From: Thermotoga sp. SG1
GTDB lineage: Bacteria > Thermotogota > Thermotogae > Thermotogales > Thermotogaceae
Assembly (NCBI RefSeq): GCF_002865985.1
Contig: NZ_LNDD01000004.1
Location: 1 to 64,000 of the forward strand
Direction of reading: 5' to 3'
Length of the DNA: 64,000 bases
The notes under the pieces were generated by a model. It worked only from the letters and a program-made list of their open reading frames with translations, made no database searches and was not told where the DNA came from. How positions within the stretch are numbered: the stretch's first letter is position 1; every line of letters begins with the position of its first letter. Below are positions 1 to 64,000 of the stretch, piece after piece. Both the position numbers and the translations under genes were made by a program.

Positions 1-324
1 TTCGAGAGTGTTGATGAGATAGCGGTGAAGGGAGAAGAGATCACAAAGAGGTTCAAAGAGATCCTTGGAAGGATAGAGGAGATCAACAGCATGATAGAGA
101 ACACGGCGGCAACAGCTCAGGAGCAGGGAGCTGCGGCGGAAGAGATGGCGAGTGCCATGGACAACGTCACAAAGGTTGTGGAGAAAGTTGTGGAAAGTCT
201 CTCGAGAATGGAGTCCCTCATAGAAAACCAAACCACTTCCTCTGCCAGGGTGAGTGAGGCGGCAGAGAGACTGTCTGATCTTTCTAAAAAACTCTCCGAG
301 CTTGTGCAAAAGTTCAAAGTGTGA
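1..324 (+). CDS. methyl-accepting chemotaxis protein, C-terminal end (partial)
   Basis: The reading frame is open from base 1 and ends at 324, so only the last 107 codons of a gene that begins before the window are present. The visible part is an uninterrupted alpha-helical coiled coil rich in A, E, S, V and K, with a stretch around residues 35-55 (TAATAQEQGAAAEEM) typical of the signalling domain and adaptation region of chemoreceptors. In this family the domain binds CheA and CheW and is methylated on glutamates. The sensory half is outside the window, so the ligand cannot be inferred. The next gene follows after 9 bases. Confidence 0.85.
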   Translation, partial: FESVDEIAVKGEEITKRFKEILGRIEEINSMIENTAATAQEQGAAAEEMASAMDNVTKVVEKVVESLSRMESLIENQTTSSARVSEAAERLSDLSKKLSELVQKFKV

Positions 325-333
325 GGTGAAAGA

Positions 334-750
334 ATGCAGGCACGCTGGATCGGAAACATGATGTTTCATGTCAGAACAGACTCCAATCACGATGTCATCA
401 TGGATTCTAAGGAAGAGGCCGGTGGGAAGGACGCTGCTCCCCGGCCTCTTGAACTGGTTCTTTCTGGTCTCATGGGATGTACGGGAATGGACGTGGTATC
501 CATCCTGAGGAAAATGAAAGTGGTCGACCGAATGAAGGATTTCAAAATAGAAATCGAGTACGAGCGAGCGAAAGATCATCCCAGAATCTTCACCAGGGTT
601 CATCTGAAGTACATCTTCAAGTTCGATGGTGAACCTCCAAAGGATAAAGTCGAAAAGGCTGTTCAGCTTTCTCAGGAGAAATATTGCAGCGTCTCTGCCA
701 TTCTGAAGTGTTCCTCGAAGGTGACCTACGAAATCGTCTACGAAAGTTGA
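334..750 (+). CDS. OsmC/Ohr-like protein
   Basis: This 138-residue protein has the usual length and layout of the OsmC family. It has an N-terminal strand region, a [14 protein letters not shown] helix with one conserved Cys (about residue 49) and a second Cys in KYCSVSA (about residue 112). In OsmC/Ohr proteins these two cysteines reduce organic hydroperoxides in a homodimer. The start ATG follows a GAGGTGAAAGA ribosome site. It sits between a chemoreceptor and an alcohol dehydrogenase whose ribosome site overlaps its stop, so the two are probably cotranscribed. Peroxidase activity is inferred from the family; the sequence shows only the fold and the cysteine pair. Confidence 0.85.
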
Positions 751-760
751 GGTGGAAAAC

Positions 761-1840
761 ATGTGGGAGTTCTACATGCCCACGGATGTGTTCTTTGGAG
801 ATCATATCCTTTCCAAAAGGGGTCCTGTAGTGAAGATACTGGGGAAAAGGGCTCTCATCGTCACGGGTAGAACATCTTCGAAGAAAAACGGCTCACTCGA
901 TGATCTGACAGATCTTCTGGAAAAGCTCGATATTTCCTATGTCGTCTTCGATGAGGTTGAGGAGAATCCTTCTTTTGTGAGTGTTGAAAGGGTAGCCGAA
1001 AAGTTCAGAGACGAAGATTTTGATTTCGTGGTGGGGCTTGGTGGTGGAAGTCCCATGGATTTTGCCAAGGCGGTCTCGGTTCTTCTGAAGGAAAAAAATT
1101 TCAACGTTGAAGACCTCTACGACAGCGAGAAGGTCAGAAGATGGCTTCCGGTTGTGGAGATCCCAACAACAGCAGGAACCGGCAGCGAGGTGACACCGTA
1201 TTCTGTTCTCACAGATCAGGAGGGAAACAAAAGAGGATGCAGGTTGATGTTTCCCATCTACGCTTTCCTGGATCCCAGGTACACTTATTCCATGCCGGAG
1301 GATCTGGTCCTGTCAACGGGTGTTGATGCCCTCTCCCATGCCGTGGAAGGTTTCCTTTCCAGAAAGGCGACTCTTCCATCAGATGCCCTCGCCCTCGAGG
1401 CCATGAGACTCATCCGCAAACATCTTCCTAAAGCCATGAGTGGTGATGAAAAAGCCAGAAGGAAGATGTTGATAGCCTCCTGCCTTGCCGGGATGGTGAT
1501 CGCTCAGACGAGTACAACCCTTGCTCACGCCATGGGCTATCCTCTCACCACGGAAAAGGGGATAAAACACGGAAGGGCAACCGGTATGGTTCTGCCGTTT
1601 GTTATGAACGTCATGAGAGAAGAAATCCCCGATCGTGTCGATGAAGTGAACAGGATATTTGGAAAAAGTCTGCTGAACTTTTTGAAAGATCTGGGTCTCT
1701 ATAAAAGGATTGATGTTTCTCAGGAAGATCTGGAAAGGTGGTCCGAGAAAGCATCAAAAGCGAAACACGTGTCTAACACACCGGGGACTTTCACGAAAGA
1801 AAAGATCCTGATGATCTACAGGGAGGCCCTGAGTGTGTGA
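761..1840 (+). CDS. iron-containing alcohol dehydrogenase
   Basis: The 359-residue product is a group III (iron-dependent) alcohol dehydrogenase. The N-terminal NAD(P)-binding half carries GLGGGSPMDFAKA (about residues 90-102), followed by the PTTAGTGSEVTPYS segment. Metal ligands are visible in the helical half: Asp and His in DALSHAVEG, His in LAHAMGY and His in KHGRATG. I chose ATG 761 because GAGGTGG lies at a proper distance before it; the upstream GTG at 752 would sit on that ribosome site. It ends in a GTGTGA overlap with the lytic transglycosylase gene. Physiological direction and substrate are not evident from sequence. Confidence 0.9.
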   Translation: MWEFYMPTDVFFGDHILSKRGPVVKILGKRALIVTGRTSSKKNGSLDDLTDLLEKLDISYVVFDEVEENPSFVSVERVAEKFRDEDFDFVVGLGGGSPMDFAKAVSVLLKEKNFNVEDLYDSEKVRRWLPVVEIPTTAGTGSEVTPYSVLTDQEGNKRGCRLMFPIYAFLDPRYTYSMPEDLVLSTGVDALSHAVEGFLSRKATLPSDALALEAMRLIRKHLPKAMSGDEKARRKMLIASCLAGMVIAQTSTTLAHAMGYPLTTEKGIKHGRATGMVLPFVMNVMREEIPDRVDEVNRIFGKSLLNFLKDLGLYKRIDVSQEDLERWSEKASKAKHVSNTPGTFTKEKILMIYREALSV

Positions 1841-2301
1841 GGATCCTTTTTCTGTGTTTTCTTTTCACCCTGATGCTCTTTGTGAACCTGTATAGGTTGT
1901 TTCCAGACGACTATTATGATTACATCTCAAGTTATTCCGGTGACATAGATCCCAGGCTCATCCAGAGTATAATCTGGGTAGAGAGTAACTTCGACAGAGC
2001 CGCTGTGTCCTCAGCGGGTGCGTTTGGGTTGATGCAGATCATGCCATCGACGGCGATGTGGTTGAAAGAGAAGTTCGCTCTCACTCAGGACTACCAGAAC
2101 CCGGAAGGAAACATACTCTACGGAATCGTTTACCTTCGCTTTTTGAGGGACATCTACGGTGATCTTGACAGGGCGATCATGGCTTACAACGTCGGGCCCG
2201 GCGCTTTGAATGATGGTAGATACATCGAGAGTGCACAAAGATATCTGAAGAAGGTGAAGAGGGTATATTTCATCTATCGTTTTCTCTATGGTGAGAGGTG
2301 A
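1837..2301 (+). CDS. lytic transglycosylase, SLT domain
   Basis: A short (154-residue) membrane-anchored or secreted murein hydrolase. Residues 1-20 form a hydrophobic signal/anchor. The rest is a minimal SLT (lysozyme-like) domain with the catalytic Glu in WVESNFDR, then GAFGLMQIMPSTA and AYNVGPG, all diagnostic of family 1 transglycosylases. These cleave the MurNAc-GlcNAc bond of peptidoglycan to give 1,6-anhydro ends. The GTG start overlaps the stop of the dehydrogenase gene by four bases, which indicates translational coupling although the functions seem unrelated. Confidence 0.9.
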   Translation: MRILFLCFLFTLMLFVNLYRLFPDDYYDYISSYSGDIDPRLIQSIIWVESNFDRAAVSSAGAFGLMQIMPSTAMWLKEKFALTQDYQNPEGNILYGIVYLRFLRDIYGDLDRAIMAYNVGPGALNDGRYIESAQRYLKKVKRVYFIYRFLYGER

Positions 2302-2307
2302 TACAAA

Positions 2308-3804
2308 GTGAAAGTGACAACCGGTCGAGAGATGAAAGAAATCGATGAGATCACAATAAACGAATACGGTATGGATTCGAAGGTTCTGATGGAGCGAGCG
2401 GGCATCTCGGTTCTTCTTGCTCTGGAAGAGGAACTTGGAAACCTTTCTGGACGCAGATTTCTCGTTCTCTGTGGAGGGGGAAACAACGGGGGTGATGGAT
2501 TCGTTGTTGCGCGGAACCTTCTGAATGTGGCCAGAGATGTTCTTGTTGTTTTCCTTGGAAAGAATAGAACACCTGACTGTGACTACAACTACAATCTCTA
2601 CCTCAAATTTGGAGGAAAAATTCTTGATCGTTTCGATACTTCTCTTCTGAAAGAGTACGACGTGGTTGTGGATGCGATCTTTGGAACAGGGTTGAAGGGA
2701 GAGGTCACGGGTGAATTCGCAAAAGTGATAGATTCTGTGAACAACTCGAACACCTACGTTGTATCGGTGGACATTCCGTCTGGTGTGGATGCAGACACGG
2801 GAAAAGTCCTTGGAACCGCTGTGAAAGCGAACCTCACGGTGACTTTCGGAGCGCCAAAGGTGGGACACCTTATTTTTCCAGGAAGGGAATACACAGGAAG
2901 GTTGAAAGTTGCAAACATCGGACACCCTCTATCTCTTCTGGAGCCTCTCAAAAGGCATGTGATAACCAGAGAAATGGCAGTTTCGTTGCTTCCAGAAAGA
3001 CCGAAAGATTCTCACAAAGGAACGTACGGAAAGGCGTTGATTATAGCAGGTTCAAAACTGTACTCTGGAGCTCCTGTTTTGGCTGGTATGGGGGCTTTGA
3101 AGGTGGGGGCGGGCCTTGTGACTCTTGTGGTGCCTTTTCCACAGAATCTGGTTGCAACATCCAACTTTCCTGAACTCATCTCCGTTCCCGTTGAAACGAA
3201 GAATGGATACTTCAGCGCTGAAAACGTGGAAGAGTGCTTGAAGATGGCGGAGAAGGTCGATGTGGTGGCTGTCGGCCCTGGACTTGGGAACAACGATGAC
3301 ACGAGAAGATTCGTCAACGAATTTCTGAAAAAACTGGAAAAACCCGTTGTTCTGGACGCCGACGGTTTGAACGTTCTAGATTTATCGATACTTTTGGAAA
3401 GGAATCATCCAACGGTGATAACACCGCATCCTGGGGAAATGGTAAGGCTCTCTGGTAAAACGATAGACGAGGTGAAGTACAACTACGGTTTCGCGGAAGA
3501 GTTCGCCAGAAAACACCGATGCGTCTTGGTTTTGAAATCAGCCACCACCATCGTCACAGACGGAGAAAATACATTCTTCAACACAACGGGTAACACGGGT
3601 CTTTCGAAAGGAGGCAGTGGGGACGTTCTGACCGGGATGATCTCAGGTTTCATGGCTCAGAAACTATCTCCTCTTGAGGCAAGCATTCTTGCGGTGTATT
3701 TGCATGGAATGGCGGCGGAGCTTTTCGAAGACGATGAAAGAGGTTTCACCGCCTCAGAGCTTTTGAGGCTCATCCCGAAAGTCATAAGGGGGCTGAAAGA
3801 ATGA
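2308..3804 (+). CDS. nnrDE: bifunctional NAD(P)H-hydrate epimerase / ADP-dependent NAD(P)H-hydrate dehydratase
   Basis: A 498-residue fusion of the two metabolite-repair enzymes. The N-terminal YjeF_N domain (about residues 1-210) has the Rossmann motif [16 protein letters not shown] and [12 protein letters not shown]; it epimerises R- and S-NAD(P)HX. The C-terminal ribokinase-like domain (about 225-495) has [28 protein letters not shown] and the anion-hole segment [15 protein letters not shown]; it dehydrates S-NAD(P)HX using ADP. Hydration damage of NAD(P)H is fast at high temperature, so the enzyme fits a hyperthermophile. It starts with GTG after GAGAGGTGATA, and its end overlaps the next ATG by four bases. 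Confidence 0.95.
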
Positions 3805-4940
3805 ACGCTGTGGAAAAAATCGTCAGGGATCTTCTGAGCGAAAAAAGGATAACCGAAGCCCGCAATCTCCTCTCCCTCTTTCCTGGAGAGTTTCCTCACC
3901 TCGAACTGGAGGTAGAGTACGCTGCTCGAAACTGGAAAGCAGTAAGGAAAATCTATGAGTCTCTACCCGAAGAGTTGAAAGAAAAGTACGCAGAACACTA
4001 CGAACATGCGACGAGTCAGTACAGCATAGACTATTCGAGAGAGGCAGAAGAAGCCTTGAAAGAACTCGAAAGAAAAAACGTCCAGGGAGCCATCTCCATC
4101 GTCGAGTCCATCGTGAAAGATTATCCTGAACTGGTCGAAGTCGTTGCGCTGAGATACAAACTCGCCAGACAGCGCAACGACAGGAAGGCAATGGAGAAGT
4201 ATAGAAAGATTCTGACGGAACTCGATAGAACGCATCCTGTGCTTTTCGAAAATGGTCTTTCCAGTCGAAAAGCCGGTCTCTTTGAGATCCTGACCATATC
4301 TCTCCTTGTAGCCATCTTTCTTGTTTCCATTTTTGCTCTCTACATCGTTCCTTCGAGCGTAAAGGAAAAGGTTGGAGCGCCAGTGATCGAACAGGTGGTC
4401 GATGTAAAGCCTTTGGAGCAGCGTGTTGAAGATGTGCTGGCAAACATATCAGTTCTCGCTGAAAGCATGGGAAAACTGAACGATCTTGTTGAAGGAATGT
4501 TCACTGAAGTACAAAGCGACGTGAAAACTGTCTCTGAGGATCTCGAAAGCCTGAAGGATCTCCTGACAAACCTCAACAGGAAGCTTTCTCAAATAGAATC
4601 AGCACTGGGTGCGAGTTCAACCAGAGAGTCCACCCCTTCCGTGGTCTACGTCCCATTGAGGGAAAGTCGTATAGAGAGGGCAAGGTCTCTCTGGCTTCTC
4701 GGTTACATGTTCTACTTGAGAGGGGATTACGATGAAGCCATAAGGAGATTCGATCTGGCCATAGAAGAGATAGGAGAAGAAAACGTTTACTTCAAAGACG
4801 ATGTCTATTACTACAGGGCGCTGAGTTACTACTTCAAAGGAGATCTCTTCACTGCAAAGAGACTCTTTGAAGACTTCATAGAGAAGTTTCCGGACAGTGA
4901 ATACGCAGACGATGCCGAGTACTTCCTGAAGAGATTATGA
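3801..4940 (+). CDS. TPR-containing single-pass membrane protein
   Basis: This 379-residue protein has a charged, helical N-terminal region (about 1-160) with TPR-like periodicity, a single hydrophobic transmembrane segment (about 163-187) and a coiled-coil stretch (about 210-275). A C-terminal TPR pair follows (about 295-378: [19 protein letters not shown], then [30 protein letters not shown]). The C-terminal part resembles YbgF/BamD-type envelope TPRs. A short first domain probably lies in the cytoplasm and the TPRs outside, but topology is inference. It overlaps both neighbours by four bases, so it belongs to the operon. No specific function is recognised. Confidence 0.75.
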
Positions 4941-5797
4941 AAAGCGCTGTTTTTTACAAAAGACTGGAAAAGTGTGATATCTGCCCCAGAACCTGTGGCG
5001 TGAATCGCCTGAAAGGTGAAAAGGGAGCCTGCGGTGTTTCTAACCGTCCCGTCGTTTCTTCATGGGGCCCTCACTTCGGTGAGGAAAGAATCCTCGTTGG
5101 GAATGGAGGAAGCGGCACGGTCTTTTTCACCTTCTGTAATTTGAGATGCGTTTATTGTCAGAATTACGAAATCAGTCAACTTGGTATGGGAAGAGAAATT
5201 ACCATCGAAAAACTTGCAGAGATATTTTTGGAACTTCAGAACATGGGTGTGGAAAACCTCAATCTGGTGACTCCGACCCATCAGGTTCCCTTCATCGTTG
5301 ATGCCCTTGAAAGAATAGAAAGGAAAATACCCGTTGTCTGCAACTGTGGTGGATACGAGTCCGTTGAAACGATCGATCAACTGGCAGGCTTTGTGGACAT
5401 CTACATGCCCGATTTCAAGTACAGTGATCCGGAACTTGGTATGAAACTTTCAGGGGTCACAGACTATCCTCAGGTTGCCTTCGAAGCCCTGAAAGTTATG
5501 GTGAAACAAACTGGAGAACCCGTGTTGAAGAATGGTATCATGAAGAAAGGAGTTCTTGTGAGACACCTGGTCCTTCCTGGATACATCGAGAACAGCCTGG
5601 GTGTTATCGATCTGCTTTCAAAGATAGAACCAAAGCCTCTTGTGAACATAATGGCACAGTTTCGTCCAGAGTACCGTGCGCAAAAGTATGGCCTGGACAG
5701 GGGTATAACCCGGGAGGAATACCTGAAGGTAATTGAGTACGCACAAAAAAAGAACCTGAATCTCATAGAAACTGAGAGGTGGCTCAGGTGGTTGTAG
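4937..5797 (+). CDS. radical SAM protein, PflA-like (COG1313 type)
   Basis: The 286-residue enzyme carries the radical SAM cluster motif CNLRCVYCQN (about residues 69-78), preceded by an N-terminal cysteine group (CDICPRTCGVNR ... GACGV, about residues 13-34) typical of the putative pyruvate formate-lyase activating enzyme family COG1313. The SAM-binding GG motif is in CNCGGYE. Members are predicted glycyl-radical activases or modifying enzymes; the substrate is unknown. The start ATG overlaps the previous stop (ATGA). trmB begins inside its last codons. Confidence 0.85.
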   Translation: MKSAVFYKRLEKCDICPRTCGVNRLKGEKGACGVSNRPVVSSWGPHFGEERILVGNGGSGTVFFTFCNLRCVYCQNYEISQLGMGREITIEKLAEIFLELQNMGVENLNLVTPTHQVPFIVDALERIERKIPVVCNCGGYESVETIDQLAGFVDIYMPDFKYSDPELGMKLSGVTDYPQVAFEALKVMVKQTGEPVLKNGIMKKGVLVRHLVLPGYIENSLGVIDLLSKIEPKPLVNIMAQFRPEYRAQKYGLDRGITREEYLKVIEYAQKKNLNLIETERWLRWL

Positions 5798-6717
5798 TAG
5801 ATTACGAAATAAAACCTCAGAGTTTTCCGTTCTTTCCTCTCGACTGGTCACAGATCTTTGGTAGAGAGTCGAAAATCGTCGTGGAGATAGGCTTTGGAAA
5901 CGGCGAGTTCCTTGCGGAGATGGCAAGAAAACACCCCGAAAAGGACTTCGTGGGTTTTGAGGTTTCCATAACCTCTTTCGTCAAAGCGCAGAAGAAATTC
6001 AAAAACTACGGTTTGAAGAACGTGAAACTTGTGAAAGTGGACGGCAGATTCGGTCTGAGAGAACTTTTTCCCGACAACAGCGTAGAGAAGGTCTACGTGA
6101 ATTTTCCATGCCCCTGGCCGAAGAAGGGGCACGAAAACAGAAGAATCACCAGTCATGATTTCATACAGACCCTCTCTGCTGTGCTGGAAATGGACGGTAC
6201 CCTTGAGTTTGCAACTGATGAGGAATGGTACGCTAAAGAGGTGCACGAAGCTTTTGACACCTCCGAATATTTCGTAGTGGATTCCTTCGTGGAAAACTTT
6301 CAAAGGGAAGTGGAAACACGCTACGAGAGAAAGTGGAAGTCTCAGGGTAAAAGGACCTTCCTGATCATTGCACGAAAAGTAAAGCACGGAACGGTGAAAA
6401 GATTGCTGGAGGGGGAAAACACCGTGGCGCACGTCACTTTTGAAGGTACGGTTTCCTGGGAGAAACTGAAGAGTTTAGAAGGAAAGGTGTTCAAAAACAA
6501 AAACAAAGTGTTTGTTGTGAAAAGAGTCTATAGAGACGGCGGATACCTTTTGAAGGTGATCTCAACGGACGAGGGAGATTTTCGTCAGATTTACTATCTG
6601 GATCTTTCGGGGAAAAACGGAAGATGGGTTTTGAAACTGGACGATGGGTCCGATCCTTACAGAACTCCTGCCATAAAGTGGTCTCTCAGAAAGATCGCTG
6701 AAGAACTAACCACTTGA
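5788..6717 (+). CDS. trmB: tRNA (guanine-N7)-methyltransferase with C-terminal extension
   Basis: Residues up to about 200 form a Rossmann methyltransferase with the SAM motif VVEIGFGNGEFL and the TrmB signature around NFPCPWPKKGHENRR, followed by FATDEEWYA and ETRYERKW. TrmB makes m7G46 in the tRNA variable loop. Two oddities: the signature has Cys (about residue 108) where FPDPW or SDPWPK usually has Asp, and about 100 residues (a lysine-rich beta region) follow the catalytic domain. I chose GTG 5788 because GAGGTG lies six bases before it; GTG 5779 is the other option. It overlaps the radical SAM gene at its start and dnaA tail-to-tail by 12 bases. Confidence 0.88.
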   Translation: MVVVDYEIKPQSFPFFPLDWSQIFGRESKIVVEIGFGNGEFLAEMARKHPEKDFVGFEVSITSFVKAQKKFKNYGLKNVKLVKVDGRFGLRELFPDNSVEKVYVNFPCPWPKKGHENRRITSHDFIQTLSAVLEMDGTLEFATDEEWYAKEVHEAFDTSEYFVVDSFVENFQREVETRYERKWKSQGKRTFLIIARKVKHGTVKRLLEGENTVAHVTFEGTVSWEKLKSLEGKVFKNKNKVFVVKRVYRDGGYLLKVISTDEGDFRQIYYLDLSGKNGRWVLKLDDGSDPYRTPAIKWSLRKIAEELTT

Positions 6718-8028
6718 GGCCCTGTGGGATATCTCACCAACGATTTCATCGATGTACATCTTCAACTGCCTGTTTCCCTTGAGCAGGGAGTTTTTGACCT
6801 TTTTCACACTATCGGCGACCACAGGGTGGGACCTGTTGAACTTTTCCGCAATCGTCCTCAACGAACTCTTCAGATAGGTCTTTGCAATGTACATTCCTAT
6901 TCTTCTGGCCATGAGTGCCTTTGCGTTCCGGCTGCTCGACAGAATCTCTTCCTTCGGAACATCCATCACCCTCGAGACGATCTCTATCAACTCATCGATG
7001 GGATCGAAAATCGGCTTTCTTTCGGGTTTTATGAAATCCTTCAAAAGTGCGATCGCCTCTTTCAGATCGACCTCTCTTCCCGTGGTTTCTTTGTAAACAA
7101 GAAGTTTTATTATCGCGCCCTTGAGTCTTCTCAGGTTGTCGTCCACATTCTCTGCAACGAAATCTAGAACCTCTTCTGGGAGTTCTCCCTCTTCAACTTC
7201 AAGCATTTTTCTTGCGATGCTCTTCCTTGTTTCCTTGTCGGGTGGCTCCAGCTTTGCAACGAGTCCCATCTGGAATCTGGAGATCAATCTGTCCTGAAAC
7301 TCTTTCAACATGTGTGGTTCTCTGTCAGAGCAGATGACTATCTGTTTTCCCGAGTCATGAAGTTCGTTGAAGGTATGGAAGAGCTCTGTCTGAACTCCCG
7401 TTTTCCCTATGAGAAACTGAATATCATCTATCAGAAGAACGTCCACTTTCTTTCTATACTTTTCTCTGAACTCGGCAAGCTTTCCCTCTTTCATACTGTC
7501 GACCAGATCGTTCAGGAATTTCTCACTGGTGATGTACATCACTCTCAGATCAGGTTCTCTCTGAACGATGTAATTCCCTATCGATTGAAGAAGGTGTGTT
7601 TTCCCAAGTCCCACTCCTCCGTATATGAAGAGTGGGTTGTACTTTCCCGGGTGTTTTGCAACTTCCAGTGAGGCGTGATAGGCAAAGGAATTCCCCGGAC
7701 CAACAACGAAATTCTCGAAAGTGTAGGCAGGGTTCAACGGCGTGAGAAGAACCGCTTTTTTCCTCACAAGAGGCTCACTGTAAGATGTGTGCGAGTCAAA
7801 CGATTCATAGGTCAGTTCATAAGTTGCATCGTGCCCAAGAACCGTCTTCACCGCTCTTGAGAGCACCGAACGATACTTCTTCTCCAGCCACTCTTTTATG
7901 AAGAGATTCCCCACGGAGAAGATGACCTTGTTCCCCTCTATCGTTTTCACTTCGAAAGAGTTGAACCAGAGTTCCCAACTTTTTCTGTTCACTCTGGTCT
8001 TTATTTCCTGGAGTATTCGCTCTTTCAT
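6706..8028 (-). CDS. dnaA: chromosomal replication initiator protein DnaA
   Basis: A full-length 440-residue DnaA. It has an N-terminal oligomerisation domain I (about 1-80), a short linker, and an AAA+ core with Walker A GGVGLGKTHLL, Walker B LLIDDIQFL and sensor regions SDREPHML and RLISRFQMG. The C-terminal domain IV ends in the DNA-binding signature RSHPVVADSVKKVKN. DnaA binds origin boxes and opens DNA at initiation. The gene stands next to ferredoxin, not dnaN, and no cluster of 9- or 12-mer DnaA boxes was recognised in the short upstream gap, so this is probably not the origin. A promoter is visible at 8064-8093. Confidence 0.98.
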   Translation of the reverse strand: MKERILQEIKTRVNRKSWELWFNSFEVKTIEGNKVIFSVGNLFIKEWLEKKYRSVLSRAVKTVLGHDATYELTYESFDSHTSYSEPLVRKKAVLLTPLNPAYTFENFVVGPGNSFAYHASLEVAKHPGKYNPLFIYGGVGLGKTHLLQSIGNYIVQREPDLRVMYITSEKFLNDLVDSMKEGKLAEFREKYRKKVDVLLIDDIQFLIGKTGVQTELFHTFNELHDSGKQIVICSDREPHMLKEFQDRLISRFQMGLVAKLEPPDKETRKSIARKMLEVEEGELPEEVLDFVAENVDDNLRRLKGAIIKLLVYKETTGREVDLKEAIALLKDFIKPERKPIFDPIDELIEIVSRVMDVPKEEILSSSRNAKALMARRIGMYIAKTYLKSSLRTIAEKFNRSHPVVADSVKKVKNSLLKGNRQLKMYIDEIVGEISHRASSG

Positions 8029-8063
8029 TCTGGGAAACCCCCATACAAGGTGTGCCAGGAATA

Positions 8064-8093
8064 ATTATCCAACGAACAGGTTTGTCAGGTCAA
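8064..8093 (-). promoter_or_regulatory. dnaA promoter
   Basis: On the minus strand there is a -35 TTGACC (8093-8088), an 18-base spacer and a -10 GATAAT (8069-8064), about 40 bases before the dnaA ATG. Both hexamers are one or two changes from the sigma-A consensus. Confidence 0.6.
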
Positions 8094-8126
8094 CAGAGAA
8101 AAAGAAACAGATCTGAAAAAATTCTA

Positions 8127-8148
8127 AAGGGGTGGAAGCCCACCCCTT
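8127..8148 (-). terminator. rho-independent terminator after ferredoxin
   Basis: A perfect 9-bp stem AAGGGGTGG / CCACCCCTT with a 4-base loop lies six bases beyond the ferredoxin stop. On the minus strand it is followed by TAGAATTTTTTC. It separates ferredoxin from the downstream dnaA promoter. Confidence 0.85.
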
Positions 8149-8153
8149 CTTCC

Positions 8154-9111
<958 letters not shown>

Positions 9112-9115
<4 letters not shown>

Positions 9116-10305
9116 GATAAAACCACCACCGCATCCTTACCGTACATTCTTCGGGCTTCTTTTTGAAAATCCTCGTTGTGGAATCTGGAGAGCACAAAGA
9201 GGATCCTTCTTCTTGCAAGGGGAACGTCTGTATGACCGTCCGTGAAAACGATCGTACCTTCCGCCTTCAACACCCGCTCGGAGTAGTCGACAGCCGGTTG
9301 AAGGTCGGTACTTCCACCACCCACGATCTCCAGATCCCGCCAGTTTCCCGATCTGTACCTGACAACGGAGGTCACATTCTTGTCAACTTGAACGAGCCAG
9401 ACCTCTTCTTTCAAAATGCCTGCGATTCTCTCCAATTCCGATACGAACTGATTCAGTTCCCTTTCCACGACGCTCCCACTCGTATCGATCACCACCGCCA
9501 CTCTGGGAAGATACTCGCTTTTCCACCCTGGAAGGTGATCGTACCTTCTGTTCGGTCTCAATGGTGTGGTGTACCGCTCCGCCTTTATGGAAACTCCGAA
9601 GAATCTCCGGATGAGGGTCTTCCAATCGAGTTCAGGGTTTTCCAGCAAAAGCTGAACTTCCCTTTTAACTCCAGAGGGAAGTGAATCTCCGAAGATGTTG
9701 AAAGCTTTTTTGGTCCTGTCTTTCGTGAGTTCCAGAATCATTTCAACCGGAACGTCCTCTTCGAACAGTCCTGAATGATCGTCCACACCTTCTCGAAACT
9801 CTGAAATCACTTCTATGTCGTATCTTCCAAGCCTTTCCATCTCATCAAGAATCCACCTGTGGTAGGTTTCTGCGCTTTCGAACATCATCTGCTCGGGTGG
9901 CAGAACGAACAGTGTGTCGTTGTCCACGGAATGGCCCTCTTTGACCAGAATGTCGAGTGGAACACCGAATGCTGCAAGTTCAGGAATGTACTGGTTGATG
10001 GCAGCGTCCATGGCAAGGTCCCAAATTTTTCTGTCTCTTTCATCTTTTGGTTTTATTCGAAAGTGCTGGAAGATCACGTGCATGACCTCATGCAACAGGA
10101 GAGCCTCAACCATTCTCACATGCTTTTTCTCCAGAACTTCAGGATTGTAGAGCAACATCACGTCTCCTGTCGTGGAAAAGGAGATCTTCAGGTTCCTGAT
10201 GGACTTTGATGGAACGATCTTCATTCCAAGGAGAACGTAGTAATAGAATGGGGATTTTTTCCCCAGATTCAAAACAGCCTTTTTCAGCAGTTCCTCAGGT
10301 TTCAT
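9112..10305 (-). CDS. VWA-like protein with N-terminal putative metallopeptidase domain (DUF2201-like)
   Basis: The 397-residue protein has two parts. The N-terminal half contains VEALLLHEVMHVIFQH (about residues 68-83), an HExxH zinc-peptidase-like motif, then a DAAINQYIP segment typical of the putative metallopeptidase domain paired with VWA in DUF2201 proteins. The C-terminal part (about 265-397) begins VAVVIDTSGSV, a DxSxS MIDAS metal site of von Willebrand A domains, and continues to FTDGHTDV. Such proteins are usually partners of MoxR AAA ATPases, as here, where the genes overlap by four bases. Whether the HExxH site is catalytic is unknown. Confidence 0.82.
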
Positions 10306-11357
10306 ATTTCACTCACCATTTTTCGAAGTTCTTCTTTTTCCACCATCTTTTCCAGAATTTTATCGAAGAGATCGGATTTTTCACCATCTTTCTGGGATTC
10401 ATCGACTATGAACCTCAGAATGCCATAGAAAGATTCCTTTGGGACTCTTTCAGCGAGTTTTGAAAGGTTTTCTGAAATGACGTTCAAATTCCTCTCAAGA
10501 GTGGTTCTGTCTGTTTTGTTCAGAAAGTCCACAATCCTCAAAACGAGGGTGTTTGTCGCATGGACATCGTCCATATCTTCCATTTCACCTTTCAAAAGAA
10601 CACGTTCCACAGAGGGCACTCGCGTTTTCTGGAAGAAGGAGTCGTAAAAGGCTTTCGCTGCCTCCGGGCCCACGATCCCCGCGGCCAGGACGTATCCGTA
10701 CTTTTCCTTTTCCTCTTCTGTGAGAGTCTTCAGAACGTTCGAAAGTTTGTACCAGCTCCTCGGAGAAGGTTTCAGAGATGTTTTCAGGGAGAGACTCTTC
10801 TCAGGAAAGAGAAACTCCGGATAGTTTTTGATGAAACCCCTCACTTCTTCTGAAACATCGTTTTCTCTTGCCCATTCCAGCCACTCCGAAACATCCGGAT
10901 TGACCTCGAGTATGAAAAACCTCGATATGAAAGCGGGATCTGTTATGAGATCCGCCTGGTCGTATTCTTCCTCCGGTGGGTTCATGGCTGCCATGATCCA
11001 GGTCCCTTCTGGAAGAACATGGTTGTGTATCCTTCGGTCTATGAGAAGCTGCATGATCGCATTCCTCACCGAACGATGCGCTCTGTTTATCTCGTCCAGA
11101 AAGAGGAGGGTGTTTCCGTCCTCTGGCCACCAGTCTGGCCTCAAAAACACCGTTTTTTCCTCAGATCGTGCAGGAAGCCCTATCAGATCTCCTGGTTCCA
11201 TCTGCGAAAGAACCAGTATGATCAGTTTTCTACCTGTTTCCATTGCGATGTCCCTTGCGATATCTGTCTTTCCAACCCCGAAGTGACCTACCAGAAGTGG
11301 AATCTCTCCTGCCAACATGATTTTCTTTGCCAGAAACTTTGCTTCTTCCACCTTCAC
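10302..11357 (-). CDS. MoxR-family AAA+ ATPase
   Basis: A 351-residue AAA+ protein with Walker A GHFGVGKTDIA (about residues 23-33), Walker B LLFLDEINRA (about 84-93), a sensor-1 segment AAMNPPEEEYDQ and an arginine-finger-type FISRFF. MoxR ATPases act as chaperones that remodel metalloenzymes or complexes, generally with a VWA partner; that partner is the next gene. The C-terminal lid is helical and acidic. The gene is divergent from the small membrane protein gene at 11421; only about 60 bases separate them, so their promoters must overlap. Confidence 0.9.
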   Translation of the reverse strand: MKVEEAKFLAKKIMLAGEIPLLVGHFGVGKTDIARDIAMETGRKLIILVLSQMEPGDLIGLPARSEEKTVFLRPDWWPEDGNTLLFLDEINRAHRSVRNAIMQLLIDRRIHNHVLPEGTWIMAAMNPPEEEYDQADLITDPAFISRFFILEVNPDVSEWLEWARENDVSEEVRGFIKNYPEFLFPEKSLSLKTSLKPSPRSWYKLSNVLKTLTEEEKEKYGYVLAAGIVGPEAAKAFYDSFFQKTRVPSVERVLLKGEMEDMDDVHATNTLVLRIVDFLNKTDRTTLERNLNVISENLSKLAERVPKESFYGILRFIVDESQKDGEKSDLFDKILEKMVEKEELRKMVSEI

Positions 11358-11420
11358 GCTTCCACCTTCCTTTCCTCATCAATGATACCACGTTTGATAT
11401 CATAGGAAAGGGTGATGAAA

Positions 11421-11834
11421 ATGAGCGTTCTGGGAATTATCCTCACGGTTGCTGTCGTTCTTTTCATCGTTTTTCTTGCACTCTCGGAGAAGAAAAGAGA
11501 GATAACATCGGATCTTGTCTGTCAGGCTGTGAGAAAACACTACGAGAAGAAGAAATACCAGATCGTTCAGAAGACAGTGAACGGCTGCGAGCTGTTTCTG
11601 ATAAAAAAGGGTGTTAGAAGATTGATCGTTGCGGTTGGAAATGTGAACTTCGATGTTGTGAAGGAGATCCTCTACACCGCGTATGTGAACAGGGTGCGCG
11701 ATATAAGAGTGGTTTATTCTTCCATTACAAAAGAATCTCAGGAGGCCTTTGAGAGGATGAGGAAAACTTTCAAAGTTCATAGAACGAAGGTGAAAAGTGA
11801 TGACATACGTCGTTTTGATTCTGTTGTCTATTAG
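11421..11834 (+). CDS. membrane-anchored protein, possibly a degenerate Mrr-like fold
   Basis: The protein has an N-terminal hydrophobic anchor (residues 1-20) followed by about 115 residues of mixed alpha/beta. The pattern VNGCELFLIKKGVRRLIVAVGN, then a helix and a VVYSS strand, recalls a PD-(D/E)xK endonuclease fold but lacks recognisable catalytic D/E and K residues. The following gene, which overlaps by 35 bases, is a clearer Mrr-like protein of the same architecture, so the two may be ancient paralogues that pair. ATG 11421 is chosen from the GGGTGA site; ATG 11415 is possible. The homology is inference. Confidence 0.6.
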   Translation: MSVLGIILTVAVVLFIVFLALSEKKREITSDLVCQAVRKHYEKKKYQIVQKTVNGCELFLIKKGVRRLIVAVGNVNFDVVKEILYTAYVNRVRDIRVVYSSITKESQEAFERMRKTFKVHRTKVKSDDIRRFDSVVY

Positions 11835-12258
11835 TCTTGCTTTCATCTGGTTCTTTCTCAGAGGAAGAAAGAGAAACGAAAGATTAAAATCTCTTCTGAA
11901 AGCCGGCCTGAAGAACCCCTATCTATTCGAAGAGTTCGCAAGGGAATATCTTCGGGAACACGGTTTCAAAACGGTGAGGGTGACTCGCAAAAGCAAAGAC
12001 TTTGGTGCAGACATCGTCGCAAAAAAGCGCGGAAGAACCGTTGTTTTTCAGGTGAAACTGAGAAGTTCTGCCGTAGAAAAGGGTGTGGTGAAAGAACTCG
12101 TGGCGGCTGCCTACATCTACGGTGCCGTTGAAGTGGGTGTGTTCACCAACGGTGAGATATCACAGGGTCTTGAAAAGGAACTGAAAGCCATCGAGTCGGC
12201 AGGAGGGTTCATAAAGAGGGTTCATGTTGTGGAGAACATCACTCCTGAGGAACTCTGA
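11800..12258 (+). CDS. membrane-anchored Mrr-type restriction-endonuclease-like protein
   Basis: A 152-residue protein with a single N-terminal transmembrane helix (about residues 2-20) and a cytoplasmic Mrr_cat-like domain. The endonuclease core is visible in order: a helix with FEEFAREYLREHGF, then DFGADIV (catalytic Asp) and VFQVKLR (Q-x-K in place of E-x-K). In this family QxK is a common active variant. Membrane-bound Mrr-like proteins occur widely and their role is not settled; DNA cleavage is a family inference. Translation is probably coupled to the preceding gene. It meets the beta-propeller gene tail to tail with a 20-base overlap. Confidence 0.78.
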   Translation: MTYVVLILLSISLAFIWFFLRGRKRNERLKSLLKAGLKNPYLFEEFAREYLREHGFKTVRVTRKSKDFGADIVAKKRGRTVVFQVKLRSSAVEKGVVKELVAAAYIYGAVEVGVFTNGEISQGLEKELKAIESAGGFIKRVHVVENITPEEL

Positions 12259-13408
12259 AGCGCACGATCCAGATGTCTGGTTCACTCCCTTTTTCGTACA
12301 CAGAGAAGGCCACTAACTTTCCATCCTCAGAGAACGCAGGATAGAACGCATCGTAAGGGATGTTCTCTGTTAAACACCAGATTTTCCCACTTTCTAAATC
12401 TTTTGCGTATATCCTGAAAACACCGTCCCTGTTCGAGGAGAAGATCAGGTAATTTCCAAACACGTCCGGATCGAACTCGTTGTAGGGGCTGTTTTCCAGA
12501 GCCGTCACTGTTCCATCCGGAAGGAGTTCGTATATTCCAAAGTCGGACTCTTTCAAACCAACGAAAACGATTCCATCTCTGCCTTTGACGGGTGTGAAAA
12601 CCCAGTCGAACAGAAGATGGTACGTCTTTTCCCTCATCGTTACGAGATCTTTCACAACGAGATGATTTGAGGTGGCATCCTCCTGAACGTACACCACCGT
12701 GTTTTCGTCGAGCCAGTTGGGATTGTACGCTGCAAATCTACCCCGTGAGATGAGTTTTATCTTCGAGGAATAATCGTTTGAGATCGGCATGTAATATATA
12801 CCCCAGTTTCCATGGAGTGAACCCTGAAAGAGCAGGTACTTTTGATTCGGGGATATCCTCGGAAAGTACTCGCTGCTACCGTACACAGGCAGGGGAAGAA
12901 GTTTTTCATTTTTCCTGTCGATCAGAAACAGGTTTCTGTTCCCGGAAAGCCTCTCTGAGGAGAAAACAAAGTACTCACTGGAGAAGTCGCTGTACTCGTC
13001 GAGGGCAGGATGATACGTGAGGCGAAACACGTCTGGAAACTCATCTTTCGAAAACAAATAGAAAGAGACCTTTTCAAGGGGAAAAGAGGCACACTCCATC
13101 ACAAAGTCTCTGTAATACTTGTATCCCTTTGGATCGTACTCGTATCTTACCGTTTCATCTTTGTACTTCCACTCTCCAACGTACACATTGCTTGTTGCGT
13201 TGTACGAAAGGAAAAAAGCCATCGAGAACGTTGCTGTTGCCGAATTGGTAACGGTTGCCTCTTCTGGGAGAAGTTCAAATATCTTACTTTTCACATCCAT
13301 CAAAACAGACGAGGCCTGGTCTGTGCTGAACAGGCTTAAATTCAAAGTTACAATCGCGAAAGAGAAGAGAGGTATAATAGCAAAGATCGAAAAAAGAGTT
13401 TTTTTCAT
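12239..13408 (-). CDS. secreted TolB-like beta-propeller protein
   Basis: A 389-residue exported protein with a signal peptide (about residues 1-18). The C-terminal two thirds contain repeated four-strand blades with TolB/WD40-like signatures: YFPRISPNQKYLLFQGS, AAYNPNWLDENTVVYV, EFDPDVFGNYLIFSSNRDG and AFYPAFSEDGKLVAFSV. Such propellers bind proteins or polysaccharides in the periplasm. There is no pal/tolA context here, so a true TolB role is not supported. The ribosome site is GGAGGTACAAAG. It is divergent from the anion transporter gene, whose start lies 24 bases away. Confidence 0.75.
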   Translation of the reverse strand: MKKTLFSIFAIIPLFSFAIVTLNLSLFSTDQASSVLMDVKSKIFELLPEEATVTNSATATFSMAFFLSYNATSNVYVGEWKYKDETVRYEYDPKGYKYYRDFVMECASFPLEKVSFYLFSKDEFPDVFRLTYHPALDEYSDFSSEYFVFSSERLSGNRNLFLIDRKNEKLLPLPVYGSSEYFPRISPNQKYLLFQGSLHGNWGIYYMPISNDYSSKIKLISRGRFAAYNPNWLDENTVVYVQEDATSNHLVVKDLVTMREKTYHLLFDWVFTPVKGRDGIVFVGLKESDFGIYELLPDGTVTALENSPYNEFDPDVFGNYLIFSSNRDGVFRIYAKDLESGKIWCLTENIPYDAFYPAFSEDGKLVAFSVYEKGSEPDIWIVRFRVPQE

Positions 13409-13432
13409 CTTTGTACCTCCGGAGGAGATACT

Positions 13433-14710
13433 TTGTTTGAAAGCGCCCTTGTTTCCTTTCTGATCTTTATAATAGTATACCTCTTCATCGTCTTAGAAAA
13501 ACACCACAGAGCGGTTATCACTATGTTGGGAGGAAGCGCCACACTCTTTCTCGTGTTCAAAGATCCTATCGAAGCACTTGTCAGGTACGTGGACTTCAAC
13601 ACCATATTTCTCTTGATAGGCATGATGATCTTCGTTGCCGTTACGAAAAGAAGCGGTCTGTTTCACTTTTTGGGATTGTACTCTGTGAAACTTTCCAGGG
13701 GAAATGTGTTTGTTTTCTTTCTTTCGATCAATTTTCTTGTGGCCCTTCTTTCATCCTTCCTGGACAACGTGACAACGATCCTCGTGTTTGTACCAGTTAC
13801 ACTCGTGGTTTGTGATACGGTGGACCTCGATCCGGTGCCCTTTGTAATATCCGAGATCATCTCTTCGAACGTGGGTGGAACCGCCACGATGATAGGAGAC
13901 CCTCCAAACATCATGATCGCCTCGGCGGCAAAACTTCACTTTCTGGATTTTGTTCTCAACGTGGCCCCTGCTGCCATTCTGGTGCTCTTCGCTGTGATGG
14001 GATTTCTCTCGATCGTCTACAGAAGGGTTATCTTCAAGAAGGTTCCAACAGAGGTGGTCAAAGGATTCGATCCAAAAAGGACTATTGTAAACAAAAAACT
14101 CTTCTATCTTTCCATAACGCTGACGGTTCTTGTCCTTGTTCTTTTCTCTCTTCAAAAGGTGCTCGGTCTGGAGAGTTTCGAGGTGGCTCTGTTTGCCGGG
14201 TTCTTCTCTCTTGCTTTTCTGGACAAAAAAGAGATAGAAAACGTTTTAAAGGAAATCGAATGGGGTGTCATTTTCTTCTTCATAGGTCTTTTTCTTGTCG
14301 TCGGCGGACTGGAAGAAACGGGTGTTCTGGAGAAGATATCGGCCCTTGTTTCCAGGATGTCGAGCGGGAAAATGGAACGTGCTCTGATATCCGTTCTGGG
14401 GATATCTGGCATCAGTTCGGCTTTCGTCGACAACATCCCGTTCACGGCCACGATGATCCCGGTGATAAAGAAACTTGCGATCCTCTCACCGGAGACCTTT
14501 TCTGACCTGGAACCTCTCTGGTGGGCTCTTTCTCTGGGAGCGTGCCTTGGGGGAAACGGCACCCTGGTCGGAGCGTCTGCGAACATCATAGGAACTTCAC
14601 TGATCACAGATAGAAAACACATCACGTTCTGGGATTATTTCAAAGTGGGTTTTCCTGCGCTCATAATCAGTCTTTTAGTTTCGGGGGCGTACCTTTTGCT
14701 CAGGTATTGA
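13433..14710 (+). CDS. anion permease of the ArsB/NhaD (ion transporter) superfamily
   Basis: A 425-residue polytopic membrane protein of about 11-12 hydrophobic segments with the two-repeat design of the IT superfamily. The repeats carry LLSSFLDNVTTILVFVPV / GGTATMIGDPPNIMIA in the first half and GISSAFVDNIPFTATMIPV / ACLGGNGTLVGASANIIG in the second. These are the substrate-site loops of ArsB, NhaD and CitM-type carriers. The transported ion cannot be told from sequence. The TTG start is supported by GGAGGAG six bases upstream. A CBS-domain gene follows after nine bases and may regulate it. Confidence 0.88.
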   Translation: MFESALVSFLIFIIVYLFIVLEKHHRAVITMLGGSATLFLVFKDPIEALVRYVDFNTIFLLIGMMIFVAVTKRSGLFHFLGLYSVKLSRGNVFVFFLSINFLVALLSSFLDNVTTILVFVPVTLVVCDTVDLDPVPFVISEIISSNVGGTATMIGDPPNIMIASAAKLHFLDFVLNVAPAAILVLFAVMGFLSIVYRRVIFKKVPTEVVKGFDPKRTIVNKKLFYLSITLTVLVLVLFSLQKVLGLESFEVALFAGFFSLAFLDKKEIENVLKEIEWGVIFFFIGLFLVVGGLEETGVLEKISALVSRMSSGKMERALISVLGISGISSAFVDNIPFTATMIPVIKKLAILSPETFSDLEPLWWALSLGACLGGNGTLVGASANIIGTSLITDRKHITFWDYFKVGFPALIISLLVSGAYLLLRY

Positions 14711-14719
14711 GGTGATACG

Positions 14720-15157
14720 ATGAAGGTGAAGGACGTGTGCAGATTGATCTCTCTGAATCCAACGATCGTGGAAGATGATGCACTCATAGAGGAGGTCATC
14801 GATAAAATACTGGAAGATCCCATCACGAGAACCGTATACGTTGTAAGGGATGGAAAACTCGTTGGCATGATTCCGGTTCTTCATCTTCTGAAGGTAACGG
14901 GGTTTCACTTCTTTGGATTCATTCCGAAGGAAGAACTCGTTCGCTCTTCCATGAAAAAACTGGTAGCAAAGATCGCCTCCGAGATAATGGTACCTCCTGT
15001 ATACGTTCACCCGGACACGCCAGTAGAGGAAGCCCTAAAGATGATGATCGACAACAACATACAGGAAATGCTTGTTCTGAATGAAGAAGGCGAAATAATA
15101 GGAGATCTCAACTCCCTCGAGATTCTCCTTGCTCTGTGGAAGGAGAGAAGAGAATGA
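14720..15157 (+). CDS. tandem CBS-domain protein
   Basis: A compact 145-residue protein consisting of a Bateman pair: CBS1 (about residues 1-60, TVYVVRDGKLVGMIPVLHLLK) and CBS2 (about 90-145, PPVYVHPDTPVEEALKMMIDNN ... EMLVLNEEGEIIGDLN). CBS pairs bind adenine nucleotides or SAM and act as energy sensors. It lies in an operon after the anion transporter and overlaps the SAH/MTA deaminase start by four bases, so an adenosyl ligand linking the two is an attractive but unproven idea. The Thermotoga orthologue has a crystal structure, as I recall. Confidence 0.9.
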   Translation: MKVKDVCRLISLNPTIVEDDALIEEVIDKILEDPITRTVYVVRDGKLVGMIPVLHLLKVTGFHFFGFIPKEELVRSSMKKLVAKIASEIMVPPVYVHPDTPVEEALKMMIDNNIQEMLVLNEEGEIIGDLNSLEILLALWKERRE

Positions 15158-16371
15158 TCCTGGGAAACTGTCTCATACTGAAGGATTTTTCTTCTGAACC
15201 GTTCTTTGGAGCCGTTGAAATAGAATCAGGGATCATAAAGCGGGTAATTCAGGGAAAGGTAGAAGTCGACGTGGACCTTTTTGGAAAGATGATCATGCCT
15301 GCCCTTTTCAACACGCACACACATGCTCCAATGACCCTTCTGAGAGGAGTGGCAGAAGATCTCAGTTTCGAGGACTGGCTGTTTTCCAGGGTCCTTCCCT
15401 TGGAGAACAGACTGACGGAGAAGATGATTTACTACGGCACGATACTTGCACAGATGGAGATGGCAAGGCATGGAGCAGCGGGCTTTGTCGACATGTACTT
15501 TCACGAAGAATGGGTTGCAAAGGCGGTCAGAGACTTCGGTATGAGGGCAGTTCTCACACGTGGCCTTGTCGACGATCATGGAGACGACGGAGGACGTCTC
15601 GATGAAAACCTGAAACTCTACAGCGAGTGGAACGGATTCGACGGAAGGATCCTGGTTGGTTTCGGACCACATTCGCCGTATCTGTGTTCAAAGGAGTACC
15701 TGAAAAGGATCTTCGATGTTGCAAAATCCCTGGATGCTCCCATAACCATTCATCTTTACGAAACGTCGAAGGAAAACTACGATCTTTCAGAGCTATTGGA
15801 TCTGGGCATGAAGAACGTGAAAACGATAGCTGCCCACTGCGTTTATCTTCCAGAAGAACACTTTCGTTCGTTGAAGGATCTGCCCTTCTTTGTCTCCCAC
15901 AATCCCGCCAGCAATCTGAAACTCGGAAACGGCATTGCTTCCGTCTGGAAGATGATAGAGCGTGGTGTGAAAGTCACACTCGGAACGGATGGATCTGCGA
16001 GCAACAATTCTCTGAACCTCTTCTTCGAAATGAGACTTGCCAGTCTCCTTCAGAAAATGGAAAATCCACGCAGGATGGATGTGGAAACGTGTCTGAAGAT
16101 GGTAACGATCGAAGGGGCAGGGGCGATGGGTTTCAAGAGTGGAAGACTGGAAGAAGGATGGAACGCCGATCTTGTGGTGATCGACTTTGAACTTCCAGAG
16201 ATGTTTCCCTCCAGGTACCTCAAGTGTCATCTCGTTCATTCCTTCTCCGGAAACGTCTTTGCCACCATGGTGGCAGGAAGGTGGATCTATTACGATGGAA
16301 AGTACCCGACGATAGACGAGAATGAAGTGAAGAGAGAGTTGAAGAGAATCGAAAAAGAACTCTACTCTTGA
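15154..16371 (+). CDS. mtaD: 5-methylthioadenosine/S-adenosylhomocysteine deaminase
   Basis: A 405-residue amidohydrolase. Metal and catalytic residues are in place: NTHTHAPM (HxH), the helix with LLRGVAEDLSFEDWLF, GPHSPYLCS, TIHLYETSKE (His and catalytic Glu), AAHCVYL and LGTDGSASNNS (catalytic Asp). The T. maritima orthologue was shown to deaminate SAH and MTA to the inosine forms; close similarity supports the same reaction here. ATG 15154 follows AAGGAGAG and overlaps the CBS gene stop. Many positions differ from the T. maritima sequence as I remember it, my main hint that this is a sister species. Confidence 0.92.
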   Translation: MILGNCLILKDFSSEPFFGAVEIESGIIKRVIQGKVEVDVDLFGKMIMPALFNTHTHAPMTLLRGVAEDLSFEDWLFSRVLPLENRLTEKMIYYGTILAQMEMARHGAAGFVDMYFHEEWVAKAVRDFGMRAVLTRGLVDDHGDDGGRLDENLKLYSEWNGFDGRILVGFGPHSPYLCSKEYLKRIFDVAKSLDAPITIHLYETSKENYDLSELLDLGMKNVKTIAAHCVYLPEEHFRSLKDLPFFVSHNPASNLKLGNGIASVWKMIERGVKVTLGTDGSASNNSLNLFFEMRLASLLQKMENPRRMDVETCLKMVTIEGAGAMGFKSGRLEEGWNADLVVIDFELPEMFPSRYLKCHLVHSFSGNVFATMVAGRWIYYDGKYPTIDENEVKRELKRIEKELYS

Positions 16372-16715
16372 AGTGCTTTCTTTATCCTCCTTTCGAGCAT
16401 CTCTATTCTTTCTTTCATCTCCTCGAGGTTTTTCAAGGTTTCCCTCAAATACATTCTTCCTCGTGGTGTGATCCTGTACACTTTCCTGGGAGGACTGACC
16501 GTTGTGTCCCATTCGGTTTGGACAAGACCGCCCTCTTCAAGACTTGCCAGCATACGATAAATGCTTCCCATGTGGCCGATACCGGGTATCTCTACTCCGA
16601 AATCCGAAAGTTTCTCTGCGAGTTCATATCCATGTGAGGGTTCTTCTGCTATAAGCAAAAGGAGGACGCTAGCCAGCCACCATCCGTGAAATCCTCTTCC
16701 GCCTCGAAACCTCAT
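16362..16715 (-). CDS. PadR-family transcriptional regulator
   Basis: A 117-residue PadR-type repressor. It has a winged helix-turn-helix with LLLIAEEPSHGYELAEKL and GSIYRMLASLEEGGLVQTEW, the wing strand RKVYRITPRG, then a C-terminal helix for dimerisation (LKNLEEMKERIEMLERR). ATG 16715 is chosen because GAAAGGAGATAG lies just upstream. It overlaps the methyltransferase gene before it by four bases and the deaminase gene tail to tail by ten. The genes it controls are not evident; autoregulation of the methyltransferase-padR pair is the simplest guess. Confidence 0.88.
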   Translation of the reverse strand: MRFRGGRGFHGWWLASVLLLLIAEEPSHGYELAEKLSDFGVEIPGIGHMGSIYRMLASLEEGGLVQTEWDTTVSPPRKVYRITPRGRMYLRETLKNLEEMKERIEMLERRIKKALQE

Positions 16716-17446
16716 CTTTCTATCTCCTTTCTTGCAACACACCAGAGTCTTCGACTGTAGTCGGAAACAGGAGATTTGTTCAAAAGGTCATCGTAAAAAG
16801 AAAATATGAAACCTGCTTCTCTCAGAGCACTCGCTATCTCTTTGATTTTATAACCTCTTTCCCTGTGTATCTCATCGAATCTTTCCCAAAAATTTCCCTC
16901 TTTCCTCTCAAAAACCGTCACGTAGAAAGTGGCAATGGAATCTTCCAGATCGAACTCTATATCCTGAACTTCAAAAACGTTCGAGCTGTCCTGCTGGATG
17001 TACACTGGACCTTCTTGACTTGCCATGAACAGACCGTATATGGTGTTCATGTCGAAAAGAAAATACCCACCTGGTTTCAGCGCGTTCCACACACCCTTGA
17101 ACGTTTTCTTCAAATCATCATAATCAAGAAGATAGTTCAAACTATCGAACCAGCATGTGACTATGTCGAATTCTTCCTGAAAATTCAGGTTCTTCATATC
17201 CATCTCCAGAAAAACAACGGGCACGTTTTCTCTCTCTGTCCTTTCCACAGCGAACTTGAGCATCTCAGGTGACAGATCTATCCCCACCACTTCGAAACCC
17301 TGCTTTGCAATCTCCACAGCAAACGTACCTTCTCCACATGCTACGTCCAGTACTTTTTTTCCGGAAATGTGGAAGTTTTCAAGAATCCTGGTGAAATTCT
17401 TTGCGATCCTCCTTGAAAACATCGTATAGGGTCCTTCGTGAAACAC
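16712..17446 (-). CDS. class I SAM-dependent methyltransferase
   Basis: A 244-residue methyltransferase with motif I VLDVACGEGTFAVEIA (about residues 34-49), motif II GIDLSPEML and a later LKPGGYFLFDMN strand. The C-terminal insert is rich in acidic residues. The substrate is unknown. GTG 17446 has AGGAG eight bases before it. The frame stays open upstream to an ATT at 17467 preceded by a very strong AGGAGGG, so a non-ATG start adding IYRRFAR cannot be excluded. Coupled to padR by a four-base overlap. Confidence 0.8.
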   Translation of the reverse strand: MFHEGPYTMFSRRIAKNFTRILENFHISGKKVLDVACGEGTFAVEIAKQGFEVVGIDLSPEMLKFAVERTERENVPVVFLEMDMKNLNFQEEFDIVTCWFDSLNYLLDYDDLKKTFKGVWNALKPGGYFLFDMNTIYGLFMASQEGPVYIQQDSSNVFEVQDIEFDLEDSIATFYVTVFERKEGNFWERFDEIHRERGYKIKEIASALREAGFIFSFYDDLLNKSPVSDYSRRLWCVARKEIER

Positions 17447-17549
17447 ACGGGCAAATCTCCTGTAAATGTCTCTTCCCTCCTGTAAACGGCGTTCTATGCA
17501 AAATCATAACACAAAACCGCATGGTAAAATCTTTCGGGAGGGTGAGACG

Positions 17550-17894
17550 ATGCTGAACATCTATTTGAAATCGAAAATTCACATGGCAACGGTAACGGGA
17601 AAAAAGCTGTTCTACGAGGGAAGTATAGAGATAGATGAAGAGTTGATGGAAAGGGCCGGTATCAGCGAAGGAGAGATGGTACTGGTGGTGAACGTCAACA
17701 ACGCAGAAAGGTTTGTAACGTATGTCATAAAAGGGAAGAGAGGAAGTCGGGAGATAAATCTGAACGGAGCAGCAGCAAGGCTCGCCGAAGAGGGTGATAG
17801 ATTGATCATCATGGCCTTCACTCTGAGTGAAACACCTGTGAAGCCCAAAACGATAATTTTGAACGACAAAAACAAGATCGTTCAGGAAAAATGA
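17550..17894 (+). CDS. panD: aspartate 1-decarboxylase precursor
   Basis: A 114-residue pyruvoyl-dependent enzyme that makes beta-alanine from aspartate for pantothenate and CoA. The self-cleavage site Gly-Ser is in YEGSIEID (about residues 23-30), where Ser becomes the pyruvoyl group. Other family features are [23 protein letters not shown] and [20 protein letters not shown]. The ATG follows GGGAGGGTGAG. The stop overlaps the start of the pseudouridine synthase gene. No other pantothenate genes are nearby. Confidence 0.95.
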
Positions 17895-18814
17895 GAAACA
17901 TGAGAATAGAAGTAACGAAAGAAAACTTCTACAGAAGACTGGACAAGTTTTTGAGAAACACACTGAAAGATCTTCCCCTTTCCACCATCTACAAGCTCAT
18001 AAGGAAAGGGAAGGTATACGTCAACGGAAAACGGGTGAGGGATCCTGGATTCGATCTGGAAGAAGGAGACACCGTTGAGATCAAATACGTGAATCTGGAA
18101 AATCTCCCCAAAAGATCCGATAAAAAAGATCTCACACCAGTCCCCATGAAACTCGATATAATTTACGAAAACGACAACTACCTTGTCCTGAACAAACCGC
18201 CGGGAATTGCCATACACCCTGGAAAAGGTGTGCACGTTGCCACACTGATAGAAGGACTCCTTTACTACGGACAGACGAAGGGGTTCGAACCTTTCTTAGT
18301 TCACAGACTCGATAAAGACACATCCGGACTTCTTGTGGTGGCCAAGAGCAGGGAAGCTGCAAGGGTTCTCACAGAGATGTTCAAAGGAAGAAACGTGGAA
18401 AAAGAGTATATCGCACTCGTAAAAGGAGTGCCTGAGAACAACTTGAAAATCACTATTCCATTGGATGGACAAGAAACGGTCTCCGAGATCGTTTCGGTGA
18501 AACCCCTGAAGAACATCTCTCTTCTCAGAGTGAAAATCCACACTGGAAGGAAGCACCAGATAAGAAGACACCTTTCCCAAATAGGGTTTCCCGTTGTGGG
18601 CGATGATACTTACGGTGACAGACAATTCAACAGAGAATTCAGAAAAAAGTACGCCCTGAGAAGGCATTTTCTTCATAGCTATCGTATGAAATTTTTCGAC
18701 CCATGGTCTGAGGAAGAAAGAGATTTCAGAGCACCTCTCACAGAAGATCTTCTCAACGTTTTGTCTCTTTTGGAAGAGAGGAGTGGTGAATGGTTAGAAG
18801 AGTTTCTTTCTTGA
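17891..18814 (+). CDS. RluA-family pseudouridine synthase with S4 domain
   Basis: A 307-residue RNA-modifying enzyme. It has an N-terminal S4 RNA-binding domain (about 8-62, [10 protein letters not shown] ... [14 protein letters not shown]) and an RluA/C/D catalytic domain with [10 protein letters not shown], the catalytic Asp in [16 protein letters not shown] (about residue 142) and [15 protein letters not shown]. RluC and RluD paralogues act on 23S rRNA; the exact target uridines cannot be read from the sequence. It starts in an ATGA overlap with panD and overlaps the next gene by 25 bases. Confidence 0.9.
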
Positions 18815-20022
18815 TCTTTCTTTTCTTCCAGTTTCTCGTATTCCCGATGGAGGTTCTGTTCAACGAATACAACCACACAGGAATTCTTTCTTCTTCGAAG
18901 AAGATCTTCCCTTTCGAAACTACGAGGGATATAGAACCGTTCAGGGCCTTTCTCGAAACGATCTACATGCCGCCGGATGTTCGAGGAATCACATTGGATC
19001 TTCCTGAAAGCACCGTTCTTGTTCTGGACAATGGTGTGACGATCGGCACCGATGCAGGTGACATTCGTGTTCCAGAGGATGTATTCAACGATCTTCTAAG
19101 CAGTACCGATTGCACGTTTGTTTATGATGTCTTTCCCGTTGAGGTCTTTTCGCTGGACAGAGTCGTTGTGAAAGAACCTATCACCAGAGAAAAACTATCT
19201 TATTATCTTTCCTTCTTCTTCGATGAATTTGAAGTACCAAGAAGAATAGAGGGTGCAATCGATGTCATGCCGAAACCTCCAGAGGTGGAATATTCGAGGG
19301 TAGATCACCCTCTCGTCGGAACGGTTGTTTTTCTGAAGGTGACAGACGATTCCACCTTCACCGTTTTCTGGAACGGAAATCCCGGTAGTCTGACGTTCCA
19401 TACTTCAGAGTCCACAAGGGTGGTCGTCGAAGTGAAAGATTCACTGGGTTATACCACGGAACTTTCACTTACCACGTCTTCCGCTTCTTACGAAATAAGG
19501 ACGTTTCAGTCCCTTCTCGAATTCGGTGATACTCTCTTTTTGCCTTTTTACGTTGACTGGTACGATCCTGTAAGTGGTCGAAAGATCAACACTTTCACTC
19601 CAAAGTTCCCTGGCACTTACCACCTCATCGGCCACGACAGAAACGGCAACTTCATGAGATTGAGGGTTCTGGTAAAGGATACCTCACCACCCGTCATTGT
19701 CTCACCTGAGGTGGTGAAAGACGCTTCTTCTTTCACCGTAAGGATCTTTTGCGACGGGAAAGAAGTAGAAGAGATTCCCCCTGGTTATCACACCGTGTTC
19801 GTGGAGGCTGTGGACAACTTTGGAAACGCGAGCAACGCTTTCTTTGTGACGGACCATCCGCACATCGTAAAAGTTTCTGAACGACCCGTTTTGATATACT
19901 TCGGACCGAAAAGAAAAATCGAACTTGATGGTCTTTCGATAAAGGGAAGCGTGGTCTTTGGATGGGCGAAGGAACACTGTGAGGTGAGAATAGGTGGAGA
20001 GACTTTCAAGATTGAGAAGTAG
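18790..20022 (+). CDS. exported protein of unknown function
   Basis: A 410-residue protein with a signal sequence (about residues 1-20) and an otherwise beta-rich extracytoplasmic body. The second half shows Ig/Big-like strands, for example KFPGTYHLIGHDRNGNFMRLRVLVKDTSPP and GYHTVFVEAVDNFGNASNAF, which resemble bacterial Ig-like repeats. No catalytic motif is recognised. The ATG follows AGAGGAGTGGTGA inside the end of the pseudouridine synthase gene, and its own end overlaps the DUF5693-like gene by 29 bases. The tight linkage with that membrane protein suggests a shared envelope role. Confidence 0.7.
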   Translation: MVRRVSFLIFLFFQFLVFPMEVLFNEYNHTGILSSSKKIFPFETTRDIEPFRAFLETIYMPPDVRGITLDLPESTVLVLDNGVTIGTDAGDIRVPEDVFNDLLSSTDCTFVYDVFPVEVFSLDRVVVKEPITREKLSYYLSFFFDEFEVPRRIEGAIDVMPKPPEVEYSRVDHPLVGTVVFLKVTDDSTFTVFWNGNPGSLTFHTSESTRVVVEVKDSLGYTTELSLTTSSASYEIRTFQSLLEFGDTLFLPFYVDWYDPVSGRKINTFTPKFPGTYHLIGHDRNGNFMRLRVLVKDTSPPVIVSPEVVKDASSFTVRIFCDGKEVEEIPPGYHTVFVEAVDNFGNASNAFFVTDHPHIVKVSERPVLIYFGPKRKIELDGLSIKGSVVFGWAKEHCEVRIGGETFKIEK

Positions 20023-21265
20023 ACTTTATCTCATGTTTCTGTTGAGTTCCCTCGTCTTTCTTGTAGCCTTTCTTCCCGAAAGGATAGCGTCGGACAAAGA
20101 AGGGATGCGATTTTCCTTTCTTTTCGACGACATGATCGACGAAAAACGGGTGGTTCTTTTTGACCTTTCCAGTGAAAAGGGGATATCCGAGAGTGCAGAA
20201 ATCGTGATTTTGAAAGGAGAACCCACCTTCTGGACACCAGAGACCCTTGCGGAAAAACTCAGGGGGAAGCTGGTTGGAATCGTGGAGTTCGATTCATCGT
20301 ACGACTTTGCAAGAAAAGTTGCCCTCTTGAAGGGTGATGGGCTCTTCTTTCGCATTCACACGGTGAAACCTGAAGAAGTAGAAAAACTCAAACTGGACGA
20401 AGATGCCCTCTTTCACAGGTACAAAAGAGCAGTTCTGGAAAGAAGTGTGGAGGTACTCTGGATAAAAGACATCGCCTGGAAAGATTCAATCGTTAGAAGA
20501 CTTTCTGAGTACTTCAAAGAAAGTGTGGTGCCGTTTCCCGCTCTTTCCCAACCGGCACTTTCTTTTCCACGATGGATCTTTCTGATTCCACCGCTTTTTC
20601 TGATCGTCTCTTACAATCCACTTTTCTTGATCGTTGTTGTCGTACTTTTTTTCTCAAAAGAATGGTTCGTGTCCCTTCTTTTTTCACTGGGAACGCTGAC
20701 GGCTTATCTTGTTACAGAAAGAAAGTGGCTGAAGGTGTTGAACATCTTCCTACTTTCCCTTTCATTGTCTCTCAGCCTCAGTGATTTCTACCACCTCAAT
20801 GGAGTACTGGAGTTTCGCGGTGTGAAACTTTCTCTTGTTCTTCTTCCTGGCTTTCTTTTCCTCAAAGGTCTGTGGGAAAACAGAAAGAACTGGAAAAAAT
20901 ATCTCCCCCTTCTCTTGTTTGCCGTTCCGGTAGGTTTTTACTACATCGTGCGTTCTGGAAACGCAGGATGGGTTCTGGGATTGGAAAGAAAGATCAGAGA
21001 CTGGATTGAAGGTGTTTTGGTAGTCCGGCCTCGTTTCAAGGAGATCATCTGTTATCCTTTCTTCTGGCTGGAAGGTTTCAGGGAATACGATTTTCTTAGG
21101 GAAAGTTTTGGAAGTATTGCCCTTGTATCCATGTTCAATACCTTCTGTCACATCAAAACACCCGTTCTGGTATCGATCTACAGGAGTTTTCTTGGAGTCG
21201 TCATAGGTTATGCCGTGTTCTTGTTCCTGAAGAGAATTTTAAACCGCCTCTTAACTTCCAAATAA
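19994..21265 (+). CDS. polytopic membrane protein, DUF5693-like
   Basis: A 423-residue protein with an N-terminal transmembrane helix, an extracytoplasmic domain of about 170 residues and a C-terminal block of about eight hydrophobic helices from residue 190. The C-terminal helices contain RSGNAG, ERKIRDWIEGVLVVRPRFKEIICYPFFWLEG and TFCHIKTPVLVSIYRSFLGVVIG, a pattern I associate with DUF5693 proteins, which are often found with polysaccharide pyruvyl transferase and exopolysaccharide genes. No such gene is beside it here. The GTG start follows GAGGTGAG. Function unknown. Confidence 0.7.
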   Translation: MERLSRLRSRLYLMFLLSSLVFLVAFLPERIASDKEGMRFSFLFDDMIDEKRVVLFDLSSEKGISESAEIVILKGEPTFWTPETLAEKLRGKLVGIVEFDSSYDFARKVALLKGDGLFFRIHTVKPEEVEKLKLDEDALFHRYKRAVLERSVEVLWIKDIAWKDSIVRRLSEYFKESVVPFPALSQPALSFPRWIFLIPPLFLIVSYNPLFLIVVVVLFFSKEWFVSLLFSLGTLTAYLVTERKWLKVLNIFLLSLSLSLSLSDFYHLNGVLEFRGVKLSLVLLPGFLFLKGLWENRKNWKKYLPLLLFAVPVGFYYIVRSGNAGWVLGLERKIRDWIEGVLVVRPRFKEIICYPFFWLEGFREYDFLRESFGSIALVSMFNTFCHIKTPVLVSIYRSFLGVVIGYAVFLFLKRILNRLLTSK

Positions 21266-21324
21266 TCACCAATTCACAAACCGCTGTTATATTCTAGGCA
21301 TAAAGATGCAAAACAACAAACACC

Positions 21325-21342
21325 TCTGTCCCCGGGGACAGA
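21325..21342. promoter_or_regulatory. 18-bp perfect palindrome upstream of glnA
   Basis: TCTGTCCCC is followed directly by its reverse complement, giving an uninterrupted GC-rich 18-bp dyad. It lies 40 bases upstream of the likely -35 element of glnA and 59 bases after the membrane protein gene. It has no loop and no adjacent T-run on the plus strand, so it looks more like a protein-binding operator than a terminator. The binding factor is unknown. Confidence 0.5.
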
Positions 21343-21380
21343 ATGGGTTGTTACTTTTCAAGTTTTGATCTTCACTTTCT

Positions 21381-21409
21381 TTGATCCTGCGTGTCAGGGA
21401 TGATAATTA
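21381..21409 (+). promoter_or_regulatory. candidate glnA promoter
   Basis: A TTGATC at 21381-21386 is followed by two overlapping -10 candidates: GATAAT at 15 bases (21402) and TAATTA at 17 bases (21404). It is the only plausible sigma-A pair in the 183-base gap. The leader to the ATG would be about 35 bases with the strong site AAGAGGAGGTG. Confidence 0.4.
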
Positions 21410-21448
21410 TACCATGAATATCATCCACATTCAAGAGGAGGTGTTTCC

Positions 21449-22768
21449 ATGACGATCGAGGAAATCAAGAAGATCATCGAGAAGGAGAACGTCCGCTTCA
21501 TCAGACTCCAGTTCACCGACATCAATGGAATTCTGAAGAACGTGGAGATAACCCCAGAAATTTTCCTCGACTCCTGGGAAGATGGGATCATGTTCGATGG
21601 TTCCTCCATCGAGGGTTTTGTGAGAATCGAAGAGTCAGATATGTACCTCAAGCCCGTCCTCGACACTTTCGCCGTTCTTCCATGGACGGTCGATGGTGCA
21701 AAGAGCGCCAGAGTCATCTGTGATGTCTACACCCCGGATGGTACACCTTTCGAAGGCGATCCAAGATACCGACTCAAGAGAATGATGGAAAAGGCAAAAG
21801 AACTCGGATACACACCGTACGCAGGTCCTGAGATGGAGTTCTTCATTCTCCCCATCAACGAAAAGGGAGAACCCATTCCTGAATTCCTCGACCACGGGGG
21901 TTACTTCGATCTTCTTCCTCTGAGCAAAGCCGAAGAGATAAGAAGAGACGTTGCCATTGCCCTTGAGAAGATGGGAGTGATCGTTGAAGCCACGCACCAT
22001 GAAGTTGCTCCCTCCCAGCACGAAGTTGATTTCAAGTACGATACCTTCCTGAAAACCGCCGACAACGCCCAGACCGTGAAACTCGTGATCAAAACAATGG
22101 CAATCTTCCACGGCTACTACGCAACCTTCATGCCCAAGCCCTTCTTCGGTGTGAACGGATCTGGTATGCACGTTCACATGAGTCTCTTCAAGGGCGACCA
22201 GAACGCCTTCTACGATCCGAACAAACCCCTCGAACTCTCCAATGATCTCAGATACTTTGTTGGAGGTATTCTGAAACACGCAAAGGCACTCGCTGCTGTT
22301 ACCAATCCGACGGTGAACAGTTACAAGAGGCTCGTTCCTGGATACGAAGCACCAGTTTACATCACCTGGTCCGTTGGGAACAGAAGCGCTCTCATCAGGA
22401 TACCGAAGGCAAGGGGAAAGGCCACAAGACTGGAGTACAGATCTCCCGATCCATCCTGTAACATCTACCTGGCATTCGCCGCCATCCTCGCTGCCGGACT
22501 CGACGGTATCATTAACAAGATAGAACCACCAGAACCCGTCGAGGAAAACATCTACCACATGACTCCAGAAAGAAGGAAAGAACTGAACATAGACTCTCTC
22601 CCTGGAACGTTGCAGGAAGCCATTGAGGAACTCAAGAAGGACGATGTTATAATAGATGCGTTGGGAGAACACATATTCGAAAAATTCGTGGAGGCTGCCG
22701 AGAAGGATTGGAAAGAGTACAGCACCTACGTTACAAACTGGGAGTTGCAGCGCTACTTGTATCTCTGA
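21449..22768 (+). CDS. glnA: glutamine synthetase type I
   Basis: The 439-residue enzyme is GlnA of the shorter GSI-alpha type, ligating ammonia to glutamate with ATP. Key elements are FDGSSIEGF, the ATP/glutamate-site segment PGPEMEFF-like AGPEMEFFIL, HHEVAPSQHEVDF, NGSGMHVHMS, VNSYKRLVPGYEAPVYITWS, the Arg-rich NRSALIRIP, and EYRSPDPSCNIYLAFAAIL. The adenylylation-site loop of GSI-beta enzymes and its insertion are absent, so control by adenylylation is not expected; feedback or transcriptional control is more likely. Upstream lie a palindrome and a candidate promoter. The next gene starts within its last 61 bases. Confidence 0.97.
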   Translation: MTIEEIKKIIEKENVRFIRLQFTDINGILKNVEITPEIFLDSWEDGIMFDGSSIEGFVRIEESDMYLKPVLDTFAVLPWTVDGAKSARVICDVYTPDGTPFEGDPRYRLKRMMEKAKELGYTPYAGPEMEFFILPINEKGEPIPEFLDHGGYFDLLPLSKAEEIRRDVAIALEKMGVIVEATHHEVAPSQHEVDFKYDTFLKTADNAQTVKLVIKTMAIFHGYYATFMPKPFFGVNGSGMHVHMSLFKGDQNAFYDPNKPLELSNDLRYFVGGILKHAKALAAVTNPTVNSYKRLVPGYEAPVYITWSVGNRSALIRIPKARGKATRLEYRSPDPSCNIYLAFAAILAAGLDGIINKIEPPEPVEENIYHMTPERRKELNIDSLPGTLQEAIEELKKDDVIIDALGEHIFEKFVEAAEKDWKEYSTYVTNWELQRYLYL

Positions 22769-23733
22769 TCGCGATCGCTTGCGCTGGAATCCTCGAAACA
22801 AAGAGGATAGCGCTCAATATGAACCCCATGAGAGGTACGATCAACGAGGGTGTCATCACCCTCGTTGATTCTTTAAAAAGGGAGATCGTATCCATAGATT
22901 CCAACTCAAAAAGTATCATATCCAGATTCACAGGTTTTTCCTACCCTGCCTGGGGAATGTACGTTGAGGGAAAGTGGTATGTCACCGACATGTTCGAAGG
23001 AAAATTCATAGAAATCTCCTCAGAAAACAGAAGACGGGAGATCACCCTGGGTGGAGATCCCACCACTTTTCTCTACCACAACGGCATCTTCTACATCTCT
23101 CTCTTTTCTCAGGGAATTCTTGTGGGAGTGGACAGAAGAACTTTCAGGGTGGTGGAAAGGTATCGCACGGGAGTTTCCAGCACCTACTTTGTTCCTACAA
23201 AAAAGGGGATTGCCTACCTCTGTTACTGGAAAGATGACGATGAACCTGATGTGATCTACCTTCACCGTGGAAACATGGACTCCGTTCGTCTGGGACTTGC
23301 CCGTCCTCTACGTTACATAGAAGGAGCAAGCGGTGATTACGTCCTTGATTACAGAAACGGCTGGCTTGTTAAACTGGTCAATGGAAAAGTTGTCTGGAAA
23401 AGAAACCTTCCGGATTTTGCCTATGGTATCTCGTTCCACAGTTCTGATCTGGCAATTTCTAGCCTTGTTTCTCCAGTTATCTCCGTTGTTGACAGAAACG
23501 GAAATGTGAGACAGATCAGTGTGCCACATCCCGTTCTTTACCTCGAGGAGGTTGGAGACTACCTGGTGGCACTCTCCGTGGAGGCAGAGGAGATATATCT
23601 GATAAAAAACGACAGAGTGGTACAAACGGTGAAAACGGGAAAATACCCCCTGAAGATCTTCAAGATCTCAGAGAGAGAGTTCGCCGTTCTCTGCACTGAC
23701 TCTGGAGAACTCATCTTCTACACGGTTTACTAA
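22708..23733 (+). CDS. exported beta-propeller-like protein, possible lipoprotein
   Basis: About 341 residues with a hydrophobic N-terminus ending in SLIAIACAG, which could be a signal peptide with a lipobox-type cysteine. The body is a series of short beta repeats (VITLVDSLKREIVSID, YVTDMFEGKFIEIS, ILVGVDRRTFRVVERYRTG, PVISVVDRNGNVRQIS) like YVTN/NHL-type propellers. The start is uncertain: the TTG at 22708 has no well-spaced ribosome site and lies 61 bases inside glnA. It is convergent with the next gene, overlapping by four bases. No enzymatic motif seen. Confidence 0.65.
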   Translation: MERVQHLRYKLGVAALLVSLIAIACAGILETKRIALNMNPMRGTINEGVITLVDSLKREIVSIDSNSKSIISRFTGFSYPAWGMYVEGKWYVTDMFEGKFIEISSENRRREITLGGDPTTFLYHNGIFYISLFSQGILVGVDRRTFRVVERYRTGVSSTYFVPTKKGIAYLCYWKDDDEPDVIYLHRGNMDSVRLGLARPLRYIEGASGDYVLDYRNGWLVKLVNGKVVWKRNLPDFAYGISFHSSDLAISSLVSPVISVVDRNGNVRQISVPHPVLYLEEVGDYLVALSVEAEEIYLIKNDRVVQTVKTGKYPLKIFKISEREFAVLCTDSGELIFYTVY

Positions 23734-24557
23734 TCCTTTTCCAGAGTTACCAGATTCACCAAAAGGTTGTAGGAAAACCACACATCGTCCAGTTCAAAAA
23801 ACTGAGGCTTTTTCGTCTTTGCATCTTGGTACACCATAATTCCTTCTTTGTACGGAATGACCGAGATGATCTTTTTGTAAGGAATCCTGTAGCTCCTTGT
23901 TTGTCCAACGAAATACAGATTTTTGTTCGTGAAGACAAGAACGCCTTCATCGACGTGGGTTAACTCTGTTTTTTCAACAGGATTTCCTTTGAAACCTCCT
24001 ACCCTGTAGTAAACACCACGTGCGATCTTCACACTGAAACCAGAATATCCTCCCACGTATTCTCTGCACTTTCTCATCTCGTAGTTGCCAACGTTCTGGA
24101 AAACCCACACAGGAACTTCTGACTTTCCAAGAATGACTGGAACAGGTTCATAGAACTGCTCTATCTCGCCGTGCATCACCTTTCTCAGCAATCTTCCTTT
24201 CATGAATTTCGTGTACGAATCTTTCCCGGCCAGCCTGTCCACAGAAAGCCCCGTTTCTTTTATGAAACGAACCAGTTTTTCTTCCTCCACTTCATCCAAG
24301 TTGCCATCGTCCAGAAAGTGATCTACCATTTTTCCCCAGACCGTCGTGAGGACATCTTCCACATCTTTTTCCGTCCTGAAGTGATTCTGAGCTATTTCAA
24401 GAAGTTGACCTCTGAGAGATCGAAAGTTTCCTGTTGTGAAGGCTTTTTCGGCAAGATTCAGCATCTTTTTCCATCCTTCTTTGTAAATCATCTCACATGC
24501 TTTGTGCTTGGTTCTCAAAAAGCCAGCAGGTTTTCCACAGTATTTGCATTTGCCCAA
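23730..24557 (-). CDS. zinc-ribbon protein with C-terminal PH-like domain
   Basis: A soluble protein of about 275 residues. It starts with a zinc-ribbon-like CKYCGKP ... KHKAC, then a helical region (about residues 25-150), and ends with VDEGVLVFTNKNLYFVGQTRSYRIPYKKIISVIPYKEGIMVYQD, a pattern typical of bacterial PH-like (bPH/GRAM-type) domains. TTG 24557 is chosen because GAGGTG lies six bases before it; longer frames have no ribosome site. It is downstream of the PqaA-like hydrolase gene with a 13-base gap. Function unknown. Confidence 0.7.
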   Translation of the reverse strand: MGKCKYCGKPAGFLRTKHKACEMIYKEGWKKMLNLAEKAFTTGNFRSLRGQLLEIAQNHFRTEKDVEDVLTTVWGKMVDHFLDDGNLDEVEEEKLVRFIKETGLSVDRLAGKDSYTKFMKGRLLRKVMHGEIEQFYEPVPVILGKSEVPVWVFQNVGNYEMRKCREYVGGYSGFSVKIARGVYYRVGGFKGNPVEKTELTHVDEGVLVFTNKNLYFVGQTRSYRIPYKKIISVIPYKEGIMVYQDAKTKKPQFFELDDVWFSYNLLVNLVTLEKD

Positions 24558-24570
24558 GCTTTTCACCTCG

Positions 24571-25842
24571 CTATTCAACCACAATCTTGCTGCAGACCTT
24601 CATTCTCAGTCCTTTGATTTCCAGCGTGACTCTCAGGAAGTAGGCCTGATGAAATCCCGCGGGTTTTCCAGGAGGTACTCCAACCAGCAAATCTTCTTTT
24701 TCTTCTACGTTCTTTCTCAACCAAACCGTTTCTCTGAAATCTTTGCTCTTCGATATTGTAAACCGTAACTCCGCATCTACGATCTCTGGACTTTTCTCAA
24801 CCGAGATCTTTCCATCTTCATAGAAAAACCTTACTTCCGGCAGTCTTGGATACAACTTGAAAAACGAAGAGATCGTCTCCACAATCTCTTTTACATTTTT
24901 CAGGTTGTGTCTGTCGTTTGGGGAGTAGAAAAGGAAGGTCTCCCCTGGCAAGTCGTCCACGTAGAGATTTGCTGAGTCGAGCGTCCAGTATTCGTCGTTT
25001 GTGCCGAGTACAAGAATCTTAGGAAGACTAAGCCTCAACCTCATAGCGTACGGATCGACTATTTCGAGAAGATCTTTCCCCCGTTTACTTTCTATCAGAT
25101 CCAGGAGTCCTCTTTCCTGATAATCCTTCAGTTTTTCGCTGTAAGTGCCGTAGTACTCTTTTTGATGAAGAAGTTGTACCTCTATGTTCAGATTGTCGTA
25201 CACCATAGGAACAATGGCAAAAACCCGTGGATCGAAGATACCTGCAAGGTAGGTGGTCCATCCTCTCTTTGAAGCACCAGAAACCATGAATCCCTTTATT
25301 TCAAAGTTTTTCTTTTCCAGAAAATCCTGTGCCGCGTCCATGGCTCTTATCACACCGTAGGTCATGGGGACAAGGAGTGGAAGGAACGGATCGGGTTTTT
25401 CGAGATACATCCTGAACGTCTCTGCAATCAACGCATCTTCTCTGAGACCAAAGATCGGTTGATTGGGAACATCACCCACAACCACGAAGGGAGACTCAAA
25501 CATTCTCGCCACCCACAGGTACTCAAGAACATCCTCCAGAAACGCCCTGTAATAGGCTTCATTTTCCTCCCTTCTGCTTCCACCCGTTATCAGCAGGAAA
25601 GCACGATCTCTGTATCTTAGATTGGGTGGAAGAATGATTCCCACCCTGTGAAACCACTGGACCTCCTGCCACTTCATACCGTACGACTTGAGAACGTATA
25701 TTTCCTCACCCTCTTGAGTGGTGGTTGAAATCTTGGTTTCATAAATTGGAGCGCCTCTTTCTCGTGTGAGAACGTCCAGAGGATGTACAGCAAAGATTAT
25801 GGTGGTGAAAATCAGGATCATCAAACTTGCTGCTTTTCTCAT
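24571..25842 (-). CDS. exported alpha/beta hydrolase, PhoPQ-activated pathogenicity-related (PqaA) family
   Basis: A 423-residue protein with a signal peptide (about residues 1-18) and a large alpha/beta-hydrolase domain. The nucleophile elbow is GASKRGW (about residue 195), an acidic residue lies in LGTNDEYWTLDSAN, and a His follows in SPNDRHNLKN, giving a Ser-Asp-His triad order. These features match the PF10142 family, in which substrates are undefined; the name comes from Salmonella and implies no pathogenicity here. ATG 25842 follows GAGGAGGGAAAGT. Confidence 0.82.
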   Translation of the reverse strand: MRKAASLMILIFTTIIFAVHPLDVLTRERGAPIYETKISTTTQEGEEIYVLKSYGMKWQEVQWFHRVGIILPPNLRYRDRAFLLITGGSRREENEAYYRAFLEDVLEYLWVARMFESPFVVVGDVPNQPIFGLREDALIAETFRMYLEKPDPFLPLLVPMTYGVIRAMDAAQDFLEKKNFEIKGFMVSGASKRGWTTYLAGIFDPRVFAIVPMVYDNLNIEVQLLHQKEYYGTYSEKLKDYQERGLLDLIESKRGKDLLEIVDPYAMRLRLSLPKILVLGTNDEYWTLDSANLYVDDLPGETFLFYSPNDRHNLKNVKEIVETISSFFKLYPRLPEVRFFYEDGKISVEKSPEIVDAELRFTISKSKDFRETVWLRKNVEEKEDLLVGVPPGKPAGFHQAYFLRVTLEIKGLRMKVCSKIVVE

Positions 25843-25905
25843 ACTTTCCCTCCTCATAATGTATAATTGAATTGATTTCCATCTTTTACTTTGGAAGGAG
25901 TTTCT

Positions 25906-26292
25906 GTGTTCAGAGTTCTTGGTTGGATCAACGTGGGTCTTTTGATTTTCAATCTTTTTCCTTTTTTCGTGAGGGTCATATATAAACTGAAAAGAGAATC
26001 TCGCCTTCTATTCCACATGATGAATATAGCAAAATACTTCAGAAAATACCACAAACTTTCAGGGTTAGTGTTGATCGTTCTTGGTTTTGTCCATGGATAT
26101 CTGGCTCTGGGTGGATACATCTACTTCCACACGGGCACACTTTTGTGGATTCTCATCACGACCATGTTTCTGATCTACCTTCTTGGAAAACTGCGTTTTT
26201 TCAGAAGACACTGGATTATCTTTCACAGATACCTCGGTGTTTCTCTTCTGGTGTTCCTTCTGCTTCATCTTTTGACCCCATGGCTCTTTTAA
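25906..26292 (+). CDS. four-helix membrane protein with conserved histidines (ferric-reductase/cyt b561-like)
   Basis: A 128-residue integral membrane protein with about four transmembrane helices. Histidines sit in helix-bordering positions: FHMM, YHKLSG, FVHGYLAL, YFHTG, FHRYLG and LLLHLL. The pair FVHGY and FHRYLGVSLLVFLLLHLL resembles heme-b ligation in ferric reductase-like or cytochrome b561-type proteins. The following gene, 11 bases away, encodes exported cytochrome-b5-like domains, so the two could form a membrane electron path. GTG 25906 follows GGAAGGAG; a TATAAT lies about 40 bases upstream. Heme binding is inference. Confidence 0.65.
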   Translation: MFRVLGWINVGLLIFNLFPFFVRVIYKLKRESRLLFHMMNIAKYFRKYHKLSGLVLIVLGFVHGYLALGGYIYFHTGTLLWILITTMFLIYLLGKLRFFRRHWIIFHRYLGVSLLVFLLLHLLTPWLF

Positions 26293-26303
26293 GGAGGGAT
26301 ATT

Positions 26304-26906
26304 ATGAAGGCTTTGATGGTGTTTCTTCTACTGGCAGTTACCATGATCTTTTCCATTGACCCAAAAATTATTGAAGAGAGTATCCCGAGTTATCCATTGA
26401 TATCCTATCAGACTTTGAAGCAAAACGATGGTAAGAACGGAAAAGTGTGGGTAGCCGTAGGAGGTTTTGTTTATGATCTTACCGAATCAGATGCCTGGTA
26501 TAAAGGTACACACATGGGGCAGCACGATGCCGGGGAGGAACTAACCTACGAAATTTTGAAACAGTCACCTCATGGTCTGGTTAAACTGGATGGAAAGAAA
26601 ATCGTAGGAATCCTTGCGTTCACAATGGATGATCTCAAAAAATTCAATGAAAAAAACGGAAACAAAGCGTACGTTGCAGTGAACGGAATAGTCTACGATG
26701 TGACACATTCAAAGGCATGGAGAAACGGTGAACACATGGGACGGCACAGTGCAGGCTCTGAACTCACGCACGAGATCTTGAAGCTTTCTCCGCACGGTCT
26801 TTCTAAGCTTTCCAACGTCTATCCTGTGGGTGTTCTGGTGTTCACCCTGGATGATTTGAAAAAATTACTCCGGAAAGAACGGAAAGAAAGCCTACGTAGC
26901 AGTTGA
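26304..26906 (+). CDS. exported tandem cytochrome-b5-like protein (frameshifted before its third repeat)
   Basis: Signal peptide (about residues 1-17), then repeated cytochrome-b5-like heme/steroid-binding domains. Repeat 1 has GGFVYDLTESDAWYKGTHMG, then QHDAGEELTYEIL and SPHG; repeat 2 has NGIVYDVTHSKAWRNGEHMG, RHSAGSELTHEIL and SPHG. The two His sites per repeat (HMG-x-H and SPHG) fit the family's heme ligands. After FTLDDLKK the frame runs into LLRKERKESLRSS and stops, while a complete third repeat continues in another frame (next entry). The six-A run at 26859-26864 is the likely break: five A's would give an in-frame linker of the same length as between repeats 1 and 2. Confidence 0.75.
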   Translation: MKALMVFLLLAVTMIFSIDPKIIEESIPSYPLISYQTLKQNDGKNGKVWVAVGGFVYDLTESDAWYKGTHMGQHDAGEELTYEILKQSPHGLVKLDGKKIVGILAFTMDDLKKFNEKNGNKAYVAVNGIVYDVTHSKAWRNGEHMGRHSAGSELTHEILKLSPHGLSKLSNVYPVGVLVFTLDDLKKLLRKERKESLRSS

Positions 26907-27147
26907 AGGAATCGTCTATGATGTTTCGTACTCCAGGGCATGGAAGAACGGAAACCACATGGGGCAACACAGCGCTGGAGAAGATCTCACATACGAAATC
27001 GTGAAACTCTCTCCACATGGTTTGGAAAAATTGGAAAATGTGTATCGAGTGGGATTCCTTGCTTTCAAAGAAGTACCGGAAGGTTTCGTTCTTGAAGGAA
27101 GCATACTGTACAGAGAAGGGTTGAAAAGGGGCTTCATTCTTCACTGA
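26860..27147 (+). pseudogene. third cytochrome-b5-like repeat, cut off by frameshift
   Basis: In the frame one base away from the preceding gene, the sequence reads KNYSGKNGKKAYVAV, EGIVYDVSYSRAWKNGNHMG, QHSAGEDLTYEIV and SPHG, then VGFLAFKEV and a C-terminal tail. It is a full third domain as well conserved as the first two. It has no start codon or ribosome site of its own before the domain, so it is translated only if a slip occurs at the A6 tract. It may be a fresh mutation, a sequencing error or programmed slippage. Confidence 0.7.
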
Positions 27148-27820
27148 AAACGGGTATTTTGATACCCATTGGAAGACCGTAGCGATCTTTCGGTGGGTTT
27201 TCTGGAATCGTCTCCAGTGAAAACTGTCCGGAGAGGGCAAGGACCATAGCATCGAGAAGATCGTGGAGAGGAACCTTCAGTCTTTCCCCATTCTTTTTTA
27301 GTTCGTTCACATCGAGTGTGAGGAATTTATTTAGCACATTTATTCTCTGTTTGATTCCTTCTTTTGTGTGCTTTGAGGCAAGAAGTCTTCCAGAAAGTTT
27401 CAAAAAACAAAGTTCTGGGTGGGACTCACTGATCACACTGACCAGTGAGGGATTTTCTCTCAAGAAAAGATCCACTTCCCTCACTTTTCCCACGATGTTC
27501 CAGAACTGAACGGGAAATCCCTTTCCTTGTTTTTTCCTGTTGACCCTCAAGGCCTCTTCGTAGGTTTTCTGATAAACCGCTTTTCTGACAGGCACGGTGA
27601 ACACACATCCTGCCCGCTTCGAAAGGATCTTCTGTGCAAGTTCGTCACACACTCTCTCACCGGTCTCTGGTAGTCCAATGGGAATGTCTACAAGCACAGG
27701 AAATCCTGGGAACAAGAAGCGTTCCATGAGTCCTATCTTCAAAATTTTGCGTTCTTCAACCAGAACATACACCCATCCCCTTCGTGTACCATCCACACCG
27801 GCCGTGATCATCGTGTACAT
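27134..27820 (-). CDS. DUF429 family protein
   Basis: About 228 residues with the DUF429 (predicted nuclease, RNase H-like) features. These include a first strand with Asp, ITAGVDGTRRGWVYVLV, then VDIPIGLPE, the ERVCDELAQKILSKRAGCVFTVPVR segment, SHPELCFLKLSG and a late acidic LHDLLDAMVLALSG. Acidic residues of this type could form a metal site. The biological role is unknown. ATG 27820 and 27811 are both possible; neither has a good ribosome site, and the gene is divergent from and almost touching the radical SAM gene, so it may be leaderless. Confidence 0.75.
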   Translation of the reverse strand: MYTMITAGVDGTRRGWVYVLVEERKILKIGLMERFLFPGFPVLVDIPIGLPETGERVCDELAQKILSKRAGCVFTVPVRKAVYQKTYEEALRVNRKKQGKGFPVQFWNIVGKVREVDLFLRENPSLVSVISESHPELCFLKLSGRLLASKHTKEGIKQRINVLNKFLTLDVNELKKNGERLKVPLHDLLDAMVLALSGQFSLETIPENPPKDRYGLPMGIKIPVFSEE

Positions 27821-27839
27821 TATAAACCGGGGGGATATC

Positions 27840-28529
27840 GTGGGATTCAATCCAATTGAAAGATCGAAAAAAATAGAAAGTATTGTGATGAAAGGCGGAA
27901 AGAGAAAATACTACAGGTTCAGGTACTCTCTGTACTACGGTGGGATTGTAACAGCGGACTCTGTTGGGTGTAACCTGCTCTGTGCCTACTGCTGGAACTA
28001 TTTCAAGAACATAAGGCCAGAGAAGGTAGGAGATTTCTTCTCGCCAGAAGAGGTGGCAGAAAAACTCGTGGAGATCTCAAGAAAAAGAAGATGTGGTCTT
28101 TTCAGAATTAGTGGAGCAGAGCCGATTCTTGGAAGAAAATCAGCAGAACACACAAGAGAAGTGATGAAACTTGTGAAGGGAACGTTCATCCTGGAGACGA
28201 ATGGTATCTTGTTTGGCTACGATCCATCACTGGTGGATCTCTTCGCTGATCTTGACGTTCTTGTGAGAGTGAACGTGAAAGGCTGGGACGAAGAGAGTTT
28301 TGAGCGGATAACCGGCGCAGATGGGCGGTATTTCTACTATCAATTGAAAGCCCTGGAGAACCTGTATGGAAAGGTGCGTTTCTGGATTGCTATAATGTAC
28401 GATCTGTTCGGCGAAGAAGGATTGAGTGAACTCAAAAAGAAACTTCCTGTCCCTTGCAGGATGGAAAAGGAGTATCTGGAACCTTATCCTTTCGTTGTGG
28501 AGAATTTGAGAAGAAAAGGATTTTTATGA
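27840..28529 (+). CDS. radical SAM domain protein
   Basis: A 229-residue protein with CNLLCAYCWN (about residues 42-51), the CxxxCxxC cluster site followed by Trp, and EEVAEKLVEISRKRRCGLFRISGAEPILG, in which SGAEP replaces the usual SGGEP. Later strands hold ILETNGILFG and VRVNVKGWDEESFERITG. It is shorter than most family members and lacks auxiliary cluster cysteines. The GTG start follows a GGGGGGAT site. It is related to uncharacterised archaeal/Thermotoga radical SAM proteins. Substrate unknown. Confidence 0.8.
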   Translation: MGFNPIERSKKIESIVMKGGKRKYYRFRYSLYYGGIVTADSVGCNLLCAYCWNYFKNIRPEKVGDFFSPEEVAEKLVEISRKRRCGLFRISGAEPILGRKSAEHTREVMKLVKGTFILETNGILFGYDPSLVDLFADLDVLVRVNVKGWDEESFERITGADGRYFYYQLKALENLYGKVRFWIAIMYDLFGEEGLSELKKKLPVPCRMEKEYLEPYPFVVENLRRKGFL

Positions 28530-28531
28530 AG

Positions 28532-28555
28532 GAGGGTGAGATACCTCCCACCCTC
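28532..28555. terminator. bidirectional terminator between radical SAM gene and rbsB
   Basis: GAGGGTG at 28532 pairs with CACCCTC at 28549 around a 10-base loop. The stem is followed by CTTTGTGATCTTC on the plus strand and by TTCATAAAAATCC on the minus strand. It lies between two convergent genes and may serve both. Confidence 0.6.
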
Positions 28556-28565
28556 TTTGTGATCT

Positions 28566-29453
28566 TCACTCAACGTTTTCTTGGGTTATAAGCTTCAATT
28601 CGACTGGGAAGAAGACTGTACCTGTTGTCAGGTATTCAAATGCTTTTGTGACTGCTAACTGACCCATCAAATAAGGCTGCTGTGCGATTGTTGCTTCCAT
28701 TTCTCCTTTCTTGATGGCTTCTATCGCATCAGGAATGGCATCAAACCCTACCACAACTATTTCATCAAGTTTTCCAGTCGCTTTAATAGCTTCAATGGCT
28801 CCCAGAGCCATTTCATCGTTTTGGGCAAAGACAGCGTCAATATCAGGATGTGCTTCAAGGATGTTTTCCATCACTATGAGTCCTTCAGCTCTGTTGAAAT
28901 TAGCAGTCTGCTTTGCTACAAGCTGTAAACCAGGGTACTTTGCAATCTCCTCTTCAAAACCCTTTCCTCTATCCCTTGCCGCAGATGTTCCAAGAATTCC
29001 CACGAGTTCCACCACTTTTCCTTTTCCGTTCAAAACTTTCGCTATGTACCTTGCCGCCATTCTTCCGCCTTCAACGTTATCGGAAGCAATGTGGCACACC
29101 ACTTTTCCACCGTTTGAAGCTCTGTCCACTGTTATGACGGGAATACCCGCTTCGTTTGCACTTTCCACAGCTGATACAATCGCATCACTATCAGTTGGGT
29201 TAATAATTATGAGATCGACCCCTCTTTGAATTAGGTCCTCAATATCGTTGAGCTGTTTTGCCGGGTTGTCTTGAGCATCCAGAACAATCAATTCGATCCC
29301 CAGTTTCTCTGCTGTATCTATAGCACCATCTCTTAATGTCACAAAGAACGGATTGTTAAGCGTTGACAGTGAGAGTCCCACGACGTACTTCGCTCCGAAT
29401 GCTGCTCCCAGCATAAAAAGTGCTACCAGCAGAGTAAATACTAACTTCCTCAT
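28566..29453 (-). CDS. rbsB: ribose ABC transporter substrate-binding protein
   Basis: A 295-residue periplasmic binding protein with a signal peptide (about residues 1-20) and type I sugar-binding folds: VGLSLSTLNNPFFVTLRDGA, IINPTDSDAIVSAVESANEAGIPVITVDR, GRMAARYIAKVL and VVGFDAIPDAIEAIKKGEMEATIAQQP. These are hallmarks of RbsB, which delivers ribose to RbsAC. It has no lipobox. It is the last gene of the operon, 30 bases after rbsC with its own GGGAGGTGATG site, which fits high-level synthesis of a binding protein. Confidence 0.93.
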   Translation of the reverse strand: MRKLVFTLLVALFMLGAAFGAKYVVGLSLSTLNNPFFVTLRDGAIDTAEKLGIELIVLDAQDNPAKQLNDIEDLIQRGVDLIIINPTDSDAIVSAVESANEAGIPVITVDRASNGGKVVCHIASDNVEGGRMAARYIAKVLNGKGKVVELVGILGTSAARDRGKGFEEEIAKYPGLQLVAKQTANFNRAEGLIVMENILEAHPDIDAVFAQNDEMALGAIEAIKATGKLDEIVVVGFDAIPDAIEAIKKGEMEATIAQQPYLMGQLAVTKAFEYLTTGTVFFPVELKLITQENVE

Positions 29454-29483
29454 AACATCACCTCCCTGAGATTTTTTAGGTGC

Positions 29484-30404
29484 TTATTTTTCTCTTTCCA
29501 AAAGAACCGCTGCCAGAATGATGCTTCCTTTTACTGCTTGCTGATAAAATGGTGAAACATTCAACAAGTTGAGACCGTTGTTTATGATTCCCATGATCAA
29601 AGCCCCAAAGAGTGTTCCTAATACTGTTCCTTTTCCTCCGGAAAGACTTGCTCCACCAAGAACTACCGCTGCAATAGCATCAAGTTCGTATCCCTCACCA
29701 AAAATAGGTTGAGCACTGTTGAGTCTTGCTATTAGGATCATGGCACTGATAGCAGAATACACTCCGCTTAAGGTGTAAAAAATAATCTTGTAATTGTCAA
29801 CGTTGACTCCACTTAATCTAGTTGCCTCTTCATTGCCACCTATTGAGTACGCGTATAAACCGAGTTTCGTTTGGGAAAGGAGGTACCATGTCAAAAAAAA
29901 GACCCCAAACATTATAAAAACAGGAACAGGGATCGAGAAAATCTCACCACGACCAATAAATCTGAAGGCATCGCTGAAACCCGTTATTGGCATACCGTTT
30001 GTGTACAGAAGGGTAAAGCTTCTGGCAATTGCCATCGTTGCGAGTGTTACAATGAAAGGTTGTAGTTTCGCCTTGGCTATCACAAAGCCGTTGAAAAGAC
30101 CAAAAAGAGCTCCAACTCCCAGGCCAGCCAACACAGCTAGAAGAATGGATCCTTGCTTCAGAATTGATGCAAGTACAACGGCGCTGAAAGCAAAAACAGA
30201 TCCCACCGAGAGGTCTATTCCACCGGAAATGATGACGATGGTCATTCCAAAGGCTATAATCGCTTGAACGGAAACCTGCCTCAACACGTTGAGCAAATTA
30301 GAGATCGTTAGAAATCTATCGGAAAGGATCGACAGAACAACTAACAGTGCGATGAATCCAACAACTACCGGGTATCGCCTCATAAGATTCCATATCCCTT
30401 TCAT
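29484..30404 (-). CDS. rbsC: ribose ABC transporter permease
   Basis: A 306-residue inner-membrane permease of the RbsC/AraH family (BPD_transp_2) with about 8-10 hydrophobic helices. Signatures include AFGMTIVIISGGIDLSVGSVFAFSAVV, the LGVGALFGLFNGFVIAKAKLQPFIVTLATM segment and AAVVLGGASLSGGKGTVLGTLFGALIMGIINNGLNLL. It starts in a four-base overlap with rbsA and together they form the channel and motor of the ribose importer. Confidence 0.94.
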   Translation of the reverse strand: MKGIWNLMRRYPVVVGFIALLVVLSILSDRFLTISNLLNVLRQVSVQAIIAFGMTIVIISGGIDLSVGSVFAFSAVVLASILKQGSILLAVLAGLGVGALFGLFNGFVIAKAKLQPFIVTLATMAIARSFTLLYTNGMPITGFSDAFRFIGRGEIFSIPVPVFIMFGVFFLTWYLLSQTKLGLYAYSIGGNEEATRLSGVNVDNYKIIFYTLSGVYSAISAMILIARLNSAQPIFGEGYELDAIAAVVLGGASLSGGKGTVLGTLFGALIMGIINNGLNLLNVSPFYQQAVKGSIILAAVLLEREK

Positions 30405-31885
30405 TTTGCTTGCACCCCCACTGCTGCTTTCATGATGTTTTCTTGGGATATTTCATCTTTCTCCAGCAATGCTGTCATTCTGCCTCTATGCATAACCATC
30501 ACTCGATCACACAGATTCACTATCTCCGGTAACTCAGAGGAAATGAAGATAATTCCCGTCCCTTCATTTGCCAGGTGGTTCATCAGCTCATAAATTTCCA
30601 CTTTAGATCCCACATCGATACCACGGGTTGGTTCTACAAACACGGCAAGTCGCGGTTTCTTGGCGAGATATTTTGCTATCACCACCTTTTGTTGATTACC
30701 ACCTGATAGATTCTTAACCAGCTGCTTAATGGATGGTGTCTTGATGTTCAGTTGCTTTACGAATTGCTCAGCAATCCTGGCTGATTGCTTCCAGTTTATT
30801 TTCATGAATCGTGAAACAATATCTGTATTTGGTAGGATGATGTTCTTAATCACACTCAACTCGAGAATAAGACCCTGAGTTTTTCTATCTTCTGGGACCA
30901 TAACGATACCATTTTTCAAAGCATCTAAAGGACTTTCCAATCTTGTTATATCCTTTCCAAAAAGTGTCATTCTTTTGAAAAAGGATTTCATGGCTCCAAA
31001 AAGTCCCAAAGCAAGTTCACTTTTACCGCAACCAACCAACCCTGCTATCCCAAAGATTTCCCCTTTTCTCAGTTCGAAAGAAAGAGGTTCTACATAGCCT
31101 GGTACGGAGAATTCCTCTACTTCAAAAATTACCTCCTCTGTGCATTTGTTGAATTTAGGATACATTTCCGATATTCTCCTTCCTATCATCATCTGTATAA
31201 TGGTGTCACGATCGTAGTCTCTCAAACTTCCTGTTCCTATCTTTTGTCCGTCTCTCAAAACGGTGATCCTGTCTGCTATTTCAAATACCTCATCGAGACG
31301 ATGCGATATGAATACTATAGAGATTCCGCGTCTCTTTAAATCGTGCATTATTTCAAAAAGCCTTTTTACCTCGTGTTCGGTAATGGTTGCAGTTGGTTCG
31401 TCCATTATCAGAATCTTAACTTTCCTAGAAAGTGCTTTAGCTATGGACACTAGCTGTTTCTCCGAAACACTCAATTCTTCTACCCTTTTATCAGGCTGAA
31501 TATCAAATTCGAGCTGCTCAAGGAGCTCTCTGGCTTTTCTTACGAGATTTTTCCTCGAAACGTTCCAATTTTCTTCCAATCCCAAAAAGATGTTCTCAGC
31601 CACTGTAAGGTTCTCACAGAGGCTCAACTCCTGATGAATCATCGATATCCCATAGTTCTGCGCTTCGAGAATAGAGTTAAAAGTCACTTCTTTTCCATCC
31701 AGGAAGATTTTTCCCTCATCTGGTCTGAGAATTCCTGATAATATTTTCATCAGAGTACTCTTACCGGCACCGTTTTCTCCAACGAGTGCATGAATTTCCC
31801 CCCTTCCCAGGTCAAAATCCACTTTGTCAAGAGCCACTACCCCTGGGAAGCGCTTCGTAATTTGTTTCATTTCGAGCAATTTCAA
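30401..31885 (-). CDS. rbsA: ribose ABC transporter ATP-binding protein (double ATPase)
   Basis: A 494-residue tandem ATPase. The first domain has Walker A GENGAGKSTLMKIL, signature VSEKQLVSIAKAL and Walker B ILIMDEPTATIT. The second has a degenerate Walker A (GLVGCGKSELALGLFG), signature LSGGNQQKVVIAKYL and VFVEPTRGIDVG in place of the usual FLDEPTRG Walker B. Degeneracy of one site is usual for RbsA, MglA and XylG. Signature LSGG of the first half is also altered to LSVSEKQ, as in RbsA relatives. Overlaps rbsD and rbsC by four bases each. Confidence 0.94.
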   Translation of the reverse strand: MKLLEMKQITKRFPGVVALDKVDFDLGRGEIHALVGENGAGKSTLMKILSGILRPDEGKIFLDGKEVTFNSILEAQNYGISMIHQELSLCENLTVAENIFLGLEENWNVSRKNLVRKARELLEQLEFDIQPDKRVEELSVSEKQLVSIAKALSRKVKILIMDEPTATITEHEVKRLFEIMHDLKRRGISIVFISHRLDEVFEIADRITVLRDGQKIGTGSLRDYDRDTIIQMMIGRRISEMYPKFNKCTEEVIFEVEEFSVPGYVEPLSFELRKGEIFGIAGLVGCGKSELALGLFGAMKSFFKRMTLFGKDITRLESPLDALKNGIVMVPEDRKTQGLILELSVIKNIILPNTDIVSRFMKINWKQSARIAEQFVKQLNIKTPSIKQLVKNLSGGNQQKVVIAKYLAKKPRLAVFVEPTRGIDVGSKVEIYELMNHLANEGTGIIFISSELPEIVNLCDRVMVMHRGRMTALLEKDEISQENIMKAAVGVQAK

Positions 31886-32289
31886 AATATCACCCCACTC
31901 ACGAGGATGACGTTCGAATACGGCTTGTCCGCTCCTGTCCTTACAAATCCTTTTGAAGTTCTGGAAATTTTTTTGAACTCCTCATGAGGTATGAATTCTA
32001 TTTTTACATTACTATTGTTTTTCTCTACGAGATTAATCAGTAAATCTCGAGTCTCAGAATTTTTTTCGTTCATCTCCTCAGCCAGAATGATTTTCTCAAT
32101 CTCTAATTCCTTTAGAATAACTTCTACCACTTCCAGAAGGCCAGGTTTTCCCTTGTCAACCACTAAATCTACTTTTTTGGCTCCATCAGGTATAGGGAAA
32201 CCCATATCAACTATTGTCAACATGTCGGTATGTCCCATGTTTGCCACCATCTCGGATATGGTAGAGTTAAGAATTCCCATTCGTTTCAT
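31882..32289 (-). CDS. rbsD: D-ribose pyranase
   Basis: A 135-residue RbsD/FucU mutarotase that interconverts beta-pyranose and furanose forms of ribose so that RbsK can use it. Typical parts are LNSTISEMVANMGHTDMLTIVDMGFPIPDG with the catalytic His in MGHTD (about residue 20) and the C-terminal VRTGADKPYSNVILVSGV. The ATG is preceded by AAAGGAGGATC. It overlaps the end of rbsR by 23 bases and rbsA by four, tying transport, mutarotation and regulation in one transcript. Confidence 0.94.
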   Translation of the reverse strand: MKRMGILNSTISEMVANMGHTDMLTIVDMGFPIPDGAKKVDLVVDKGKPGLLEVVEVILKELEIEKIILAEEMNEKNSETRDLLINLVEKNNSNVKIEFIPHEEFKKISRTSKGFVRTGADKPYSNVILVSGVIF

Positions 32290-33280
32290 ACTCTGATCCT
32301 CCTTTGGTTGATTCTCTGATGATCAACTCTGTTTCAAGCACGATCTTTTTATTTTCCTTACTTTTCCCACTTATCATCCAATGAAGTATCTTTGCGGATT
32401 CATAACCCATTGCATGGAAGGGTTGCCTAACCGTTGTCAACGAGGGTTTATAATGTTTACTGAAAGGAAGATCATCAAATCCGGTGACACTCACATCTTT
32501 TGGAACTCCATATCCCATTTCTTCCAGAGCATCTATTGCCCCGTACGCCATAAGATCGTTCCCACAAACAATAGCATCGGGAATCTTCTTCAATTTTTTC
32601 ACAAGTGAAAAACCACTTTCATAGGTGAATTGTCCGAAGAAAACCACATAGTCCTTTATCCCAGCTTCTTTGAGAGCATCCACAAATCCCTTTAACCTTT
32701 CCGTAGCACTGTACGTTCCTTCTTCTCCATTCAAAAAGGCAAACGATCTGTGCCCTGTCTTTACCAAGTACCACACAAGTTTTTTCATACCGTTGTAATT
32801 GTCGCTAACCACATACGGTGCATCGTACCCTTCGTACACCCTGTCCACAAAAACTACTTTCACTCTATTTAGGATGCTGCTCAATAGTCGATTGTTACTT
32901 CCTGCACCTATCAGTAACAATCCATCCATTTTCTTTGAAACCAGCATCTCAATTAACTTTTCTTCTTCTTTAACATCATGATTTGAACTACAAACAACCA
33001 GGGAGATCTTTTTCTTTTTGAAGAAATCCTCAGCTCCTTTGATGATGAGCGAAAAGAATGGGTTTGTTATGTCAGGTACAATGAATCCCACTGTGTCGGT
33101 GTATCCCTTCCTCAAACTTCGTGCCACCAGATTCGGTGTGTATCCCATTTTCTTGATAACCTCAAGTACTTTTTCCTCAAGTTCTTTTCTCACCGGTGCA
33201 CTTTTGTTTATCACTCTTGAAACTGTAGAAGGTGAAACGCCTGCCTCACGTGCTATATCTCTTATGGTCACTTTTTTCAT
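32267..33280 (-). CDS. rbsR: LacI-family transcriptional regulator of the ribose operon
   Basis: A 337-residue LacI/GalR protein. The N-terminal helix-turn-helix is VTIRDIAREAGVSPSTVSRVINKSAPVR with the hinge helix NLVARSLRKGYT. The effector domain resembles ribose-binding proteins (GFIVPDITNPFFSLIIKGAEDFF, DGLLLIGAGSNN, CGNDLMAYGAIDALEEMGYGVPKDVSVTGFDDLPF). Location between rbsK and rbsD and the tandem operators ahead of rbsK indicate an autoregulated local repressor responding to ribose or a phosphorylated form. Overlaps rbsK by four bases. Confidence 0.92.
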   Translation of the reverse strand: MKKVTIRDIAREAGVSPSTVSRVINKSAPVRKELEEKVLEVIKKMGYTPNLVARSLRKGYTDTVGFIVPDITNPFFSLIIKGAEDFFKKKKISLVVCSSNHDVKEEEKLIEMLVSKKMDGLLLIGAGSNNRLLSSILNRVKVVFVDRVYEGYDAPYVVSDNYNGMKKLVWYLVKTGHRSFAFLNGEEGTYSATERLKGFVDALKEAGIKDYVVFFGQFTYESGFSLVKKLKKIPDAIVCGNDLMAYGAIDALEEMGYGVPKDVSVTGFDDLPFSKHYKPSLTTVRQPFHAMGYESAKILHWMISGKSKENKKIVLETELIIRESTKGGSEYETNGNS

Positions 33281-34170
33281 AATTTCACCTTCAAAAACTC
33301 TTCTACTTCCTGCCGTGAGGGTATAGAACTTTGAGCCCCTAATCTTGTTACAGATATAGCCGCCGCTGCCATACCGAAGATCACAGCATCTTCGAGATTC
33401 TTACCTTCTGCCAGCCCAACAGCGAAAGCACCATTGAAGACGTCGCCAGCTGCTGTCGTATCGACTGCGTTTACTTCAAAAGCTGGAAAGTGCTTTTTTC
33501 CCTTCTTGTTCAGCAAAAGAATTCCTTTTTCGCCGAGTTTTACAAGAACGTTCTTTACACCTAGTTTCAAAAATCTTTCAGCTGCGTTCTCAACTGTGGA
33601 AAAATCTCCAAAGATTTCTCTGGAGAGGGTTTCTATCTCCTCCTCGTTCGGCGTAAGATAGTCCACGTATTGAAAGATCTCTTCATTTATTCCCTGTGCT
33701 GGAGCGGGGTCGAAGATCACAATACCGTTGAACCTTTTTGCACACTCCAGAGTAGTTTCAAACGGGATCTCGTTTTGAAGAAGTAAGATTTCGCTTCTGG
33801 ATAGTTCTTCCCAGTCTATCAATTCTTTCTTGAGTTCCGCGTTCGCACCGGGAAAGATGATGATTCTGTTCTGGCCGCTTCTGTCCACCTCTATGAAAGC
33901 TCTTCCAGTAGGGACATTTATCTGGATGTACCCTTTTATTCCATGCCTTTCAAAATTATCCGAGAGGATTTTTGCATAATCGTCGTTTCCCAAACATGTC
34001 AAAAAACGGCAGCTTTTTTCTCCTATTTTTGCAACGGTCACAGCCTGATTTGCCCCTTTTCCACCGGGAAAAATGTTCATCTCAAGTGCCTTTTGAGTTT
34101 CTCCTGGTCTTGTGAAGTGATCGACCTTGAGGACGATGTCTATGTTCGAACTTCCAACAACCGATATCAT
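33277..34170 (-). CDS. rbsK: ribokinase
   Basis: A 297-residue PfkB-family kinase that phosphorylates ribose at O5. Motifs are SVVGSSNIDIVLKVDHF, the substrate-loop GGKGANQAVTVAKIG, GNDDYAKILSDNFERHGI and the anion-hole/catalytic segment NAVDTTAAGDVFNGAFAVGLAEG with the base Asp after TTAAGD. ATG 34170 is chosen because GGGAGG lies nine bases upstream; the longer ATG at 34188 overlaps that ribosome site. It is the first gene of the operon, directly behind the promoter and operators. Confidence 0.93.
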   Translation of the reverse strand: MISVVGSSNIDIVLKVDHFTRPGETQKALEMNIFPGGKGANQAVTVAKIGEKSCRFLTCLGNDDYAKILSDNFERHGIKGYIQINVPTGRAFIEVDRSGQNRIIIFPGANAELKKELIDWEELSRSEILLLQNEIPFETTLECAKRFNGIVIFDPAPAQGINEEIFQYVDYLTPNEEEIETLSREIFGDFSTVENAAERFLKLGVKNVLVKLGEKGILLLNKKGKKHFPAFEVNAVDTTAAGDVFNGAFAVGLAEGKNLEDAVIFGMAAAAISVTRLGAQSSIPSRQEVEEFLKVKL

Positions 34171-34199
34171 TTTGTTTTTCCTCCCCATGTGGATCTTTT

Positions 34200-34223
34200 G
34201 AAAACGTTTTCGAAATCGTTTTC
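34200..34223. promoter_or_regulatory. tandem LacI-type operators of the ribose operon
   Basis: GAAAACGTTTTC at 34200-34211 is a perfect 12-bp palindrome with the central CG typical of LacI/GalR operators. It abuts a near copy GAAATCGTTTTC at 34212-34223. They lie just downstream of the proposed -10 element, covering the start of transcription, where a repressor would block initiation. RbsR is the obvious ligand. Confidence 0.8.
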
Positions 34224-34229
34224 ACGAGA

Positions 34230-34259
34230 ATGGTAACACAAATAAAAGCAAAACGTCAA
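34230..34259 (-). promoter_or_regulatory. ribose operon promoter
   Basis: Minus-strand TTGACG (34259-34254), an 18-base spacer and TACCAT (34235-34230). The operators follow immediately downstream. Confidence 0.55.
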
Positions 34260-34407
34260 CCTGAGAAAAACGAAGAAAATCCACTACAAACACTTATAAT
34301 TTCCGTTAATCGTCAGAAAATAGATTTTTTCCACATTATCTACGAACGAAAAAGTCTAAATCATAAAATTCCATGGTAACATTCTAGGAGTGGAAGGAGG
34401 GATTTCT

Positions 34408-34971
34408 GTGAAAAAGGGCCTCATCGTTCTGATAATTGTTCTGATCGTTGCGGTCGTCATCATCGGTACCACGATCGGATATTACAATTACCTTGTTTCG
34501 CTGGAACAGGAAGTGGAGGAAAAGTACAGCCAGATCCAGAACCAGCTCCAGAGAAGAGCAGACCTCATACCCAATCTCGTGGAAACTGTGAAGGGCTATG
34601 CTGCACATGAGAAAGAGATTCTCGAAGAGATAGCGAACGCAAGATCGAAACTGATAGGTGCAAGAACACCACAGGAGAGCGCTCAGGCCGATGCAGAACT
34701 TTCATCAGCCCTTTCAAGACTTCTTGCCATAGCGGAGAACTATCCCAATCTCAAGGCTGACACGAACTTTCGCCAGCTCATGGATGAACTCGCCGGAACG
34801 GAAAACAGGATTGCAGTTGCTCGAAGAGACTACAACGAAGCGGTGAAAAGATACAACACCGCTATAAAGAGGTTTCCCGGTGTGATCTTTGCAAGGATGT
34901 TTGGATTCGAAGAGAAACAGTACTTTGAAGCAAGGGTTGGAGCAGAGCAGGTGCCAGAGGTGAAGTTCTGA
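34408..34971 (+). CDS. lemA: LemA family protein
   Basis: A 187-residue LemA protein. An N-terminal transmembrane helix (about residues 3-24, extracytoplasmic-out or in topology uncertain) is followed by a long helical bundle with YNYLVSLEQEVEEKYSQIQNQLQRRADLIPNLVETVKGYAAHEKE and the conserved AENYPNLKADTNFRQLMDELAGTENRIAVARRDYNEAVKRYN. Function is not established for the family. The second GTG (34408) is chosen because GGAAGGAGGG lies upstream of it. It overlaps the TPM gene by one base, a widespread lemA-TPM pairing. Confidence 0.92.
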   Translation: MKKGLIVLIIVLIVAVVIIGTTIGYYNYLVSLEQEVEEKYSQIQNQLQRRADLIPNLVETVKGYAAHEKEILEEIANARSKLIGARTPQESAQADAELSSALSRLLAIAENYPNLKADTNFRQLMDELAGTENRIAVARRDYNEAVKRYNTAIKRFPGVIFARMFGFEEKQYFEARVGAEQVPEVKF

Positions 34972-35687
34972 TGAGAAGAATTCTTTTTCTGATTCTCATT
35001 GCTTTATTTGTTCTTTCGTTTTCAGTTGAGTTTCCAGAGCCCACTCCGTACAAGTATGTGAACGACTACGTGGGTGTGCTGGATTCAGAAACGGTGGAAA
35101 AGATAGTTGCCGTTGGAAAAGAACTGGAGAAAAAAACAACGGCTCAGATCGTTGTGGTGGTTGTTCCTTCACTCTCTGGTCTTACGGTGGAAGAATATGC
35201 GAACCGGCTTTTCAGGGAATGGGGAATAGGTCAAAAGGAAAAGAACAACGGGGTGCTTCTTCTTGTTGCGATGCAGGATAGAAAGGTGAGAATAGAAGTT
35301 GGATACGGCTTGGAAGGAGCCATTCCAGATGGAAAGGCAGGAAGAATCCTCGATGAATACGTGATTCCCTATTTCAAAGAGGGAGAGTACAACAAAGGTA
35401 TCTACTATGGCTATCTGGCGATCGTCAGAGAGGTGGCCAGAGAGTACGGGGTGGAAATCACAGGAACCTCAGACCTTCCTGAAAGAGGAACGGACATCAA
35501 TGGTCTTTCCATTATTATCATCGTCGTCGCGTTCATCATCTTCTCTTCCATCATGGGAAGGGGAAGATACTGGTACAGAGGTCCCAGGTTTCCGGGTGGA
35601 TTCGGTGGACCCAGGGGTGGATCAGGTGGCTCTGGGGGCTTTGGAGGAGGATCCTCCGGAGGCGGTGGTGCATCAAGAGGATGGTGA
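34971..35687 (+). CDS. TPM-domain membrane protein with Gly/Ser-rich tail
   Basis: A 238-residue protein with a signal peptide (about 1-18), then a TPM domain (about 25-150: VNDYVGVLDSETVEKIVAVGKELEKKTTAQIVVVVV, REWGIGQKEKNNGVLLLVA, RIEVGYGLEGAIPDGKAGRIL). A transmembrane helix follows (about 181-198) and a low-complexity tail (last 45 residues almost only Gly, Ser, Arg, Phe) ends the protein. TPM domains of this type are linked to photosystem II repair in plants but are uncharacterised in most bacteria. It is paired with lemA and followed by a strong terminator. Confidence 0.9.
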   Translation: MRRILFLILIALFVLSFSVEFPEPTPYKYVNDYVGVLDSETVEKIVAVGKELEKKTTAQIVVVVVPSLSGLTVEEYANRLFREWGIGQKEKNNGVLLLVAMQDRKVRIEVGYGLEGAIPDGKAGRILDEYVIPYFKEGEYNKGIYYGYLAIVREVAREYGVEITGTSDLPERGTDINGLSIIIIVVAFIIFSSIMGRGRYWYRGPRFPGGFGGPRGGSGGSGGFGGGSSGGGGASRGW

Positions 35688-35690
35688 AAA

Positions 35691-35710
35691 AGCCCCGGGT
35701 TTCCGGGGCT
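35691..35710. terminator. bidirectional terminator
   Basis: A perfect 8-bp GC stem AGCCCCGG / CCGGGGCT with a GTTT loop sits exactly between the ends of two convergent genes. It has an A-rich run before it and TTCATCTTTCT after it, so it can stop transcription both ways. Confidence 0.85.
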
Positions 35711-37354
35711 TCATCTTTCTATTGCTTCTATCTGTTCTGCTACGAAGTTGACGATTTCTCTTATGTACTCCCTTGAGAAGCTCAACTCTATTCCCGCTGC
35801 TCTGTATACTTCGTCTACTGAGGCTGAACATCCCACGGATAAAAACCTCTGGTAGTCTTTCAGGGTTTTCTCCGGATCTTTCAGGTAATTCCTGTAAATT
35901 GCAAGGGCACCGATCTGGGCTATCCCATACTCTATATAATAGAACGGCACCTCGAAGATGTGAAGTTGAAAGAGCCATCTTGTTTTCTTTTCCTCATCCA
36001 GATTTGACCAGTCCACTCCGGGATTGAACCTGTCCATCAGGTGAGCAAAGTATTCGTCTCTTTCATCTGGTGTGTGATCGGGATTGGTGTAAATCCAGTG
36101 CTGGAAAGCATCCACTATCATGCACCACGGCAAAAAATAAAGTGTGCCTTCGAGTTCTTCGATCTTTGCCTTTTTGAAATCTTCCGGGTCTTCGTAAAAC
36201 TCCTTCCAGTACTCCATGGAGATGAGTTCCATCGACATCGAGGCGAGTTCAGCAACTTCCATTCTGTGAGGTCTGTAGAAGGCTGGAAGGTTCAGCGTTT
36301 CGAACGAGTGCATCGAATGTCCCAGCTCATGGAAAATCGTTCTCACATCCCCTGGCTGTCCGACAGCGTTCATGAAGATGAAAGGAGCCCCCGTCTTTGG
36401 AAGTGTATGGTTGTAGCCCCCTGGAGCCTTCCCTCTTCTGTTTTCAAGGTCAAGGAGTCTCTTCTCTTTCATGAGACGAAATCTTTCTGCAAAGAGGGGG
36501 TTCAATCTTTTCAGGGCCCGCTGTGTTTTCTCTACGAACTCGTCTGTTGAAGAAAATGGTTTCAACACCTTACCATCCACATCCACTGCCGTGTCCCACG
36601 GTCTTACGCTCTCAACACCGAGTTTTTTCCGTCTGAGTTTTGTTCTTTCCATCAGGTACGGAACCACCTCTTTTTCCACAGCAGCGTGAAACTCAAACAG
36701 GTCTTCTGGTGTGTACTCGAATCTTCCCTTCAACCTGTGCATGTAGTCTCTGTAGTTGGAAAAGCCAGCGTTCAGAGCCTGCTGGTGCCTTATACCTTTG
36801 AGTTCGTCGAAGAGTTCGTTGAGTTTTTCTCTCACACTCCATATTCCTTCGTACCTTTTCCTCCAGGCAAGCTCCCTTGTGGATCTGTCGGGGTCTTTCA
36901 GATAGGTGGAGAGTTGCTGGAGGGTTTTCTTTTCCCCTTTGAACTCCACCTCGATGCTTCCAACGAGCGTTCCATAGTTTTTGGCCAGTATACTTTCTTT
37001 CACCTGAAGAGGAACGTTCCCTTCCCTGAAAAGTTCCACGTCGTTTTTGAGAATCCTTATCATGTGTTCGTATCCAAGAGGCGCAAAACGTTCGTTTTCA
37101 ACGATCTTTTCTTTGATCTTCTGTTCGTAAGGTTTGAGTTTTGCAACGACCTCTTTCATGAACTCTTCGTAGGATTTTGCGTACTCTTTGTTGTCTGCGT
37201 TCACGGTCATTTTGATGTAGAGCCAAGCGTGTTCTTCCTCCACTTGATCGAAGAAATCCGTTACCCTGTTAATAAAACTTCTGAAGTCTTCAGAAGAAGA
37301 GATGGAAAAATTCAGAAGTTCGTTCACCAGAGGTTCAACATCTTTCCACTGCAT
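35711..37354 (-). CDS. M3-family oligoendopeptidase (PepF-like)
   Basis: A 547-residue zinc peptidase. The active site is TIFHELGHSMHSFE (HExxH with the third ligand Glu further on in VAELASMSMELISMEYW). The surroundings KAPGGYNHTLPKTGAPFIFMN and the C-terminal QLHIFEVPFYYIEYGIAQIGALAIYRNY are typical of the M3B oligoendopeptidase F group. It probably trims short peptides in the cytoplasm; no signal peptide is present. ATG 37354 is chosen because AGGAGGG lies nine bases before it, overlapping the longer alternative ATG 37363. Divergent from larC. Confidence 0.92.
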   Translation of the reverse strand: MQWKDVEPLVNELLNFSISSSEDFRSFINRVTDFFDQVEEEHAWLYIKMTVNADNKEYAKSYEEFMKEVVAKLKPYEQKIKEKIVENERFAPLGYEHMIRILKNDVELFREGNVPLQVKESILAKNYGTLVGSIEVEFKGEKKTLQQLSTYLKDPDRSTRELAWRKRYEGIWSVREKLNELFDELKGIRHQQALNAGFSNYRDYMHRLKGRFEYTPEDLFEFHAAVEKEVVPYLMERTKLRRKKLGVESVRPWDTAVDVDGKVLKPFSSTDEFVEKTQRALKRLNPLFAERFRLMKEKRLLDLENRRGKAPGGYNHTLPKTGAPFIFMNAVGQPGDVRTIFHELGHSMHSFETLNLPAFYRPHRMEVAELASMSMELISMEYWKEFYEDPEDFKKAKIEELEGTLYFLPWCMIVDAFQHWIYTNPDHTPDERDEYFAHLMDRFNPGVDWSNLDEEKKTRWLFQLHIFEVPFYYIEYGIAQIGALAIYRNYLKDPEKTLKDYQRFLSVGCSASVDEVYRAAGIELSFSREYIREIVNFVAEQIEAIER

Positions 37355-37438
37355 CCACTGCATCCCTCCTTCGCAGGTGTTCTACTAGTATTCTCACTCG
37401 AATTCCTTCAATGTGCTTTGTTTTAATTCAGATGTTAC

Positions 37439-37467
37439 TTGGTTCGGAAAGGTAATTAGTATATACT
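37439..37467 (+). promoter_or_regulatory. lar operon promoter
   Basis: TTGGTT (37439), a 17-base spacer and TATACT (37462-37467) stand 26 bases before larC, followed by an AAAGGAGGGAG ribosome site. This is a well-spaced sigma-A promoter and serves the larCBE run. Confidence 0.65.
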
Positions 37468-37492
37468 CATTATCTAAAGGAGGGAGCAAAAA

Positions 37493-38686
37493 ATGGAAAA
37501 GATTCTCTATCTCGATCCGTTCTCCGGGATTGCAGGTGATATGTTCCTTGGACTTCTTGTCGACCTTGGTGTTGATCCTGAAGAACTCAAAAGACGCCTT
37601 TCAAAACTGGGCATCGAGTTTGAATTGAGAATAAAAAAGGTCAACAAAAAGGGTATAACCGCAACGAAGGTGGACGTTGTCTTTCCAGGAAAAGATCACC
37701 ACGAAGACCACATGGATCACGAGCACCACGGAAGACATCTTTCAGAAATAATGGAGATACTCGAAAGACTCGAAAGTCCCGCAAGAGAAAAAGCAAAGAG
37801 GATGTTCGAAACCCTCGCCGAAGCAGAAAGCAAGGTTCATGGTCTTCCAAAAGAGAAGGTTCATTTCCATGAAGTAGGGGCTATGGACGCGGTGATAGAA
37901 ATCGTGGGAGCTGTGATAGGACTGGAACTTCTCGGTGTGGAAAGAATCTTTTGCGGCACCGTCAACACAGGGAGTGGCTTTGTGATGACAGAACACGGTA
38001 GATACCCGGTCCCAGCCCCGGCAACCGCGGAACTTCTGAAGGACATACCGATCTACATGGATCAAAAGGTGCGGGCAGAACTTGTCACACCAACGGGAGC
38101 TGTGATCTTGAAGGAATTGGTCGACGAGTTCAGAACACCGATTCTGAGAATAGAAAAGGTGGGATACGGAGCAGGGACAAGAGATCTTGAGATACCGAAT
38201 GTTCTTCGAGGCTACCTCGGTTCTCTGGAAGGAAAAAGTGAAAGAGACATCCTCATAGAGACGAACGTAGACGATATGAATCCTCAACTTTTTGGATATC
38301 TCATGGAAAAACTGTTCGAAACAGGTGCAAAGGACGTTTTTTACACACCCATATACATGAAGAAGAACCGCCCGGCTGTGAAAGTTTCTGTCCTGTGTTC
38401 TGAGGAAAAAAGAGATCAGATTCTGAAGATTCTCTTCAAAGAAAGTACCAGTATAGGTGCAAGGATTCTCCACCTCGAAAAGGTGGAAGCTCCTCGCAAG
38501 GTGATAACAGTGGAGACAGAATACGGAAAGATCCCTGTGAAAGTAGCATATTTTGATTCTGAAGCCGTGAACGTCTCTCCAGAGTACGAAGCCTGCAAAA
38601 AGTTGGCACAGGAAAAAAAGATACCACTCAAAGAGGTTTATAACGCAGTCTGCAGAAAGATATCGGAGGTTCAAGGAAATGTTTGA
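37493..38686 (+). CDS. larC: nickel insertion protein LarC
   Basis: A 397-residue LarC (formerly DUF111) protein that inserts nickel into the pyridinium dithiocarboxylate cofactor of lactate racemase-type enzymes. The N-terminus is [22 protein letters not shown] His-rich stretch [15 protein letters not shown] (about residues 64-78) is a probable nickel store, and [18 protein letters not shown] follows. The C-terminal part has [36 protein letters not shown]. In some species larC needs a programmed frameshift between LarC1 and LarC2; here it is one continuous frame. Overlaps larB by eight bases. Confidence 0.93.
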
Positions 38687-39434
38687 GAGCATCCTGAAAG
38701 CTCTTTTAAAGGGTGAAATAACACTCGATGAAGCAGAAAGGAAAATCCTGGAGACGTTCTATGAAAGAACTGATGAGTTGATGCTCGATCTGGAAAGAGA
38801 AAGACGGCAAGGCTTTCCTGAAATCGTTTTTGCATCTGGGAAAACTCTCGAACACATAATCCTGGCCGTGGAAAAGTTTCTGGAGAAGAAGGGAGTCGCT
38901 TTTGTTTCCCATCTGGATGAGGAAAAGAAAAAGTTGGTAAAGGACAGATTCAGAGAGTACGAGATAAAAGAAGCAGGCAGACTTCTGGTTGTAAAGAAGA
39001 ACAATCTTTCAGAAAGACTGGATGGAACAGTGGGCATAATAACCGCGGGAACTTCCGATGTTCCCTTTGCTGAAGAGACTTCTTTCATACTCGAAGAACT
39101 TGGTGTCACGGTGAAAAAGGTCTACGATGCGGGAGTTGCAGGAATACACCGATCTTTTTACGCAATGAAACAGGTAAAGGATGCTGATCTCATCGTAGTT
39201 TTCGCCGGGATGGAAGGAATTTTACCCTCTCTGGTTGCTTCTTTGACGGATCTTCCCGTGATAGCGGTTCCCACACCTGTCGGTTACGGACACGGTGGAG
39301 AAGGTATGGGAGCTCTTACAACGATGCTTCAAACGTGTGTTCCTGGCCTTCTTGTGGTGAACATAGGAAACACCGTCGGTGCCGCTGCAGCCGCCGTGAG
39401 GATCCTGAGGAAAATCGGGAGTGCAAGAAGATGA
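38679..39434 (+). CDS. larB: nicotinate mononucleotide carboxylase/hydrolase LarB
   Basis: A 251-residue LarB with a PurE/AIR-carboxylase-like domain. It carboxylates nicotinic acid adenine dinucleotide and cleaves it to the dicarboxylated mononucleotide, first step of the nickel-pincer cofactor. The N-terminal helices (about 1-85) are followed by the catalytic domain with [36 protein letters not shown] and [31 protein letters not shown]. Four-base overlap with larE indicates an operon with LarC. Confidence 0.93.
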
Positions 39435-40237
39435 GCAAGATCAGAAAGATCCTGGAGGCTCTGAAAGAAAAGAAGAAGGTTGTGGTGATGTTTTCGGGAG
39501 GAGTGGACAGTACACTCCTTGCAAAACTCTCTTACGAAGCACTGGGTGAAAACAGTGTGGCGCTCACAATAGATTCTCCTGTCATTCCAAGAAGAGAAAT
39601 AGAAGAGGCAAAAAAACTGGCAGATCTCATTGGAATAAGACACGAATTCATCGAGTTGGACGAACTCAAGAGCAGACATCTCATAGAGAATCCTCCAGAC
39701 AGGTGTTATCTGTGTAGAAAACTGAGAGACAGCGTTGTGAAGAACTGGGCAAAAGAACATGGATTCGAAGTGGTAGCGGACGGTTTGAATTTCTCTGACC
39801 TTCGAGATTACAGACCGGGTGTGAAGGCCTCTACGGAGGATGGTATCTGGCATCCTTTCATAGACTTCGAGGTGACAAAGGAAGAAATCAGGGAGTTCTC
39901 AAGAAAACTGAACCTTCCAACCTGGAACAAACCTGCCATGGCCTGTCTGTGTTCTAGATTCCCATACGGATTTGGTCTGGATGAGGGGAAAGTCAGAATG
40001 GTGGAGGCGGCAGAGAACTTTCTCAGAGATCTTGGCTTTGAAGAGGTGAGAGTAAGATTTTTCCCGTACAGAGTGGCACTGATCGAGTTAAAGAAGGAGG
40101 ATATGGGACTTTTCATGGAAGAAAAGGAAAGGATCGTTTCGAGGCTTCGAGAAATAGGTTTTTCCTTTGTGACGCTGGATCTGGAAGGTCTGGTGAGTGG
40201 TAAACTGAACAGGACCATTGAAGATGTTTCAAAGTAA
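39431..40237 (+). CDS. larE: pyridinium-3,5-dicarboxylate sulfur transferase LarE
   Basis: A 268-residue PP-loop ATP pyrophosphatase that adds sulfur to the cofactor precursor. The PP-loop is FSGGVDSTLL (about residues 21-30). Four cysteines stand in two pairs: CYLC (92, 95) and CLC (172, 174). Three or more clustered cysteines mark the [4Fe-4S] LarE type, which recycles sulfur, in contrast to the L. plantarum type that sacrifices one Cys; the T. maritima enzyme has been reported as the cluster type. No larA is visible in the window, so the client racemase lies elsewhere. Confidence 0.92.
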   Translation: MSKIRKILEALKEKKKVVVMFSGGVDSTLLAKLSYEALGENSVALTIDSPVIPRREIEEAKKLADLIGIRHEFIELDELKSRHLIENPPDRCYLCRKLRDSVVKNWAKEHGFEVVADGLNFSDLRDYRPGVKASTEDGIWHPFIDFEVTKEEIREFSRKLNLPTWNKPAMACLCSRFPYGFGLDEGKVRMVEAAENFLRDLGFEEVRVRFFPYRVALIELKKEDMGLFMEEKERIVSRLREIGFSFVTLDLEGLVSGKLNRTIEDVSK

Positions 40238-40411
40238 TTTCTTGGTAACTAAGAAGAAATATTAGTTTACGATACTATATTGTACGGAAGTATATTTTTG
40301 TATTATCTACTTTAGAAGATATAAAGAAACAAAGTGTAGATATGTCAAAATTTTATCATTCACGATATTAATCAATAGAATATTAGTTGATATAGCTATT
40401 CTTGTTTTATA
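40238..40411. other. AT-rich intergenic gap before the recombinase
   Basis: About 170 bases with far more A and T than the surrounding genes, containing short TATA-like motifs but no ORF, no RNA gene and no convincing promoter pair. It separates larE from the recombinase gene tail to tail and marks the change from core to accessory sequence. Confidence 0.4.
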
Positions 40412-41173
40412 TCAAATAATCTTCGGTACCTCAACACCTTCGCTGGCTATTTTCAGGTATATGGAAGTGGTTGAAATGTTGGCGTGACCAAGAAGGGCCT
40501 GTATCTTGTTCAAGGCGATTCCTCGCTCTATCAGAGCTACAGCAAAGGAATGTCTGAAGATGTGCGGTGTCACCTTCTTTCTTATTCTAGCCTTTCTGGC
40601 GTATCGTTTGACCGCTCTCTGTATCGATCGAACAGAAGGTTTCTTCTCGAAAAAACCAGATCTTATGAGTTCTTCCACCAGATCCCTGGAGACGTTGATA
40701 ATTCTTTCTTTGTTTCCTTTTCCTCTTATCCTTATCCTGGCGGTATCGTTCAGTGAGATGTCCTGTAATGAGAGGTTTACAAGCTCTGACACCCTCATTC
40801 CCGTGTTGGCGAGCACTTTGAAGATCGCTCTGTACATTCGATGATCACACACCTCGATGATGCGCTTGATTTCATCGAGTTCCACGGCCTTTGGTAGCAC
40901 CGTGTGGCGAGGGGGTTCGGCTTCGTTCCAGAAGCGATCCTGCACGTTCAGGATTCCCCTGTCTGCCTTCCAGTTCAGATAGTTCTTCACCACAACGAGT
41001 TTGTTGCGCTGAGTGGTGGGGGCGTTGTTTGATATCCTATGTAGATACTCTTTCCAGGAATCGGGGGTGACAGGTTCGTACTCAGCGAACTCTTTCAGAA
41101 TGGAACGGTACTGATACAATGTTCTTTCGCTTCTTTTCTTCACTATCCTGAGATACTCAAGGTATTCTTCCAT
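40412..41173 (-). CDS. tyrosine recombinase (XerA/XerC-like)
   Basis: A 253-residue phage-integrase-family recombinase. The N-terminal SAM-like domain (about residues 1-80) is followed by the catalytic domain with all active-site residues: Arg in NTGMRVSELVNL, Lys in RGKGNKER, HxxR in PHIFRHSFA, His in LLGHANISTT and the nucleophile Tyr in SIYLKI. It is compact, as in single-recombinase Xer systems of archaea and Thermotogae. It could be the chromosome-dimer resolvase rather than an element integrase. ATG 41173 has GAGGGTGG upstream; GTG 41182 is the alternative. It borders the accessory region. Confidence 0.88.
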   Translation of the reverse strand: MEEYLEYLRIVKKRSERTLYQYRSILKEFAEYEPVTPDSWKEYLHRISNNAPTTQRNKLVVVKNYLNWKADRGILNVQDRFWNEAEPPRHTVLPKAVELDEIKRIIEVCDHRMYRAIFKVLANTGMRVSELVNLSLQDISLNDTARIRIRGKGNKERIINVSRDLVEELIRSGFFEKKPSVRSIQRAVKRYARKARIRKKVTPHIFRHSFAVALIERGIALNKIQALLGHANISTTSIYLKIASEGVEVPKII

Positions 41174-41196
41174 AGGAACCACCCTCTAGATTCAGA

Positions 41197-41612
41197 TCAC
41201 TGAAAAACAGGTTCTTTGTTTCTTTTTGCATGATACATGGCTATATCCGTCTTCCTGATGAGATCGTCGAGTACTTCAGAATAGAAAGCCACCACGAAGT
41301 TTCTAGGACTCTTGGATCGCACTCCATACTCGTATTCAGGAAACATGAAGAATTTTCCATCCAGTCTTGCGAATATCAGATAAACCGTGAAGGGGTACAG
41401 CGTTTCATGAATTCCTTTGAGCAGCTTCATGACTTTTTCCTCTTGTTGAAAGACATCAACGTCACTCACAACCCTAAAGATTTTTTCGCACCTTCAAATC
41501 GTTGCGAATACCGGAAAAGAACGTCAGCACGAAGAACAAGATGGCAACGAAAAGGGAAAAACGAAATAAGCTTGCTTTCAACGTAAGTTGTGAGATTCAT
41601 ACCTTCGTCCAT
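41197..41612 (-). pseudogene. remnant of a membrane-anchored GGDEF-type protein
   Basis: Three minus-strand pieces in different frames line up. From ATG 41612 comes MDEGMNLTTYVESKL. One base out of frame comes a transmembrane segment FSLFVAILFFVLTFFSGIRNDLK. In a third frame comes FRVVSDVDVFQQEEKVMKLL, ending with DDLIRKTDIAMYHAKRNKEP at 41197. The last motif is the conserved end of GGDEF (diguanylate cyclase) domains; the middle of the domain, including GGDEF itself, is gone. Removing one T near the junction after ESKL restores the first reading. The 90-codon frame at 41197-41469 is the largest surviving part. Confidence 0.65.
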
Positions 41613-41651
41613 GGTTGAGCCCTCTGATAAAGATGACGGAACTCACGGAAT

Positions 41652-41682
41652 ATTATACGATATATATGTCGTAAAATGTCAA
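41652..41682 (-). promoter_or_regulatory. strong promoter-like pair facing the GGDEF remnant
   Basis: On the minus strand both hexamers match the sigma-A consensus exactly: TTGACA at 41682-41677 and TATAAT at 41657-41652. The spacer is 19 bases, slightly long. It would transcribe the GGDEF pseudogene. Confidence 0.5.
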
Positions 41683-41692
41683 TTTTACGACA
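41667..41692. promoter_or_regulatory. inverted repeat centred on the -35 hexamer
   Basis: TGTCGTAAAA and TTTTACGACA form perfect 10-bp arms around the 6-base TGTCAA, which is the minus-strand TTGACA box itself. It looks like an operator placed to block that promoter. Confidence 0.5.
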
Positions 41693-41704
41693 CAGACAAA
41701 TCAA

Positions 41705-43040
41705 ACGAAGTTCTACAACCGAAGAAAAGAACTTGACTTTTTTCAAAAGGTAAAAGGCAAGGCGCATTGGAAAGACTACATTGATAAGAAAAGTCTTCGA
41801 AGATACAGAAGCCTTTTACTACTTTGTGGAGGTTAAGAAAGAAGAGACACTCCTGAGAGATCTGAGTTTCTCTTTCTCAAAAGCCGTGTACAACAGCTGG
41901 TACGATTTATTCTCTGAACTCTTCAACAGATACGAGTACATCGTGTTCGATGAGTTTCAAAATTTCCATAAGGTGAATCCGGATATCCTCTACGCTCTTC
42001 AGCACGCATGGGACGATAACAAAAACAAAACAAAGCTGATCGTACTCGGCTCTTATGTGGGTTTAATGAAGAACATCTTCACGAATGAAAAGATGCCGTT
42101 GTTTGGCCGAGCAGACAGCATCATCAACATCAAAGAATTTCCTCTTGGTGAAACAATTTCCATGTTAAAAGACTTTGGATACGATGTTTGCGAGGCATTC
42201 CAGATATACGCAATGGTGGGAGGTGTTCCAAAGTACCTGTGGCTGTTCAAGGACAAAAGAGACATCGAGCAACTGATCTACGACATCTTCATCGATGAAT
42301 TTGCCCCTCTGAGAGAAGAGGCAAGGAACCTTTTGATATCAGAATTCGGTTCAGAACACAAGACGTACTTTTCTATACTGGAAGCAATTGCAGGGGATAT
42401 GAAATCACTGTCTGAAATTTCCGATTCTTCTGGTATAGATGTAACAAAGCTTTCCAAATACCTGAGCGAGCTTTCGGAGGTCTACGAGATACTGTCAAAA
42501 GAGCGTCCTTTGCTCTCCGAAAAAAAGAGGAATTACAAATACAGGATCAAAGATCACTATTACAACTTCTTCTTCAAAAACATCTACAAAAACTACTCCA
42601 TCATGGAATACGCCCCAGAAAAAGCTCTTGAAATCGTCTGGAGTAACTTCAATCAATACATGGGCTTCCAGTTTGAAGAGATATGCAGGCAGTTCCTTCT
42701 GGAAAATCCCAGCCTTTTTGGTTTCACCCCGAAAGCCATTGGAAAGCACTGGGGAAGGGTTCCTCACAGAAAGAACGAATCGTACGATATAGACCTTGTC
42801 GCATACGATGAGGAAAACGTGTTGTTTGGGGAATGCAAGTGGTCTAACAAAAAAGTGGGAGAAGAAGAATATCGAAAACTTCTTCTGAGGAGTGAATACG
42901 TGAATACTGGAAAAAGAAAAAAGATCTACGCTCTGTTTTCCAGAAGCGGCTTCGAAGAAAAACTCCTGAAAATGAAGAGTGAAAACCTGTTTCTCATCAC
43001 ACCAGGAGATATGATGAGGGTGTATGGAGTAGTAGAATAA
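41705..43040 (+). pseudogene. DUF234-type archaeal-like ATPase, broken N-terminus
   Basis: The downstream frame (open from TTG 41781) carries the ATPase middle (EYIVFDEFQNF as Walker B, VLGSYVGLM), a helical region and a C-terminal DUF234-like nuclease domain (YDIDLVAYDEENVLFGECKWSNKK, a D...ExK core). Upstream, still in that frame, is RRIGKTTLIRKVFED, the P-loop, but a stop (41751) precedes it. In another frame just before lies KFYNRRKELDFFQKVKG, the usual protein start, preceded by ACG where ATG would be expected. So the start codon is lost and about 20 codons plus the frame are missing ahead of the P-loop. The first Gly of GRRR is also gone. Confidence 0.7.
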
Positions 43041-43086
43041 AATAAATAAAATAAAGAATGAAAAAAAGACATTAAGGGGAGATACC

Positions 43087-44529
43087 ATGACCTTCAAAGA
43101 GGCTGCCTATTTTATCCTGAAAAGAGAAAAAAGGCCCATGACGGTAAAAGAAATAGTAGAAATAGCCTTGAAAGAGGGACTGATAAAAACCTCCTCCAAA
43201 TCACCTGATAGAGATATGGCGGTAAATATCTACGATGACATCAGATTGAATGGAAAGAATTCACCGTTTGTGAAGGTAGGAAGGGGGCTTTTTGGATTGA
43301 GAGAGTTTGAAGAACAAGAAAGAAAAACAACCACTGAAGGAGTAGAGCATCTTACAAGAAAACTCAAGGAAACGCAGTACAGGAGCAACTCTCCTTCAGA
43401 GTTCGAAGAGGTTCTGAAAGAAGCCTTTTCTTTTCTTGGATTTGAGACGGACCTCATAGCAACACCTGGAAACACAGACGTTGTTCTCAAAGCGAACATA
43501 GGACATGAATCATACACTGTGAACGTGGATGGAAAAACCAGCAAATCCGGAAAGATCTCAGACGTTCAGATAGACTGGCTCTCACTTGAAGATCACAAAG
43601 GGAAAACTGATGCAGATTTTGTTGTGGTTGTAGGTCCTGACTTTGCAAAAGGAAATGTGGAAAAAAGAGCCCATAAAAGTGGTGTTGTCCTTCTAAAGGT
43701 GAAAGATCTGATAGAACTTTTGAAAGAACATATCAGATACCCATTCAACCTGCTTGAGTTAAAAAGACTCTTTGAAACACCCGGTGATGCTGGTCATGTC
43801 GTAGAAGAAATCATAAGCGCTCATCGGAGCAGAACACATTTTCTGGAAAACCTGAAACTCATCGTGGAGGAGATGGACAATCTACAGAGTGTGCTCGGGT
43901 ACTTCACCGTTGATTCACTGGTTGCAAGAACGGTGGAGAAAAAACTGGAGCCTCAGATGATAAAAAGCGTCATAGATCTTCTGAATTCTCCCTTGATAAA
44001 AGCTGTTGAAGAGGTTTCTGAAGGAAAGTACGTCCTTATCATGAACAAAAAAAATTTGTCACGTGTTTTCAAGCAAATGGCTGGTTTGTTTGAAGAGGAA
44101 GAAAAGAAAGAAGAAAGGGAAGTAGCATTTGTGGAAAACAACGAAGAAAACAAGAAACTTGCAACGAAGTATTTCAAATGGGAAATAAAAAACAAATCGG
44201 TGGTTGCTTGGGCTCGGAAAGAGAACCCGTATCAGCATTTTTGTCCTCTTAAGCATTTTCATTTCATCATAAGAAAAATTGTGGAAGTGTTTAAAAACAA
44301 TGCTGAAGTGAGTTCTAGCACAGTTTTCTCTCTGCTCGAAGGTGAAGAATTGGTACCAGGAAGACCATTCCGTGGCAAAAGCGAAAGGTACAAGATGGAC
44401 ATGGCACTGGGCATCCTGGAACTGGAAGGGTTCATCGAATGGACAGGAAAAAAGATGCCTGTGACGTACAGATTGAAAAAACCTGTTGAAGAGATAGAAA
44501 AATGGGTGGCACAGAGGTTTGGAATGTAA
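43087..44529 (+). CDS. HARE-HTH / restriction-endonuclease-like DNA-binding protein
   Basis: A 480-residue first gene of the defence operon. Residues 1-75 form a HARE-HTH winged helix (FKEAAYFILKREKRPMTVKEIVEIALKEGLI ... FVKVGRGLFGLREF). Residues about 95-220 look like a PD-(D/E)xK endonuclease: FEEVLKEAFSFLGFE, GNTDVVLK, YTVNVDGKTSKSG, then DADFVVVVGPDF and VVLLKVKDLIELL. The last 100 residues form another winged helix. The central region is helical. The start ATG follows AAGGGGAGATACC. A nuclease or modification-sensing role is inferred; the Asp-Gly-Lys variant of the core needs testing. Confidence 0.75.
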   Translation: MTFKEAAYFILKREKRPMTVKEIVEIALKEGLIKTSSKSPDRDMAVNIYDDIRLNGKNSPFVKVGRGLFGLREFEEQERKTTTEGVEHLTRKLKETQYRSNSPSEFEEVLKEAFSFLGFETDLIATPGNTDVVLKANIGHESYTVNVDGKTSKSGKISDVQIDWLSLEDHKGKTDADFVVVVGPDFAKGNVEKRAHKSGVVLLKVKDLIELLKEHIRYPFNLLELKRLFETPGDAGHVVEEIISAHRSRTHFLENLKLIVEEMDNLQSVLGYFTVDSLVARTVEKKLEPQMIKSVIDLLNSPLIKAVEEVSEGKYVLIMNKKNLSRVFKQMAGLFEEEEKKEEREVAFVENNEENKKLATKYFKWEIKNKSVVAWARKENPYQHFCPLKHFHFIIRKIVEVFKNNAEVSSSTVFSLLEGEELVPGRPFRGKSERYKMDMALGILELEGFIEWTGKKMPVTYRLKKPVEEIEKWVAQRFGM

Positions 44530-44543
44530 CGGGGGGATTTTTT

Positions 44544-47500
44544 ATGGTTAGTCTAAGGGAAGGATGCATTGTAGAAGGAATTGTAGGCGAACCCATCAGA
44601 ATTGAAAAGATCCAAGAGATTGGAAATTATATACGCATTCTGGGAATCACACTGAATTCAAAAGAATTTGTGGATAGGATTATAGAAAAGGATCAACTGG
44701 ATAAACTAAATGTTCTGGAGTTCAAAAGAGATCTCATGGGAGATCCTGAAAACGTTTTTCTCTTCCTGGAGGCAACACGATTCAGATATGCTTCTCTCTT
44801 CGATCCTTTGCTTGCCGTGAATGTTTCCAAAATAGATCCCCTTCCATTCCAGATAGATGCGGTCTATGGATACATTTTAAAACAACCCCGCATTAGGTTT
44901 CTAATAGCTGATGATCCCGGTGCTGGAAAAACAATAATGGCCGGTCTTGTTTTGAAGGAGTTGAAACTCAGAGGTGTTGTAAAGAAAACACTGATCGTCG
45001 TGCCGGGGCATTTGAAAGACCAATGGAGAAGAGAACTGAAAGAAAAATTCGATGAAAAGTTCGTTGTTCTTGACAGGGGAACGTTCAACACCCACTATGG
45101 TGAAAATCCATGGGAAAAATACGATCAGGTGATAACGTCTATTGATTTTGCAAAGCAGGATGAAATCCTCACAAGTTTAAGTTCTGTCATGTGGGATCTG
45201 GTGATCGTGGATGAGGCTCACAAGATGGCAGCCTACAGATATGGTGATAAAACCCAGAAAACTCAAAGATACAAACTCGGTGAAGTCCTTTCCAGAAATT
45301 CCAACCATCTTCTCTTTCTAACGGCTACTCCTCATAAAGGAGATCCAGAAAATTTCAGGTTGTTCCTGGATCTTCTGGTACCAGGATTTTTTGCAAAAAG
45401 CGAGATGATAGATGAATCGATTAGGAACAAAGACAATCCGTTCATCAAAAGGCTAAAAGAAGACCTCAAAGATTTTGAGGGAAAACCTATCTTCACAAGA
45501 AGGTTTCCAAAGACAATAAAGTTTCGACTGTCCGACGAAGAAATGGAACTGTACAACGAGGTGTCCAGATACGTGGTGGAGCAATACAACAAAGCGATTC
45601 AATCGGATAAAAAGAGAAATGTCGCCTTCGCTCTGGTTATTCTTCAAAGAAGGATGGCATCGAGTACCTATGCCCTTTTGAAATCACTCGAAAGAAGGAA
45701 AACAAGACTGGAAAAAATTCTGAGAGGCGAAGAAAAGCAAAGAGAAACTGTGTTCGATGAGGACATATATGAAGAGGAACTTGAAGAAAAAGAAGTATGG
45801 AAGAAAGAAGAAGAATGGGAGGCTGTCACATTAGCACAGAACTCAGAAGAGTTGAAAGAGGAGATAAGAACACTGGAAAAACTCATTGAAAAAGCAAGCC
45901 GTATAGTAAGGGAAGAAAAAGAAGTGAAGCTCAAAGAATTAAAGGAAGCAATCGAAGAAGGGTTCAGGAAAATCAGAGAGATGAACGGAAGTCCAAAAAT
46001 ACTGATATTCACTGAATCGAAAGACACCCTAGATTACCTAGTCGAGAAGATAAAAGGATGGAACTACAAGGTCAATTGCATCCACGGTGGGATGAGTATG
46101 GAAGATAGAATAAAAGCAGAAAAGATCTTCAGAGATGAGACAGAAATAATGGTCGCTACAGAGGCCGCGGGAGAGGGTATAAACCTTCAGTTCTGCCACA
46201 TCATGATAAACTATGACATTCCCTGGAATCCGAACAGATTAGAACAGAGAATGGGAAGAATCCACAGATATGGACAGCAGAAAGATGTGTATATCTTCAA
46301 CCTCGTTGCAGATAACACAAGAGAGGGAATGGTCCTTTCCAGATTGTTCGACAAACTTGAAGAAATAAGAAGTAAACTCGGAAACGACAGGGTCTTCGAC
46401 GTCATAGGAGATGTGTTTGAAGGTAAAAATCTCTATAAACTCATAATCGAAGCCGTTACCAACGCCAAGAGCATGGATGATATTCTGAAAGAGCTAGATA
46501 TAAAGCCCGATGAGGAATACATAGCGAAGATAAAAGAAGTTCTTGGTGAGAGTCTTGCCACCAGGTTCATTGACTACACAAGAATAAGAGAAATGACCGA
46601 GAAAGCAAAAGAATACAGGTTGATACCAGAATACGTTGAGGAGTTTTTCAAGAAGGCTTTCACCAAAGCAGGTGGAAAGTTTGGGGAGAACAAAAAAGGC
46701 TTCATAAGCATAGAATCAGTTCCTTATGAAATAAAGAAAATAGCAAAAGATGGTAACTTTAAAAACAAATACGGAGAGTTGATGAAAAGATATCCCAAGG
46801 TTACTTTTAACAAAGATGTTGCCTTCAAAAATCCCGATGCTGAATTCATCGCTTTTGGTCACCCACTTTTTGAAGCACTTCTCGAATGGATAATTTCCAG
46901 TTACAGAGAGGATGCGAAGAGGGGTGCCATGTTCAAAGATCCGTCCGGAAAATACAACGGATACATTTGGCTTTATGTGGGACAGGTCAAAGATGGAAAA
47001 GGAAAGACAGCGGGGAAGAAGATAATAGCCTTATATGATGATGGAGAAAGTGTGAAAGAAATCAATCCTGTTATCCTGTGGGATCTTGTTCCAACAAAGT
47101 GTGAGTTCTGTTCTGATACAATTCCGGATGAAAGTAAACTTTTAGAATTTGCGATTCAAGCAGTGGAAAGTTACAGAGAAGAATTACTCCAGGAAAGAAA
47201 AAAGCAAGCCGATATAAAGAAGAAGTACGGGCTGAGGTCTCTTGAATATCTCATTCGAAAGTTAGACGAAGAACTTTCCGAACTTTACGATCGTCAAGCC
47301 AGAGGAGAGAAAGTGGATCTACCTATAAGAAACAAAGAAGACCAGAAGAGAAAATACGAAGAAGCCAAAAAGGAACTGGAGAAGGAAATAGAACTGGAGC
47401 AAAATCTGTCCATATCGACGCCAGAACTTCTGACAGTCATCAGAGTGATACCTGAAAAGAATGAAATGTCAGAAGACGAAGAAATAGAAAGAATAGGCAT

Positions 47501-47861
47501 GGAAATTGCCATGGAATACGAAAGAATGAATGGAAGAACACCGGAAGATGTGTCCAAAGAGAACCTTGGGTTTGACATTCGATCAAAAGATGAGAGAACA
47601 GGTGAAGTGAGATACATAGAGGTCAAAGCAAGATCGGGTGAAGGTGAGGTGGCTTTGACTCCCAACGAGTGGTTCAAGGCGAAAAGGTTCAAAGATCAGT
47701 ACTATCTATACGTTGTGGCAAATGCAGCAGCAAATCCCACTCTTTACATCGTTCAAAATCCAGCCGACAGGCTCTCAGCAAAAGAAAAGGTCGAAATAGT
47801 AAGGTTCATAATACCTCTTGAGGAGTGGAAGAGTAAAAAGACGGAGTTGTGGGAAAAATGA
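44544..47861 (+). CDS. SNF2-family helicase with C-terminal DUF3883-like domain
   Basis: A 1105-residue Swi2/Snf2 ATPase like BREX BrxHII and DISARM DrmD. Walker A is DDPGAGKTIMAGLVLKEL, the DEAH box is VIVDEAHKM, motif III is LTATPHKGDP, and the second RecA lobe has IFTESKDTLDYL and GEGINLQFCHIMINYDIPWNPNRLEQRMGRIHRYGQ. An acidic coiled coil (about residues 400-490) splits the lobes. The tail (about 990-1075: DIRSKDERTG, then YIEVKARSGEGEVALTPNEW) is a DUF3883 endonuclease-like fold. ATG 44544 follows GGGGGGAT. It ends in an ATGA overlap with a dead MNT gene. Confidence 0.9.
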   Translation: MVSLREGCIVEGIVGEPIRIEKIQEIGNYIRILGITLNSKEFVDRIIEKDQLDKLNVLEFKRDLMGDPENVFLFLEATRFRYASLFDPLLAVNVSKIDPLPFQIDAVYGYILKQPRIRFLIADDPGAGKTIMAGLVLKELKLRGVVKKTLIVVPGHLKDQWRRELKEKFDEKFVVLDRGTFNTHYGENPWEKYDQVITSIDFAKQDEILTSLSSVMWDLVIVDEAHKMAAYRYGDKTQKTQRYKLGEVLSRNSNHLLFLTATPHKGDPENFRLFLDLLVPGFFAKSEMIDESIRNKDNPFIKRLKEDLKDFEGKPIFTRRFPKTIKFRLSDEEMELYNEVSRYVVEQYNKAIQSDKKRNVAFALVILQRRMASSTYALLKSLERRKTRLEKILRGEEKQRETVFDEDIYEEELEEKEVWKKEEEWEAVTLAQNSEELKEEIRTLEKLIEKASRIVREEKEVKLKELKEAIEEGFRKIREMNGSPKILIFTESKDTLDYLVEKIKGWNYKVNCIHGGMSMEDRIKAEKIFRDETEIMVATEAAGEGINLQFCHIMINYDIPWNPNRLEQRMGRIHRYGQQKDVYIFNLVADNTREGMVLSRLFDKLEEIRSKLGNDRVFDVIGDVFEGKNLYKLIIEAVTNAKSMDDILKELDIKPDEEYIAKIKEVLGESLATRFIDYTRIREMTEKAKEYRLIPEYVEEFFKKAFTKAGGKFGENKKGFISIESVPYEIKKIAKDGNFKNKYGELMKRYPKVTFNKDVAFKNPDAEFIAFGHPLFEALLEWIISSYREDAKRGAMFKDPSGKYNGYIWLYVGQVKDGKGKTAGKKIIALYDDGESVKEINPVILWDLVPTKCEFCSDTIPDESKLLEFAIQAVESYREELLQERKKQADIKKKYGLRSLEYLIRKLDEELSELYDRQARGEKVDLPIRNKEDQKRKYEEAKKELEKEIELEQNLSISTPELLTVIRVIPEKNEMSEDEEIERIGMEIAMEYERMNGRTPEDVSKENLGFDIRSKDERTGEVRYIEVKARSGEGEVALTPNEWFKAKRFKDQYYLYVVANAAANPTLYIVQNPADRLSAKEKVEIVRFIIPLEEWKSKKTELWEK

Positions 47862-48151
47862 AAGATGATCTAAGAAGAGAAATTGAGAGCGCCCTCAGAG
47901 AAGAAAGATTTACACTGGTCAAAATTATACTCTTTGGCTCAAGAGCATGAGGGAATCATACATCGGAAAGTGACGGGAATATTCTCGTTGTGGTGAAAGA
48001 ACAACTCAGTTCGGTGAAAAAAACGGGATATCTGGCTAAAGATTTACAAGGCTTTGCACCGGATCAGGAATTTGAAAGCGAAAAATTTGTGGTTAACACG
48101 ATATCAAGCGAAGCTATAAAAGAAGGGATACCGGCAAAAGAGATATTATAA
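47858..48151 (+). pseudogene. MNT nucleotidyltransferase, inactivated
   Basis: From the ATG overlapping the helicase stop, the frame reads 98 codons of an MNT-type nucleotidyltransferase: VKIILFGSRA, then TGA, then GNHTSESDGNILVVV. The TGA (47948-47950) stands at the Arg of the usual GSRARG motif, and the second catalytic Asp of the DxD pair is Asn (SDGN). So the gene has both a nonsense mutation and a lost catalytic residue. It keeps its start, stop and overlap with the helicase gene, showing it was once a regular operon member. Confidence 0.8.
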
Positions 48152-48476
48152 AGCGCTGGATCCAGAAAGCTGAGCCTGATCTGAAGACTACCAGAATTCT
48201 GATGGAATTCGAAGTTTCTCCCAAAAACTTCTCATTACCTTCACAGACACAAGGGTTGGGAAAACGATATAGCCACCTTGCTTGAACTTTGTATTGAAAA
48301 AGACGAAGACTTTAAAAAACTCGACTTGGAAAAGCTGGAAAAACTCACGTTTTATGCCATTTAGATATCCTGATACCTTCTACATACCTTCACGAGAGGA
48401 AGCCAGGGAAGCCCTGGAATTTGCCGAAAAGGTAAGAGATTTCACCCTGAAAAAGCTTGGAGGGGTGTTGAGATGA
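48142..48476 (+). pseudogene. HEPN-domain partner of the dead MNT gene, frameshifted and deleted
   Basis: Pieces of one HEPN protein occur in successive frames: KRWIQKAEPDLKTTRILMEFE at the start, then LHRHKGWENDIATLLELC, and finally RYPDTFYIPSREEAREALEF with AEKVRDFTLKKLG at 48355-48476. The segment with the central helix (normally FHAQQAAEKxLKA) is missing, and at least two frame changes are needed to join the rest. The remaining end overlaps the methylase start as ATGA. The longest open piece begins at 48282. Order and spacing after the MNT remnant are those of an MNT-HEPN toxin-antitoxin pair. Confidence 0.8.
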
Positions 48477-51184
48477 ACGATAAACGCTACATCGAAGAGA
48501 GTTTTCCAGTGAAAGAAGTGAGTGACATTTCTTCAAAGGAGAAAAACATAAGACACGGGCATATATCAACTCTACATATCTGGTGGACTCGCAAACCTCT
48601 GGCATCTTCAAGAGCTACGAGTTATGCCGCGTTAATTCCTGCTCCAGAAGATCCGGAAGAATGGGAAAAGACAAGGCAGTTCATAATAGAACTTTCAAAA
48701 TGGGAAAATTCTCTTAATCAGCATATTATTGAAAAAGCAAGAAAAGACATTTTGAAAGAAAATGGAGGAAAGCCTCCTAAAGTTTTAGATTCGTTCTCAG
48801 GAGGTGGCTCAATTCCCTTAGAAGCGTTAAGGCTGGGATGCGAAGCCTATGCGGTTGAATACAATCCTGTTGCCACTCTAATCTTAAAATGCACCCTTGA
48901 GTATCCGCAAAAATATGGAAAAACAAAAGAAGTAAAGAATGATTGGGGATTGCTTGGAACTCAAACAAAAAACCCCCTTCTTGAAGATGTGAAGAAATGG
49001 GGAAACTGGGTTTTAGAGGAGGCGAAGAAGGAGATTGGAAAGTTTTATCCCAAGGATGAGGATGGCTCCATTCCCGTAGGCTATATCTGGGCAAGAACAA
49101 TTCCATGCCAGAATCCTGCATGCGGAGCAGATATTCCCTTAAAGCACCAGTTCTGGCTTGCCAAAAAGAGAAACAAAAAGGTTGCCCTTTATCCATATGT
49201 GGAAGGAAAAGAAGTTAAGTTTAAAATTGTAGGCGATGGCTACGAAAAAATGCCAGAAGGTTTTGACCCATCGAAGGGCACGGTTTCCAAGGCAATTGTA
49301 GTTTGTCCTGTCTGCGGTTCAGTGGTGGATGCAAATACCACGAGGAAACTCTTTCAGCAGGGAAAAGCAGGACAGAGAATGGTGGTTGTGGTTTCACACA
49401 AGTCCGGAGCAACAGGAAAGATATACAGGCTGGCAACGGAAAAGGATCTGGAAGTTTTCAGAGAGGCGGAGAGGTATCTGGAGGAGAAGAGGCAAAAACT
49501 CATAGAAGAGTGGGGCATTGACCCTGTGCCGGATGAGGAATTGCCACCGGAAGAAACCCTTGGTTTTCGTGTTCAAAGATATGGCATGCTCAAATGGGGC
49601 GACCTCTTCAACTCCCGCCAGAAGCTCGCTTTGATAACATTCACTGAGAAAGTGAGAATGGCTTATCAGAAGATGATTGAGGAAGGATATGAGAAGGAGT
49701 ATGCAAAGGCGGTGGTGAGTTATTTGGGGTTAATTCTTAATCGTTTAGCGGATAAAAATGCAAATTTGGTGGTTTACAATGTCGTAGGAGAAAAAATTGA
49801 ACATGTATTTGGAAGGCAAGCACTGCCTATGACTTGGGATTATATCGAACTGAATGTATTCAGTGGTGGAAATGGAGATTGGATTGCTCACCATAACTGG
49901 ATTCTCAATGTCCTCTCCCACCTCTCCCAGATCCCGCCTGTAGAAAACAACGGTAAACAGATAATCCCCACCATCAAGCAAGCCTCCGCAACAGAACTTC
50001 CCTATCCCGACAATTACTTTGATGCTGTTTTCACCGACCCGCCATATTATGACAATGTGCCCTATTCTTATCTTTCCGACTTCTTCTATGTCTGGCTGAA
50101 AAGGAGTATTGGTGATTTGTATCCTGAACTTTTCATGACACCTCTTACACCCAAATCCAAAGAAATCGTTGCCTATTCCCATCAGAAAGGAGGCTTTGAG
50201 GCAGGCAAGAAATACTTTGAAGACATGCTCAAAAAGGCATTTCAGGAGATTGCAAGGGTTTTAAAACCCAATGGCATCGCAACCATCGTCTATACCCACA
50301 AATCCACCTCCGGCTGGGAGACCTTAATTAATTCCCTTCTTGAATCTGATCTTGTTCCCACTGCATCATGGCCCATTGATACGGAGATGAAGGAAAGGCT
50401 CAGGGCAAAGGAATCCGCCGCCTTAGCTTCGTCCATCTACTTTGTCTGCCGAAAGATGGAGAGAAAGGATATGGGCTGGCTTAACGAAGTTAAAGAGGAG
50501 ATAAAGAATCACATCACGAAAAAACTCGAATCCCTCTGGGAAGAAGGTGTGAGTGGAGCAGATTACTTTGTTGCCGGAATCGGTTCTGCTATAGAAATTT
50601 TTGGAAAGTACAAAAAAATAATGGATTATGAAGGAAGAGAAATAAGTACTGAAGAGCTCCTTGAGTACATAAGGCAGGTTGTGACTGATTACGCAGTAAA
50701 GCAGATACTGCATAACGGAATTGCCGGCGAACTTTCGCCGCTTACAAAATTTTATATCCTCTGGCGTTGGGCTTATAAAGAGAGCAAAGTACATTTCGAT
50801 GATGCAAGAAAACTGGCGCAGTCCATTGGTGTATACCTAGAAAAAGAATGGAACAGAGGATTTATAAAAAAGGAGAAAGAATTTATAATGGTACTAGGAC
50901 CTCAGGACAGAAAACTTGAAGAACTCAAAAGCGCAAGAGATTTGATAGATGTTCTTCATAAAGTTTTACTTTTGTGGAAATCTGGAAACAAGGAAGAGAT
51001 GAAAGCAGTTCTGAAGGAAACGGGATACGGTGAAAAAGAGTCTTTCTACAGAGTTGCCCAGGCAATATCTGAAACGCTTCCACTTGAAAGCAAAGAGAAA
51101 AAACTCCTTGATGGTTTTCTCAGCGAAAAGAACAGATTGGTCAGAGAAATCACCGGTGAGTTTGAACAGAGAAGGTTATTCTGA
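48473..51184 (+). CDS. DUF1156-type adenine-specific DNA methylase with Zn-ribbon
   Basis: A 903-residue N6-adenine methyltransferase of the COG1743 type, like BREX PglXI. The N-terminal DUF1156 segment is EVSDISSKEKNIRHGHISTLHIWWTRKPL. SAM motif I is LDSFSGGGSIPLEALRLG (about residues 103-120). A Zn-ribbon is formed by CQNPACGADIP and CPVCGSVV. The catalytic DPPY is in FTDPPYYDNVPYSYLSDF, followed by a region with LKPNGIATIVYTHKS. The last 250 residues are helical and charged. In defence systems such enzymes mark host DNA. The start overlaps the HEPN remnant and has a GGAGGGGTG site. Confidence 0.9.
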   Translation: MNDKRYIEESFPVKEVSDISSKEKNIRHGHISTLHIWWTRKPLASSRATSYAALIPAPEDPEEWEKTRQFIIELSKWENSLNQHIIEKARKDILKENGGKPPKVLDSFSGGGSIPLEALRLGCEAYAVEYNPVATLILKCTLEYPQKYGKTKEVKNDWGLLGTQTKNPLLEDVKKWGNWVLEEAKKEIGKFYPKDEDGSIPVGYIWARTIPCQNPACGADIPLKHQFWLAKKRNKKVALYPYVEGKEVKFKIVGDGYEKMPEGFDPSKGTVSKAIVVCPVCGSVVDANTTRKLFQQGKAGQRMVVVVSHKSGATGKIYRLATEKDLEVFREAERYLEEKRQKLIEEWGIDPVPDEELPPEETLGFRVQRYGMLKWGDLFNSRQKLALITFTEKVRMAYQKMIEEGYEKEYAKAVVSYLGLILNRLADKNANLVVYNVVGEKIEHVFGRQALPMTWDYIELNVFSGGNGDWIAHHNWILNVLSHLSQIPPVENNGKQIIPTIKQASATELPYPDNYFDAVFTDPPYYDNVPYSYLSDFFYVWLKRSIGDLYPELFMTPLTPKSKEIVAYSHQKGGFEAGKKYFEDMLKKAFQEIARVLKPNGIATIVYTHKSTSGWETLINSLLESDLVPTASWPIDTEMKERLRAKESAALASSIYFVCRKMERKDMGWLNEVKEEIKNHITKKLESLWEEGVSGADYFVAGIGSAIEIFGKYKKIMDYEGREISTEELLEYIRQVVTDYAVKQILHNGIAGELSPLTKFYILWRWAYKESKVHFDDARKLAQSIGVYLEKEWNRGFIKKEKEFIMVLGPQDRKLEELKSARDLIDVLHKVLLLWKSGNKEEMKAVLKETGYGEKESFYRVAQAISETLPLESKEKKLLDGFLSEKNRLVREITGEFEQRRLF

Positions 51185-51228
51185 AACTTTCGTCAACCAG
51201 AAGTTTTCATTGGAATGGGGGGATGTAC

Positions 51229-53811
51229 ATGAAACCGTTTTCTCAGATAGCAACTTCACACAAAGACATTGTCCAGGGTCATCTCACGATGGATGTTTTT
51301 GCCGCTGATCTATGGCAGATTGTAAGCGGCAAAGCCCCGCTCGATTATAAAGACCCTGACCTTTTCTTTAAAAAGACCTTTCTCACAAAAGGTCTCAAAA
51401 ACATCCTGGATACTGCCGAAAAAAGACTCAAAGGAAGCACGGGTGATTCAGTCATACAACTTCAGACACCGTTCGGCGGAGGAAAAACTCACACTCTCAT
51501 AGCACTCTATCACAAGGCAAAGGAGTGGAATGCAAACGTTGTGGTTATCGATGGAACAGCCCTGGATCCAAAAGAAGAAAAGCTCTGGGAAGAAATGGAA
51601 AGACAGTTGACAGGAGAAGTTACCTTAACAAGAGGAAATACATCTCCAGGTAAAGAGAAGCTGATTGAACTCATCTCAAAAAAGTCTCCAGTGTTGATCC
51701 TAATGGACGAAGTTCTCGAGTACATGGCCAAGGCTATGGGTGTAAAGGTAGGGGATTCCAATCTTGCCACACAAAGCCTTGCGTTCATACAGGAACTCAC
51801 AGGAGCGGTATCCGCTGTTGGAAATGCCCTGCTGGTTGTCACCCTTCCATCAAGTGTTCTAGAGCACTACGATGAAAACACAGAAAGAATGTTTCAGAAA
51901 CTTCAGAGAATCACCGGAAGAACCGAAAAGATATACACACCGGTGAGTGATGAAGAAATCGTATGCGTTGTGAAAAAAAGACTTTTTGAAAGAATAAACG
52001 AGGAAGAGGCAAAAAAGATTGTCGATGAATTCATTGAATACGCAAAGAGTGAAGGAATCTTATCATCGGAAGAGGAAGTACTCGAATACAGAAAAAGATT
52101 TCTGGAAAGTTACCCTTTCAAACCGGAAGTGATCGATGTTCTTTACAAAAGATGGGGTTCTTTTCCTTTCTTCCAGAGAACAAGAGGCGTTTTGAGGCTT
52201 CTTTCTTTGGTTGTTCATGAACTTCTTAAGGAAAATCTTCCATTCATTCGAATCTGTGATTTCAACTTAAAAAACGAAGATTTACGAAAGGAACTCGTAA
52301 AACACTTAGGCAGTGAATGGGAGAGCGTCATCTCTCAGGATATAACTGATAGTAGTTCGGGAGCGAAAACGGTCGATAAAGAGCTTCCTGCCTCATACAG
52401 TTCATACAAACTCGGGACAGCTGTTAGTACAGCGATTTTCATGATGTGTTTCACAGGAAGGGGATCGATAGAGGTCAGCATCAAAGAAATAAAGAAAGCC
52501 GTTTCTGTCCCCGGACTACCGAGTAGTGTGATAGACACCGTTATAAACAATCTGAAAGAAAAACTCTTCTTCCTGTCGGATGAAGGGCTCTTCTTCACAA
52601 ACCAGCCGAATCTCAACAGAATTCTGGTCACCAGAGAAGAAAACATTGAGGAAAATGAGATTTATGAGAAGGAGTTAGAAATTCTGAAGAAACATGTGAC
52701 AAATGGTTCCCATGGATTCAAGGTTTACTTGCATCCGAAGTTTCCAAAAGATGTACCGGACAATTCAGACCTAAAACTTGTGATTCTTGCCAGCGAAAAG
52801 CCGAGCATTGATTTTCTTGAAAGATGTGGTGAAAGCCCAAGGGTCTACAGGAACACACTGGTATTTCTTTGTGTTGACGAAACCCAGAGGGGTGCCTTCT
52901 ATGGATATTTGAAAAAACTCATTGCAGCCATGAGTGTTCAGAGAAGTGACCTAGTTAGAAGTTTAACGGAAGGGCAAAAAAGAGAACTGGGAAATAAAAT
53001 TAAAAACTACGAAGAAAGAGAGTACGAGGAACTGAGGAAGTATTACCGAAAATTGTTCCTTCCAGGAAAAGATGGATTTGAAGAGATGGATATGAGTTAC
53101 CCAATGTACGGAGGAGAATCATTCCTGGACAAAGAGATATATGAGTATCTGAAGGAACAGGGTAAGATTCTCGAAGACATATCTCCTAAATTCATAAAAG
53201 CCAAGTACCTTTCTGAAAACGACTATCTGGAAACATCCAGGTTGTATGACGCTTTCCTTAAAACTCCTGGTGAAATCATGTTGAAGTCAAAGGATGTACT
53301 GATAAACGGTATAAAGAGGGGAGTTGAAGAAGGACTGTTTGGTTTTGGATACCTCGAGGAAGAAAAACCTGTCTGCGTGAAAATAGATGATCGTTTGGAA
53401 GATGTAACGTTTGAAGAGAACGAGATAATAGTGAAACCAGATATTTGCAAAAAAGACGCTCAAACAGAGAAAAAAGAAGGTGAAGAAGGGACGGGTTCAT
53501 CAGAGGAAAACCAGACTTATGGTGGAATTGAATTAGGAGGCTCTGTCACTATAAGCGAAAGTGCTGAAACAAGTACTGTATCAGATGAGAAAAAAATAAG
53601 ACAACTGAGACTTGAACTCAAAGTTCCCATTGGACAAACATCGACCGTCACAAGAATTTTGAATTATCTGAAGGACAGGTTCTCACGCGTAACGGTAACC
53701 GTGTCTATCCAGGCAGAAGATGGCGGACTGGAAAAATCCGATTACGAGGATAGAATACTGGAGGCTTTGAGACAGTCCGGGATCAATATCATCTCTGAGG
53801 ATAAGAAATGA
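51229..53811 (+). CDS. DUF499 P-loop ATPase (BrxC/PglY-like)
   Basis: An 860-residue ATPase. The N-terminal part has a DUF499-type start (FSQIATSHKDIVQGHLTMDVFAADLWQIVSG), Walker A QTPFGGGKTHTLIALYH (about residues 86-102) and Walker B VLILMDEVLEYMAKAMG. The middle includes a winged-helix-like region and FFQRTRGVLRLLS. The C-terminal third is acidic with a low-complexity linker (KKEGEEGTGSSEEN) and an SVSIQAEDGG segment. DUF499 ATPases accompany DUF1156 methylases and PglZ in phage-defence clusters. ATG 51229 follows GGGGGG; ATG 51223 is the alternative. Last plus-strand gene of the operon. Confidence 0.88.
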   Translation: MKPFSQIATSHKDIVQGHLTMDVFAADLWQIVSGKAPLDYKDPDLFFKKTFLTKGLKNILDTAEKRLKGSTGDSVIQLQTPFGGGKTHTLIALYHKAKEWNANVVVIDGTALDPKEEKLWEEMERQLTGEVTLTRGNTSPGKEKLIELISKKSPVLILMDEVLEYMAKAMGVKVGDSNLATQSLAFIQELTGAVSAVGNALLVVTLPSSVLEHYDENTERMFQKLQRITGRTEKIYTPVSDEEIVCVVKKRLFERINEEEAKKIVDEFIEYAKSEGILSSEEEVLEYRKRFLESYPFKPEVIDVLYKRWGSFPFFQRTRGVLRLLSLVVHELLKENLPFIRICDFNLKNEDLRKELVKHLGSEWESVISQDITDSSSGAKTVDKELPASYSSYKLGTAVSTAIFMMCFTGRGSIEVSIKEIKKAVSVPGLPSSVIDTVINNLKEKLFFLSDEGLFFTNQPNLNRILVTREENIEENEIYEKELEILKKHVTNGSHGFKVYLHPKFPKDVPDNSDLKLVILASEKPSIDFLERCGESPRVYRNTLVFLCVDETQRGAFYGYLKKLIAAMSVQRSDLVRSLTEGQKRELGNKIKNYEEREYEELRKYYRKLFLPGKDGFEEMDMSYPMYGGESFLDKEIYEYLKEQGKILEDISPKFIKAKYLSENDYLETSRLYDAFLKTPGEIMLKSKDVLINGIKRGVEEGLFGFGYLEEEKPVCVKIDDRLEDVTFEENEIIVKPDICKKDAQTEKKEGEEGTGSSEENQTYGGIELGGSVTISESAETSTVSDEKKIRQLRLELKVPIGQTSTVTRILNYLKDRFSRVTVTVSIQAEDGGLEKSDYEDRILEALRQSGINIISEDKK

Positions 53812-53857
53812 TGCTATTCAGCATCAGAAAACAGACCTTTTCACTAATTCAACTCCT

Positions 53858-53971
53858 TCATTTGAAAAGTGAATCTGAACGAAAAAAACGGACGAATAAT
53901 ATATTCAGTTTCCGTTCACCAGCTTTATTTGCCTCGTCATGAAATATCAAAACATCACTTTCCGTTCTCAT
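53858..53971 (-). CDS. 37-residue ORF downstream of hepT
   Basis: An ATG two bases after the HEPN stop opens a frame that reads MRTESDVLIFHDEANKAG, then ERKLNILFVRFFRSDSLFK and TGA. The HEPN end supplies a ribosome site-like GGGGGAATTGA further up. I do not recognise it. The start SDVLIFHDEANKAG faintly recalls the strand-plus-acid start of RNase H-like DUF3800 proteins (IDESG), so it may be the amino end of a truncated gene. Tight spacing after hepT is the only support for expression. Confidence 0.35.
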   Translation of the reverse strand: MRTESDVLIFHDEANKAGERKLNILFVRFFRSDSLFK

Positions 53972-53973
53972 GC

Positions 53974-54366
53974 TCATTTCAATTCCCCCATAAGCTTTTC
54001 AACAGCATCCAGAAATTCTTCAGCTTTTCTTAGCCAGCCTTTCACATCTTCCTCCTCAAACTCAACGAGTTCCCCATAATCTCCAGTTCTTCTGTGTTCA
54101 AACATGCGGTTGTAAAATTTCCCCAATTCTTTATCTATCTTTCCGGTTTTTACAAACTCTCTGTTGAAAGCTGCCAGAACTCCACTGTGTTTGGAAAACG
54201 AAAGGCCCTTGGTGAGGAGAAGCGCAGAAACTTGATAAAATAGGGCATAATATATTCTGTTTACCGCAGAATGAAATCTCTTATTTTCCAAAAGCAGTTT
54301 TGCGTCATCAAGGCATTCTCTTGCTCTCTTTCTCCAGTATTCAATGATTTTCTCCCTCTCGCTCAT
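53974..54366 (-). CDS. HEPN-domain protein (toxin-type partner of MNT)
   Basis: A complete 130-residue UPF0332/HEPN protein. Helix 1 is EYWRKRARECLDDAKLLLENKRFHSAVNRIYYALFYQVSALLL, containing the AVNRIYYALF signature, followed by SKHSGVLAAFNREFVKTG and FEHRRTGDYGELVEFEEEDVKGWLRKAEEFLDA. HEPN proteins are often RNases held in check by AMPylation from an MNT partner, as in HepT-MntA. The MNT gene precedes it with a four-base overlap, so the pair is intact. It belongs to a different HEPN subgroup from the wrecked copy in the main operon. Confidence 0.87.
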   Translation of the reverse strand: MSEREKIIEYWRKRARECLDDAKLLLENKRFHSAVNRIYYALFYQVSALLLTKGLSFSKHSGVLAAFNREFVKTGKIDKELGKFYNRMFEHRRTGDYGELVEFEEEDVKGWLRKAEEFLDAVEKLMGELK

Positions 54367-54677
54367 ACAACTACACCTTCTTTTTCGATGTTGATGATGA
54401 ACGGAAGGACTCCCCTGTATCTATCCCATTCCTTTCTCGAATAAACGCTTACATCCAGAACAACATCGTATTTGAGGTTGAGTTCATAAGCAATGTCGTA
54501 AATAGATTCCCTCACTTTAATATCAACGTCTCTGTCCAGTATCACAAGGATATCAATATCCGATTCCTCTTCGGCTTTGTCTCTTGCACGAGAACCGAAT
54601 AGTATAACCTCCACCTTGCCAAATTTTTCAGAAACCTTTTCCTTGAATTCCGCTACTATTTGGAGTATTTCCATCAT
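54363..54677 (-). CDS. MNT nucleotidyltransferase (antitoxin-type)
   Basis: A 104-residue minimal nucleotidyltransferase with the full active-site motif VEVILFGSRARDKAEEESDIDILVIL (GSRAR followed by DxD) and a later VVLDVSVYSRKEW with the third acid. In HepT-MntA pairs such enzymes AMPylate the HEPN toxin. ATG 54677 is chosen because GGAGGTGAT lies directly upstream; longer frames run into the PglZ-like gene. It overlaps the stop of that fragment (ATGA) and the HEPN start (ATGA), giving three coupled reading frames. Confidence 0.87.
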   Translation of the reverse strand: MMEILQIVAEFKEKVSEKFGKVEVILFGSRARDKAEEESDIDILVILDRDVDIKVRESIYDIAYELNLKYDVVLDVSVYSRKEWDRYRGVLPFIINIEKEGVVV

Positions 54678-54976
54678 TTCATCACCTCCAGAACAGGTAC
54701 AAAGCACTCCATCAAACTCAGGCCACCGTGGATATAAATACTGTATCCTCCAGGAACAGGCCACGAATAGCGAGATTTTGCCAAATAATACCCATTAAAC
54801 TCCTTTCTTTTCATCCCCACTTTTTCACAACAAACTGACAGGATTATATCTTTCAGAATATCTCTTTTTTCTACAATGTTGATTTGTTTCCTACAATCGA
54901 TTTTACTCCAAGTTAAGATGATAACATCAAAGTATCTGAAAACTATTAGACGGTGTTCACATGTAGAGAACAGCAT
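54674..54976 (-). pseudogene. C-terminal remnant of a PglZ-like alkaline-phosphatase-superfamily protein
   Basis: The last 45 codons read GYYLAKSRYSWPVPGGYSIY, then IHGGLSLMECFVPVLEV and MK. The HGGLS-x-x-E-x-x-VPV pattern is the characteristic end of PglZ domains, core BREX proteins. A full PglZ has 600-900 residues, but here the frame is closed by a stop just before 54976 and only about 50 bases remain before the terminator of the next gene, so the body of the gene is lost. The stop overlaps the MNT start as ATGA, so pglZ once led this minus-strand operon. Confidence 0.6.
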
Positions 54977-55025
54977 TCATATCTGATGAAAACATGCGGC
55001 AGATGACAAGGTTTTGTTTACAGCA

Positions 55026-55058
55026 CCAAAAAAACAGGCTCTCCCACTGGGGAGCCTG
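55026..55058 (-). terminator. terminator of the DUF438 sensor gene
   Basis: On the minus strand CAGGCTCCC pairs with GGG-A-GAGCCTG (one bulged A) around a short loop and is followed by TGTTTTTTTGG. It is 25 bases beyond the stop of the sensor gene and marks the chromosomal edge of the defence region. Confidence 0.8.
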
Positions 55059-55082
55059 GAAGTGTCGGGATTTTCCTGGGTA

Positions 55083-56381
55083 TTACTCCCAGTCCAGGAG
55101 TCTTTTTTCTCCCTCGAGTTTTCTTATGTCGGTGATGTCCTGAACGACTTCGAGGGTGCCCATGTAGTTTCCATTTTCATCCAGAACAGGGAAGTATCTT
55201 ATGTGGATCTTTCTCTCCCCCATGTTGATCCAGAACTCTGCAGGGTCTTTTCTTCCCTCTTTGAAGGCCTTCAGGATCTTGTTCACGATATGAACGCTTC
55301 TTGGTGGGTGACAGAACTGTACCGGTCTTCCGAGGACGGTGGGTGATCTGTGGAATATCCTGTGGCTTTCTGAGAAGAAACGAACTCTGTCGTGTTTGTC
55401 CACAAAGGTGACATCGATTGGCAAAGTCTTGAAAATTGCGTTCAACTCCTCTATGGAAAGATATCCGCTTTTCAGTTTCAGATCATTTTCTCGAACAAGT
55501 GAATACTCAGTGTCAGGTCTGAGTGCTCCTACAACCCTTTTGATCTCTTCGGGTAGCTTTTCGTACGTTTCGGGAGAAACGGTTGGGTCTATCTGGTGTG
55601 GAAGGAGTGGCTCTGCAGAAGTTTCCCACTCTTTCACCACTTCCACCTTGTAGTATCCTATGTCTTTTTCAAACATCTTTATGGCCTTCCATTCACCTTC
55701 GGAGAGAAGAACCTTCAAAGTTGGATAGAGGATGTTGTTTTCTCTGAAGACCATATCCGAGAGCATCCTTGAAAGTTCGAGGGCTTCTTTTTTCAGCCGT
55801 TCATCGTCTTCTTCTTTCTTCAGAAGGTTGATCAGGAGTTTTATTTTCAATCTCACCTCATCATGTTTTGACCAGAGAACGGTGGGAACTGCGGTGATTC
55901 CCCTTCTTTCGATGTATGGAAATATCAACATCTCCTCTCTTGTGTAGTGCGTGTATCCTATTCTGGAAAGTTCCGACACGTGCTGGATGAGTTTTTCGTA
56001 GAAGTTTCTTCTTCGAGGATCTTCCTTTTGAAGGGAAAACGTACTGGAAGCCAGCAAACCCAGAGCCTCTGCGTCTTTGAGTATCTGTTTGTTCTCTTCG
56101 TACAGAGTTCTCAGAGGATGACCTTCTGGAAGGTTTTCTATTTCTCTACCAGCCTCTGATACGGCTCCCCTGAAGAACTCAACATGAAGATCGCACATCT
56201 TGATGATGTCTCTCACATTGATCTCACCTTCTCTGAGAAGTTCCTGTTCTATAACGGGAATTTCAAACGGTGACAATCTGGAAAGCAGCTCGCCAAACTG
56301 TTTCTTCAGAGACTCTATATCCTCACCTCTGTGAAGTCTCTTCAGTATGTCTTTGAAGACTTCCACCTTTTCTCTTTCCAT
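55083..56381 (-). CDS. DUF438 / hemerythrin-like / PAS sensor protein
   Basis: A 432-residue cytoplasmic protein. An N-terminal DUF438 (about 1-70) is followed by a hemerythrin-like four-helix region (about 75-215) with spaced His and Glu: HVEFFRGAVSEAG, GYTHYTREEMLIFPYIERRG, WSKHDEVRLKI and FRENNILYPTL. A PAS domain follows (about 295-425: LPIDVTFVDKHDRVRFFSESHRIFHRSP ... VRFCHPP-like VQFCHPPRSVHIVNKIL, MGTLEVVQDIT). Hemerythrin di-iron sites bind O2 or NO, so an oxygen- or NO-sensing role suits an anaerobe, but no output domain is present. ATG 56381 follows GAGGGGAG. Confidence 0.85.
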   Translation of the reverse strand: MEREKVEVFKDILKRLHRGEDIESLKKQFGELLSRLSPFEIPVIEQELLREGEINVRDIIKMCDLHVEFFRGAVSEAGREIENLPEGHPLRTLYEENKQILKDAEALGLLASSTFSLQKEDPRRRNFYEKLIQHVSELSRIGYTHYTREEMLIFPYIERRGITAVPTVLWSKHDEVRLKIKLLINLLKKEEDDERLKKEALELSRMLSDMVFRENNILYPTLKVLLSEGEWKAIKMFEKDIGYYKVEVVKEWETSAEPLLPHQIDPTVSPETYEKLPEEIKRVVGALRPDTEYSLVRENDLKLKSGYLSIEELNAIFKTLPIDVTFVDKHDRVRFFSESHRIFHRSPTVLGRPVQFCHPPRSVHIVNKILKAFKEGRKDPAEFWINMGERKIHIRYFPVLDENGNYMGTLEVVQDITDIRKLEGEKRLLDWE

Positions 56382-56423
56382 ACCGATCACTCCCCTCAAC
56401 TATATTTAGGTAATCCTTATTAG

Positions 56424-56432
56424 ATTATAGCA
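56424..56432 (-). promoter_or_regulatory. extended -10 promoter of the sensor gene
   Basis: TGCTATAAT on the minus strand (TG one base before a perfect TATAAT) lies about 43 bases before the sensor ATG. No good -35 is seen, which extended -10 promoters tolerate. Confidence 0.5.
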
Positions 56433-56563
56433 CAGGGTGGATTGCGATGGTTTTCCTACTGCCGAACCAACCGAAGCGGATCATCGTATTACACTTTTCA
56501 AAAAATTGATTTATGTTTAGTGATATAATAACACAAACGACAGAGCAAACTGGGGGTGGGGGT

Positions 56564-59500
56564 ATGAGAAGTTTGCTTTTTTCCTTCATTATCTTTATGA
56601 CTGCTTTCCTCTTTGGAGGCTATGCGTACTTTTCAGGAGATCCCATCCTGCGAACTGGTGAAGGAATTTCTTTTGTCATTTCGGACATGGAAAATGTTGT
56701 CTTGAATGTGTGGAAAGTGGAAGACGAAGAGAAATTCTTGAGGGCTGTTTTCGCTGGAGAAAACTTCGATTTCTGGTGGCAGAAAAACAACCCCCTCGTT
56801 TACAGAAAAACGTTCTCTTCAAGGAACGAGTGGAAAAGATTCTCTGTGCCCTTGAAAGAAAAGGGCTTTTATTTTGCTACTCTGACTTCTCCAGCACCCT
56901 TCATGTCAAAAGAGCTCGACAGAGGTTTGTTCATCGTCACCGATCTTGAGGTAATCTACTTTTCCGATGGAAAAAGGACGGTGCTCCATGTTTTTGATAT
57001 CGACGATGGTTTTGCAGAGAAAGCGGAAGTGATTCTGTACAGAGATTCGAAACCTATCGGCAGATTCTTCACCGATGAATATGGAACCGTTGAAGTTACC
57101 GATCTTTTTGACACAGTCTATGTCAGGTATAAAGACTCTCTCTTCGTCGGTGAAGTGTTCACCTCTGGAAGGACTTTTGAAGATGAAAAACTCTTTTTCA
57201 TCACAGACAGGCCCATTTACAAACCGTCCGATACCGTTTACTTCAGAGGACAGCTTTTCAAAGTTGATGGAAACGTGTACAAGGCTTTTGAAAAAACAGA
57301 AGTAACCGTGACTGTTTTTGATACGAAGGAAAACGAAATCTACAGGTCAACTTTTGAAACCAACTCACTCGGAGGCTTCAACGGAAGTTTGAAATTACCA
57401 GACACGGCTCCAGTTGGTCTTTACAGGATAAAGATCGAGCATGGTGAGAACACGTTCTGGGAGAACTTTCTGGTTGAGGAGTACAGAAAGCCAGAATACA
57501 GAGTAAACATCGAAACCGACAGGGAAACGTACATATCCGGAGAAGTTATAAACTACCGAATCAGAGTTAAGTATTTCAACGATCAGCCGGTCGAAAAAGC
57601 AGAGGTTGCCTACTACGTCCATGCGTTCCCAGAAGACGAAAGTGGTTATTTGGTCTACAGAGGAACAGGCTTCACGAACGAAAAGGGAGTTCTGGAGTTT
57701 GGTGTGAAGACCCAAGAAGGTTTTCAGGGGGTCTACGTTCTGGAGGTCATCGTGGCAGACGTGAGTCAGAGGCAGATCGAAGAGAAAAAGAATGTGAAGG
57801 TATACGCTGATGACGTTTTAATCTCTCCACAGGACAGTTTCGTTTACACATCCCCTGGAAATCAGGTGAGGATGACTGTGAAGGTAACGGATCTGTCGGG
57901 AAACCCTCTGGAAGGTGTTCTCTACGTCTTGCACGATGATTCAACGAGCACGGCGGTTGTGGAAAACGGCGAAGCAACTTTCGACTTCGTTCCATATGAA
58001 GCCAGGTGCTATAAACTGGAACTGTCTTTCAAGAAGGCAAAAACGCATGTTTACGTGTGTGCCTACCATGGTGCAAGAACGAGCAATGAGTTCGTGATCA
58101 TCACAGAGAGCGATACGGTGAAACCTGGTGATAGAATACCGATTCGTCTCCTTGCCCCTGGTAGTGTGAAGGGTGTTCTGGGAATTGCTTCGAAGAGGAT
58201 CTACAAAACAATTCCCGTTGTCTTCACAGGTTCCACCGAACTTCTCGTTGAAATTCCTGAAGATATCCTGGAAAAGAACATTTTCTTTGTTTTTGTTGGA
58301 TTCGACGAAAAAGGTAGCATCTACCTGACCAAAAAGTTGGATGTTTCTTTGAATACCAATTTTACCGCCATGGAGATAGTGTTCGACAAAGACAAGTACG
58401 AGCCTGGAGAAATCGCACAAATCACAGTAAAATCCAGTGTGGATGAGGTTTGTATCTCGGTGGTTGATGAGGCAATATACGATCTTGTGGAAATGGAGCC
58501 TCCCCTTCTCGAAGAGTTTCTGTACCCTTCTGTGAACTATCCACAGATAAGAAATGGTTTTGCATCCAGATGGAGTCTTTACGTTTCGAGGAATTCGATC
58601 CGAAACAAACTTGCCTCGTTGCCCGAAGAGAAAACCTTTGCTGATTTCAAACAGAATGCTTTTCCCAGTAGGGTGAATGTCAGAGAATACTTTCCTGACA
58701 CGGTCCTGTGGATACCTGCGGTGAAACTCCACGATGGCACGGCGAGGATAAGTTTCAAGGTGCCAGACAGTATAACGTCGTTCAAAGCAACTGCCTATGG
58801 TTTTTCAAAGGACAGGTTTTCCCAGGGAGAAGAGCGGATCGTTGTTTCCAAGAAATTCTACATAACACCACACCTTCCCTCTTTCCTGAGAGAAGGAGAC
58901 ATCATGAGGCTATCTGCAACTGTTTTCAACAGAACGGAGAAGGAGTTTCCCGTCGAGATCAGAATAGAACTCCCTAGTAACATAAAACTCGTTGAAGGAA
59001 ATCCGTCGAGACGTTTCTTGATGGGAGCGAACTCGTCTCACACGGAGACTTGGACCGTAAAGGCGATTTCTCCTTCCGAGGAAAGTTTCGTGAAATTCTT
59101 TGCCAGTGGAGGCGATCTGAGCGATGCGATTTCACTGAAAGTTCCCGTCAAAAGGTTTGCTTTTGAGAGGGAATTTTACAGGATAGTGTTCGTAGATGGG
59201 GAAGAAACGCTGACGCTTCCAGAAGGGCCGTTTGTTTTTTCGAAGATAAGATTTTTGAGCAGCATAACACCACTCATCGAAGACAGCTTAAGGCAGCTCA
59301 TAGATTTTCCGTACGGATGTGTTGAACAGACCATGAGTCGGTTCTTCCCCGCGGTGGTTGCGGCCAACCTGGGGTTGAAGGTGGAAGATCTGGATGAAAT
59401 CATACAGAGAGGGTTGTTCAGAATATACTACTATCAGCACGCTGACGGTGGATGGGGATGGTTCGATACAGATGAAACCAACAATTTCATGACATGTTAT

Positions 59501-61171
59501 GTTATGGAAGGGCTGTATTTCACAATGAAAGCAGGCTACGATGTGGCAGAAAGTGTTGTAAATAGAGGAATAGAGTACCTCAAATCCCACCCATCTGCTT
59601 ATGGTTCTTACGTTCTGAATCTGTACGGTGTCGAACACAAGCCGTTCGAACCCAAAACTCCCGCAGATCTGGTCTTCCTGAGCATGAAATCGAAAGAAGC
59701 GCTGACAGAGGTATTGAAGTACGTCGTTCAGGACGATCAAAAAGCCTATTTGAAGGTGACCTCTGAAGATCCCCTCATCAGTGAGATTCAACTCAACAGT
59801 GTCTTACTCAGAGCCCTTGTGAAATGGAAAGAGTTCCCTGAGCTCAGAAAAAAACTGATGAATTACCTTCTTTTGAAGAAAGAAGGATATTTCTGGACCT
59901 CCACGAAGGACACTTCTTTTGCGATCCTTGCACTCCTTGAAGCGATGCCAGTGTACGAATCCACCTCTTTGAAGGTTTTAAACTCTGGAAAAGTGTTCGT
60001 ACTGGTGCCAGGGGAGGAGAGCCAACTTGTTCCTGGATCTCTGGTTGTCTCAGGTAATGGTTTGGTGGAGGTACACGTCATATATCCAGTGGTGCCGAAA
60101 GAGTCCGTGAGCGAGGGTATGAAGATAAAAAGGAAGTTCTACAAGAGGTATGAACTTTTCATAGAAGAGGAAAGAAAACTCGTGGATGTCTTTTTGCCTC
60201 TCGGAAAAGGTTACGTTCCACACTCAATACACACAGTTGAAAAGGAAGAAAATGAAGAACTCTTCATCCTGCCCTATGAACATCGGGATAAAACGTTTGA
60301 ATATTTAGGAATTACCATAAGGGTGAAAGGAAATCAGGCGGAAATAAAAGAAGAGGCGTATCCGTTTTCCAAAATAAAAACCAGAGATGGCCTGATTCTC
60401 ATAGTTTCCAAAGATGAAGTACTCGTTTATGACACAAGGAAGAACGTCATCACAAGGTATCTGGAAGTTATAGATGGTGATTTTGTTGGGGATAAAATCG
60501 TCCTTTTCAAAAAAGGAAAGGTGATAGCAGGTGAAGAAGAAATCCCCGTTCCAGAGGATGTAGCGAAGCTTTCCTGTTCAGGAAACGAACTGATTCTTAA
60601 AGGACAAAACAGAATGTACTGGTATACTGGGGGAAGGTTCGTCGAACTACCGTTTGTTGCTGAGAAAGTTTTATTGTGGGATGGTAAGAAACTTGTGGCA
60701 CAGGACGTACGTTTCAGCGGTTCTTCAAATGTGCTGGAGGGAACATACAAAGTAACTTTCGATGTCGAAGATGTGAGCGTTCAGGTTGGAGACATCGTCA
60801 AAACAATAATAAGCATTGAAGGTGATGGTGAATACCTGATCGTAGAAGATTTCATACCCTCCTGTGCTCAGGTGATTCCAAACTATAAAGAAAAAGGTGT
60901 CGAGGAAAACAAATTCGTGTATGGCTGGTATGGTTTCTGGGACGAGTGGTACTCTGGCAGGGAATTTCACAAGGATAGAGTGGCATTTTTCGCTATCTGG
61001 AATTACGGGAAAAGTTTCGAATATTTCTGGAGAGTGACATCGGATGGAGAGTTTCATCTTCTTCCGGCAAGGGTTTATTCGATGTATTCTCGTGACGTTT
61101 ACGCTCATTCAGATCCATTCGTTTTTCGCATCGGTAAACATCCTCTCGATGGAGGAGATAGTCAACCTTGA
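56564..61171 (+). CDS. bacterial alpha-2-macroglobulin-like protein
   Basis: A 1535-residue envelope protein with a signal peptide (about 1-22). Macroglobulin domains follow (FFITDRPIYKPSDTVYFRGQLFK, VEEYRKPEYRVNIETDRETYISGEVINYRIRVKYF). The A2M core has DTVLWIPAVKLHDGTARISFKVPDSITSFKATAYGFSK and the thioester motif FPYGCVEQTMSRF (Cys 919), then an alpha-alpha barrel (HADGGWGWF). The thioester traps attacking proteases. It has no clear lipobox and no PBP1c gene beside it; instead an HExxH peptidase and a DUF1175 gene follow, as in the E. coli yfa cluster. ATG 56564 follows GGGGGTGGGGG. Confidence 0.93.
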   Translation: MRSLLFSFIIFMTAFLFGGYAYFSGDPILRTGEGISFVISDMENVVLNVWKVEDEEKFLRAVFAGENFDFWWQKNNPLVYRKTFSSRNEWKRFSVPLKEKGFYFATLTSPAPFMSKELDRGLFIVTDLEVIYFSDGKRTVLHVFDIDDGFAEKAEVILYRDSKPIGRFFTDEYGTVEVTDLFDTVYVRYKDSLFVGEVFTSGRTFEDEKLFFITDRPIYKPSDTVYFRGQLFKVDGNVYKAFEKTEVTVTVFDTKENEIYRSTFETNSLGGFNGSLKLPDTAPVGLYRIKIEHGENTFWENFLVEEYRKPEYRVNIETDRETYISGEVINYRIRVKYFNDQPVEKAEVAYYVHAFPEDESGYLVYRGTGFTNEKGVLEFGVKTQEGFQGVYVLEVIVADVSQRQIEEKKNVKVYADDVLISPQDSFVYTSPGNQVRMTVKVTDLSGNPLEGVLYVLHDDSTSTAVVENGEATFDFVPYEARCYKLELSFKKAKTHVYVCAYHGARTSNEFVIITESDTVKPGDRIPIRLLAPGSVKGVLGIASKRIYKTIPVVFTGSTELLVEIPEDILEKNIFFVFVGFDEKGSIYLTKKLDVSLNTNFTAMEIVFDKDKYEPGEIAQITVKSSVDEVCISVVDEAIYDLVEMEPPLLEEFLYPSVNYPQIRNGFASRWSLYVSRNSIRNKLASLPEEKTFADFKQNAFPSRVNVREYFPDTVLWIPAVKLHDGTARISFKVPDSITSFKATAYGFSKDRFSQGEERIVVSKKFYITPHLPSFLREGDIMRLSATVFNRTEKEFPVEIRIELPSNIKLVEGNPSRRFLMGANSSHTETWTVKAISPSEESFVKFFASGGDLSDAISLKVPVKRFAFEREFYRIVFVDGEETLTLPEGPFVFSKIRFLSSITPLIEDSLRQLIDFPYGCVEQTMSRFFPAVVAANLGLKVEDLDEIIQRGLFRIYYYQHADGGWGWFDTDETNNFMTCYVMEGLYFTMKAGYDVAESVVNRGIEYLKSHPSAYGSYVLNLYGVEHKPFEPKTPADLVFLSMKSKEALTEVLKYVVQDDQKAYLKVTSEDPLISEIQLNSVLLRALVKWKEFPELRKKLMNYLLLKKEGYFWTSTKDTSFAILALLEAMPVYESTSLKVLNSGKVFVLVPGEESQLVPGSLVVSGNGLVEVHVIYPVVPKESVSEGMKIKRKFYKRYELFIEEERKLVDVFLPLGKGYVPHSIHTVEKEENEELFILPYEHRDKTFEYLGITIRVKGNQAEIKEEAYPFSKIKTRDGLILIVSKDEVLVYDTRKNVITRYLEVIDGDFVGDKIVLFKKGKVIAGEEEIPVPEDVAKLSCSGNELILKGQNRMYWYTGGRFVELPFVAEKVLLWDGKKLVAQDVRFSGSSNVLEGTYKVTFDVEDVSVQVGDIVKTIISIEGDGEYLIVEDFIPSCAQVIPNYKEKGVEENKFVYGWYGFWDEWYSGREFHKDRVAFFAIWNYGKSFEYFWRVTSDGEFHLLPARVYSMYSRDVYAHSDPFVFRIGKHPLDGGDSQP

Positions 61172-61595
61172 ACTGGTCTCCCTGGAAAGGTTCGTGAAGA
61201 TATGCGAATTCCTCGGGGTTGAACCGGCTACAGATGTGACGATCTTTGAATGCAGTACTCTTGAAGAATACAGCAGAATAACCGGCATGCCTTACTATAT
61301 AGGAGCCATTTACCAGGATGGCATCATTTACACCCAACCTTTTGAGACGCTTCGAAGGAAAGGTTGCCTCGAGGATGTTTTCATCCATGAACTTCTCCAT
61401 CATGTCCTTGAGAAGTACTTTGACCTTTCGGAGTGGATGGAAGAGGGTCTGATACTTTTCCTTCTTGGTGTGAAGCCTGAGAAGATCTATGGCTATCACA
61501 GAGATTGTCTTTTGAGGATCATGAAGGTGGTTCGATATGAAGAAATACCTGATTTTATTGATCGTTACAGGCGTCCTTCTGTGGAACATCGTTGA
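61149..61595 (+). CDS. zinc metallopeptidase-like protein (HExxH)
   Basis: A 148-residue protein with [31 protein letters not shown] (about residues 75-105). This gives the HExxH zinc site and, 14 residues on, WMEEG with the third ligand Glu, the gluzincin (peptidase MA) pattern. It has no signal peptide in the chosen frame. The start at ATG 61149 overlaps the end of the macroglobulin gene by 23 bases; no good ribosome site is visible, so translation is probably coupled. The next gene starts inside its 3' end. Its protease role beside a protease-trapping protein is suggestive only. Confidence 0.75.
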
Positions 61596-62489
61596 AATAA
61601 TCACGTTCGATGTGAAGGTTTTGAAGGATACTTTTGTTCTGAAAGACGTTCAGGATGTTTTTGTTCCCCTGGAGTTTAAAGGAGCGAGTGTGAACTGTTC
61701 AAAGGATTTTGTTCTTAAAGAGGGCGGTGTTGTTATAAAGAACGCAAAACCAGGTGAGGTCATAAGCATGTCCTTCAGGAGTGGAGGAATTTTCAGGGTA
61801 AAAAAAGAGTGGAAGATCACGATGAAACCGAGTGAAGAAGATTCGGATGGCGATGGATACCCGGACTCTCTGGAACTGAACAGTGAGGACAGAGAAAGGT
61901 TCAGAAACTGGTTCATCTGGATAGCACTGTCTTCGTTTAAAAACGATCCTCCCCACTGGCCCAGAAACGAGAGGGACTGTTCAGGATTTGTCAGATACTG
62001 TGTGAGAGAGGCTTTGAAGAAACACACGGCGAACTGGTTTTCTCTCTCCGGGTACGATGGGCCCATCTGGGAAGATGTGGAAAAGTACAACTATCCTAAT
62101 CTTCCTCTGGTTGGTACGAAGATATTCAGAATAAAGCCTGGTCCATACAACGGCCCAGACGAGTTTGCAAACTTTGCCATCGCAAGAATACTCGTGGAAT
62201 GCAGCATGGATTTCATCACAAAGGATGTTTCTCAGGCACTTCCGGGTGATATAGCGGTTTTCTTTCACCCTCAAGACGTTCAAATGCCTTACCACCTCAT
62301 GATCTTTGTGGGAAACCTGAACACAGCAGAACACGAGGGATGGTTTGTGTATCACACAGGACCACTCGGTGAAAATCAGGGAGAACTCAGATTTGTCAGA
62401 TACTCGGAACTCGTGAATTATGATCCATCCTGGGCTCCACTGGAGATCAACCCGCACTTTCTGGGATTCTACAGGTTTAAATTTTTGAA

Positions 62490-62493
<4 letters not shown>
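61537..62493 (+). CDS. DUF1175 family protein
   Basis: A 318-residue exported protein with an N-terminal anchor (about 1-22), a beta region, a [12 protein letters not shown] calcium-type loop (about residues 101-112) and the DUF1175 domain. That domain has [18 protein letters not shown] with a likely nucleophile Cys, [12 protein letters not shown] and PYHLMIFVG, an NlpC/P60-like order of Cys and His. E. coli YfaT is of this family and lies beside YfaS, an alpha-2-macroglobulin, so the linkage seen here is conserved across phyla. The start has AAGGTGG before it. Ends four bases into the convergent regulator gene. Confidence 0.85.

Positions 62494-64000
<1,507 letters not shown>

Follow-up and report, generated by a model that had tools for sequence, protein, structure and literature searches.

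In Thermotoga sp. SG1, the gene for a predicted exported protein with cytochrome-b5-like repeats is interrupted by a frame change of one base between its second and third repeats. We consider this break to be probably a recent and genuine one-base indel, standing at the onset of decay of the b5 gene at a locus that is being lost from Thermotoga. The window (the whole stretch of DNA analysed, 64,000 nt) contains the break and the following features:

25891..26292, + strand: partner gene for a 133-aa four-helix membrane protein, intact (supported by its open reading frame, homologues and invariant histidines)
26304..26906, + strand: first frame of the b5 gene, 200 aa, running from a signal-peptide-like N-terminus through repeats 1 and 2 to a stop reached after about 13 residues read out of frame
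26442..26609, + strand: cytochrome-b5-like repeat 1 (core)
26661..26831, + strand: cytochrome-b5-like repeat 2 (core)
26859..26866, + strand: site of the single-base frame change, AAAAAATT, located from the sequence and the repeat spacing
26884..27054, + strand: cytochrome-b5-like repeat 3 (core), read in the second frame and retaining every conserved position; nearest solved structures 6nzx and 6vz6
27055..27147, + strand: C-terminal tail in the frame of repeat 3, similar to that of the Thermosipho group (L023, L025, L088)

The spacing of repeats 1 and 2 is an exact multiple of three nucleotides, whereas repeat 2 (start at 26661) and repeat 3 (start at 26884) begin 223 nt apart, which corresponds to 74 codons plus one base. 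Thus, AAAAAATT contains one base too many. The usual spacing of successive repeats in relatives is 73-74 codons. The A run at the break consists of six A (26859-26864) and is followed by TT, which permits the excess base to be either A or T. The original prediction had proposed that five A would restore the linker; that one base is in excess held true, but since this base may also be a T, an A5 original state is one possibility and no proof. Translation is predicted to stop approximately 13 codons past the shift, which would result in a two-repeat protein without repeat 3 and the tail. The open frame that contains repeat 3 and its own tail (26860-27147) differs from that of repeats 1 and 2. 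Re-initiation downstream of the break was considered and rejected: the first start codon in the downstream frame is the ATG at 26959, which lies within repeat 3, so that re-initiation could not give an intact repeat 3.

Matches to the family PF00173 were found for repeat 2 (26622-26837, 30.7 bits) and repeat 3 (26872-27060, 28.6 bits) above the cut-off of 23.7, and for repeat 1 (26409-26564, 22.4 bits) slightly below it. A candidate haem-ligand histidine pair (in G-x-H and S-P-H-G) is present in all three repeats. The axial histidine pair is invariant across 25 homologous repeats as well; these were picked with a pattern demanding the histidines, and their invariance is therefore not independent evidence. 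The solved relatives in PF00173, 6nzx from a Hadesarchaea archaeon (PMC7096707) and 6vz6, share the domain and the histidine pair with each of the SG1 repeats, but they are single chains of 78 residues, whereas SG1 encodes several domains in tandem behind a signal-peptide-like N-terminus. An AlphaFold2 model of repeat 3 reached a mean pLDDT of 47.9, too low for use.

Comparison of the repeats clearly showed that the third one carries the marks of selection. Its core is identical to that of repeat 2 at 42 of 57 residues, and it matches all 19 columns with a conservation of 90% or more among the 25 homologous repeats (18 of 19 for repeats 1 and 2 each). Between repeats 2 and 3, 11 differences fall on first, 7 on second and 36 on third codon positions; this predominance of third-position differences indicates that repeat 3 was under selection until recently, and the retention of all highly conserved positions indicates that the frame break is recent. 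By its family match and conserved residues, repeat 3 is a genuine cytochrome-b5-like repeat. Sequence, PF00173 matches and spacing together confirmed the original prediction that two repeats in frame are followed, after the A6 run, by an equally conserved third repeat out of frame.

Homologues of the b5 gene were found in 44 of 103 Thermotogota genomes. We translated 27 long homologues, for example from Marinitoga lauensis and a Thermosipho MAG, and left out a few shorter ones (such as the 102-aa frames in G091 and G095). All 27 contain three or four repeats, some of them degenerate, in a single open frame; the search for two-domain-only orthologues that had been proposed as a check found none among them. 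The multi-repeat proteins of Marinitoga lauensis (L089/L006) and Thermosipho sp. (L088/L025) agree with SG1 in the repeat spacing, the exported-looking start and the four-helix neighbour, and the SG1 tail is of the Thermosipho type; these relatives are, however, unbroken where SG1 changes frame between repeats 2 and 3. Genome contigs scanned with the two-repeat protein as query yielded no relatives, and scanned with the repeat alignment they yielded two homologues. A plasmid collection returned no match, and the literature on Thermotoga b5 proteins or haem returned nothing relevant.

Closer to SG1, the gene is absent from all 13 other Thermotogaceae genomes searched. In the sister Thermotoga species G007, a short syntenic relic riddled with deletions (L055:8554-8796) retains pieces of both the four-helix gene and the beginning of the b5 gene. 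The two genes that flank the locus in SG1, one PhoPQ-related and one encoding a DUF429 protein, border the relic in unchanged order. Broken b5-repeat genes were also found in two genomes of another family of the phylum: the gene in G038 (L093) contains several stops and frame changes, and in the gene of G041 (L019) a frame change separates the first repeat. These two breaks are independent and lie elsewhere than the SG1 break. The relic and the two broken copies thus show that loss of the gene is recurrent and that the shift site is not conserved.

Since the relatives are unbroken and the sister species keeps only a relic, a recent loss-of-function mutation is the most likely explanation. The unbroken homologues and the lineage-specific break are what is expected of a pseudogene. 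The ancestral gene would have encoded an exported Thermotogota protein with three or four b5-like repeats and would have lain next to the gene for a small membrane protein, putatively a di-heme cytochrome b. In SG1, a recent indel of one base after repeat 2 and before repeat 3 would then have truncated the product to two repeats, with repeat 3 and the tail missing. The excess base would accordingly be really present in SG1 DNA, and the function of the b5 protein would be reduced or lost. The SG1 break may represent an early step in the loss of the locus from the genus Thermotoga, and the G007 relic a later stage of it. Of the three causes offered originally, a recent mutation is thus the one best supported, by the unbroken homologues, the G007 relic and the conserved repeat 3; sequencing error found little support and slippage fared poorly.

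An error of sequencing or assembly in the homopolymer run, with a true gene that is unbroken and encodes a three-repeat protein, is the second most likely explanation, though unlikely in our judgement. The break sits in a homopolymer run and no relaxed constraint is seen in repeat 3. Furthermore, in a survey of frame transitions most isolated BLAST-supported frameshifts were expected to be sequencing errors (PMC3711429), which counts for an error and against an indel. As a control, 187 G007 genes were aligned to 264 kb of the SG1 genome, which covered 61,147 aa at a median identity of 83%. None of these 187 genes showed a further isolated frameshift of one base, and 195 A/T runs of at least six lie within unbroken coding stretches of the SG1 assembly, both of which argue against an error at this site. 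Moreover, the affected gene is precisely the one that is a relic in the sister species and broken in two other genomes. The controls lower the likelihood of an error but are not decisive, because the genus offers no intact counterpart of the b5 gene.

The frameshift survey flagged two split genes, which were rejected as candidates, one being an over-extended ORF start and the other an extensively degraded gene. Elsewhere in the window, an ATPase gene (41781-43040) has lost its start codon and the stretch before the RRIGKT motif (near 41755) in comparison with its earlier-starting G007 homologue, and is probably a deletion pseudogene and no homopolymer slip. An extensively degraded remnant is present on SG1 contig C4 (approximately 112500-112950), and its counterpart is intact in G007.

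Transcriptional or ribosomal slippage at the A6 run, which would produce both two- and three-repeat forms, is very unlikely. The conserved repeat 3 and tail directly after an A run would fit it, and there is a precedent in tssM1 of Citrobacter, where slippage at a poly-A tract rescues a broken gene (PMC4256274). In both genes, an A run is followed by a domain that is no longer in frame; tssM1, however, has an A11 tract with measured slippage, whereas the run in SG1 is a common A6. This run is shorter than the A runs of more than seven reported for transcriptional realignment (PMC3711429). The + strand of the window contains 79 A runs of at least six, and the b5 gene itself holds an A6 (26637) and an A7 (26650) that are read in frame. 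Because the A6 run is short and common and the earlier runs in the gene stay in frame, slippage is unlikely here. Local RNA folding was ordinary, no better than that of shuffled sequences (z -0.96), and revealed no stimulatory structure near the site. In addition, no relative changes frame at the same site, the long homologues being single-frame and the breaks in G038 and G041 lying elsewhere. Neither a conserved frame change among homologues nor a slippery run of adequate length, which characterise slippage genes, was thus found.

We give equally little credence to the proposal that the two-repeat protein is a selected, functional form in the species of SG1. Repeats 1 and 2 retain nearly all conserved positions and the partner gene is intact, so that a protein with these two functional-looking repeats could still work. 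Against its being a selected form, none of the 27 long homologues has just two repeats, and degradation of repeat 3 has not begun. Also very improbable is a phase-variable A6 run that, by slippage or by indels, yields exported forms with two and three repeats and thereby keeps repeat 3 under selection.

The probable indel affects a gene that is part of a recurrent pair. Besides SG1, 43 Thermotogota genomes contain homologues of the upstream partner, the relic in G007 being counted among them. Partner and b5 homologues co-occur in 36 genomes, and in 24 of these they are at most 1.5 kb apart. Five histidines of the partner are invariant in 19 aligned sequences, forming two H-x13-H pairs and one loop histidine. 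Its transmembrane helices with paired conserved histidines are typical of membrane cytochromes, and together with its homologues (L035-L054) it probably constitutes a family, as yet without a name, of di-heme membrane cytochromes b. Searches of Pfam and NCBIfam returned no match to the partner at E <= 0.01, and no solved structure related to it in sequence was found. A model folded without an alignment was all-helical, with an implausible single long helix. Among the di-heme membrane cytochromes b, the b561 family has been described (PMC7096707). By analogy with such proteins, the SG1 partner may exchange electrons with the exported b5 repeats across the inner membrane. The ancestral b5 protein may have been a haem protein located outside the inner membrane that accepted electrons from the membrane cytochrome or donated them to it.

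The frameshift itself is ordinary, a snapshot of early decay whose later stage is visible in the sister species. More interesting is the pair of b5 protein and putative membrane cytochrome b, which is common among Thermotogota without recognisable ALAD and ferrochelatase. A survey of these two haem-synthesis enzymes in the 103 Thermotogota genomes detected ALAD in four and ferrochelatase in none; haem, if it is used, is therefore probably scavenged. The presence of multi-repeat b5 proteins where ALAD is scarce and ferrochelatase absent suggests haem scavenging or the use of another cofactor. How such anaerobes obtain or use haem thus becomes a testable question.
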